This document shows, piece after piece, positions 1-35,042 of a DNA stretch of 35,042 nt. Made by a program: the position numbers and the translations under genes. How positions within the stretch are numbered: the stretch's first letter is position 1; the number at the start of each line of letters is the position of its first letter. Source of the DNA: Deltaproteobacteria bacterium (lineage in GTDB: Bacteria > JAEEML01); NCBI GenBank assembly GCA_016283195.1, contig JAEEML010000041.1, forward strand, positions 1 to 35,042, read 5' to 3'. A model generated the notes under the pieces. The model ran no database searches and was not told where the DNA came from. It saw nothing but the letters and a program-made list of their open reading frames with translations.

Positions 1-681
1 CCCGATGCGTCTTATATCGAGGCGCATTGAAGCATAAAATTTTAGAGCATTGCCGCCGGTGGTAGTCTCCGGATTGCCAAACATCACCCCCAGTTTTTGG
101 CGAATTTGGTTAATAAAAATCAGCATGGTGTTGCTCTGGTGAGCGGCGGCTGTGAGCTTGCGCAGTGCCTGACTCATAAGGCGGGCTTGTAAGCCCATGT
201 GGGAATCGCCCATATCGCCATCCAGTTCGGCTTTGGGAGTTAGAGCCGCCACAGAATCGACAACCACTATAGCCACCTGCTCGGAGCGAATGAGCGACTC
301 GGCAATTTCGAGAGCCTGCTCGCCGAAATCTGGCTGTGAAATCAGCAAATTATTGGGATCGACGCCGATATTTTTGGCATATTTTATATCAAGAGCGTGT
401 TCGGCATCTATATAGGCGCAAAGGCCGCCCAAAGCTTGCGCCTGCGCCACGGCATGGAGCGCCAGCGTGGTTTTGCCGGAAGATTCCGGGCCGTAAATTT
501 CCATAATGCGCCCTTTGGGCAGGCCGCCGATACCGAGAGCCCGATCGAGCGCCAAGCTGCCGCTGGATATCACGCCCACTTCCTGGTGTGGCCCCTCTTC
601 GCCCAGTAGCATGAGCGCGCCGGCGCCGAATTGCCGTTCGATTTGGCTGATGATCTCTTTTACACTGCTTTTGGCTTCCAT
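1..681 (-). CDS. recA: Recombinase RecA, C-terminus beyond the window
   Basis: RecA forms the ATP-dependent nucleoprotein filament that does homologous strand exchange and activates SOS self-cleavage. The visible 227 residues are the N-terminal helix, the polymerisation region and most of the core. The Walker A motif GPESSGKTT is at about residues 64-72, followed by the conserved [10 protein letters not shown] segment, the Walker B-like [12 protein letters not shown], and the L1/L2 region with [20 protein letters not shown]. The visible part ends in the family sequence [13 protein letters not shown], so the frame is open into the window edge. The ATG at 681 has an AAAAGGAGAAC ribosome binding site. 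The gene follows comM by 31 bp, so the two are probably co-transcribed; both act in processing of recombination intermediates. No LexA-type box was recognised in the short gap. Identification is certain; only the C-terminal part is missing. Confidence 0.97.
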
Positions 682-695
682 GCTGTTCTCCTTTT

Positions 696-710
696 GGCCG
701 CTTTGCGGCC
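696..710 (-). promoter_or_regulatory. Hairpin between comM and recA
   Basis: A perfect 6-bp inverted repeat (GGCCGC / GCGGCC) with a 3-nt loop fills most of the gap between the comM stop and the recA ribosome binding site. In the RNA it would end about 4 nt before the AAGGAG. It lacks a U tract, so it is not a normal terminator. It could stabilise the recA message or modulate recA translation. The function is inference. Confidence 0.4.
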
Positions 711-712
711 GG

Positions 713-2245
713 TTAAAATTCGCGATCCAAAACGCGATATTGTATAGCTTCCGAAAGATGCGAAAGATGAATATTTTCGCTATGATCCAAATCGGCAATG
801 GTTCTTGCCAGTTTCAAAATGCGGTCGCCGGCCCTAGCGCTCATGCCCAGGCGATCGATGACATTTTCCAGTAAATGGTGGCCGGCGCTATCAAGAGCGC
901 AAAATTCTTTAAGCTCTCTTTTGCCCATCTGGGCGTTATTTAAAATGCCGCGCTCTTTATAGCGATCTTTTTGCACCGCTCTGGCCGCGAGTACTCTTTT
1001 TCTTATCTCGGCCGAACTTTCGGCGGCGCTATTTTGCTGAATCATCTCATTATAGCGTAGCGCCGGCACCTCCACCTGAATATCGATGCGGTCCAGTAGC
1101 GGCCCGGAAATGCGCGCCCGATACATGGCAATTTGCTGCGGCGAACATTTGCAGTTATGGCGCGGATCGGTGGCATAGCCGCAAGGACAGGGATTAAGCG
1201 CCGCTACCAGCATTACCTTGGCCGGAAATTCCAGGCTCATCAGCGCTCGGCTGATAAGTACGCGATTTTCTTCCAAAGGCTGGCGTAGCACCTCCAAGAC
1301 CTGCTTCTTAAATTCCGGCAGTTCGTCCAAAAAGAGTACACCGCAGTGGGCCAAAGATATTTCCCCGGGGTGCGGAAAACTGCCGCCGCCGATTAAAGCC
1401 ACATTGCTTATGGTGTGGTGCGGCGATCTAAAGGGGCGATTTACCAAAAGACCGTGATCTTTCGGCAACTTACCGGCCACTGAGTAAATTTTGGTTACCT
1501 CGATGCTCTCCTCAAATTCCATGGGCGGCAATACCGAAGGTATGCGCCGGGCCAACATGGTTTTGCCGGAGCCGGGCGGGCCAATCATCAATAGATTATG
1601 GCCGCCGGCTGCCGCGACTTCTATGGCTCTTTTGGCCGTATGCTGGCCGCTCACCTCAGCTAAATCGGCTGAACCCTGCCAAATATTGCTATCCTTATCG
1701 GAGAGCTCGCCATATATGGGCTCAATATGTTTTTCGCCGCGAAAATACTCAATAAGATCTTTTAAATTGTGTACCGGCAGGATTTTGAGCCCCTCGGCAA
1801 TGGCTGCTTCGGCCAGATTAGCTGCCGGAATAATGAGTGTTTTGGCGGGATTTTGCTCTTGCGCCAAAATAGCCAGCGATAATGTGCCGCGCACCGGCAA
1901 AATATCGCCGCCCAAAGATAGCTCGCCCACACTCAAATAATCATTTAGTGCTTCAGCCGGTATGTCGCCGGTGGCTCCCAAAAGCCCCAGAGCTATTGAC
2001 AAATCAAAAGAGGTGCCGTCTTTTCTGATATCGGCCGGAGCGAGATTTACCGTGATGCGCCGGTCCGGCAGATGATAGCCGCAATTTTTGATGGCCGCCA
2101 GTACCCTGGTTTTACTTTCTCTTACGGCCATTTCTGGTAAGCCCACTATATTGAAGGCCGGCAGACCCATAGCCAAATCTACTTCCACTTGCACCGGATA
2201 GGCATCAACGCCCACCACGGCTCCCGATAATACTGTGCTTAACAT
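713..2245 (-). CDS. comM: YifB/ComM-family AAA+ ATPase (Mg-chelatase-like)
   Basis: The protein has 510 residues, normal for ComM/YifB. In naturally competent bacteria ComM is a hexameric helicase that drives branch migration during integration of transforming DNA; many non-competent species also carry it. The N-terminal Lon-protease-like ChlI domain (about residues 1-165) starts with the family pattern [20 protein letters not shown] and contains [19 protein letters not shown]. The AAA+ core shows Walker [11 protein letters not shown], Walker [12 protein letters not shown] and the sensor region [16 protein letters not shown] Cys cluster, CPCGY...CKC, sits between them. An in-frame start 14 codons upstream exists, but the ATG at 2245 has a strong GGGAGGTGG site and matches the family N-terminus. 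Its placement directly before recA fits a joint role in recombination. Whether this organism is competent cannot be told from the window. Confidence 0.93.
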
Positions 2246-2361
2246 CAGCCACCTCCCGGGCTGTGAATAAAGCAAGAAGCGTGCCAAATTGCTTTACTTA
2301 AAGAAAAGTAGTTAAAATTCAAAATGATATACGAAAAGTGGTAATTTTTCCGTGCAGTGAA

Positions 2362-2435
2362 AAAAGTGTGTCAAAAGTGTGTCAGGTGTGTCAAAAGTGT
2401 GCCAAAAGTGTGCCAGGTGTGTCAAAAGTGTTTCA
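2362..2435. repeat. Phased array of seven TGTGTCA-type heptamers
   Basis: Seven direct copies of a heptamer start at 2367, 2378, 2387, 2398, 2409, 2418 and 2429. The copies read TGTGTCA (four), TGTGCCA (two) and TGTTTCA (the last, which is the left half of the parS site). Steps are 11, 9, 11, 11, 9 and 11 bp, so the mean is 10.3 bp, about one helical turn, and all copies face the same side of the DNA. The array is also two copies of a 31-bp higher-order unit (11+11+9). Each heptamer differs from the parS half-site TGTTTCA by one or two bases. It lies in the 205-bp gap between sprT and comM, which holds no gene. Confidence 0.85.
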
Positions 2436-2444
2436 TGTGAAACA
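2429..2444. other. Candidate parS centromere site
   Basis: The 16-mer TGTTTCATGTGAAACA has perfect 7-bp arms around a 2-bp centre. It differs at a single central base from the well-known chromosomal parS consensus TGTTTCACGTGAAACA bound by ParB. It sits 6 bp beyond the stop codon of the sprT-like gene. Chromosomal parS sites usually cluster near the replication origin, so the window may be origin-proximal. No parA or parB gene is in the window. Confidence 0.7.
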
Positions 2445-2450
2445 ATCAAT

Positions 2451-3242
2451 TTAATAGCGCATGAGTCTGGCGATATTTTTTTCTTCCCAGGCATGAGCCT
2501 TTTCGTAATCGGCAAATTCTTTTTCGGCAAATTCCAGTTTGGCCGGGTGAATAATGCGCCGGCCGGTAATAGCACTGCGGTTGTCTACACCAAAATGGGC
2601 ATGGAGCATTTCATGATAAATGACAAAAGAGACATAGTATGAAGGCACAAAATACTGATCGAGAGCCGGGTGAATGCGAATCATCTTTTGGGAGGCGTTA
2701 TAACTGCCCATTTGCATTTTTTGGCGTTTTCTCCGGCGCACCACATTGCCCCAGGTAATCTTGGCCTCAATAGTATTTTTAAAATAGCGGCTGTTTATAT
2801 AGTCAAACATTTCCTGCAAATCGTGAAACTCACCCTTGGTACTGATACGCTGTTTGCGAGGTGGTGGCGGGGCAATCTCATCGCGATGTTCTTTTATAAA
2901 ATTATCCAAAATCATTGAAGATTTTTTGTTGCCATCTACAATGAAACGAGCCAGTTCTCCGGCTACTTTAGGGTCGGCGCCCAAAAACATGTGGTGGAGG
3001 CGCACAACGTAAAAAAAGCCGTTTTTTTTGGCAGAAATGAGGCGGCTGGCGTTATCGGTTAAGATAAGGCTGATGTTTAAGCCGGTGAGTTTTTTTAAAG
3101 CCAGCTCTAAATTGCGTCTTTGGCTCTCTTCTATTTCTGCTATTGGGTCACTTATAGCTTGCGCTACCGCCGGATCCAAGAGGGCATAAGGGTCATCTTC
3201 CGGCAATTCAAAGGCCAAATCAAGTTGCCGCCCATTTTTCAT
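2451..3242 (-). CDS. SprT-like zinc metallopeptidase
   Basis: The protein has 263 residues. The C-terminal half (about residues 135-263) resembles the SprT/Spartan metallopeptidase fold: a region starting near DLQEMFDYINSRYF, a strand with ITWG, and the zinc-binding helix motif HEMLH at residues 210-214 followed by another His. The N-terminal 130 residues are not recognised. SprT-like proteases in eukaryotes cut DNA-protein crosslinks; bacterial SprT function is largely unknown, so a DNA-repair role next to comM and recA is only a suggestion. The start codon overlaps the stop of the upstream FHA gene (ATGA, 4 bp), which points to translational coupling. Its 3' end abuts the parS-like site. 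Confidence 0.8.
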   Translation of the reverse strand: MKNGRQLDLAFELPEDDPYALLDPAVAQAISDPIAEIEESQRRNLELALKKLTGLNISLILTDNASRLISAKKNGFFYVVRLHHMFLGADPKVAGELARFIVDGNKKSSMILDNFIKEHRDEIAPPPPRKQRISTKGEFHDLQEMFDYINSRYFKNTIEAKITWGNVVRRRKRQKMQMGSYNASQKMIRIHPALDQYFVPSYYVSFVIYHEMLHAHFGVDNRSAITGRRIIHPAKLEFAEKEFADYEKAHAWEEKNIARLMRY

Positions 3243-4321
3243 AAGAATAATAATACCAAGATGATAATGCCGATAACCAAAATAACGCCGCCGGCTACAA
3301 GGGCAATTATACCAAGAGAAGATTTTTCTTCCACCGGCTCTAAAAGATCGGCATCAATATCATCCGGCAGAACATCGTCTTCACCAAGGTCTTCGCCTTC
3401 GCCCTCAGGCTGGGGAGCTTCTGGTGCCTTTGAAGCGTCTTCGGCAGGAGGATTCTCTTCCGGCGCTTTTTCGCCTTCCGGAGGCGGTTCTATATCGGCA
3501 AGATGTTCGGCTGAGCCGTCTGCCGCTTGCTCGCTACTGGCGTCGTCATCATATTTGTTATTGTTATCAAAGCCTTCTATTTGGTCTATGGCATTAAAAA
3601 GCTCATAATTAGGATCAACAAAGAGCAGTTTTACCGGCCCGATGAGTATTTCATCGCGGTGGCGCAAAAAACGGCGCTTAATTACTTTTTTGTCATTTAC
3701 GAGCACACCGTTTTTGGAGCCTAAATCTTCAACATAATAACCTTCCCAATCTTTTCTTATGATGGCGTGGCGCCGGGAAATATTGGGGTCATTAATAATA
3801 AAATCGCAATCTTTGCTGCGGCCCATAAACCATTCGTTGGAATTGCCGAAAACAAAGCGTGTGCCTTCATCAATGCCATTTAATACGCGGAGATAAGGCC
3901 CTTCATCATGGGCATTGCCGTGGTTTATACCGCTCAAAATTTCTTCCACCGCTTTAGCGGCCAGAGCTTGTGTTTTTTCGCCGACAGTGCTTGCCGCCGG
4001 CGCACTTTCCTCAAGCTCAATAGCTACGGTAATACGCACGGTAGCTAGCTCAATAATATCGCCGGAGCTTAAGACTTTCTTTTCGTCTCCCTCCAGCTTT
4101 TTGCCGTTAACCATGGTGCCGTAGGTAGAGCGTAAATCCTGGATAATATAAGTATCATCCTGAAAATAAACGCGACAATGCTGGCGAGAAATGGCGGCAA
4201 CCGGTACCTGGAAATCACATTTGGAATCGCGCCCAAGGGTAATGCTGTCGGCGGAGCTTTCAAAAGCCAAAGCTCGGGCGGCTTTTCCCTCTTCTTCCAG
4301 TACTGCAGTAAAGCGAATCAT
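3239..4321 (-). CDS. Two-FHA-domain protein with C-terminal membrane anchor
   Basis: The protein has 360 residues and two forkhead-associated domains, which bind phosphothreonine peptides. FHA1 (about residues 15-95) has ITLGRDSKCDF, the SRQH core and STYGTMVNG. FHA2 (about residues 145-225) has WFMGRSKDCDF, SRRH and GSKNGVLVN. An acidic, Pro/Glu/Ala-rich linker follows (about 255-330), then a single hydrophobic segment at the extreme C-terminus (about 334-360). This makes it a tail-anchored inner-membrane protein with cytoplasmic FHA heads. An in-frame TTG lies 6 codons upstream but is too close to its AAGGAG; the ATG at 4321 has GGGAG 10 nt upstream and gives a typical FHA N-terminus. No Ser/Thr kinase is in the window, so the phosphorylated partner is unknown. 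Confidence 0.85.
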   Translation of the reverse strand: MIRFTAVLEEEGKAARALAFESSADSITLGRDSKCDFQVPVAAISRQHCRVYFQDDTYIIQDLRSTYGTMVNGKKLEGDEKKVLSSGDIIELATVRITVAIELEESAPAASTVGEKTQALAAKAVEEILSGINHGNAHDEGPYLRVLNGIDEGTRFVFGNSNEWFMGRSKDCDFIINDPNISRRHAIIRKDWEGYYVEDLGSKNGVLVNDKKVIKRRFLRHRDEILIGPVKLLFVDPNYELFNAIDQIEGFDNNNKYDDDASSEQAADGSAEHLADIEPPPEGEKAPEENPPAEDASKAPEAPQPEGEGEDLGEDDVLPDDIDADLLEPVEEKSSLGIIALVAGGVILVIGIIILVLLFL

Positions 4322-4369
4322 TTGAGTATGTTCTCCCAATTACTCCTTTGGTGAGCCGGTTTATACCTC

Positions 4370-5455
4370 TTACTCAAATTCCAGAGCTTTTACCCGCTGA
4401 ACACACCAAGATTTTTCGCTGGTATATTCACCTGATTTTATGAGAGATACAAATTGCTTGCAAAAATCAATAGTTTCATCTTTGCGCAAAAGCTGGTCAT
4501 ATACTTTGGCGGCATGATAGTGGGCCAGAGCGTGGGTGTTATCCAGCTTGATGGTGGTAATAAACTCGGCCAGAGCCTGGTCAAATTGTTTTTGTTCTTC
4601 CAAAACCAATCCCAGGCGGAAATGTGCATCCGGGTAACCGGGGTTATTATTAATTTCTTCAACCAGTTTTTTCACCGCCTCATTGGACATGGCGACGCAA
4701 TTATAAGCGGCTACCAAAGAATTTCTGGCTTCCAGCTGGCTCTTATTTAAAGCAAGAGCATTCATAAAAGCCGTTACGGCTTGTTGGCAACGATCGGTTT
4801 TCAGTTCAACATAGCCTAAATTATACCAAGCCTGATCGCTATTGGGGCAAATTTGTGTTAATTTGGTGAAGTGACCGCGGGCTTGATCGTAATCGTTTTC
4901 CGAGAGTGATACAGTGCCGAGACCCATGCGGCAGTCGCAGTTATTGGGATCAAGTTCCACGCATTTTAAAAACTCATCGCTGGCTTTTTTATATTCACCA
5001 AGATAAAAAGCGGTGGTGGCCATATTGCGGCGGGCATCTATATAGGCCGGGTCTATTTCCAGAGCAGTTTTAAAACAATCGGCGGCTTCGCGGTAAAGGC
5101 GTTTGTCGAAAAATTCGGCGCCCAAGTTGTTGTGCGCTTCGGCAAAATCATCGTTATAAGTAATAGCCTGCTTGAAAAACTCGATAGCTCTATCGTTATG
5201 GCCGCGCATGCGCTCTAAAATACCAAGTAAATTATAAGGCTGCGCAAAACGCGGGCTAAATTCAATGGCTATTTTACAGCGGGCTTCAGCCTGTTCCAAA
5301 AGCTGCTGTGAGAGGTAATCGGCGCAAAGATCGGCATTTTCCTGAGCGCTTGGGTGTACTTTATGACCGGAGCAAGAGATATTGCCGGCCAGTAAAGAAG
5401 CCATGAAAAGAAAAGAAATATTGGATAGTTTTTTAAATACCGGAGACACTTTCAT
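4370..5455 (-). CDS. TPR-repeat lipoprotein (Tgl/PilF-like architecture)
   Basis: The protein has 361 residues. It has a short signal peptide with a probable, atypical lipobox ending in Cys at NISC, then about eight tetratricopeptide repeats covering residues 35-340. Recognisable TPR pairs include AQPYNLLGILERM, AEAHNNLGAEFFDK, IDARRNMATTAFYLG and QAWYNLGYVELK. The architecture resembles the type IV pilus pilotins PilF/PilW and the myxobacterial Tgl, but it is longer than those and TPR proteins are hard to assign without a search. The start at 5455 was chosen over an ATG 12 codons upstream because of its GAGGGTGAC site and the signal peptide. It is the first gene after the minus-strand promoter at 5504-5532 and is followed 48 bp later by the FHA gene. 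Confidence 0.8.
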   Translation of the reverse strand: MKVSPVFKKLSNISFLFMASLLAGNISCSGHKVHPSAQENADLCADYLSQQLLEQAEARCKIAIEFSPRFAQPYNLLGILERMRGHNDRAIEFFKQAITYNDDFAEAHNNLGAEFFDKRLYREAADCFKTALEIDPAYIDARRNMATTAFYLGEYKKASDEFLKCVELDPNNCDCRMGLGTVSLSENDYDQARGHFTKLTQICPNSDQAWYNLGYVELKTDRCQQAVTAFMNALALNKSQLEARNSLVAAYNCVAMSNEAVKKLVEEINNNPGYPDAHFRLGLVLEEQKQFDQALAEFITTIKLDNTHALAHYHAAKVYDQLLRKDETIDFCKQFVSLIKSGEYTSEKSWCVQRVKALEFE

Positions 5456-5503
5456 GTCACCCTCGCTTTCTGGTTTTGGCCATCTACACAAAATGGCGCT
5501 AGC

Positions 5504-5532
5504 ATCATAGAAAAATAGAAGGCCTTAGTCAA
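5504..5532 (-). promoter_or_regulatory. Sigma-70 promoter of the TPR-FHA-sprT-comM-recA series
   Basis: On the minus strand TTGACT (-35, 5527-5532) and TATGAT (-10, 5504-5509) are separated by exactly 17 bp. Each hexamer has five of six consensus bases. It would place the start of transcription about 40 bp before the TPR lipoprotein start codon. Confidence 0.65.
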
Positions 5533-5583
5533 TTGGCCATAGCTAAAGTAAGCATTTTTTGCTCTTATCCTCTCCTCATACTC

Positions 5584-5612
5584 TTGGCAGATTGTTTTTT
5601 TTCCCTTATGGT
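5584..5612 (+). promoter_or_regulatory. Sigma-70 promoter of the DUF4388/J/TPR gene
   Basis: TTGGCA (5584-5589) and TATGGT (5607-5612) are 17 bp apart, giving a short leader of about 18 nt that includes the AGGAGG at 5627-5632. The -35 has five and the -10 four of six consensus bases. Confidence 0.5.
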
Positions 5613-5636
5613 AGGCAATGTGACTTAGGAGGAACC

Positions 5637-7148
5637 ATGTTCGCCATTGGTCAATCAGGAAGTCTAACAGAAAAAATAGCCCCCATGATTTTAGCCTGGA
5701 CAGCCGTATCACGCTATAGCGGCAATGTGACTATTACTCAGGAAAGTGGGGTGCGCTCCTTTTACTTCTTAAACGGCAAGGTTATTTATGTCACCAGCAA
5801 CCATCCGGAGGAGGGCATTATTGCTGCTTTGGTGCGCCTTAAAAAGCTTAATAACGAGCAATATAAGGCTATTTATGTAAAAGCTCATTCAGCGGGTCTC
5901 ATGCCGGAAGCTATCGCCCAAAATGATTACGATATCTTAGGTGGGGCTTTGAAAGAGGCGGAAAAACTGGCCGCCCGGCTTTTAATCAGAAAAATGGCAA
6001 CTGATATGGACGGCGGTTCTTATGAGCTCACGGCCGGAGTAAAGCCGGGAAATGGTTCTGTTTTAGTGGAGCTCGATCCGCTTTTTGACCTCTTAACGGC
6101 GGCAGCCGACGGCATCAGCGATGAGGCGGCTAAGAATTATTTTAATCAAAATAATTTTTATCTGCGTGCCCGGAGTGACACCTGGGAGAAGATGCTAGCT
6201 GTTTTTAGCTCTCTAAGAGGGGCTTTACAAAAGCCGCTGGTTTTGCCCGATGCAGAAATACCTCCGGCATATTCTCTTGATATTATTGATAAAACAGACA
6301 TTTCTCCGCGGTCTTTGCTGCTCCTCCTTATTGCTGCTGCCATTGTGCCTTCGGCCCCGCGGGAGGATGATGCCGTTTTGGAAAAACCGGGCACCGAGCA
6401 GGAAGAAGCCGCCCGTAAAGAGATTCATGAAGAATATCAGCGCATAAAAGAGGCCGATTATTTTACAGTTATGCAACTTCCCGATAATGCCGGCGAGGAG
6501 CAAATCAAAAATAGCTATTTGGCTTTGGCGCAAAAGTGGCATTTGGATAGTTTTGCCGGCTTGGATTTGGGCAGTGCAGCCAAAGAATTGCAAGCCATTT
6601 TCGCTAAAATAAATGAGGCCAAAGAGACTCTTTTAGACCCTAAAAAGCGCGAATCTTATATCTTCTTTTTAGAGCGCACCAAAGCCGGGTTGCCCACCGA
6701 TGTGGAAGTTATTTTAAAGGCGGAAGATAATTTTAAGCGGGCGCAACTTTGCATAGAACAAGGCAAATATCAAGTAGCTCTGCCTCTTTTGGAAGAGGCT
6801 GTGGCCCTTAATAAAGGCGAAGCCGATTTTTGGATTGCTCTTGCTCTTTCCAAAGTGGCGGTGCAAGGTGAGGCAGCCTATAAAGAGGCCATGGAAATGT
6901 TGCAAAAAGCCGATGAGATGGATAAAAAATTCCACCTTAAAGTGCTGCTCACCAAAGGCAAAATCGAGCTCCTTTTATCGCATTATAAAGAGGCCGATAA
7001 ATATTACAGCGAGGTTTTGGCGATTCAGCCTGAAAACGAAGTAGCTCAGCGCGATAAGCGCCTCATAACCAGCCGCCTGGCGCGCAAGATGGCTAAAGAA
7101 GCTAAAGAGCCAAAGAGTTTAAAAGAGCTTTTAACAGGTAAAAAGTAG
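5637..7148 (+). CDS. DUF4388 (PatA-like) + J-domain + TPR protein
   Basis: The protein has 503 residues and three parts. Residues about 8-110 look like DUF4388/PatA N-terminal, a domain common in delta-type proteobacteria and often linked to regulation or gliding motility; it includes the pattern SFYFLNGKVIYVTSNHPEEG. A linker contains a hydrophobic stretch (about 225-245). Residues about 265-340 form a DnaJ-like J domain, but the HPD tripeptide that stimulates DnaK is HLD (302-304), in the context QKWHLDSFAG. Residues about 360-480 are TPR repeats (VALPLLEEAVALNKGEADFW, ADKYYSEVLAIQPENEVAQ). No membrane export signal is seen, so it is likely cytoplasmic. The ATG at 5637 has a perfect AGGAGG site; longer in-frame starts upstream lack one. 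It is transcribed divergently from the TPR lipoprotein series. Confidence 0.85.
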   Translation: MFAIGQSGSLTEKIAPMILAWTAVSRYSGNVTITQESGVRSFYFLNGKVIYVTSNHPEEGIIAALVRLKKLNNEQYKAIYVKAHSAGLMPEAIAQNDYDILGGALKEAEKLAARLLIRKMATDMDGGSYELTAGVKPGNGSVLVELDPLFDLLTAAADGISDEAAKNYFNQNNFYLRARSDTWEKMLAVFSSLRGALQKPLVLPDAEIPPAYSLDIIDKTDISPRSLLLLLIAAAIVPSAPREDDAVLEKPGTEQEEAARKEIHEEYQRIKEADYFTVMQLPDNAGEEQIKNSYLALAQKWHLDSFAGLDLGSAAKELQAIFAKINEAKETLLDPKKRESYIFFLERTKAGLPTDVEVILKAEDNFKRAQLCIEQGKYQVALPLLEEAVALNKGEADFWIALALSKVAVQGEAAYKEAMEMLQKADEMDKKFHLKVLLTKGKIELLLSHYKEADKYYSEVLAIQPENEVAQRDKRLITSRLARKMAKEAKEPKSLKELLTGKK

Positions 7149-7200
7149 AGGTGTAATATTTTGCGCCTGCACGGGATTGTTAATGAGGTGCAATATGGGG

Positions 7201-7362
7201 CTAATCTACTTTTTTGAACATATCTTTTGAAGCGCCGCAGATGGGGCAGCACCAATCATCGGGCAAAGCGGCAAAAGGAGTGCCGGGAGCAATGCCGCTA
7301 TCGGGGTCGCCTTTAGCCGGGTCGTAAACATAGCCACAAGGTTCACAAGCAAATTTTTCCAT
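7201..7362 (-). CDS. Rubredoxin
   Basis: This 53-residue protein is a complete rubredoxin, a small Fe(Cys)4 electron carrier. The two metal-binding loops are [10 protein letters not shown] near the N-terminus and [12 protein letters not shown] near the C-terminus, with PDDW between them, all as in the family. It starts at ATG 7362 with a perfect AGGAGG. The start is 12 bp beyond the stop of the flavodiiron gene, and the two form an operon. Rubredoxin is the usual electron donor to flavodiiron proteins for reduction of O2 or NO. The N-terminus reads [10 protein letters not shown]; the family more often has a basic or aromatic residue before the first Cys, but nothing essential is missing. Confidence 0.95.
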
Positions 7363-7374
7363 AATTTCCTCCTC

Positions 7375-8571
7375 TTATTTATCTTCTTTTAAAAGCGCTT
7401 CTACCAGCGCCGGGACCTGGTTAAGAGTTTCTTCGGTGGGGTTCCAAAAGGATTTTACCGTTTCTTCAAGAACATTAAAGCCGGCATCTTTTAGCGCCGA
7501 TTGGATATTTTTCACGGCTTCGCCGCTCCAGCCGTAGCAACCGAAGGCCGCCGCTTTTTTGTTTCTAAAGCGCAACGATTTGGTAAAAGAGAGCATCCCG
7601 GCCACACTGGAGAGCATATCGTTACAAGCGGTCGGCGAGCCCACCAAAAGGGCTTTAGATTTAAAGATTTCGGTCATCAGGTCGTTTTTATCGGTTTTCG
7701 CAATGTGGAAAATTTTCACCACCGTTTGCGGGCTGGCCTCCTTGATGGCTGCGGCCAGAGCGTGGGCAATTTTGGCTGTTCCTTCCCACATGGTGTCGTA
7801 GGCTATAGTTATTTGATCTTCCTGGTAAGCATTGGCCCAAAGAGCATATTTTTCCACAATTTGCGCGGGATTATCGCGCCAAATGACGCCATGCGAGGGA
7901 GCTATCATCTCAATTGGCAAATTGAGGGCGGCAATTTCGGCCAGTTTTTTGCTCAAAAATATGCAGAAGGGATGGACAATATTGACAAAATACTTAACGG
8001 CCTCCTGATAAAGCACGCATTGATCGGCCAAATCATTGTAGAGCTCGGCCACGGCATAGTGTTGGCCAAAAGCATCATTGGAAAAGAGAATATTGTCGCC
8101 GCTCAAAAAAGTGGCCATGGAGTCCGGCCAGTGCAGCATTTTCATTTCCACAAAAGTTAAGGTGCGCCCGGGGCCGATTTCGATGGAATCGCCGGTTTTT
8201 ACCACATGAAAGTTCCAGCCGTTTTGGCCATATTGCCCCTCCAAGCTTTTAACAGCGGCGGCCGTGCAGTAAATGGGCGTTTCGGGAATTTCGGCCATGA
8301 GGGCAGGCAGGGCGCCGGAGTGGTCGGCTTCGCCGTGGTTCATAATAATGAGATCGATTTTTTTGAGATCAATTTCTTTCTTTAAATTTTCAACAAAATC
8401 AAAACGATGCGGCGTCCAAACGGTATCAATTAAAACTGTTTTGTCATACTCTAAAAGGTAGGCATTTTGGCTGGAACCATGGTTAATGGTGAAATCGTCA
8501 CCATGGAATTTTTTGATTTCCCAATCCATGTAACCAACCCAGCTGACATTATTTTTAAGAACTTTTTTCAC
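7375..8571 (-). CDS. Flavodiiron protein (rubredoxin:oxygen/NO oxidoreductase)
   Basis: The protein has 398 residues, the normal size for a class A flavodiiron protein. The N-terminal metallo-beta-lactamase-like domain (about 1-245) carries the diiron ligands in NHGEADHSG (HxExDH), the later His in LHWPDS, and an SHG near residue 225. The C-terminal flavodoxin domain (about 250-395) binds FMN and includes IAYDTMWEGTAKIA, LLVGSPT and FGCYGWSGEA. It reduces O2 to water and/or NO to N2O with electrons from rubredoxin, protecting anaerobes and microaerophiles. The chosen start is GTG at 8571 with GGAGG five nt upstream; it reproduces the family N-terminus, whereas the longer frame adds 13 unrelated residues. 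The downstream rubredoxin gene confirms the assignment. Confidence 0.95.
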   Translation of the reverse strand: MKKVLKNNVSWVGYMDWEIKKFHGDDFTINHGSSQNAYLLEYDKTVLIDTVWTPHRFDFVENLKKEIDLKKIDLIIMNHGEADHSGALPALMAEIPETPIYCTAAAVKSLEGQYGQNGWNFHVVKTGDSIEIGPGRTLTFVEMKMLHWPDSMATFLSGDNILFSNDAFGQHYAVAELYNDLADQCVLYQEAVKYFVNIVHPFCIFLSKKLAEIAALNLPIEMIAPSHGVIWRDNPAQIVEKYALWANAYQEDQITIAYDTMWEGTAKIAHALAAAIKEASPQTVVKIFHIAKTDKNDLMTEIFKSKALLVGSPTACNDMLSSVAGMLSFTKSLRFRNKKAAAFGCYGWSGEAVKNIQSALKDAGFNVLEETVKSFWNPTEETLNQVPALVEALLKEDK

Positions 8572-8582
8572 GGGTACCTCCA

Positions 8583-8601
8583 GCGGCCGAACTTTGGCCG
8601 C
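8583..8601 (-). promoter_or_regulatory. Inverted repeat in the leader of the flavodiiron operon
   Basis: A perfect GCGGCC...GGCCGC repeat with a 7-nt spacer lies 6 bp upstream of the GGAGG of the flavodiiron gene. It could be an operator or an RNA hairpin. A weak -10 (TATATT on the minus strand) is seen upstream of it, without a convincing -35. Confidence 0.35.
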
Positions 8602-8643
8602 CAGGCACAATATAACTAAACAGCTTGTTAAACCAGAGAAATG

Positions 8644-9600
8644 TTAGGCCATTTGCGGAGAATTTTTTTTCTTTTGCCAGAGGTATTTGGCAAGAGCTTG
8701 GATAAGCTGGTCCAAAATAGCTAACGCCAGAACAAAATAAAAAAGCGCTTTATCACCGCTAATAAGGCCGTTGCCTTTTACAAACCGGGCGATGGCCTGA
8801 TAAGCATAAATGCCAAAACTAAGGCGCGCCAGCCGGTTAATAAGCTTATTTTTAAATTCTGCCTGCGCCGCTAGATAGATAAGAGCCGGAAAGAGCAGCA
8901 AAATAATCAACGCATCGAAAAGCGGCGGATTTAGGTGCAAATAAGATATTGCGCTAATAGTAAGCACTAAAGCGGCGCATAAAAGCGGGTAAGCAAAGGC
9001 GGGCAGGTGGTTTTTAATAGGGGGAAGTGCAGAAAGCAAAATGCCAAGGCCAACTCCGGCGATGGCTCTATGGTCACCGTTTACACTGCCGCGCAGCAAA
9101 ATTTTTCTATAAAAAACAGCCACGAGGATAAATACAACCACATAAAAAATAAGCTTTTTCTTATTGATACTGAGTTTGGGGATAAGTTCACTCAGGCTAG
9201 CCAGAGTAAAATAGAGTGCCAGCGCTATGAGTAATTTGGGCACATACCACAAAAAGCCAAAAATACCGCCAACTTCGATACCGCGCGGCTGCATTTGGTA
9301 ATAATAAAGAATGGAAAAAAGAAAAGGCAGCGAAAAGGTGATGGCGATGGGTTTAAAGCGCTTCCACTCAAAACGGAGGAGCCTTATTAAGAAAAAGCCT
9401 TTGTTTTCTTTAAAAAAAGAGCGGTAAAAAAAGTAGCCGCTGAGCATGAAGAAAAATTCCACCGCCCGGCCGCCGTAGGCAAAAGTTTGGCGGGGGATGG
9501 GGGTGAAATTATGTTGGTGGAGTATCCAAAAAGCGGCTAAGAGGCGCAGTAGTTCCAAAACCGAATTGCGTTCCTGTTTGGGTGAATCAGCTTTATCCAT
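8644..9600 (-). CDS. Acyltransferase-3-like membrane protein (OafA family)
   Basis: The protein has 318 residues with about nine to ten hydrophobic segments. It resembles the acyltransferase-3/OafA family, which O-acylates sugars of lipopolysaccharide, exopolysaccharide or secondary metabolites at the inner membrane. The N-terminal pattern LELLRLLAAFWILHQHN matches the family signature of R-x(n)-H in the first helix, and GRAVEFFFMLSGYFFYRSFF corresponds to the conserved FFVLSGYL block. The last helix has LSFGIYAYQAI, close to the usual lSYgiYLlH, but with Gln where many members have His. The substrate cannot be inferred. It is 36 bp downstream of the tocopherol-cyclase-like gene and may be co-transcribed with it. 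The ribosome binding site, AAGGT, is modest. Confidence 0.8.
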   Translation of the reverse strand: MDKADSPKQERNSVLELLRLLAAFWILHQHNFTPIPRQTFAYGGRAVEFFFMLSGYFFYRSFFKENKGFFLIRLLRFEWKRFKPIAITFSLPFLFSILYYYQMQPRGIEVGGIFGFLWYVPKLLIALALYFTLASLSELIPKLSINKKKLIFYVVVFILVAVFYRKILLRGSVNGDHRAIAGVGLGILLSALPPIKNHLPAFAYPLLCAALVLTISAISYLHLNPPLFDALIILLLFPALIYLAAQAEFKNKLINRLARLSFGIYAYQAIARFVKGNGLISGDKALFYFVLALAILDQLIQALAKYLWQKKKNSPQMA

Positions 9601-9636
9601 TGGCTATACCTTGATTATTATAAAGACTGATTTTTT

Positions 9637-10773
9637 TTACGCATCGCCGTATTCGCCATATTCGCAGCCGATGTGGGTGGCTTCTATTTCATCAACGAGT
9701 TTGAGCTCGCCTTTTACTTTGTCGTAAAGCTTTATAACCCCCACGCCATTGCCGCCGTTCCACAGGCGATTATGCTTTTTGCTGCCATCGGGCGCTTCGT
9801 AATTAACATGGAGCATAGTAGCTTTTGCGCAGGAAACTTCGGTCTCCATCAGGGCATATTTATTTTCCTGTTTAACGTGCCAAATAACTTTATCTTCTTG
9901 TTCTTCAAAGGAAAATTCTGTTTTTACTTTTAACCAGAAGTGCGAGAAGTTAAAGTCGTATTCTTTGCCTTCGTAATAAAAAACGCCGAGAAGCCTTCTG
10001 TTTAGAGGCATAAAATAAATTTTGGGCCGCCCGCCGCCGATGTCAAAAACGCTGTTTGTTAGCTGCCTTCCGCTTATTTTACTGGTTAGGCAGTTGGAGG
10101 AGAGCCAGACCCAGGGGCTGGTGAAATCGCGGCCCCAATTCTTATCGGCATAACCAAAGCTCTTTTCCGGGGTGACGCGGTATTCTTCGCCGTTACAAGT
10201 GATGGTGCCGCTATAGGCGCTCTTCATGCCTTCGGCGTGCCAATACATGGCAAAGGCGTTGATTTCGCGCAAAAATTTGCCGGCTCCGTAACCCACATTA
10301 AAAGCTATTTGCTTATCTATAGTGAGATCCCACTCCATTTCTCCGCTGTCGCATAGCCACTCGGGGTGATTTTTGGCCTCCTCCTTGCTGATATTTATGC
10401 GGCCTTTAAGCGCTTTGTCTGAGGCATAGCAATCGCCGGCCTTTATTTCATAAGGGGCTTTGGCGTGTACCACGACATTTTTTAAAGGGAAAAAGCGATG
10501 AAGCTGCGCTTTCTCTTCGCCCCAGAAGCCGGCTTTTACCATGAGGTAAGAAGGGCGCTTGCCTTTAGCCTTATTGGCCGGCAGCTGGCCAAAAACCGGC
10601 TCATCTTCGGCCAGAGCGGGGTTACAGATGAAATATTCGATAAAAAAGGGGCGTTCAGCGCCGGTTTTAACATTTTGGGCAGTAAAAGAGTGCCACCACC
10701 AGTCGTAGCCGAGGCGAGCCAGAGGGCCGTGAAGCATAAAAGAATTGCGGCTGATATCGTGCTTATTAAACAT
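9637..10773 (-). CDS. Tocopherol-cyclase-like protein
   Basis: The protein has 378 residues with no signal peptide and no membrane segment. The N-terminus FMLHGPLARLGYDWWWHSFT and the blocks FFIEYFICNPAL, FPLKNVVVHAKAPYEIKAGD, ITCNGEEYRVTPEKSFGYAD, KNWGRDFTSPWVWLSSNCL and FMPLNRRLLGVFYY resemble the tocopherol cyclase family, which also has many uncharacterised members in Clostridia and other anaerobes. Plant and cyanobacterial members form the chromanol ring of vitamin E; the members in anaerobes have no known substrate. No other tocopherol pathway gene is present. It may be transcribed together with the tRNA-Leu upstream, whose CCA end is only 22 bp from the start codon. The start has only a weak GGGAAAA site. 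Confidence 0.7.
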   Translation of the reverse strand: MFNKHDISRNSFMLHGPLARLGYDWWWHSFTAQNVKTGAERPFFIEYFICNPALAEDEPVFGQLPANKAKGKRPSYLMVKAGFWGEEKAQLHRFFPLKNVVVHAKAPYEIKAGDCYASDKALKGRINISKEEAKNHPEWLCDSGEMEWDLTIDKQIAFNVGYGAGKFLREINAFAMYWHAEGMKSAYSGTITCNGEEYRVTPEKSFGYADKNWGRDFTSPWVWLSSNCLTSKISGRQLTNSVFDIGGGRPKIYFMPLNRRLLGVFYYEGKEYDFNFSHFWLKVKTEFSFEEQEDKVIWHVKQENKYALMETEVSCAKATMLHVNYEAPDGSKKHNRLWNGGNGVGVIKLYDKVKGELKLVDEIEATHIGCEYGEYGDA

Positions 10774-10795
10774 TGTTTTCCCGGAAAATTTTAGG

Positions 10796-10882
10796 TGGTG
10801 CCGGAGGAGGGACTTGAACCCTCACAATCTTGCGATTAACGGATTTTGAATCCGTCGCGTCTGCCAATTCCGCCACTCCGGC
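10796..10882 (-). tRNA. tRNA-Leu (anticodon CAA)
   Basis: The minus strand folds as a class II tRNA with acceptor GCCGGAG/CTCCGGC, discriminator A and an encoded CCA end. The anticodon stem ACGGA/TCCGT encloses the loop TTCAAAA, giving anticodon CAA, which reads UUG Leu codons. The long variable arm (TAATCGCAAGATT) and the T loop GTTCAAGTC are as expected for tRNA-Leu. Confidence 0.97.
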
Positions 10883-10897
10883 CCAAAAGGCCAGACT

Positions 10898-10925
10898 TAC
10901 CTAGCACAATTTTAAAATATGTCAA
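10898..10925 (-). promoter_or_regulatory. Promoter of tRNA-Leu
   Basis: On the minus strand a perfect TTGACA (10920-10925) is followed after 16 bp by TAGGTA (10898-10903), then by the tRNA 15 bp further on. The -35 is ideal and the -10 is poor, as in many stable-RNA promoters. Confidence 0.6.
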
Positions 10926-10956
10926 GGGGAATATTGCTCTTTCTGCCAATATAGCC

Positions 10957-12015
10957 TCATTTGGCGCGGAAAAAGAGCGAAGAATCGCCGTAAGAAAAGA
11001 AATGGTAGCCCTCTTTTACGGCCTCTTTATAGGTACTAAGTACACATTCCCGCCCGGCAAAGGCGCTGACTAAAATAATGAGCGTACTTTTGGGCAGGTG
11101 GAAGTTGGTGATTAGAGCATCAACTATTTTAAACTCAAAGCCTGGATAGATGAAAATAGCTGTGCGCCCGCTGCCGCTCTTTAGCTCGTATGGGGCGGTG
11201 GCGGCGCTTTCCAGAGCGCGCACGCAGGTGGTGCCGGTGGCAAAAACGCGCCCGCCGGCAGCATGACAAGTGGCTACAGCTTCGGCTAAATCCTGGCCTA
11301 TATGGTAGCGCTCTTCGTGCATTTTGTGGCGGGTGATATCGCTAAAAGCCTCTTCTCTTATGGGCCAAAAAGTGCCAAGCCCCACATGGAGAGTGAGTTT
11401 TTTAATGGTGACGCCGCGCTTTTCTATGGCTGCTAAAAGCTCATCCGTAAAGTGCAAACCGGCAGTTGGCGCCGCCACCGCCCCCACATTTTGGGCATAT
11501 ACTGTTTGGTAGCGCGTTTTGTCGTCTTCTTCGGCAGCCCGGTTTATATATGGCGGCAAAGGCATGGCCCCGCACTTCATGAGGAGGGGAAAGATGGGCG
11601 CGCCGTCCACTCTTTTTACAAGAGCAAGGCCGCCGCCCTGGTTTTCCGTAACTTCTATTTCAGCCGCCTTATGGCTAATGATTTGCCCCGGGCGCAGCGG
11701 TTTGCCGGAGCGGTAAACACATTGCCACAAAAGGGCTTCTTCCACCGAGAAGCCGTCGGCCGGTTCGGTAAAAAGGAGCTCCACTTTGCCGTGTGATTCT
11801 TTCTTTTCACCGAAAATACGGCAGGGAATAACCTTGGTATCGTTTAAAACCAATAGGTCGCCGTTTTTAAAATAATTAATAATATCAGGAAATAATTTGT
11901 GCTCTAAACCATTTGGGCCATTGGCTACCAGGAGGCGATCCATTCCTCTTTTGTCGGCCGGTTTTTGGGCAATTAAATTTTCCGGTAAAGCGTAATCAAA
12001 AAGCTCAATATTCAT
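10957..12015 (-). CDS. queA: S-adenosylmethionine:tRNA ribosyltransferase-isomerase
   Basis: The protein has 352 residues, the normal QueA length. QueA transfers and isomerises the ribosyl part of SAM onto preQ1-modified tRNA, forming epoxyqueuosine at position 34. Family blocks seen are FDYALPENLIAQKPADKRG at the N-terminus, LVLNDTKVIPCRIFG, ELLFTEP, the long block PTAGLHFTDELLAAIEKRG, LHVGLGTFWPIREE, ATGTTCVRALESA, TAIFIYPGFEFKIVDALITN and FHLPKSTLIILVSAFAG. No clear Shine-Dalgarno site precedes the ATG at 12015, but the N-terminus is the family one. It is 42 bp downstream of the sigma region 4 gene on the same strand. No other queuosine gene is visible. Confidence 0.97.
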   Translation of the reverse strand: MNIELFDYALPENLIAQKPADKRGMDRLLVANGPNGLEHKLFPDIINYFKNGDLLVLNDTKVIPCRIFGEKKESHGKVELLFTEPADGFSVEEALLWQCVYRSGKPLRPGQIISHKAAEIEVTENQGGGLALVKRVDGAPIFPLLMKCGAMPLPPYINRAAEEDDKTRYQTVYAQNVGAVAAPTAGLHFTDELLAAIEKRGVTIKKLTLHVGLGTFWPIREEAFSDITRHKMHEERYHIGQDLAEAVATCHAAGGRVFATGTTCVRALESAATAPYELKSGSGRTAIFIYPGFEFKIVDALITNFHLPKSTLIILVSAFAGRECVLSTYKEAVKEGYHFFSYGDSSLFFRAK

Positions 12016-12057
12016 TTAAAAAGCGCCAAACTGATTGTTTGAGAAATTTTAGGGAAA

Positions 12058-12552
12058 TTATTCGTAATCGCGCGAGGGGTCCCAATCTTCATAAGCATCG
12101 AGCTCATAAGCATCGGCCGCTTCTCTAATCTTTTTCAGGCCGGAAGCTTCAAGCTGGCGGATGCGTTCCCGCGTGAGATTCATGATCTCCCCCACCTCTT
12201 CCAAGGTGACGCCGCCTTGCTCGGCCACATCGAGAGCGCAAGTATTTTCCAGCTCCCACACTTCGCGGCCGGGGAAATTCAGCTTAACTGAGCCGGTTTC
12301 CGGGTTGATGTCTAAATATAAATTGTGGCGGCAAGCCACAAAGAGGCAAGGACGACCCATTTTCAGGCAATCCGCCCTGGTTTTGGGGCGTTCGTAATCC
12401 ACCGGCTCGGCTACCTGGCCGCCGTTTTTGGCGCGCTTCCGATATTCCCGCACCATCTGCCGACGCGAAAGAGTTTGCGAACGACGCTCTTCAGGCCTGG
12501 ATTTGCGAATTTTAGGACTTTTTTCCATTCCGGAAGAACTAGTATCTGCCAT
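12058..12552 (-). CDS. Stand-alone sigma-70 region 4-like DNA-binding protein
   Basis: The protein has 164 residues. Its C-terminal part (about residues 110-140) is a sigma-70 region 4.2 helix-turn-helix, [20 protein letters not shown] followed by LKKIR, very close to that of primary sigma factors. No region 2 is present, so it cannot be a complete sigma factor. In front of the helix-turn-helix is a conserved Cys/His block, [20 protein letters not shown], and then [10 protein letters not shown], features of a protein type common in delta-type proteobacteria and some phages. The N-terminal 50 residues are basic and disordered-looking, rich in Arg/Ser. The start at 12552 has GAGGTGG; a start 10 codons upstream lacks a site. 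Its role is unknown; it could bind the -35 region or RNA polymerase. Confidence 0.8.
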
Positions 12553-12594
12553 ATTTTCCACCTCGAGCGCAGAAAAGTTCACAGCTACAATGGC

Positions 12595-13269
12595 CTAGTC
12601 AGAACTATATAAACTGTCAAGCGAAATTTGCACCGGATGGTGTTCTTGGAAGAGTTTTTTGAATGGTTTGTAGGTTGTGCGGTGGCAGGGAAGAACTCCC
12701 AGGCGGCGTATGGCGGCAATGTGATCGGCCGTGCCGTAACCTTTATGGGCGGCAAAACCATAGCCGGGGTAGAGTTTTTCATATTGCACCATCAGGGCAT
12801 CACGCGAAGTTTTGGCGATTATGGAAGCACAGGCAATAGCATGGCAGAGGTCGTCGCCTTTTACAAAAGAGTGGCAGGGAATCCCTAAATCGAGGTGGCG
12901 GTAATCCACCAAAAGTTCTTCCGGCTTTACTTTAAGGGCGAGAACGGCCCGCTTCATGGCGAGCAAAGTGGCGCCTAGAATATTCAGCTCGGCAATCTCT
13001 TTTACCGAGGCTGTGCCGATAGCCCAGGCAGAGGCGGTGTTTTTAATCTCTTCTGCCAGTGCTTCTCTGGCAGAAGGCGTGAGCTTTTTGCTGTCTTTGG
13101 CGCCAATAATTACCTCGCCCGGGCGAAGAGCCACCGCGCCGGCATAAACCGGCCCGGCCCAGGCGCCCACTCCGGCTTCATCCACACCGGCCACAATATT
13201 GGCGCCATTGGCAAAGAGGCCGTTTTCTATGGCTAACCTATCGGTTTCTTTTGAAATTTTGCTACTCAT
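12595..13269 (-). CDS. rnhB: Ribonuclease HII
   Basis: RNase HII removes RNA from RNA-DNA hybrids and nicks at single misincorporated ribonucleotides. The 224-residue protein has the N-terminal catalytic block VAGVDEAGVGAWAGPVYAGA, KDSKKLT, the acid in VDYRHL, and SIIAKTSRD. Family members usually have a GRG tripeptide in the first block; here it reads GVG. The C-terminal pattern GYGFAAHKGYGTADHIAAIRR is typical. Two in-frame ATG codons, at 13275 and 13269, lie inside the end of truB; the second was chosen arbitrarily, as neither has a good site. Either way the gene overlaps truB by 8-14 bp, so translation is coupled. Confidence 0.93.
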   Translation of the reverse strand: MSSKISKETDRLAIENGLFANGANIVAGVDEAGVGAWAGPVYAGAVALRPGEVIIGAKDSKKLTPSAREALAEEIKNTASAWAIGTASVKEIAELNILGATLLAMKRAVLALKVKPEELLVDYRHLDLGIPCHSFVKGDDLCHAIACASIIAKTSRDALMVQYEKLYPGYGFAAHKGYGTADHIAAIRRLGVLPCHRTTYKPFKKLFQEHHPVQISLDSLYSSD

Positions 13270-14179
13270 TGCCATCTGTAAAAACTGTGCGGGGCTTTAA
13301 AATCACCGCCTCATCATTTACTGAAAACTCGCCAATAGCCACTAAATCTTCGCGGTAAAGAAGAGCTACTTTACTATTTAAAAGGCTGTTTTCTCCACCC
13401 CGGCAAATATCATTTGGGGCATCCGTCAAAAAGTTTCCATGAATAATACGCTGATATTGTTCGCTATTTAGCTCTATTTGCGGCATGGAATAGAGCACTT
13501 TGGCCATCGGCAAGCACTCTTTAAAAGCCTCTTGGCCCATAGCTTCCACAGCAGCCAGTTTTTGGCTCATGCTGAGTTCAAAAGGGCCGATTTTTGTGCG
13601 CCTAAGAGCGGTTAAATGCGCGCCGGTGCCCAGTTTTTCGCCGATATCACTAGCCAAAACGCGGATATAAGTGCCGGCCGAGCAGTGGACGTCAATAGTA
13701 ACACTGGGCAGAGAAATATTAGTAATATTAATGCTGTAAATATTAATTTCACAGGGCGCCCGCTCAACTTCTGCGCCGGTGCGGGCAATCTCATATAGCC
13801 TTTTACCAGCCACTTTTTTGGCCGAATACATGGGCGGCTTTTGGGCTATTTTACCAACAAAAGATGAGATAACTTGCCGTAACTCTTCTTCTTTTATACT
13901 TACCGGCTTTTCGGCGGTTATGGCGCCGGTAGCGTCTAAAGTATCGGTAGAAATGCCCAGCTTTAAAACGGCCCGGTAACTCTTATCGCTGCCCAAAAGG
14001 TATTGCGAAAGGCGGGTGGCTTTGCCGACAAGTATGGGCAAAAGGCCGGTGGCCATTGGGTCCAGAGTGCCGGTGTGCCCCAGCTTCTTGGTCTTCATGG
14101 TGCGGCGCAGGTGGGCTATGACATCGTGCGAGGTGAGGCCAAGCGGTTTATCGACTAATAAGAGACCGTCATTAGGCAT
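13262..14179 (-). CDS. truB: tRNA pseudouridine(55) synthase
   Basis: TruB makes pseudouridine 55 in the T loop of tRNAs. The 305-residue protein has the N-terminal block LLLVDKPLGLTSHDVIAHLR, the catalytic Asp in GHTGTLDPMATGLLPI, SYRAVLKLGISTDTLDATG, PMYSAKKVAGKRLYE, and CSAGTYIRVLASDIGEKLG. The C-terminal 60 residues are a divergent PUA-like extension. Its ATG is 4 bp after the nrnA stop, and its 3' end overlaps rnhB. The order rbfA-nrnA-truB is the common bacterial arrangement. Confidence 0.97.
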   Translation of the reverse strand: MPNDGLLLVDKPLGLTSHDVIAHLRRTMKTKKLGHTGTLDPMATGLLPILVGKATRLSQYLLGSDKSYRAVLKLGISTDTLDATGAITAEKPVSIKEEELRQVISSFVGKIAQKPPMYSAKKVAGKRLYEIARTGAEVERAPCEINIYSINITNISLPSVTIDVHCSAGTYIRVLASDIGEKLGTGAHLTALRRTKIGPFELSMSQKLAAVEAMGQEAFKECLPMAKVLYSMPQIELNSEQYQRIIHGNFLTDAPNDICRGGENSLLNSKVALLYREDLVAIGEFSVNDEAVILKPRTVFTDGNE

Positions 14180-14183
14180 ATTT

Positions 14184-15152
14184 TCACATTAGCCCCAGCG
14201 CCTTTAATTCTTCCTCAATGGCCGCAATTACCTTGGTTTTTACTTCCGGCAATGGCGCCTCGATGGTGCCGCCGGCGGCATTAAAGTGACCGCCGCCGCC
14301 AAAATGGGCGGCCATTTGGGCCACATTGACATTGCCCCGGCTTCTAAAGCTCACTTTCCAGCGGTTTTCTGCCTCTTCGCGGTACATAATAGCCACTTCT
14401 ACCCCGGCAATGCTGCGCGGATAATTGATGAAGCCATCGAGCATATCTTTGGTGACGCCCAGCTCTTTTAGCTCCTTTAGCTCGGTTTGCACGGCAGCCC
14501 AGAGGCCATGGGGGGCAATTTCCATGCGCTCCAGACAGCGGCCCAAATAGATGAGCCGGGCTCTTGGCACCGATTCATAAACTTTCTCGGCAACAGCGCG
14601 CGGAGAGACGCCGGCGGCCAAAAGGCGGCTGGCCATTTCCATGGTATCTGGGGCAGTATTGGAATACTGGAAAGAGCCGGTATCGGTCAAAATGGCAGTA
14701 TAAATAGCGGTGGCTATTTCTTTATTTAGCGGCACGCCCAGTTCATCAAGTGCTTTGACCACCAACATACCGGTAGCGGCGGCTTTGGGGTCAATAATAT
14801 TAATGGCTCCAAAATTCTCGGAAGTGAGATGGTGGTCAATATTGATAATAAAACCAAGCTTTTCTTTGGGATAATCCGCCGGAATGGCCCGCCCCAAATT
14901 ACTGGCATCGAGGACAATTGTGGCATCAACTCCCGCCGCCGGGAGCTCGCTAGTGATAAGACCGTCACTCGCCAAAAAACGGTAATTAAAAGGAGTTGGG
15001 TCTTTACTGTAACAAATAACCGTTTTTCCGAGTGTTTTTAAGGCGCGGCTCATGGCCACACCGGAGCCGACAGCGTCGCCGTCGGGGTTAAAGTGGTAAG
15101 TAACAAGAATGGTCTTTGCCTTTTTAATGGCTATAGCGGCCTCTTTAAACAT
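14184..15152 (-). CDS. nrnA: Bifunctional oligoribonuclease/PAP phosphatase (DHH-DHHA1)
   Basis: NrnA-type enzymes degrade 2-5 nt oligoribonucleotides (nanoRNA), and many also dephosphorylate pAp. The 322-residue protein shows the metal-binding motifs of the DHH family: HFNPDGDAVGS near residue 20, VLDAS, NIDHHLTSENFG, and LTDTGSFQYSN. The DHHA1 domain ends with the substrate-binding GGGGHFNAAGG. It lies between rbfA and truB as in many bacteria, with 3-4 bp gaps. The ATG at 15152 has a strong GGAGGTGAAC site that lies inside the rbfA 3' end. Confidence 0.95.
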   Translation of the reverse strand: MFKEAAIAIKKAKTILVTYHFNPDGDAVGSGVAMSRALKTLGKTVICYSKDPTPFNYRFLASDGLITSELPAAGVDATIVLDASNLGRAIPADYPKEKLGFIINIDHHLTSENFGAINIIDPKAAATGMLVVKALDELGVPLNKEIATAIYTAILTDTGSFQYSNTAPDTMEMASRLLAAGVSPRAVAEKVYESVPRARLIYLGRCLERMEIAPHGLWAAVQTELKELKELGVTKDMLDGFINYPRSIAGVEVAIMYREEAENRWKVSFRSRGNVNVAQMAAHFGGGGHFNAAGGTIEAPLPEVKTKVIAAIEEELKALGLM

Positions 15153-15155
15153 TGT

Positions 15156-15698
15156 TCACCTCCGGGCTTTGGAGCGCTTGTGTAAAGCGGTGGCACTTCT
15201 TCTTGGTCTTTTAGAAGGCAAATGGCGCGATTTTGGCGCTTCTTTGGGGAGCTCAGCAATTGGCTTGCGGTCGCGCAGAGTGGCAACTTCGGCAAATTCT
15301 TCAGGAATATCGGGCGTTTCCTCTGGCGCCGGCACTGTGCCGTCTTCAGCCAGCTGTTTTAAAAGGCGATCTATTTTCATGCCCCGCTCCAAAGATTCAT
15401 CAATTTTAAATGTGAGGCGGGGAATATGGCGCATGGTTAAAACAGCCGAAAGCTGATGGCGCAAAAAGGCCGCCGCCGCTTCCAAGCCGATAAGGCTCTC
15501 TTTTTTGGTCTCTTCGCTGCCATAGACGGAAACATAAACCATAGCTTCGCGCAAATCGCTGGTGAGTACCACATCGGTAACGGTGACCATGCCCACGCGC
15601 GGATCTTTAATCTCATTATTAATGAGACGGGCCAGCTCCTCTTTTACTACTAAAGCCGCTCGCTCGGTGCGGCTCATTCCTTCACTGTTTTGAGTCAT
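15156..15698 (-). CDS. rbfA: Ribosome-binding factor A
   Basis: RbfA binds the 30S precursor and helps process and mature the 16S rRNA 5' end. Residues about 8-115 are the RbfA KH-like domain: SRTERAALVVKEELARLINN, IKDPRVGMVTVTDVVLTSDL, and MRHIPRLTFKIDESLERG. The protein has 180 residues, longer than the usual 120-130, because of a C-terminal tail that is first acidic and then strongly basic, ending in Arg/Lys/Ser-rich sequence. The ATG at 15698 has AGAGGAAA. It starts 11 bp after recJ. The nusA and infB genes, often found upstream, are absent here. Confidence 0.95.
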   Translation of the reverse strand: MTQNSEGMSRTERAALVVKEELARLINNEIKDPRVGMVTVTDVVLTSDLREAMVYVSVYGSEETKKESLIGLEAAAAFLRHQLSAVLTMRHIPRLTFKIDESLERGMKIDRLLKQLAEDGTVPAPEETPDIPEEFAEVATLRDRKPIAELPKEAPKSRHLPSKRPRRSATALHKRSKARR

Positions 15699-15709
15699 TA
15701 TTTTCCTCT

Positions 15710-17419
15710 TTATTCCGCAGACTTCCAGTCGATGTCTTCAATTTTTAGATACATCTCTTTGTGCCCGCGATAGGTCGAATAGGCGATAGTATAAGCTATA
15801 TCGGCGCGGCATGGCCCAATGGGGTGATGCTCCGCCGCCATTTTATAACCTAAAGCCTCTTTTACCGCCGGATGATCAATTATTAATTTTATATGTTCCT
15901 GGCCGATGGTATATATTTGCCGCACCGGCACATTATAAGTTACAAAAACCGGGTTACCGTTGGCCATGCCGCAGGGTTCCAGTTTTTCCAAAAAGAGGAG
16001 CAGCTCTTCACCAAGCTCATCGAGAGTTATCTCGGCATCAATGGCGAGGGTTTGCACGGTTTCCGGCTGAGCCTCTTGCTCGAGAATATTATTGAGCCGC
16101 TCGCGCAAGGCATCAATATTATTAAAATTTATCTTTAAACCAGCTGCCAGTGGATGGCCGCCGTAAGTCTCTAAAAGTTCGCCCGCTTTGGTTAAGAGAG
16201 CACTTAAATCTATGCCGCCCAAAGAGCGGCCGGAACCTTTGCCGTCGCGGCCTATGACAATAGCCGGCTTGCCAAATTCTTCCATCAGGCGGCCGGCCAC
16301 AATGCCCACTACGCCGGGGTGCCACTTGGGGCTGCCCAGCACCAATAGCTGTTTATCCAGCCAGTTAGGGTTTTCCTCCAGCAAAGTGCGGCATTCGTTT
16401 ATCACCTCTTTTTCTGTGGCTTTGCGCTGATTATTGGCTGTATCCAGCTGCAAAGCCAAAAGTTTAGCTAAGCGCTCATCTTTAGTGAGCAGAAGTTTTA
16501 CTCCTTCATCGGCCCGCCAGAGCCGCCCGTGAGCATTGATTCTGGGCGCCAGTTTAAAAGAGACTTCGCCTGATGTGAGCGGCAGCGCGGCGCCGGCCAC
16601 ATCAATGAGTTCATTTAGCCCCAGGCGCTCACCGGTTCCCGCTTGCAAGAGGCCGTGAGTCACCAAAATGCGATTGACATTGGTAAGCGGCACCACATCG
16701 GCAATGGTGCCGATAGCCACCAGATCCAAAAGCTCTTTGAGCGGAAATTCCGGCAGCCCTTTGGCCCAAAAGCCTCTCTGCCTGAGCTCACGCCTGGTGG
16801 CGGCCACCAGGTGAAAAGCCACACCCACGCCGGCTAAATTGGCATCGGGAAAGTGGTTATCGGCGCGGGCAGGATTAACAAGAGCAGCGGCCGGCGCCGC
16901 TTTATCCATAATGGGGTGATGGTCGGTGACAATAACTGTCATGCCCAAATCTTTGGCCAGTTCCACCTCTTCCGGCGAATTACTGCCGCAATCCACAGTG
17001 ACGATGAGGTCGGTTCCTTCGTCGGCCAGTTTGCGCATGGCCGGGCAATTTAAGCCATAGCCTTCATCTATGCGGTGGGGAATATACCAGCTAACCCTAC
17101 TTTTTGTATAAGCCAAAAAGGAATACAAAAGGGCGGTGGAAGTAACGCCGTCGGCATCGTAATCGCCAAAGATTACAATGCTTTTCTTCTCTTCTATCGC
17201 TTCGGCCAGGATTTTGGCCGCTTTTTCCATATCGGGCAGCAAATTGGGATCTGGTAGGGCAGAAATGCGCGGATTTAAAAATGATTTAAGATTTTCCTCG
17301 TTATATATACCGCGTTTTTCCAATAGCGGACCGGCCACTTTGGGCAAGTCATATTTATTTAAAAAGGGCATTTCCCTTTGAGGCGGAGTAATCAGCCATT
17401 TTTTAAACGGGCGCTGCAA
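15710..17419 (-). CDS. recJ: Single-stranded-DNA-specific 5'-3' exonuclease RecJ
   Basis: RecJ degrades 5' single strands in recombination, mismatch and base excision repair. The 569-residue protein is of typical length. The DHH motifs are IVIFGDYDADGVTSTALLY, TVDCGS, VTDHHPIM and the later block INAHGRL; the DHHA1 part has SGRSLGGIDLSALL and GGHPLAAGL, then an OB-fold-like C-terminus. The start is taken as TTG at 17419, with AAGGAG six nt upstream. A TTG eight codons further upstream would place that site inside the gene. RecJ together with recA and comM gives three recombination functions in the window. It heads the recJ-rbfA-nrnA-truB-rnhB series. Confidence 0.96.
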   Translation of the reverse strand: MQRPFKKWLITPPQREMPFLNKYDLPKVAGPLLEKRGIYNEENLKSFLNPRISALPDPNLLPDMEKAAKILAEAIEEKKSIVIFGDYDADGVTSTALLYSFLAYTKSRVSWYIPHRIDEGYGLNCPAMRKLADEGTDLIVTVDCGSNSPEEVELAKDLGMTVIVTDHHPIMDKAAPAAALVNPARADNHFPDANLAGVGVAFHLVAATRRELRQRGFWAKGLPEFPLKELLDLVAIGTIADVVPLTNVNRILVTHGLLQAGTGERLGLNELIDVAGAALPLTSGEVSFKLAPRINAHGRLWRADEGVKLLLTKDERLAKLLALQLDTANNQRKATEKEVINECRTLLEENPNWLDKQLLVLGSPKWHPGVVGIVAGRLMEEFGKPAIVIGRDGKGSGRSLGGIDLSALLTKAGELLETYGGHPLAAGLKINFNNIDALRERLNNILEQEAQPETVQTLAIDAEITLDELGEELLLFLEKLEPCGMANGNPVFVTYNVPVRQIYTIGQEHIKLIIDHPAVKEALGYKMAAEHHPIGPCRADIAYTIAYSTYRGHKEMYLKIEDIDWKSAE

Positions 17420-17447
17420 AGTAAGCTCCTTAGGCCTAAACAAATTC

Positions 17448-17464
17448 GCACCTAGAAGGTGCGC
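17448..17464 (-). terminator. Possible terminator after the sigma-54 activator gene
   Basis: A perfect 7-bp stem (CGCACCT / AGGTGCG, 3-nt loop) lies 64 bp past the activator stop codon on the minus strand and is followed by AATTTGTTT. The U tract is interrupted, so termination may be partial. It would separate the activator from recJ. Confidence 0.45.
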
Positions 17465-17528
17465 GGCGAATATATACGAAAGAGTTCATTATGGACAATT
17501 TAAAATTAAAAAGTGAGCTTTTAACTTC

Positions 17529-18917
17529 TTAAACGCGCCGGTTATCGGCAGTAATTTCATACTCTTTTTTCAGGCGGTAAATGGTGCTGCGGCTGATATT
17601 AAGCTTTTTGGCCGCAAGACTCATATTACCGCGACAGTGCACTAAAGTTTCTAAAAAATATTCGCGGGTTATTGTTGCAGAAGAATTAGTGTTTATAAAA
17701 GTTATATTGTCTTCCTCCTCCTTTAAAGGCACTTTTTCCTCTCCTTTTTGGGCTTCTTCCCGGGGCTTTGGTTCTTCTTTTGGGGCTGTTTTGGTAAGGC
17801 AAATGTCTGCCGCATCTAAAATATTAGCCCGGTTTTGGCAAATAGTAAGCTGAATGCAATTAGCCAGTTCACGGATATTACCCGGCCAGTTATGCTGTAA
17901 AAGAAGATCTTGAGCCGCTTTGGTGAAATGTTTTTGAGCGGCACCGAATTTATGCAAAAAGTAATCCGCCAGTAGCAGAATATCCCGACCTCTTTCTCTA
18001 AGTGGCGGAACTTCTATAGGAAAAGCGGAGAGTCTATAAAAAAGATCCTCGCGAAAAAGATTTTTCGCCACCATTTGGGAGAGCTCGCGGTGGCTGGCGG
18101 TAATGAGGCGCACGTTTACTTTTAGCGGCATACTAGCGCCCAGCGGGGTGATTTCCCCATATTCCACGGCGCGGAGCAGAGCCGGTTGCATGGTAAGCGG
18201 CAGCTCGCCTATTTCGTCTAAAAAGAGCATCCCGCCGCTGGCGGCCATGAAAGCGCCCTGGTGGTTTTCGCTGGCGCCGGTAAAGGCTCCCTTTTTGTGG
18301 CCGAAGAGTTCGCTTGAGAGGAGGTTGTCGGTAAATGTGGCACAGTTGCGCACCAAAAAAGGCCCATCTTCTTTAGGATAAGCCAGTTCATAAAGAGCTT
18401 TGGCTACCAGCTCTTTGCCGCTCCCGGTTTCGCCGTGAATTAGTACCGGTAAACGGCTGGTGGCGGCTTTTTCTATCTCGCTATAGAGCTTTTTCATTGG
18501 CTGGCTTTCACCCAAAATGCCATGCCAGAGCTTAAAGTGCTGGCTATTTGTTGCATTTGCTTCCTGAAAAAAGGTGAGGCGGCTTCTGCCGGCTTCGATA
18601 AGGCATTTTTCGCTAAGTTCCAGCTCCTTAACCAGGCGCCCGTCAACTCTGGTGCCGTTGGTACTGCCTAAATCTTTTAAAAAATAACGGCTGCCTTTTT
18701 GGTAGATGGTGAAGTGATTGGCCGACATATAAGGGTCATTGCAGATAAAATCGCACTCCGCACCGCTGCCAATGGTGAACCGGCTGCTCTTGATAGCTAT
18801 TTGGGCTTTTTCGTTTAGCAAAAAAGCGGGCCGCGGCAGCCTTTGGGTGGTGAGCGCCGGCGCCCATTTCAAAGTGTGGCCTCCGCTAGGGCCCAATTCG
18901 TGATATTGTTCTTCCAT
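17529..18917 (-). CDS. FHA-domain sigma-54-dependent transcriptional activator
   Basis: The 462-residue protein is a bacterial enhancer-binding protein. The N-terminal FHA domain (about residues 40-120) has FTIGSGAECDF, an SANH core and GSTNGTRVDG, and would sense a phosphothreonine protein. The central AAA+ domain has Walker A GETGSGKE, the sigma-54 contact loop GAFTGA at residues 210-215, Walker B GMLFLDEIGE, the LFREDLFYRLSAFPIEVPPL block and WPGNIREL. A Lys/Glu-rich linker leads to a C-terminal Fis-type helix-turn-helix (MSLAAKKLNISRSTIYRLKK). All parts needed for open-complex formation are present. Of two adjacent ATG codons the second (18917) has GGAG at the better distance. It is divergent from the small lipoprotein at 19250 and is the likely regulator of the -24/-12 promoter at 30466. 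Confidence 0.93.
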   Translation of the reverse strand: MEEQYHELGPSGGHTLKWAPALTTQRLPRPAFLLNEKAQIAIKSSRFTIGSGAECDFICNDPYMSANHFTIYQKGSRYFLKDLGSTNGTRVDGRLVKELELSEKCLIEAGRSRLTFFQEANATNSQHFKLWHGILGESQPMKKLYSEIEKAATSRLPVLIHGETGSGKELVAKALYELAYPKEDGPFLVRNCATFTDNLLSSELFGHKKGAFTGASENHQGAFMAASGGMLFLDEIGELPLTMQPALLRAVEYGEITPLGASMPLKVNVRLITASHRELSQMVAKNLFREDLFYRLSAFPIEVPPLRERGRDILLLADYFLHKFGAAQKHFTKAAQDLLLQHNWPGNIRELANCIQLTICQNRANILDAADICLTKTAPKEEPKPREEAQKGEEKVPLKEEEDNITFINTNSSATITREYFLETLVHCRGNMSLAAKKLNISRSTIYRLKKEYEITADNRRV

Positions 18918-19017
18918 CATTTACTCCGCAAGAACGATGCTTAAAATTGAGGACTTTCTAGCACTTTGGCCAGGCAATTACAAGACAATATTTTACTATG
19001 TGACAACCAATTAATTC

Positions 19018-19047
19018 TTGACAATTACTTAAACTAAGCAGTAAACT
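19018..19047 (+). promoter_or_regulatory. Possible sigma-70 promoter in the AT-rich gap before the small lipoprotein
   Basis: The 332-bp gap 18918-19249 holds no gene and is AT-rich. A perfect TTGACA (19018-19023) is followed after 18 bp by TAAACT (19042-19047). A -24/-12-like string, TTGGCCAGGCAATTACA, at 18966-18982 lacks the essential GC at -12, so sigma-54 control of this gene is not supported. The transcript would have a leader of about 195 nt. Confidence 0.4.
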
Positions 19048-19249
19048 AATTACCACTTTAATATAAATCCTAGTGGGTTTAGATTTAGTGGAGTAGTAAT
19101 TGGTGAGAGAAGACCTTATTAACCAATAAGCTTACCGAGCTAATTAAGTTCAAGCAATACTGGTGTATTTGGCTTATTACCATACGCCATCCACCATGAT
19201 TGTTTGTAGCTTTTTTAATAAAAAAAACAGATTTTTAGGAGAAAATGCC

Positions 19250-19792
19250 ATGAATAAGATTTGCAATGTTATGCTATGTATAGCTTTGTTGAGTTTGGTT
19301 GCCTGTGGTTCAAACCAGCTTAACGAAAAGACAGAAGTATCGAAGTGTAGAGAGAATTTATCCTTTGCTCAGCATGCTATTACCCAGGCTTTGGAGACTG
19401 ATAGTACTACCGATTCTCAAACCGAGCGCCTTTTGTGGGCTTACGATGAAGGTAGCAAAACTCTTAGTTTTATGCATGACAATTTTTGTAATACCTGCGG
19501 CAATGACTGGGAATACTCTCTGTTGCTCACCAAAGATGAAAAAGGTTATTCTTTGGTTAGTCTTGCCAAGGATACTTCAAAAGACAGTGCTAAATGTTGG
19601 TATTGTATCTATGACCTGAAAACCAGTGCCGTCATTGAGGAAGAACAGTCCATCAATTTAACTTTCAGTAAAAAGAGAGACAGCTTTGATGATGAAAAAG
19701 GCGAAAAAGAAATATGGTCAGGTAAAATTGAGCTTGCTCAAAGAACAGGTCAAATTTTCATAAGCGACAATAAGAAGTGCATAATAAAATAG
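19250..19792 (+). CDS. Small Cys-rich lipoprotein, paralog of the one at 30540
   Basis: The protein has 180 residues. The signal peptide ends in a perfect lipobox, LVAC, with lipid attachment expected at Cys19. The mature part contains WAYDEGSKTLSFMHDNFCNT with a CxxC, followed by CWYC and a YDL block. The same order of motifs occurs in the lipoprotein at 30540: WSYDAASKTLTVKHD, CxxC and CLC. Both end in a KC/RC tail. The arrangement of tryptophan-led strands and paired Cys suggests a small beta domain with disulphides. The family was not recognised. The start at 19250 has AGGAG eight nt upstream, and the ATG at 19245 is closed by an immediate stop. The region is AT-rich compared with its neighbours. 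It is divergent from the FHA activator. Confidence 0.75.
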   Translation: MNKICNVMLCIALLSLVACGSNQLNEKTEVSKCRENLSFAQHAITQALETDSTTDSQTERLLWAYDEGSKTLSFMHDNFCNTCGNDWEYSLLLTKDEKGYSLVSLAKDTSKDSAKCWYCIYDLKTSAVIEEEQSINLTFSKKRDSFDDEKGEKEIWSGKIELAQRTGQIFISDNKKCIIK

Positions 19793-19875
19793 TTGCCAGC
19801 GAAGAAATTCTTGGCTTACTAAGCCAGGATGAAGCTGAGGAAGCCGCAAGAAAAGCCGCTAAACTATTTGAGTAA
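19777..19875 (+). other. Short open frame, possible gene remnant
   Basis: A 32-codon open frame starts with GTG inside the end of the lipoprotein gene in another frame. It codes for a peptide that looks protein-like: VASEEILGLLSQDEAEEAAR, then KAAKLFE. There is no ribosome binding site. The paralog at 30540 ends at the equivalent point, so this is not the lost C-terminus of the lipoprotein. It may be the tail of a decayed gene or chance. Confidence 0.2.
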
Positions 19876-19988
19876 TACCTACCAACTTGTGTTCTTACAG
19901 AATCAGCTATCCCGCTCTTGCAGAAACCCCCAAAAATATTTATAATATTACCCTCATATCGGCTATATGCCGGATATTGTGGAACAAT

Positions 19989-21785
19989 ATGAAATTTAAA
20001 TATTTTTTAACATTATTTGCCCTTTTTCTCCCTGGCGGATTTCTCGCTGCTTGCAGTAAGCCGCAAGCCGAGAAAACACCCACTTGTGTGCGCGGGCGCC
20101 TTGTTTGTCAGGATAGCAGCAGCTATAAACTCTGTTTGGGCGATAAAGGCTGGGCCGACGGTAAATGCCGCGATGATCAGGTTTGCGCCGGCCATGCCTG
20201 CCGCGACATAATTTGTGAGCCCGGAAAGCTCTACTGTTCATCAGATAATATTAATGCCATAAGGTGTGATTCTACCGGCACTACTTACAATATTGAGGAT
20301 AACTGCGCGGCCAGCAAAAACGGCCTCTGCATTGGTGCCGGCACTTGTGTCAACCTGTGCGAACCGGGCGGCAAATCTTATATCGGCTGTGAATATTTTG
20401 CCGTTGATTTGGATAATGCCTTTGTGCCCGGGCATGGCCGGCGCTATTTGGATGCTCCGGGAGCGCAATTTGCCGTTGTAGTGAGCAATACAGATAATAA
20501 TCGCGATGCTTATGTGGCTGTTACCACCCGTGATGACCCGGTTGATTCGGCTATTGTGCCGCCGCAGGGGATTCACACCTTTAATTTGCCTCGTCGCGAT
20601 GTCAACGGCACTGTCTTGGGGCCTCTTGCTTACCGCATATCTTCTAATGTGCCCATAAATGCGTACCAGTTTAACCCGCTGGAAAATGAGGATGTCTATT
20701 CCAACGATGCTTCTTTGCTTTTGCCCACCCACACTCTTGGCACTTTTCATGTGGTGATGACGCGAGAGCAAACTTTTAAAGATTTAAAAGGCTATGTAAC
20801 CGTGGTGGCCACCACGCCCGGTGAGACGGAAGTCACGGTGACAGTTTCGGCGCCAACTTTAGCCGGCAACGGCATTCCGGCACTTAAAGCCGGCGAGAGT
20901 TTCACCGCCACTTTGCTGCGTTTTGATGTTTTAAATATCGAAACCAACGAAATTGGGGCCGACCTCACCGGCAGTACGGTAAAATCCAGCCAGCCGGTAG
21001 CGGTTTTCGGCGGCAGTGAGGCGGCCAATGCTCCCAATACCAACCATTGCGGCAGCGACGGCCATTGTGAATACGACGGCAAAACCATTTGCACCAGCAA
21101 TGCCGATTGCAGCCAGTTTATCACTTGCTGCGCCGACCATTTGGAGCAGCAGCTTTATCCCACCAGCGCCTGGGGCAAGCACTATGTGGTGGCCCGCAGC
21201 TCGCCGCGCGGGATGGAAGCCGACTATGTGCGCATTTTGGCGGTTAGCGATGATACTCTGGTGGAAACATCGCCGGCTATTGGCTCCTGCGCTTTAAATC
21301 GTGGCGACTGGTGTGAATTTGAAGTCTTTGGTGATGTGGAAATACTGGCCACAGCGCCCATTTTAGTGGGCCAGTTTTTAGCTGCCGAGCAAGCACCAAA
21401 TCCTAATATTTACGGCGGGATGGAAGAAGGCGATGCCGCTATTGGCGACCCGGCTTTTATGCTCTCGGTGCCGGTTGAGCAATATCGCTCGGAATATGTC
21501 TTTTTGGCGCCCAATAAATATGCAGAGGATTATGTAAATATTATTTTGCCGGCAGATGCCGAGGCGGCTCTTGATAATCAGCTTATTCCAAATGAACTTT
21601 TTGAGAATATCGGCGCCGGCAGCAATTTTAAAGCCGGGCGTTTTCCTATTGCCGACGGTTTTCATAATGTTGTGCTCTCTAAGCCGGGGTCAATTATTGT
21701 TTATGGTTACGACCGCTATGTCTCTTACGGTTACCCGGGGGGCTTAAATCTCAATACTCTTACCGGTCAGGATGAGGAGGAATAA
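19989..21785 (+). CDS. IgGFc-binding-domain lipoprotein
   Basis: The protein has 598 residues. A signal peptide ends in the lipobox LAAC, so it is likely a surface or outer-membrane lipoprotein. Residues about 28-115 are Cys-rich, with CVRGRLVCQDSSSYKLC and CEPGKLYC among them, like short Cys-knot modules. The rest fits the IgGFc-binding protein N-terminal domain: AYVAVTTRDDP, INAYQFNPLE, DASLLLPTHTLG, YVTVVATTPGETEVTVT, SQPVAVFGGSEAAN, LEQQLYPTSAWGKHYVVARS and RILAVSDDTLVE. The domain is common in myxobacterial and planctomycete surface proteins; in animals it occurs in mucus proteins. The start at 19989 was chosen for the signal peptide; its site, GTGGA, is weak. The next gene starts on the base after its stop, so the two are translationally coupled. 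Confidence 0.85.
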   Translation: MKFKYFLTLFALFLPGGFLAACSKPQAEKTPTCVRGRLVCQDSSSYKLCLGDKGWADGKCRDDQVCAGHACRDIICEPGKLYCSSDNINAIRCDSTGTTYNIEDNCAASKNGLCIGAGTCVNLCEPGGKSYIGCEYFAVDLDNAFVPGHGRRYLDAPGAQFAVVVSNTDNNRDAYVAVTTRDDPVDSAIVPPQGIHTFNLPRRDVNGTVLGPLAYRISSNVPINAYQFNPLENEDVYSNDASLLLPTHTLGTFHVVMTREQTFKDLKGYVTVVATTPGETEVTVTVSAPTLAGNGIPALKAGESFTATLLRFDVLNIETNEIGADLTGSTVKSSQPVAVFGGSEAANAPNTNHCGSDGHCEYDGKTICTSNADCSQFITCCADHLEQQLYPTSAWGKHYVVARSSPRGMEADYVRILAVSDDTLVETSPAIGSCALNRGDWCEFEVFGDVEILATAPILVGQFLAAEQAPNPNIYGGMEEGDAAIGDPAFMLSVPVEQYRSEYVFLAPNKYAEDYVNIILPADAEAALDNQLIPNELFENIGAGSNFKAGRFPIADGFHNVVLSKPGSIIVYGYDRYVSYGYPGGLNLNTLTGQDEEE

Positions 21786-24596
21786 ATGCCAAAATTAAGG
21801 GTTAAAAGTGCTTTTTTGGCTGCGCTCCTTTTGTGTAATTGCTATAGCCCACCGGCAGAAACTCCGCAAAATAACGAGCTTAACGGCTATAAAGATAATT
21901 ATATTCCCGGGATAAACGATATCCAGGTGGCCTCGCAGCTCACGCTTAATAGTATTTATCCGGCCAGCGGCCCCCTAGAGGGCGGCACGGCCATTGATAT
22001 AATAGGTAGCGGTTTTAGCCCCGAAAGCCGCGTATTTATAGGTGATAAGCCAGCGGAAAATATTGTTTTTCGTGCCGCTTCCCGCCTTTCGGCCAGCACT
22101 CCAGCAGGTGAATTTGGGCCGGTAACCGTTACGGTGATAAACGGGAGCGAAAAAGTTTCATTGCCCAATGGTTTCAGCTATTTTCACCAAGTTAAAATTA
22201 ATAAAATAGATCCCCTTATTGCCATATCCACCGGCGGCAGCCGGCTCACTATTAGCGGCCAGGGATTTATCGCCGGCACAGTGGTGCGTGTAGGTGCCGC
22301 TTTGGCCGCTATTGCCGCTTTTCCGAGTGATGAAGAAATGGTTATTGCTATTCCGCCTATGCCGGCCGGCAATTATGCGATAACTATAAGTAATTTAAAT
22401 GGAAGTTCTACATATAGCAAAAAAGTGCAAGTGGTAGATCCCTTAAAAGTGCAGGCTGTCAATCCCCCTTATGGCCCCTTGACCGGCGGCACGGAAATCA
22501 CTATTTCCGGTAGCGCTCTTTTTGAAGGCACTTCGCTTTGGCTTGGGGAGCAGCCGCTTTCTATTACGGCGGCCACCGCGGATGGCGGGAGCATTAAGAG
22601 TATTACTCCTCCGGCGGCCGGCGAGGGCATGGCCTCTTTAAGAGCCGCCAATATTTGGGGCGAAAGTGTGCTAGAAAACGCTTTTGTTTATCTGGATGAT
22701 GCTAATAGCGATGCCAGAGTTGTGGCTCTTTTGCCGCCATCCGGCCCGGCCGCCGGCGGCGAGCGCGTGACGCTTATCGGCTATAATTTGCCGGCCGAAG
22801 GTGAGGTCAAATTTGGCCCCAATAAAGCCGCTTGCCGCTATATAGATAGCCATGAAATAGTTTGCAATACCCCGGGCGGACGTGATGGCCAGGTTGATAT
22901 AACTATTGGTAATTCCATTACTTTACCGGCGGCCTATACCTATGTGGATATCGGTATTTCGGCCCTTAATCCTAAAGACGGCTCTATTGCCGGCGGCGAG
23001 CTGGTAACCATTAGCGGCCATGGCTATAAAGAGGGAACAAGAGTTTATTTCGATGGCAACAGTGCGGAACTTATTGAAATTCTTTCGCCAAATGAACTGG
23101 TGGTGCGTATTCCCCCGGCTGCTGCCGCCGGCCAAGTAGCTGTGACTCTTAGCCGCTCTGGGGTGACAGCCACTTTGGAAGAGGCTTTTACTTATTACAA
23201 TAATGCCAACCGCCTGCACTGGACCAGCGGCGGCAAAATCAATGGCGCAATCAATGGCTATATTTATAATGCTTGGAGCGGAAAGCCCTTAAAAGACGCC
23301 TACTTACTTATTGGCTCAGACCCTAAAAACGGCCTTGGCGGTTATACCGATGCCAAAGGCATGGTAACTATTTCCTCTCCCGGGCTCAAAGGGCCGCTCT
23401 CTATTGTCACCGGCAGCAAGCCCGGCTATTCCAATATAAGTTTTGTGCAAGTTGATGCCCGCGATATGATTTTTTGGCTCACTCCTTCGCCCGATGCCGA
23501 GTATCAGGAAATGCTTGAAGAGCAACAACAGCAGCAGGAAGAAGGCAACAGCGATAATGAGGGCAATGTTGATCCGGGCAATAATGAAAAGCCGCCGGTT
23601 ATGCCCAGAGTTTTCGGCAATGTAACGCGGGCTAAAAGTTTGGAGCTGGAAGCCGGGAATATTGTTTGGGTTTTTTATACACAAAATTATATGTACGGCA
23701 CTCCTTATGTGCAGTCTAAAGCCCAACTGCAATATGGCGGTGAATACTCTTTGACCGCCGAAGTGGGTGAAAAGGCTATTGTGGCCTTTAGTGGCGATTA
23801 CGATAACCGCGGCAATTTTATAGCCAAAGGCCTGGGCATAGCTCCCTTCCAATTTTTCGATTATGATAAAATTTATAAAGTGGATATTGTGATTGATACC
23901 CCTCTTGATACCCCCTTAAAGCTCATTTTTAATGATAGCCCGCTGGATGCTTTAACGCCGGTTTCCAGCACGCTCCTCACTGTGGATTTAGGCGGTATGG
24001 GCTATTTGCCCTGGCCGCAGCGTATTGGTGACAGCGCCACGGAAACCATCATGATGCCCAGTAAATTACCTCATGATCTCGGGGAGATAAAACTCTTTGC
24101 CCGCTGCGGACTCTATAGCGAAAATATGAATGTGCCCATGAGTGAAGTGCGCCTGGGGCAAATTGCACCTCATGGCGAGGTTCCGGTTTCCCCGATGCTG
24201 GGGGTATTAAAAATGCTTTCGCCGGAGCCGCAAACCTATTTTAATAATGATTACCATTTTATCTTTGAGCCGACTATTACGCCGCCGCCTTATCCCACTT
24301 TTCATCAGATTTATTATGTTGACGGTATAACCGGGCGCATTAGTTGGATGGTCTTTAGCCGCGGCGATGTAAAGGAATTTACCCTGCCTAATTATGACGG
24401 TACCTCACTGGGCTCCCCGTTTGGGGCCACCATGCAAACGACCGTTATACAATCTTATTATGTACCGGAATTGGAATTTGATGATATGGACGATTACCGC
24501 ACCGGCGATTGGATTAGCCGGGCTTATAATTATACTTATTTTGATGCGGCGCCGCCGGAAGAAACAACGGATCCGGCTGACGGCTTGTCGGAATAA
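21786..24596 (+). CDS. Large lipoprotein with five IPT/TIG domains
   Basis: The protein has 936 residues. The signal peptide is followed by LLLCNC, with lipid attachment probably at Cys19 or Cys17. Five IPT/TIG immunoglobulin-like domains start near residues 56, 140, 225, 312 and 392, each with the pattern P-x-x-G-x-x-x-GG-x-x-(I/L/V)-x-I-x-G. A carboxypeptidase-regulatory-like beta domain follows (about 483-560; GAINGYIYNAWSGKPLKDAY). After a Gln/Glu-rich hinge (about 575-605) comes a C-terminal region of about 330 residues with no recognised domain. IPT chains act as rigid stalks in surface proteins, so the C-terminal region may be presented away from the membrane. The ATG directly follows the stop of the IgGFc-domain gene and uses an AGGAGG that overlaps its end. 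Co-expression and a shared complex are likely. Confidence 0.85.
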   Translation: MPKLRVKSAFLAALLLCNCYSPPAETPQNNELNGYKDNYIPGINDIQVASQLTLNSIYPASGPLEGGTAIDIIGSGFSPESRVFIGDKPAENIVFRAASRLSASTPAGEFGPVTVTVINGSEKVSLPNGFSYFHQVKINKIDPLIAISTGGSRLTISGQGFIAGTVVRVGAALAAIAAFPSDEEMVIAIPPMPAGNYAITISNLNGSSTYSKKVQVVDPLKVQAVNPPYGPLTGGTEITISGSALFEGTSLWLGEQPLSITAATADGGSIKSITPPAAGEGMASLRAANIWGESVLENAFVYLDDANSDARVVALLPPSGPAAGGERVTLIGYNLPAEGEVKFGPNKAACRYIDSHEIVCNTPGGRDGQVDITIGNSITLPAAYTYVDIGISALNPKDGSIAGGELVTISGHGYKEGTRVYFDGNSAELIEILSPNELVVRIPPAAAAGQVAVTLSRSGVTATLEEAFTYYNNANRLHWTSGGKINGAINGYIYNAWSGKPLKDAYLLIGSDPKNGLGGYTDAKGMVTISSPGLKGPLSIVTGSKPGYSNISFVQVDARDMIFWLTPSPDAEYQEMLEEQQQQQEEGNSDNEGNVDPGNNEKPPVMPRVFGNVTRAKSLELEAGNIVWVFYTQNYMYGTPYVQSKAQLQYGGEYSLTAEVGEKAIVAFSGDYDNRGNFIAKGLGIAPFQFFDYDKIYKVDIVIDTPLDTPLKLIFNDSPLDALTPVSSTLLTVDLGGMGYLPWPQRIGDSATETIMMPSKLPHDLGEIKLFARCGLYSENMNVPMSEVRLGQIAPHGEVPVSPMLGVLKMLSPEPQTYFNNDYHFIFEPTITPPPYPTFHQIYYVDGITGRISWMVFSRGDVKEFTLPNYDGTSLGSPFGATMQTTVIQSYYVPELEFDDMDDYRTGDWISRAYNYTYFDAAPPEETTDPADGLSE

Positions 24597-24611
24597 TGGC
24601 TTGGAGGCTTT

Positions 24612-25286
24612 GTGGACACTAGTTTTGGCGATATAATTTTAAAGCTGATTACCGTTTTGATACCGATGATTCTTTCGCTCACCGTGCATGAGTTTTCCCA
24701 TGCTTTTGCCGCCCATCTTTTGGGGGATAACACCGCGAAATTTCAGGGGCGACTCACCTTAAATCCCTTGCCGCATATCGACCCAATCGGCACTTTGCTT
24801 TTGCCCGGTATGGCAGTTGTTATGAGCTCCATGGGGGTGCCCTTTTTCGGCTGGGCCAAACCGGTGCCGGTAAATCCCATATATTTTAACAAAAAATATT
24901 CTATGCGCACCGGTATGCTTTTGACAGCTGCCGCCGGGCCTTTGAGCAATTTTATCATGGCTTTCCTTAGCGGCGGGCTTTTGGCTGTTTTTTATCATGC
25001 TAACCTGCTGCAAAGTCTGCCGGCTCTTTTCAGTTTTATTGTTACTTTTTTCCAAATTAATTTGGTACTGGCCATTTTTAACCTTATTCCCATTTATCCG
25101 CTCGATGGTCAAAAAGTGCTCTCCGGTCTCTTGCCGCGTGAGATGTCCAACTCTTTTGAGGATTTTTCGCGGCGCTACGGCTCATTTTTATTAATCGGCC
25201 TGATTATTTTTGGCGGCCGCCTTATTTCTTTGCCGCTCTCCTTAGCCTTTTCTTTTATTCTCAGCCTTTTCGGTTTGCCGGTATGA
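24612..25286 (+). CDS. M50-family site-2 protease (intramembrane metalloprotease)
   Basis: The 224-residue protein has about six membrane segments. The catalytic zinc motif HEFSH is at residues 26-30 in the first helix, and the third ligand is in NLIPIYPLDGQK, with Asp165, both as in the site-2 protease family. No PDZ domain is present. It is of the compact type found in many bacteria (YwhC-like). Such enzymes cut membrane-spanning segments of regulators or signal peptides inside the membrane. The GTG start at 24612 has GGAGG four nt upstream. It lies between two lipoprotein genes, with gaps of 15 and 10 bp. This suggests a link to the cluster, for example cutting an anchor or signal remnant, but such compact S2P genes are also often found in unrelated settings. 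Confidence 0.92.
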   Translation: MDTSFGDIILKLITVLIPMILSLTVHEFSHAFAAHLLGDNTAKFQGRLTLNPLPHIDPIGTLLLPGMAVVMSSMGVPFFGWAKPVPVNPIYFNKKYSMRTGMLLTAAAGPLSNFIMAFLSGGLLAVFYHANLLQSLPALFSFIVTFFQINLVLAIFNLIPIYPLDGQKVLSGLLPREMSNSFEDFSRRYGSFLLIGLIIFGGRLISLPLSLAFSFILSLFGLPV

Positions 25287-25296
25287 GGAGGTTTTT

Positions 25297-27228
25297 ATGC
25301 AACGCCGCTTGGGAATGATGCTTGCAATATCTTTAATTATTACCGCTTCTTGTGAAGAAGAAGTTATTTCCAGTATCAGCTCGAAAATATTTATCGAACC
25401 GGTAGCCAGAACTTCTTCAACCTCTTCTATAAATAAAGATACCGTCACGGTGAATATGGGCGAAGTTGCCCTCTATTCCGGCGATTCGGCGCTTTTTAAA
25501 GTTAGCAATCCCTCAACCAAGACTCTCTATATTTCCGAAGTTAAAAACAAAACAGATGATAAAGATTCACCTTTTGTTGTGCGTAGTTATCCTAAAAGTG
25601 TATTAACAGATCTAAGTAGCAAACAAGATTCATATATTGTTATCCACTACGCCCCAAAAACGGAATGGCAAGATAAAAACGGCAACGGCAAAGTAGATGA
25701 CGCTGAGCTGGATAAGGCCACTTTTGTCGTGCGCTCCGATGCTTCCAACGGCGAAGCGGAAATTCATGTTACCGGTTACGGAGTTTTTAAAGGCTATCCC
25801 GATCTCAAAGTTTGTTATGGCAATTATTGCGGCCCCGATGATAACGCCGAATGTCAAAGCGAACCGGGCCTGGGTATTACTTGCACAGCCAGTGTGCCTC
25901 TCGATTTCGGCAATATTGGCTTAGGCGGCACCGGCACGCAGGTTGTTACTTTGAAAAATGTGGCCGATTGCCCCCGCCCTGATGGCGCCGATCTATGTGA
26001 TTTTCCTGAGCTTTGTTTGGTTTCTATTAATAAAAATTCTAACCGGGAAAATATCGGTTTCGGTTTTGCCAAAGGCACTAACCAGCTGGGTCATTTTGAA
26101 ATTGTTGGCAGTGTAGTTATGCCGGCAGAACTCGCTCAGGAAGTTTATACAGCCAATTGCAGCGAAAAAATCAGCCACCTTTCGGAAGTAAAAATGCGCC
26201 TTAATTACAATGCGCCGCCCATGCAAAGCCAGGATGAGGCCATGTTGGTTATAGAGAGTAACGATCCCCTAAACACGGTAATAAAAGTGCCGATTAAAGC
26301 CAGTGCCAAAGATGCGCCCATTGCCAGATGCCACTTTAGGGAAGCCGACCCGAACGATCCCACCGCCCCTTATACTACGGGCAATGGCATTGCTCCTTTA
26401 ATGAGAGCCTATTTCGACGGCATTAACAGCTACGACCCCCATGCCGATGAAAATGCTTTAAATCATGGTATCACAAGCTATGAGTGGGAAGTTATTCGCT
26501 ACCCTGATGGCACAAATCCCAATGATTTTAAAGCTGTTTCCAATGGCCGCTATTTTGATTTCTTTTTGCCGCTTGCCGGTGATTATGAAGTAAAACTAAA
26601 AGTATATGACCGCGAAGGCACAGCTTCTGGTGATACCAGAGAATCGGTATGCCAGTTTAAGGTTATCCCGGCCAGTAAGCTCCATGTGCAGCTGGTTTGG
26701 GATCACCCGACAAACGATCAGGATTTACACCTGGTTTATCTCGATAAGAGCCATGTTATTTGCGACAAAGAAGCCGATTGCTATTGGAGCAATAAAGGCC
26801 CGGTTTGGTTTAACGGCGACGGCGCCAGTGAAGGGGCCAATCCGCGCCTGGATATAGACGATACCAACGGCATGGGGCCGGAAAATGTCAATATTGATGA
26901 TCCCAGGCCCGGTACATACCGCGTTTATGTGCATTATTTTGCCGTGAGCGGTGCCTCCTCCGCCGGGGCAGCAGCCGACGCCGTTGCTACTCCGGCCTCC
27001 ACATTGGAGACGAGAAACACGGTGCGTATTCATATTAACGGCCTCCAAGTGGCTGAATATCGCCGCACGTTGAGCAATGTGAAAGATATGTGGGCTGTTG
27101 CCGATATTGTCTGGAAAGAAAACGGCACAGCGGAAGTTATTCCTCTTGGCGGCAATAGCGGCTCGGATTACGGTTTTATTTGCCCAGATTTTAGCTGCTC
27201 GGCTCTTACCACCTGCGAAGCTCCGTAA
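25297..27228 (+). CDS. Lipoprotein with EF-hand loop, PKD-like and YfaP-like domains
   Basis: The protein has 643 residues with lipid attachment expected at Cys19 (TASC). Residues about 45-165 resemble an Ig-like domain of the choice-of-anchor type found in myxobacterial surface proteins. Within it, DKNGNGKVDDAE (126-137) is a full EF-hand/dockerin-type calcium loop. A second Ig-like domain with Cys residues spans about 200-350. A PKD-like domain follows (about 365-460; FDGINSYDPHA, ITSYEWEV). The C-terminal domain starts with VQLVWDHPTNDQDLHLVYLD (about 465) and resembles the DUF2135/YfaP family, including the PGTYRVYVHYF strand. Calcium-stiffened adhesive or structural surface protein is an inference. 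AGGAGG is present before ATG 25297. Confidence 0.8.
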   Translation: MQRRLGMMLAISLIITASCEEEVISSISSKIFIEPVARTSSTSSINKDTVTVNMGEVALYSGDSALFKVSNPSTKTLYISEVKNKTDDKDSPFVVRSYPKSVLTDLSSKQDSYIVIHYAPKTEWQDKNGNGKVDDAELDKATFVVRSDASNGEAEIHVTGYGVFKGYPDLKVCYGNYCGPDDNAECQSEPGLGITCTASVPLDFGNIGLGGTGTQVVTLKNVADCPRPDGADLCDFPELCLVSINKNSNRENIGFGFAKGTNQLGHFEIVGSVVMPAELAQEVYTANCSEKISHLSEVKMRLNYNAPPMQSQDEAMLVIESNDPLNTVIKVPIKASAKDAPIARCHFREADPNDPTAPYTTGNGIAPLMRAYFDGINSYDPHADENALNHGITSYEWEVIRYPDGTNPNDFKAVSNGRYFDFFLPLAGDYEVKLKVYDREGTASGDTRESVCQFKVIPASKLHVQLVWDHPTNDQDLHLVYLDKSHVICDKEADCYWSNKGPVWFNGDGASEGANPRLDIDDTNGMGPENVNIDDPRPGTYRVYVHYFAVSGASSAGAAADAVATPASTLETRNTVRIHINGLQVAEYRRTLSNVKDMWAVADIVWKENGTAEVIPLGGNSGSDYGFICPDFSCSALTTCEAP

Positions 27229-27241
27229 ATGAGGTTTTTTT

Positions 27242-28075
27242 ATGACCGCTCCCAAAACATCAGCTGTAAAAAATTTTGCCGCCGCTTTTGCCTACCCGTT
27301 TAAGGGGCTTACTTTTTTGGGCAAACACCGGCTTTTAGCCGCCGCTTTGCCGGCTATAATTCTTAATGTTATTATACTCGCCGTTGCTATATATTTGGTT
27401 TTTACCAAAGGAGCCGATTTTTTTGAATATCTCACCGGCCTCATTCCCAGCGGCGAAGAAGGCTCTTATCTAGCCAAGTTTGTTTATTTTTTAGGCAAAG
27501 GGTTAAAAATTCTTTTAACCCTTCTTTTGCTAATAATTACGCTTTTTTTTGTAAATATACTTGGCGCCGCCTGTGCTAGCCCGCTTTTGGATATCTTAAG
27601 TGCCAAATGCGAAAAAAAATTGCAATTACTTGAAATACCGGAGCTGCCATTTTTTACCTCGCTCATACTGTCGGTGAAAAATGCACTTTTGGCCGTTGTC
27701 CTCCAAATGTTTATTTGGCTTTTCCTCCTGCCGCTTAATTTGATTCCCGTTATTGGCGGAGTTCTTTATTTTGTTCTTTCTTCGGTTTCCACCTGGTTTT
27801 TTGCCTCTTTGCAATATCTTTCTTACCCGCTGGATCGCCGCCTGGTGCCGTTAAGTTATCAAATAAAAACAATTTTTAGTAATAAAATGGCCGCTTTTGG
27901 TTTTGGGGCCGGTGTAACTTTTATAACTTTTTTGCCGCTTGTAAATCTCATCTTTTTGCCTTTAGCGGCCGCCGGCGGCACCCTTTTTTCCACCGATTTA
28001 TGGCTTGATAACTGCTTGCCGCCGGAAGTTTTAAAATATTTTGCTCCCCGAGTAAATTCTACAAGCCAAAGGTAA
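27242..28075 (+). CDS. EI24/CysZ-like membrane protein
   Basis: The 277-residue protein has about five or six hydrophobic segments and fits the EI24 domain family, which includes E. coli CysZ, a sulfate transporter, and many uncharacterised members. Family-type blocks are FAYPFKGLTFLGKHR at the N-terminus, the middle block GAACASPLLDILSAKCEKK, IPVIGGVLYFVLSSVSTWFF with YLSYPLDRR, and FGFGAGVTFITFLPLVNLIF followed by a Gly/Ala-rich helix. The substrate is unknown; no sulfur genes are nearby. It begins 13 bp after the PKD lipoprotein, with GAGG six nt before the ATG, and ends 3 bp before the next gene. It is the first of three closely linked genes that look like a membrane complex. Confidence 0.8.
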   Translation: MTAPKTSAVKNFAAAFAYPFKGLTFLGKHRLLAAALPAIILNVIILAVAIYLVFTKGADFFEYLTGLIPSGEEGSYLAKFVYFLGKGLKILLTLLLLIITLFFVNILGAACASPLLDILSAKCEKKLQLLEIPELPFFTSLILSVKNALLAVVLQMFIWLFLLPLNLIPVIGGVLYFVLSSVSTWFFASLQYLSYPLDRRLVPLSYQIKTIFSNKMAAFGFGAGVTFITFLPLVNLIFLPLAAAGGTLFSTDLWLDNCLPPEVLKYFAPRVNSTSQR

Positions 28076-28078
28076 AAT

Positions 28079-28819
28079 ATGGGCGCGGAAGTTAAAAAAT
28101 ATGCCGCCTATTTGGCGGCTCTCCCCGAGCCCATGATGCGCAAAATAGCGGCCGTGCGCCTCTTTGATGAACTTGAAACAGAGGAACTCCTTGATTTACT
28201 TACTAAATTAATAGCCGGGCAGCGTAAGACAGTAAGTTATGTGCTCATGCTGGAAGCTATTTTAGAAGCCCACATGGAGGAGCTTTTGCCTTATGAGCGG
28301 GTCTCTGACATTTATGCTCTGGCTAAAGAACGCGGCTTGGAGGCGGTGACAAAACTGCTTTTAAATCCGCAAAATAGCTCTAAGGAGGCCAAAGAGCGGG
28401 GCATGCTGGACCTCACTTTGCAGGACGAGCCGCTCGGTATGCGCAAATACATGGCTCGCCATGCCGATGCGGCCCTGATAGATCGCCTTTTAAATGACCC
28501 GGATCCGGCGGTAATTTATAATCTTTTGCGCAACCCGCGCCTTACGGAAGCGGCAGTGCTGCGCATTGCCACCAGGCGCTACTCCTCGCCGGAGGTTTTT
28601 AAAGAAATTCTCGCCTGTTACCGCTGGCAAAAGAATTACCGCGTGCGCCTCGCCATTATTTATAACCCCACTGTGCCGGTGAAATTAGCCTGCCAGCTCC
28701 TGCCCACTGTGTTAGACCAGGATTTGCGCGATCTCAGCAAAGAGGGGACGCTCTCTATGGAAATCCGCGAACTGGCCGAGACGATGCTGGGGGAACGGCG
28801 GAAAGGGAGTGAGGCATGA
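28079..28819 (+). CDS. Helical-repeat protein of unknown function
   Basis: The 246-residue protein is predicted to be all alpha-helical. Short repeated units such as LIDRLLNDPDPAVIYNLLRN, AAVLRIATRRYSSPEVF and VRLAIIYNPTVPVKLACQLL resemble HEAT or leucine-rich-repeat-variant units of about 25-35 residues. There is no signal peptide and no membrane segment, so it should be cytoplasmic and may be a scaffold. No family name was recognised. The stop overlaps the start of the next gene (ATGA), so the two products are made together and probably interact. The ribosome site, AAAGGT, is in the end of the EI24-like gene. Confidence 0.65.
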   Translation: MGAEVKKYAAYLAALPEPMMRKIAAVRLFDELETEELLDLLTKLIAGQRKTVSYVLMLEAILEAHMEELLPYERVSDIYALAKERGLEAVTKLLLNPQNSSKEAKERGMLDLTLQDEPLGMRKYMARHADAALIDRLLNDPDPAVIYNLLRNPRLTEAAVLRIATRRYSSPEVFKEILACYRWQKNYRVRLAIIYNPTVPVKLACQLLPTVLDQDLRDLSKEGTLSMEIRELAETMLGERRKGSEA

Positions 28820-30354
28820 AGGAACACTTTTTTCATATTTTACTTGGAACCTTAGCTCTCCTCCTCCTTTTGCTCATTTCCGTAAATATTCAGCTTTCTA
28901 TGATGCGCGTGGCTTTTACCACCCAGATTTACGGCGCAAATGAGCTCTGGGCCGGCCATAGCGGCTCTTTGCGCTTTACCGCTATGATGGATGACGGCTT
29001 TAGTTTTGAAGAAGATATTGCGGCCGAAGTACGCCTGATTTATGCCGAAGACGGCCAGGATTTTTTGCTTTTTAAAGGCGAAAATCGCCTGGGCGACACT
29101 TTGGAAGTAAATTTTTCTGTGCCACCTCGCCTGGGTAAAGCCATGATCGCCGCTACTATTTTTACCGGGAGCGGCGAAGAATTTGTCACCTTGCCGGTGG
29201 AAGTTATTAATGAGCCCAAAGAAAAGCCACTCTCCCTCTTGCCGCCGGAGCGCTCGTTGCCCTTAAATAAAGAGGAAAAACGCTGCTGTTTTCCAGAAAT
29301 TGCCCCCGGACAAAAGCTTTATGCCTATCCCGAAAGCGGCCTTTTAGCGCCTCAGGCAAAAAACACCATCTATCTTTTTAGCCCCTCTTTAGCTGCCGAA
29401 GCGGCGGAACTGCTCCGCCTCACTGTACCCATGACAATTATAAGGCCCGATAGTTTTGGGGTAGCCGCAATCAGCCTTAACCCCGGTATTGTGCCCACTT
29501 TTACTTTGGAAATCGAAGATAACCGCGACGGAGCCAGCGAAGAGCTAAAATTGCCCCTCGAAGTGGCCCCGGCGCAAATGTTTTTGACTCTCTCCCAATA
29601 TAGAGCCAAAGCGGGTGAAAAAATTACGGCCACTTTAAATACTTTGCGCCGCCAGGAAACCATATTTTTGGATATTTGGTATAAAAATATCCTTTTGGAA
29701 AGCCGGGCTGTAAGTATCAAAAACGGCCAAGGCAGCCACTCTTTTACTATTCCCCAAGATGCGGCCGGCCTCATTTTTGTGCAAATATATCGCCCCTTTG
29801 TCAATCCCGGTGAAACTCAGGATATGCGGGCTATATGGGTAAATAACGCGCCAGATGATGAGAGCTTTTTTGCCCTAATAGCGCTCTTAAATAAAGCTGG
29901 CGGCGGCCAGGATCCGCTACTTAGCTATTTGGTAGATAAAAAGCCCTTAGTTCCCCACCATAAAGGCGAAGAGCCGCTAAAATTAATTTTAAGCCGCCTC
30001 TATAGAGAAGATCCCGGCGCGCCGCTCCTGCTCGATAGCGGCCCGGCCAAAAGAGCGGCCTTTGCTCTAGCGCAAAAAGAGAGCCGTGAAAAACTGCACT
30101 ATGCCTATATTGTCACCGGTATTCTTCTGCTAATTCTCCTTATTTTTGTGATAGTTACGCATCTCAAAAAAACAAAAAAAGCGCTGCGTTCTGCGCTTGA
30201 TGAGTGCCCGGAGCTCATAGAAGATGGAGCCGGGCCGCCTGAGATTAGCCTCATGCCGCCCAAAGTGGCTTTTATTTTGGTTATTATGGCCCTTTTGCTC
30301 CTCCTTTTTACCGCCGGTATTCTCCTCGCCAATCTCAAATGGACTATCTGGTAA
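28816..30354 (+). CDS. Large membrane-anchored protein, unrecognised
   Basis: The 512-residue protein has one N-terminal hydrophobic segment (about residues 7-28), a large soluble region of about 400 residues, and two hydrophobic segments near the C-terminus (about 436-458 and 483-508). The soluble part is rich in beta strands and looks like two or three Ig-like or macroglobulin-like domains, for example LRFTAMMDDGFSFEEDIAAE and ITATLNTLRRQETIFLDIWY. It should face the periplasm. A conserved-looking CC pair occurs near residue 157. The outline resembles BatD-type proteins, but no signature was found. It is translationally coupled to the helical-repeat protein by a 4-bp overlap. A periplasm-facing sensor or assembly factor tied to a cytoplasmic scaffold is a reasonable guess. 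Confidence 0.65.
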   Translation: MKEHFFHILLGTLALLLLLLISVNIQLSMMRVAFTTQIYGANELWAGHSGSLRFTAMMDDGFSFEEDIAAEVRLIYAEDGQDFLLFKGENRLGDTLEVNFSVPPRLGKAMIAATIFTGSGEEFVTLPVEVINEPKEKPLSLLPPERSLPLNKEEKRCCFPEIAPGQKLYAYPESGLLAPQAKNTIYLFSPSLAAEAAELLRLTVPMTIIRPDSFGVAAISLNPGIVPTFTLEIEDNRDGASEELKLPLEVAPAQMFLTLSQYRAKAGEKITATLNTLRRQETIFLDIWYKNILLESRAVSIKNGQGSHSFTIPQDAAGLIFVQIYRPFVNPGETQDMRAIWVNNAPDDESFFALIALLNKAGGGQDPLLSYLVDKKPLVPHHKGEEPLKLILSRLYREDPGAPLLLDSGPAKRAAFALAQKESREKLHYAYIVTGILLLILLIFVIVTHLKKTKKALRSALDECPELIEDGAGPPEISLMPPKVAFILVIMALLLLLFTAGILLANLKWTIW

Positions 30355-30362
30355 AGATGGTA

Positions 30363-30376
30363 TGACAAAAATGTCA
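30363..30376. promoter_or_regulatory. Inverted repeat, candidate activator site or weak terminator
   Basis: TGACA-AAAA-TGTCA is a perfect 5-bp inverted repeat just after the stop of the membrane protein. It is about 120 bp upstream of the predicted start site of the -24/-12 promoter, the usual position for an enhancer-binding protein. As a hairpin followed by AT-rich DNA it could instead be a weak terminator for the upstream series. Confidence 0.35.
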
Positions 30377-30465
30377 CTATTTTAAATATATTTGCAATAG
30401 CAGTACTCCTCAAAAGACAAAGCATAACAATTGAATATTATTTCACAAAACAATAGTTTTCTTTT

Positions 30466-30482
30466 TTGGCATAGATTTTGCA
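30466..30482 (+). promoter_or_regulatory. Sigma-54 (-24/-12) promoter
   Basis: TTGGCATAGATTTTGCA matches the sigma-54 consensus YTGGCAC-N5-TTGCW, with GG at 30468-30469 and GC at 30480-30481, exactly 12 bp apart. Only the sixth base (T for C) departs from consensus. It points at the lipoprotein gene starting 59 bp further on, with transcription expected near 30493. A sigma-54 activator gene is in the same window. Confidence 0.7.
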
Positions 30483-30494
30483 AGAGATAATTTT

Positions 30495-30524
30495 GTCGCT
30501 CGGTGCTTTTAAATTTTTAGCGAC
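30495..30524 (+). promoter_or_regulatory. Leader stem-loop before the second small lipoprotein
   Basis: GTCGCT and AGCGAC form a 6-bp stem with an 18-nt AT-rich loop right at the predicted transcript start, ending 4 nt before the AGGAG. It may protect the 5' end of the message or affect translation. This is inference from position. Confidence 0.3.
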
Positions 30525-30539
30525 GAATAGGAGTTTAAA

Positions 30540-31262
30540 ATGAAAAAGGCAAGATTAACTTTTGTAGCGATGCTGGCAACTATGGTTTTGGCTTTTGGAG
30601 CCTGCGATAAACCTCTTGATGAGTGCCAAGATGGTAAGGACTGTAAAATAATGCCCAATCAGGCTATTGGGGAGGTTTCCAAATGTATCGACAACTCAGC
30701 TGGTGGCGATGTTCCGGTTCCGGCTGTCGATGCGGCCTCAGACGCAGCCAGCGATGCCAACTCTGATGATGCGGATAGCGATGAAGGTAATGATGGCGAT
30801 AGCGATGATATACAAATTGCCCCCAATGATGGCAACAGCGATGATGATGGTTCCTCGGATGTGACTATTGCTCCGGCACCGTCGCCTGATGGTTTCTCCT
30901 GGAGCTACGATGCCGCCAGCAAAACTCTCACTGTTAAACACGATGGCAGTTGTTTTGAATGTGGCTGGGACGTAGGTGTTACGATGCTTAAACAAGGTGA
31001 AAACGATGTCATTGAAGTTCTCGAAAGTATCAACGCCACTCTAGGTACCGATTGTCTTTGCGCTCGTGATATTAGCGTCAGCATGGCTGGTATTGAAGGC
31101 TCCTCCATCAGCTTTAAGTATTCACAGAGTGTTGTCATAGACAGCAAAGTTGACCTCGTTGAGGTCTTTGATGGCGCCCTCGAGCTCTCCAAGAAAAGCG
31201 GTAAAGAGAGCTTTAGCGCTAAGTTGCCTAATGTTTACACCCCGGAACGCTGTGCTAAATAA
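30540..31262 (+). CDS. Small acidic Cys-rich lipoprotein, paralog of the one at 19250
   Basis: The 240-residue protein has a signal peptide with lipid attachment expected at Cys22 (FGAC). A low-complexity Asp/Ser/Asn-rich, very acidic linker (about residues 58-105) separates the anchor from the folded domain. That domain contains FSWSYDAASKTLTVKHD, a CxxC (CFEC), DCLC and a C-terminal RC, in the same order as the paralog at 19250, which lacks the acidic linker. The acidic linker may bind cations or act as a stalk. The ATG at 30540 has AGGAG at a normal distance. It is the only gene after the sigma-54 promoter, and it converges with the CPBP protease gene. The protein family was not recognised. 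Confidence 0.8.
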   Translation: MKKARLTFVAMLATMVLAFGACDKPLDECQDGKDCKIMPNQAIGEVSKCIDNSAGGDVPVPAVDAASDAASDANSDDADSDEGNDGDSDDIQIAPNDGNSDDDGSSDVTIAPAPSPDGFSWSYDAASKTLTVKHDGSCFECGWDVGVTMLKQGENDVIEVLESINATLGTDCLCARDISVSMAGIEGSSISFKYSQSVVIDSKVDLVEVFDGALELSKKSGKESFSAKLPNVYTPERCAK

Positions 31263-31300
31263 GAACGCGCACCATTTATTCTCCGCTATCTCCCCATAAT

Positions 31301-31990
31301 TTAATGATAAAATGCCCCTGCAGCTGCGCTCAGTATGTTTGCCAAAGCATGGAAAGTAACGGCACCCCAGATGGAGCCGCGCCGCCCTCTAAGCCAGGAA
31401 AAGATGAGCGCCGGAAAGAAGGGCCCAAAGCGCAAAATATTATATTCACCCAAAAAGTGGCCGAGGGCAAAGAGAGCGGAGGTAATTATCACTGCAAGGC
31501 CCATAGGTACGCCGAAAAAGCTATGTTTTGCCGGCCACTTTTTCTCTAGCGCCACTTGCAAATAGCCGCGATAAAAGAGCTCTTCCGGCAGAGCGATGGC
31601 AAAAATCTGGTTTAGGGCTAAATAGGCGCTCTGCCAAAAATTAAAAGCGGGCGGCGCGGCCAGAGTGAGGCCCAAAAAGCGGGTGGCGTAAAAATGGTGC
31701 CCAAGCACAAAAAATGGCGCGATAGCCAGGATAAATAAAAAAGCCAGCCCCACCTCGCTTAAAAGACCCTTTTTAGTCAGGCCGAGCAGGGCATAACTGT
31801 CCGGCAATTTTCTGGTTAAAAATATCGGTAGATAGAGCTGCCAAGCGGCGGCAAAGGTAAAAACAAAAGTGCCGTTTACTCCAAGGGCAGCCAGATGTTT
31901 GGCCAAAGTTAAAACCAAAAGAACAGAGAAAGCGGCCAGGAGGGCTATAGCAAAATCCGATAAATTGTGGGGCTTTCCTGATGTTTCCAT
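31301..31990 (-). CDS. CPBP-family glutamic intramembrane protease
   Basis: The 229-residue protein has about seven or eight membrane segments. The CPBP (CAAX protease/bacteriocin-processing) motifs are present: EELFYRGYL, which is the EExxxR motif, then FALGHFL and a C-terminal FHALANIL, with His residues in the second and third motif. Known relatives process prenylated proteins, confer bacteriocin immunity, or process sorting signals; the myxosortase-type enzymes of myxobacteria belong to this superfamily. None of the neighbouring lipoproteins shows a clear C-terminal sorting tag, so the substrate is open. The ATG has GAGGG about 10 nt upstream. A REP-like sequence and the 57-bp tandem repeats lie directly upstream. 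Confidence 0.88.
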   Translation of the reverse strand: METSGKPHNLSDFAIALLAAFSVLLVLTLAKHLAALGVNGTFVFTFAAAWQLYLPIFLTRKLPDSYALLGLTKKGLLSEVGLAFLFILAIAPFFVLGHHFYATRFLGLTLAAPPAFNFWQSAYLALNQIFAIALPEELFYRGYLQVALEKKWPAKHSFFGVPMGLAVIITSALFALGHFLGEYNILRFGPFFPALIFSWLRGRRGSIWGAVTFHALANILSAAAGAFYH

Positions 31991-31999
31991 TTTTAAAAG

Positions 32000-32025
32000 C
32001 CCTCACCCCCTAGCCCCCTCTCCAC
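32000..32025. repeat. REP-like CCCTCACCCC...CCCCTCTCC sequence
   Basis: The plus strand carries CCCTCACCCCCTAGCCCCCT, then CTCCA. Its complement matches the two ends of each nearby 57-bp unit (GGAGAGGGGC and GGGGTGAGGG). Sequences of this type are widely scattered extragenic palindrome-like elements in bacteria. The following 80 bp, up to the tandem array, show no gene. Confidence 0.5.
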
Positions 32026-32110
32026 CTTGCCGGTAGCGAGGGGGAACTTGTCGTAATTATAGGCCCTTTTATTGGCTATAAGATCAAGGAGCCCCTCGCC
32101 ATTTGTAAAA

Positions 32111-32331
32111 ATGGAGAGGGGCGCGATGCTGTAATTTTCACTGCCTGTCGGGGTGAGGGAATGAGAAATGGAGAGGGGCGCGATGCTGTAATTCTCACTA
32201 CCCGTCGGGGTGAGGGAATAAAAAATGGAGAGGGGCGCGATGCTATAATTCTCACTGCCTGTCGGGGTGAGGGAATAAAAAATGGAGAGGGGCGCGATGC
32301 TGTAATTCTCACTGCCTGTCGGGGTGAGGGA
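32111..32331. repeat. 57-bp tandem repeat, about 3.9 copies
   Basis: Copies start at 32111, 32168, 32225 and 32282, each opening with ATGGAGAGGGGCGCGATGCT and ending in GTCGGGGTGAGGGA. They differ at only a few bases. As 57 is a multiple of three, the minus strand stays open with a 19-residue unit, SLTPTGSENYSIAPLSIFY, inside an open frame at 31993-32355 that begins 5 bp after the VWA gene stop. There is no good ribosome site, so a protein product is doubtful. The array occupies the 370-bp gap between the VWA gene and the CPBP protease gene. Confidence 0.9.
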
Positions 32332-32360
32332 GAAGAAAGGTGAAATAGTGGTCATTATTC

Positions 32361-34013
32361 TTATTCGGTAATTTTGCCTTTGCTGCTGGTGATAATAGTG
32401 ATGGAAAATTCATCATTTAGGTTTTTGTGCAAGCCGCCGGTCAGGCAAACCTTATTGACTTGTTCCACATAGTTCCAGCCTTTTTCGCCGCTGGTGCCGG
32501 TAAAGGGCAAATCCTCGCCGTTTAAGGTTACTTTGAGTGAATCGGCGCCGTCGGCCGGCTGCTTTTCCAGGGTAAAGCAGTCGTTTAAAATAACGCTATT
32601 AACAATATTTATAAGCGTTGTTTCATAGCTGGCTGAGCAGATAGAATCTACCAGAGTATCGGCTGAAAGCCCCATAGCTTCGCGGGCTGCTGCCAGAGTT
32701 TCTAAAAATTCCATATAACGGCTGCCGGGCATAGTGGTGCAACCGCCTAGTTCCTGGCCCGGCTGCTTGGGCTGGCGGGGGTTAACTTGGTCACAGGTGA
32801 GCTGCGAATAGGGCGGCTCGCTTAGCATTTTGCAATAAAGATCTTCGGCCGGATTTACGTTATTAGTCGCTACATCAGAGAGGCAGCAGCAATCGTTGCT
32901 GGCGCCGTTGGGCCCTTGCTGGAAGCAGCCGGCGGCATAAAAGCCGAGCGGCGGCTCCGGGCGGCCGACATCATTGACGCTCCAGGGCATGGCGCCCAAA
33001 ATAGCGGCGGCGCGCACTTTGGAAAGGTCGCCCTTAATAGCTACCAGTTTTTTCACATAATCAGCCGGTTTTTCCAAAATATTGGCGCTATTGCTATCAT
33101 AGCAATTACTCTGACCATTTTGGGCCATTGTTTTGTATGATGTGTCATTGGCAAGGCTGCAATCATTTTCATCGGTGAGAAAAATCACCGCTAAGTCGGC
33201 TTCCGGGCGCGGAAAATCAAAATTTTTGCCGTTTAAAGCCAAAATCATAGCTTCGAGGCCGGCTTCAAAAGTAGTGCCGCGCACACCGAGAGATTTGATG
33301 GTTTTTTGAAAATTATCAATTAGTTTTTGTTTTTCTTGATCGCTTTCATTAGCCGGGCGGCGCATAAACCATTCTTCCTGATTACCGCTCATGGCAAAGG
33401 GCTTACCGCTTGGGGCGCGCAGGTGGCCGTGGTCGCAAAAATTGGGTGTTCTGGCACTTTTATCACAGGTATAGCCATCTTTTATTTGGCAATAACTGGG
33501 CGCTTCGCCAGCCGCCGGCGGACACTCTTCACCGGGCAGGCAGTCGTAATCACTGGTACAAAGCGAACGACAGGTACCTTCGGTGCTCTCACCAACTTTG
33601 ATGCATTTATCTTTTTCGCGGGGCTCTAAAATTAAGTCTCTACTATGGCAATCATCATCACTATTGCAGGGAATATGCATACAGCAATTATCGCGATCCT
33701 GAGCATAGCCGCCGTAATAGTGGACAGTGTCGGTGGTAATTATGCCAATGCGAAAATCATTGGGGCTTTCCACCATAGCGCTAATAAATTTTTCGGCGTT
33801 TTTAATGAGTTCGGCTTGCTCTTCGGCCATGGTGCCGGAATTATCTATTACAAAGAGAATATCGGTTGGCGTGGTATTATAAACAGAGGTGGTGACTTTG
33901 GTGGCTTTGACGGTGAGCCCCTCGGTAAAATCAAAATAGTAACTCTGACAACTTGTAGCCAGTAAAAAACTAGCTATAAATCCGCCTATATAGTAGCAAT
34001 ATCTGCTTCTCAT
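32361..34013 (-). CDS. VWA-domain Cys-rich lipoprotein
   Basis: The 550-residue protein has a signal peptide with lipid attachment expected at Cys22 (ATSC). A von Willebrand factor A domain starts near residue 50: ILFVIDNSGTM is a MIDAS-like DxSxT/S motif, the Thr of RGTTFEAG and the Asp of VIFLTDENDC complete the metal site. A Cys-rich insert (about 108-200) splits the domain, with DNCCMHIPCNSDDDC and DYDCLPGEEC. Another Cys-rich stretch with CCC is near residue 375. Such split VWA lipoproteins are common in myxobacterial and bradymonad genomes and likely act in adhesion at the cell surface. GAGGG precedes the ATG at 34013. It is 15 bp downstream of the beta-barrel-like gene and follows it on the same strand. 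Confidence 0.85.
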   Translation of the reverse strand: MRSRYCYYIGGFIASFLLATSCQSYYFDFTEGLTVKATKVTTSVYNTTPTDILFVIDNSGTMAEEQAELIKNAEKFISAMVESPNDFRIGIITTDTVHYYGGYAQDRDNCCMHIPCNSDDDCHSRDLILEPREKDKCIKVGESTEGTCRSLCTSDYDCLPGEECPPAAGEAPSYCQIKDGYTCDKSARTPNFCDHGHLRAPSGKPFAMSGNQEEWFMRRPANESDQEKQKLIDNFQKTIKSLGVRGTTFEAGLEAMILALNGKNFDFPRPEADLAVIFLTDENDCSLANDTSYKTMAQNGQSNCYDSNSANILEKPADYVKKLVAIKGDLSKVRAAAILGAMPWSVNDVGRPEPPLGFYAAGCFQQGPNGASNDCCCLSDVATNNVNPAEDLYCKMLSEPPYSQLTCDQVNPRQPKQPGQELGGCTTMPGSRYMEFLETLAAAREAMGLSADTLVDSICSASYETTLINIVNSVILNDCFTLEKQPADGADSLKVTLNGEDLPFTGTSGEKGWNYVEQVNKVCLTGGLHKNLNDEFSITIITSSKGKITE

Positions 34014-34028
34014 TTATTTGCCCTCGCC

Positions 34029-34565
34029 CTAAAGACGGTAGTTAAAAACGAGCACCAAGCCGATAATAGCATAAATGCGATTTTTAGCACTAGAAATCGC
34101 CGAGCCCAGGTCACAGTATAAATTAAGCCCGGTGGAAAGGGACTCTTTGAAAAAATAATTACCGCCCACGAGCATTTTTCCGCCCACATAGCCGTAATTG
34201 TTAAAATTCATATCAAAAATACCGCCGCCTACAAAGCCCAGGCCAAAAACCATGCTCATGGGCATTTTTTTAAACATGAGGTGATACCGGCCGCCAAGCT
34301 CACCTAAAAGATGGTGGTTTTGGCTAAAAGCCGTAGCAAAGTTAAGCCCCAAAGCTAAAGAAAAAGATTTGGGCCAAAAATACTGATATTCCAAATCAAT
34401 AGCCATCATGGCTCTAGCCGGAGAGAGACTGGTGGGAAAAGCTACCCCCATGTTGCCGCCAAGGAGCTGATCGCCAAATTTATGCTCTACGGCTTTAAGC
34501 GGCGAGGCCCAGAAAAAAAGCACAATAATAAAGGCACTTATAGCGCAAAGAAGAGAATGTTTCAT
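34029..34565 (-). CDS. Small outer-membrane beta-barrel-like protein
   Basis: The 178-residue protein has a signal peptide (about residues 1-25, cleavage after KAVEH or nearby AxA-like sites). The mature part has alternating short amphipathic strands with many Gly and aromatic residues, for example MSMVFGLGFVGGGIFDMNF and YGYVGGKMLVGGNYFF, and it ends in an aromatic-rich strand, VFNYRL. This fits an eight-stranded outer-membrane barrel. No family was recognised, and function is unknown. It lies between frr and the VWA lipoprotein, 15 bp from the latter, and may be co-expressed with it. The ribosome site is weak. Confidence 0.6.
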   Translation of the reverse strand: MKHSLLCAISAFIIVLFFWASPLKAVEHKFGDQLLGGNMGVAFPTSLSPARAMMAIDLEYQYFWPKSFSLALGLNFATAFSQNHHLLGELGGRYHLMFKKMPMSMVFGLGFVGGGIFDMNFNNYGYVGGKMLVGGNYFFKESLSTGLNLYCDLGSAISSAKNRIYAIIGLVLVFNYRL

Positions 34566-34602
34566 AAAACACCGCAGGAAGAGAAGAGAGGCAAAAGGCG
34601 CC

Positions 34603-35042
34603 TTAATCTTCCATTATTTCCGCTTCTTTTTCTTTGACGATGGCATCAATTTGCTTAATAGCGTCGTCGGTAAATTCCTGAATTTTGGCCAGAGCCCGGT
34701 CGCGGTCATCTTCGGAAATATCGCCATCTTTGGCCAGCTCTTTCAACATATCGTTGGCATCGCGGCGGCCGTTTCTGATGGCTAGTTTGGCCTCTTCGCC
34801 GCGGTTTTTGGCCTGCTTGGCGAGATCCCGGCGGCGCTCTTCGGTGAGGGAGGGCACTGGCAGGCGGATAACATCGCCGGCATTTTGCGGGGTAATGCCC
34901 ACATCGGCGGCCATAATGGCTTTCTCAATAAGCGAAATAACCGAACGATCCCAAGGCTTGATAGTAATAATCCGGGCATCTCTCACAGCCATGGAAGCCA
35001 CTTCGTTGATAGTTGTCGGAGTGCCGTCAGAATCAACGCTCA
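34603..35042 (-). CDS. frr: Ribosome recycling factor, N-terminus beyond the window
   Basis: RRF, with EF-G, splits the post-termination ribosome. The visible 145 residues cover about the C-terminal four fifths of a 185-residue protein. Family blocks are INEVASMAVRDARIITIKPW, then DRSVISLIEKAI, VGITPQNAGDVIRLPVPSLT, and EERRRDLAKQAKNRGEEAKL with IRNGRRDANDMLK. The usual YYGTPTPL hinge reads SDGTPTTI here. The frame is open through the window edge; an internal ATG at 35001 is not the start. The gene is likely preceded by tsf/pyrH outside the window. Confidence 0.95.
   Translation of the reverse strand, partial: SVDSDGTPTTINEVASMAVRDARIITIKPWDRSVISLIEKAIMAADVGITPQNAGDVIRLPVPSLTEERRRDLAKQAKNRGEEAKLAIRNGRRDANDMLKELAKDGDISEDDRDRALAKIQEFTDDAIKQIDAIVKEKEAEIMED

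Follow-up and report, generated by a model that had tools for sequence, protein, structure and literature searches.

A helically phased octamer array upstream of comM as a likely sigma-54 enhancer of a candidate DNA-uptake and recombination regulon

Between an SprT-like gene and comM, a 35,042-nucleotide stretch of bacterial DNA (the whole stretch analysed, hereafter the window) carries a row of short direct repeats that ends in a palindrome resembling parS, and we asked which kind of protein such a row would serve. A first-pass annotation had offered two answers, a ParB loading or spreading element or the site of another protein that evolved from parS. The parts of the locus are:

1..681, minus strand: recA, cut by the window edge and identified by reading the translated protein
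713..2245, minus strand: comM, YifB family (ChlI-Mg_chelatase-Mg_chelatase_C; TIGR00368, E 2.9e-187; PF13541, PF01078, PF13335)
2272..2286, minus strand: sigma-54 -24/-12 promoter TGGCACGCTTCTTGC (TGGCACG-CTTC-TTGC), just before comM
2287..2365, minus strand: A+T-rich spacer between array and promoter
2362..2423, no strand assigned: duplicated 31-bp unit (11+9+11), copies 2362-2392 and 2393-2423
2366..2424, read on the minus strand: six direct octamers, plus-strand starts 2366, 2377, 2386, 2397, 2408 and 2417
2429..2444, no strand assigned: promoter-distal 16-bp palindrome TGTTTCAYRTGAAACA (written TGTTTCATGTGAAACA in the array check), in the register of the seventh octamer
2451..3242, minus strand: upstream SprT-like metalloprotease gene (PF10263, E 0.00024, below Pfam's cut-off)

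The six GTGTGYCA octamers appear as GTGTGTCA or GTGTGCCA on the plus strand and as TGACACAC or TGGCACAC on the minus strand, which is the functional direction of the array. A seventh copy, GTGTTTCA, starts at 2428 and continues into the palindrome, where its register reads TGAAACAC, 149 bp from the -24 box; the stop codon of the SprT-like gene lies 6 bp before the palindrome. Octamer starts bear out the spacing of 11, 9, 11, 11, 9 and 11 bp that the first-pass annotation had given, and the repeats are, as it had also claimed, in helical phase with each other. The 31-bp duplication it described is present together with a third, partial copy (TRF: period 31, 2.4 copies, 90% matches). Overlapping octamer-pair matches numbered five in the window versus none in 100 shuffles, and the array is far above chance expectation. 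A structured RNA or terminator was considered and rejected: shuffled sequences fold as well as the array strand does (z -0.27), and a tRNA is the only Rfam match in the window.

Searching the 3.2-Mb draft genome (190 contigs) with GTGTGYCA-N1-3-GTGTGYCA gave 31 matches, against none for the reversed control pattern. These fall in eight clusters, one in the window (C69) and the others on contigs C7, C19, C68, C72, C82, C88 and C186, with five to nine octamers per array. On C7, C68, C82 and C88 the distal end is the palindrome TGTGTCACCTGACACA, whose register matches that of the parS-like palindrome at comM, and a distal dyad is present at these four loci and comM, five in all. Judged by this shared register, what stands at comM is a parS-like form of a dyad that is part of the array itself. 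As several of the arrays stand in promoters of Rpn-family genes that are duplicates of one another, the eight clusters amount to about four independent contexts.

Does the palindrome nonetheless make the array a ParB element, with octamers as half-sites that feed a full parS? The near-perfect parS claimed at the array end is there, 2429-2444 being one mismatch from TGTTTCACGTGAAACA; a single base separates the octamer from a parS arm, and the genome encodes a ParB. A genome-wide parS search found four further parS-like sites, giving five with at most one mismatch (the window, C46, C82 and two on C87) against about 0.1 expected by chance in 3.2 Mb by arithmetic; only sites at this threshold are informative, because the reversed control also matches at two mismatches. 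Two of the four others match TGTTNCACGTGAAACA perfectly, and the C87 pair lies on the dnaN contig, one site beside dnaN itself. However, arrays and parS-like sites occur apart across the genome, which argues against the array being an accessory of parS: a parS-like site stands at one of the eight arrays, and an array at one of the five parS-like sites. The arrays on C7, C19, C68, C72, C82, C88 and C186 have no adjoining parS (the C82 site is 11 kb off), and the sites on C46, C82 and C87 have no octamers. The description of the repeats as parS-like half-sites thus survives in part: they are phased half-sites for a DNA-binding protein, but position 4, a T in parS, is G in all octamers other than the terminal copy. 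They also accompany sigma-54 promoters, which are foreign to ParB systems, and we regard a ParB loading or spreading element as highly improbable. The second proposal, another protein descended from the parS system, fared no better. The genome has a single TIGR00180 match and no second ParB-family or Noc-like paralogue, so that a Noc-like ParB descendant is not supported.

At all array loci the sequence TGGCAYR-N4-TTGC follows downstream in the same orientation, and where the contig continues, a ribosome-binding site and then a start codon come after it. At comM, the first gene past the promoter, the ATG follows the start of the -24 box by 41 bp. Exact sigma-54 sites (GG-N10-GC type, TGGCAC-N5-TTGC) number 32 in the genome versus two for the reversed control. 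The perfect octamer nearest to the -24 box is 75-88 bp away (86 on C68, which has a one-mismatch copy at 75); with one-mismatch copies counted, seven loci have a distance of 75-78 bp and comM one of 87 bp, two classes about one helical turn apart. At comM the six direct octamers start 87-138 bp ahead of the -24 box; over all arrays, octamers lie 75-161 bp upstream of it, where sites at about 80-200 bp would be expected of an upstream activating sequence. At a period of 10.5 bp, octamer positions relative to the -24 box have a vector strength of 0.82 when pooled, and of 0.81 for four promoters with unrelated spacers, indicating that the octamers also share a helix side with the promoter site. 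The spacers differ in sequence between regulon classes and are kept in length to about one helical turn; no IHF-like site within one mismatch of WATCARNNNNTTR was found in the spacer.

Fixed geometry also bears on the idea that the array is a mobile or REP-like repeat, dispersed in the genome and present here by accident. The arrays are indeed multi-copy and tandem, and some of them accompany duplicated Rpn genes or stand at the ends of contigs, but orientation and promoter distance are fixed in four unrelated sequence contexts and plasmids gave no array match; we find this origin scarcely credible. One collapsed promoter copy was seen on C79 (L106, ~3480-3520), where the palindrome and one octamer are fused directly to TGGCACGCAATTTGC, possibly because the octamer TGGCACAC recombined with the similar-looking -24 box TGGCACGC.

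We then applied one uniform rule, three octamers followed by a sigma-54 match within 200 bp, inside and outside this genome. In its own genome, six of six arrays so defined had the promoter; the C19 and C68 arrays fall outside the rule, having no three perfect octamers running, and the promoter is present at both. Among unrelated GTDB arrays, many of them simple tandem repeats, none of 90 had an exact sigma-54 promoter within 200 bp (88-90 stretches), and none of 43 did among viral contigs (42-43 stretches). A composite pattern of array plus promoter matched 11 times in its own genome, once in 385 other genomes, none of them a relative below domain level, and never in controls. The gene behind the one outside match (G300) is an unrelated one, and a search for a comparable comM gap gave distant SprT-like homologues. 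Two other patterns came up in these searches. Five Acidobacteria contigs (L129, L138, L161, L163, L171) carry TGGCACACTTGGCACAC-N3-TGGCACAC at spacings of 9 and 11 with no downstream sigma-54 match, possibly a different regulatory site, and 15 viral contigs (for example L213, L214 and L220) share a conserved stretch of TGRCACACACTTGRCACACATGRCACAC type that is perhaps coding sequence.

The repeat grammar and the fixed place and orientation of the arrays relative to sigma-54 promoters can be read directly from the DNA, as can genes for RpoN (E 2.7e-117), for seven complete enhancer-binding activators (bEBPs) and for a PilS-PilR pair. We therefore consider it highly probable, on sequence grounds, that the array is the upstream activating sequence, or enhancer, of a sigma-54 promoter. 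From this we infer a mechanism in which an NtrC-family activator, most likely PilR, would bind the TGACACA half-sites, and because these lie about one helical turn apart, the bound subunits would all face the same side of the DNA. An activator dimer would occupy the distal dyad, and the direct copies, one subunit per turn, would aid assembly of the AAA+ oligomer; the octamer number of five to nine is close to that of the subunits in an AAA+ activator ring, six, which is suggestive only. The complex would then loop across the A+T-rich spacer (~75-87 bp) to the -24/-12 promoter and turn on comM, probably with recA. Looping and activator assembly are established steps of sigma-54 activation. It speaks against the model that a long row of direct half-sites is unusual, since most NtrC-like activators use dyads, as NmpR does with GCGCA-N5-TGCGC (PMC11841059).

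Which activator would bind? The PilR-type regulator (C184, HTH_8) adjoins a kinase with a Pfam 6TM_PilS domain (E 7.4e-13). The pilA gene has a sigma-54 promoter, upstream of which lies a phased TGACACAATC-TGACACAAAG-TGACATTTTTTGTCAC series (TGACACA/TGACACA/TGACA). PilR is known for a preference for tandem TGTC elements (reportedly Jin et al. 1994); no explicit tandem-TGTC wording for a PilR consensus was found in open papers. The pilA repeats and this preference together make PilR the best candidate, and we lean slightly towards it as the array binder. The link is suggestive only, because the pilA repeats are spaced 10 bp apart and lie ~350-425 bp from the promoter. Between these repeats and the pilA promoter on C189 sits sequence resembling a 57-bp tandem repeat of which the window holds four copies (32107-32331, AAAAATGGAGAGGGGCGCG...). 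Apparently a minisatellite-like insertion displaced the repeats, giving the impression that a mobile repeat moved the pilA enhancer away from its promoter. The enhancer at comM could also be real and its binder one of the other six bEBPs, including one encoded inside the window, and a second promoter class, with dyads, may point to several activators:

17529-18920: sigma-54 activator with an FHA domain (PF00498, PF00158, HTH_8), candidate for either promoter class
30363-30481: second-class sigma-54 promoter of a lipoprotein-like gene (30540-31262), with dyad TGACAAAAATGTCA 104 bp upstream of TGGCATAGATTTTGC

TGACA-N4-TGTCA dyads, some with one mismatch, also lie 79-123 bp upstream of four further sigma-54 sites (C68, C136, C149 and C151), so there may be a further activator in use, or a different mode of PilR. 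With seven bEBPs encoded, a binder other than PilR has a substantial, if less than even, chance; against it stand the TGACACA repeats that the arrays have in common with the pilA promoter and the tandem TGTC elements for which PilR is known.

Under the enhancer model, the genes behind the arrays would share one switch. The recA gene begins 31 bp past comM and is probably co-transcribed with it. The array on C186 is followed by a small ORF and then a ComEA-like gene (TIGR01259/HHH_3), and that on C7 by a small ORF related to the first. Rpn-family nuclease genes (TIGR01784/PF12784) stand behind arrays on C68, C82 and C19/C27, and the C72 and C88 contigs stop inside a promoter of the Rpn type. 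The small proteins form a family of ~72-80 residues (GVWSVV...KPIWMRMGTAFVNRD...; L046 4141-4428, L052 2176-2481) that stands first behind two arrays, once before comEA; it has no Pfam match, and the C7 copy has no NCBIfam match. ComM is described as the canonical helicase for branch migration during transformation in Gram-negative bacteria (PMC11612176). Published work connects Rpn proteins with horizontal transfer (PMC5350276) and reports them as toxin-antitoxin proteins of phage defence (PMC10327210). The known functions of these genes fit together and so count in favour of the model. The switch that would act on comM would also control the small-ORF/comEA pair, the other small ORF and several Rpn genes, and would thereby define a DNA-uptake and recombination regulon; most likely the arrays mark just such a regulon, of comM, probably recA, comEA, the small ORFs and the Rpn nucleases.

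The parS likeness at comM still calls for an account, and one compatible with the enhancer model is that the distal dyad of this array also serves as a genuine ParB site. Beyond the single mismatch to parS and the excess of parS-like sites over chance, TGTTTCAYRTGAAACA recurs identically at two array-free sites. Relative to the array palindrome, both arms of the comM dyad carry one and the same change in mirror image, and random substitution of TGTGTCACCTGACACA comes within one mismatch of parS in <0.3% of trials. However, the dyad keeps the exact octamer register, and so it may be a mere variant of the activator dyad. We rate this double function as a serious possibility, somewhat short of an even chance; ParB binding at the comM promoter would then be a trait of its dyad and not of the array. 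A further step, in which the comM-recA dyad became a working parS, ParB occupancy gates a PilR/sigma-54 competence promoter feeding recA, and the other regulon loci keep a non-parS dyad, seems to us unlikely. If it held, origin segregation or cell-cycle state would gate the comM-recA promoter through ParB occupancy. In either case the comM dyad offers a clean test of whether activator and ParB sites can interchange by a few mirrored changes.

If the enhancer model is right, a long direct-repeat sigma-54 enhancer of natural-transformation genes would put three functions under common control, probably that of the pilus-sensing PilSR system: uptake through comEA, recombination through comM and probably recA, and the Rpn nucleases. 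The motif is strong enough for regulon prediction from sequence in a lineage whose relatives in the set searched do not come closer than the domain level.

Among known systems, the Noc binding site (NBS) corresponds to the first-pass option of a parS-related site for another protein, but the present genome has one ParB family member, and no Noc-like paralogue was found. The resemblance to parS lies in the terminal 16-bp palindrome; unlike parS, the array here belongs to a promoter, its octamers mismatch the parS arm, and at the seven arrays elsewhere the terminal palindrome is another one or is lacking. Like NtrC/NmpR-type enhancers, it places several bEBP sites upstream of each sigma-54 promoter at a preferred spacing; those enhancers use paired inverted repeats (GCGCA-N5-TGCGC in PMC11841059), whereas here the half-sites are mostly direct, with at most one dyad. 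PilR-type enhancers, such as those of pilA in Pseudomonas and Geobacter, also have tandem TGTC-containing elements upstream of a -24/-12 promoter, and a PilS-PilR pair is encoded in this genome too. In contrast to them, the arrays described here have five to nine uniform octamers at 11/9/11 spacing with a distal dyad at five loci, and whereas PilR-type targets are mainly pilin genes, these arrays precede comM-recA, comEA and Rpn genes.

Follow-up and report, generated by a model that had tools for sequence, protein, structure and literature searches.

The two small cysteine-rich lipoproteins, LpA and LpB, that flank a run of seven genes in the stretch of DNA analysed here (the window, i.e. all 35,042 nucleotides, corresponding to contig C69 in a draft assembly of 3.2 Mb) are paralogues and two of four dispersed family members. 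We consider it probable that LpB forms a sigma-54- and dyad-dependent unit of its own, with LpA being separate and the seven-gene run and adjacent FHA-domain activator being neighbours. The features concerned are collected in Table 1.

Table 1. Positions and supporting evidence for the features of the window considered in the text.
Feature	Position	Strand	Evidence or remark
comM GRCACAC array	2362-2435		listed with 2271-2286 (minus)
FHA-sigma54 AAA+-Fis HTH activator, 463 aa	17529-18920	-	Pfam FHA 3e-15, Sigma54_activat 3e-61, HTH_8 3e-7
LpA, small Cys-rich lipoprotein	19250-19792	+	lipobox LVAC; belongs to the family; lacks a sigma-54 promoter
IgGFc-binding-domain lipoprotein, gene 1 of seven-gene run	19989-21785	+	PF17517 1e-64; lipobox LAAC
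Five-TIG-domain secreted protein or lipoprotein	21786-24596	+	PF01833, 5 stretches
M50 site-2 protease family membrane protein	24612-25286	+	PF02163 4e-14
Lipoprotein	25297-27228	+	weak matches: choice-of-anchor-D, PKD, DUF2135
EI24/CysZ-like membrane protein	27242-28075	+	PF07264 1e-25
246-aa conserved protein (label LRV)	28079-28819	+	no Pfam match
Membrane protein, final gene of seven-gene run	28816-30354	+	
Dyad TGACAAAAATGTCA (TGACA-N4-TGTCA), candidate enhancer	30363-30376	.	about 100 bp 5' of LpB sigma-54 site
Perfect sigma-54 (-24/-12) promoter TGGCATAGATTTTGCA	30467-30482	+	0 mismatches
LpB, Cys-rich lipoprotein	30540-31262	+	Asp-rich linker; Asp at +2

The earlier note described a dense series of lipoproteins, membrane proteins and a site-2 protease with an FHA-headed sigma-54 activator divergent from the first small lipoprotein, and both descriptions hold: the seven genes nearly abut across 19989-30354, between LpA and LpB, and the activator gene lies on the minus strand beside LpA. 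The start of LpA was corrected from GTG 19163, as given in an earlier reading, to ATG 19250, and that of the IgGFc lipoprotein to 19989. Gaps of about 196 bp (LpA) and about 185 bp (LpB) separate the run from the flanking genes, neither of which is therefore obviously part of its transcript. Elsewhere in the window, a tRNA gene (10799-10882, minus) lies between a queA-like gene and its neighbour, and a 57-bp tandem repeat (3.9 copies, 32107-32331) occupies part of the ORF at 31993-32355; since a similar sequence also precedes pilA, this ORF may be spurious repeat sequence. A 16S search of the draft yielded no SSU match.

LpA and LpB are 27% identical over 106 aa (E 9e-10) and have one motif order in common (WxYD..SKTL..HDxxCxxC...C-x(1-2)-C..D..(W/F)xGx(I/L)(D/E)L..(S/T)G..C), as had been noticed previously. 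The suggestion that the pair brackets the run stands insofar as paralogues do flank it, but the genome has four scattered copies in all, the other two (on contig C177, 69% identical to LpA, and on contig C90, 34%) standing alone without the seven-gene run alongside. All four fall into one clade (support 0.96), and the LpA/LpB pair thus reflects expansion within the lineage. The proposal that LpA and LpB are switchable halves of one unit was rejected, given the copies elsewhere and the differing promoters.

Whilst a single-protein search with LpB, covering 40 unrelated genomes, returned matches in its own genome only, a profile of the four members identified relatives in 8/195 genomes of the myxobacteria-like phylum (G386, Deltaproteobacteria RIFOXYA12_FULL_58_15, and seven more), a count that leaves out a ninth match (G534) spanning model positions 7-107 only. 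The four-member profile (A3) aligned with that of the relatives (A5) in hhalign (98.7%, E 3e-16), and some of the relatives' genomes carry two or three copies. Members have a lipobox together with a W.YD...C..C...C...C core, which comprises W.YD....L....D, a first Cys cluster, a second Cys cluster followed by (Y/F)D, W.G.(I/L)(D/E)L...G and a final Cys, and for which neither Pfam nor NCBIfam yielded a match. The relatives in G386 and elsewhere resemble the window copies in the WxYD...Cys-rich core, the terminal Cys and the lipobox, but carry 'NCCG.H' and 'RC.CMC.(Y/F)D' in place of the CxxC(G/A) and C-x(1-3)-C motifs seen in the window copies; the conserved cysteines may form disulfides. LpB differs from the other copies, and from the G386-type relatives, in its long Asp-rich linker and in the Asp directly after the lipidated Cys. 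In E. coli an Asp at +2 would retain a lipoprotein in the inner membrane, and under that rule LpB would likewise be retained there. An AlphaFold2 model of LpA's domain, built with LpB as the sole companion sequence, was all-beta, but its mean pLDDT of 51.8 fell short of what a fold search requires. We regard these proteins as an unnamed, cysteine-rich and probably beta-rich family of myxobacteria-like bacteria.

The sigma-54 promoter that had been proposed before LpB was borne out by a perfect site with the -24 GG and -12 GC elements at the correct spacing; its final base lies 57 bp upstream of the start codon of LpB. In contrast, no sigma-54 site was found upstream of LpA (best score 5.3, compared with 19.8-29.1 for the matrix training sites), nor upstream of the C177 and C90 paralogues. 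A genome-wide search, which took in perfect sites only, located 23 (two of them inside genes and probably there by chance) against one for a reversed-pattern control, indicating that sigma-54 promoters are real in this genome. LpB is thus very likely to be controlled by the alternative sigma factor 54, the mode of regulation that the sequence evidence favours.

The exact dyad about 100 bp upstream of this promoter is a candidate activator site, for which a position within about 60-200 bp would be expected. LpB is preceded by one clear dyad; NtrC-type activators often need two. The exact core, GACA-N4-TGTC, occurs in 5/22 sigma-54 upstream regions (mean 0.043 and maximum 2 in 2000 shuffles), namely 78-122 bp upstream at LpB, L092 (a Fib_succ_major lipoprotein), L094 (a secreted, signal-peptide protein), L083 (a membrane peptide of 44-47 residues) and L093 (a possible small RNA), so that the dyad-bearing promoters mostly precede envelope genes. 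The pattern was spotted by inspection and tested afterwards, as one among, by our estimate, some 3,600 comparable dyads open to choice; even so, chance remains an unlikely source of this count. At L093 (contig C149) the dyad and a sigma-54 site (7445, minus) are followed by no clear gene, and about 140 nt of sequence end in a terminator-like hairpin and T-run; Rfam gave no match for this possible RNA, and its fold showed no clear gain in stability over shuffled sequences (z -1.0). Because its perfect sigma-54 site is accompanied by a dyad core common to four other promoters, LpB looks like a member of a small envelope sub-regulon governed by one of the seven sigma-54 activators that the genome encodes.

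Which activator this might be bears on the model of the earlier note, a single phosphothreonine-controlled envelope system in which a Ser/Thr kinase would set the FHA activator beside LpA, and this activator would in turn drive sigma-54 promoters of LpB and possibly also of LpA and the run. The genes are adjacent, the activator is intact (GAFTGA and Walker motifs are kept), the genome has 23 Ser/Thr kinase-like matches above the Pfam cut-off, LpB has its perfect promoter, and FHA-domain sigma-54 enhancer-binding proteins occur in Myxococcus xanthus (Jelsbak et al. 2005, as cited in PMC6971385). However, LpA and the run are without sigma-54 sites upstream, and neither a dyad nor a sigma-54 site was found near the activator gene, so that the link between activator and LpB is one of distance. 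Furthermore, of the six other full sigma-54 activators in the genome, five carry a receiver domain and one likewise has an FHA domain. In the FHA domain of the window's activator, 'IGS' aligns to the 'IGR' of Rv0020c/TB39.8, placing Ser where the Arg of the 'GR' motif normally contacts the phosphate of phosphothreonine, although the Ser of SxxH, the His and the Asn of STNG are kept. The second FHA activator (L164, C121:9440; FHA-GAF-sigma54-HTH) also has Ser at this position, as judged by eye.

Conservation of gene order provides a further argument against a single system. The lipoprotein pair and seven-gene series had been expected to occur together in other genomes, yet the other series genes were absent from the neighbourhoods of LRV (20 genomes), the M50 protein (7), the IgGFc lipoprotein (4) and the lipoprotein family (12 places), with the exception of general FHA, TPR or AAA+ matches, one RRF match and, in a single genome, an EI24-like frame encoded on the opposite strand some 6 kb away from the 246-aa protein. 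Relatives of the 246-aa protein were found in 55/385 other genomes sampled. The M50 protein has a relative in G386 (59% identity) whose flanking genes are all different and, by our reading, include XerD- and ScpB-like ones; neither the 246-aa protein nor the M50 protein was retained as a marker of a conserved series, as their neighbours are not shared between genomes. The IgGFc lipoprotein has its best relative (48% identical) in a Deltaproteobacteria MAG, according to a collection scan that may omit records very near the window, and a literature search for IgGFc with 'Myxococc' found no papers. The series genes also lay apart in the neighbourhoods from the nearest relative found, the comparison genomes being related to the window's genome at the level of domain only, with none at genus level. 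Accordingly, whilst the envelope theme survives, a single phosphothreonine-controlled cluster is unlikely, and the seven-gene run and FHA activator are neighbours of LpA and LpB to which no functional tie has come to light.

A second class of enhancer is evident among the remaining sigma-54 promoters. Helically phased GRCACAC arrays of four to seven units, spaced mostly 9-11 bp apart, lie upstream of the sigma-54 promoters of comEA (twice), comM and PD-(D/E)XK nuclease genes, the array loci outside the window being L077, L098, L079, L087, L088, L089 and L155:4446-4583; pilA, the minor-pilin-like operon, rtcB and a cpxP-like gene are preceded by neither dyad nor array. The GTGTC core of these arrays may fit a PilR-type activator. 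The array-bearing comM, comEA and nuclease promoters are candidates for a sigma-54 DNA-uptake regulon, and we tentatively divide sigma-54 control here, without putting the case as high as even, into at least two sub-regulons distinguished by enhancer, i.e. a mostly envelope-related set with TGACA-N4-TGTCA and DNA-uptake genes with phased GRCACAC arrays.

These observations also bear on whether LpB might itself belong to a pilus and DNA-uptake regulon under a response regulator, for instance that at C184:14267, which we read as PilR-like from its receiver domain and histidine-kinase neighbour. Sigma-54 sites do precede pilA, the minor-pilin-like operon, both comEA genes and comM, but arrays in place of exact dyads mark the comEA, comM and nuclease promoters, LpB shows the reverse, and both elements are missing at pilA and the minor-pilin operon, leaving this assignment a slim chance. 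That the dyad and sigma-54 site are coincidental or a repressor site, with LpB regulated otherwise, is very improbable: the dyad is missing from most other sigma-54 promoters, but five were observed against 0.043 expected, and the promoter pattern is similarly in excess of its control.

We therefore return to LpB as a separate transcription unit, for which the following mechanism may be envisaged. An NtrC-type activator would bind the dyad (30363-30376) and contact RNA polymerase-sigma54 at 30467-30482, opening the LpB promoter as at the few other, mostly envelope-related, genes with this dyad. After export and lipidation the lipoprotein would be displayed on its Asp-rich linker, whilst LpA would be expressed separately, from no recognisable sigma-54 promoter. 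Two testable accounts replace the cluster model, namely an undescribed lipoprotein family and sigma-54 sub-regulons that may be readable from their enhancers, one of which suggests that natural transformation genes come under sigma-54 in a myxobacteria-like lineage.

Dyad-driven sigma-54 regulons, like FHA activators, have precedents in Myxococcus. The window's activator has the same order of FHA, sigma-54 AAA+ and Fis-type HTH domains as the M. xanthus FHA enhancer-binding proteins, but differs in having Ser in place of the phosphate-contacting Arg. The LpB set is comparable to the regulon of Myxococcus NmpR, for which a dyad enhancer, GCGCA-N5-TGCGC, lies upstream of a sigma-54 promoter (PMC11841059): in each case several operons have a dyad close upstream of their -24/-12 promoter. 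The LpB set nevertheless differs from that of NmpR in the dyad itself (TGACA-N4-TGTCA), in the single clear copy before LpB where NmpR has two, and in its targets, which are mostly envelope proteins whereas those of NmpR concern oxygen use.
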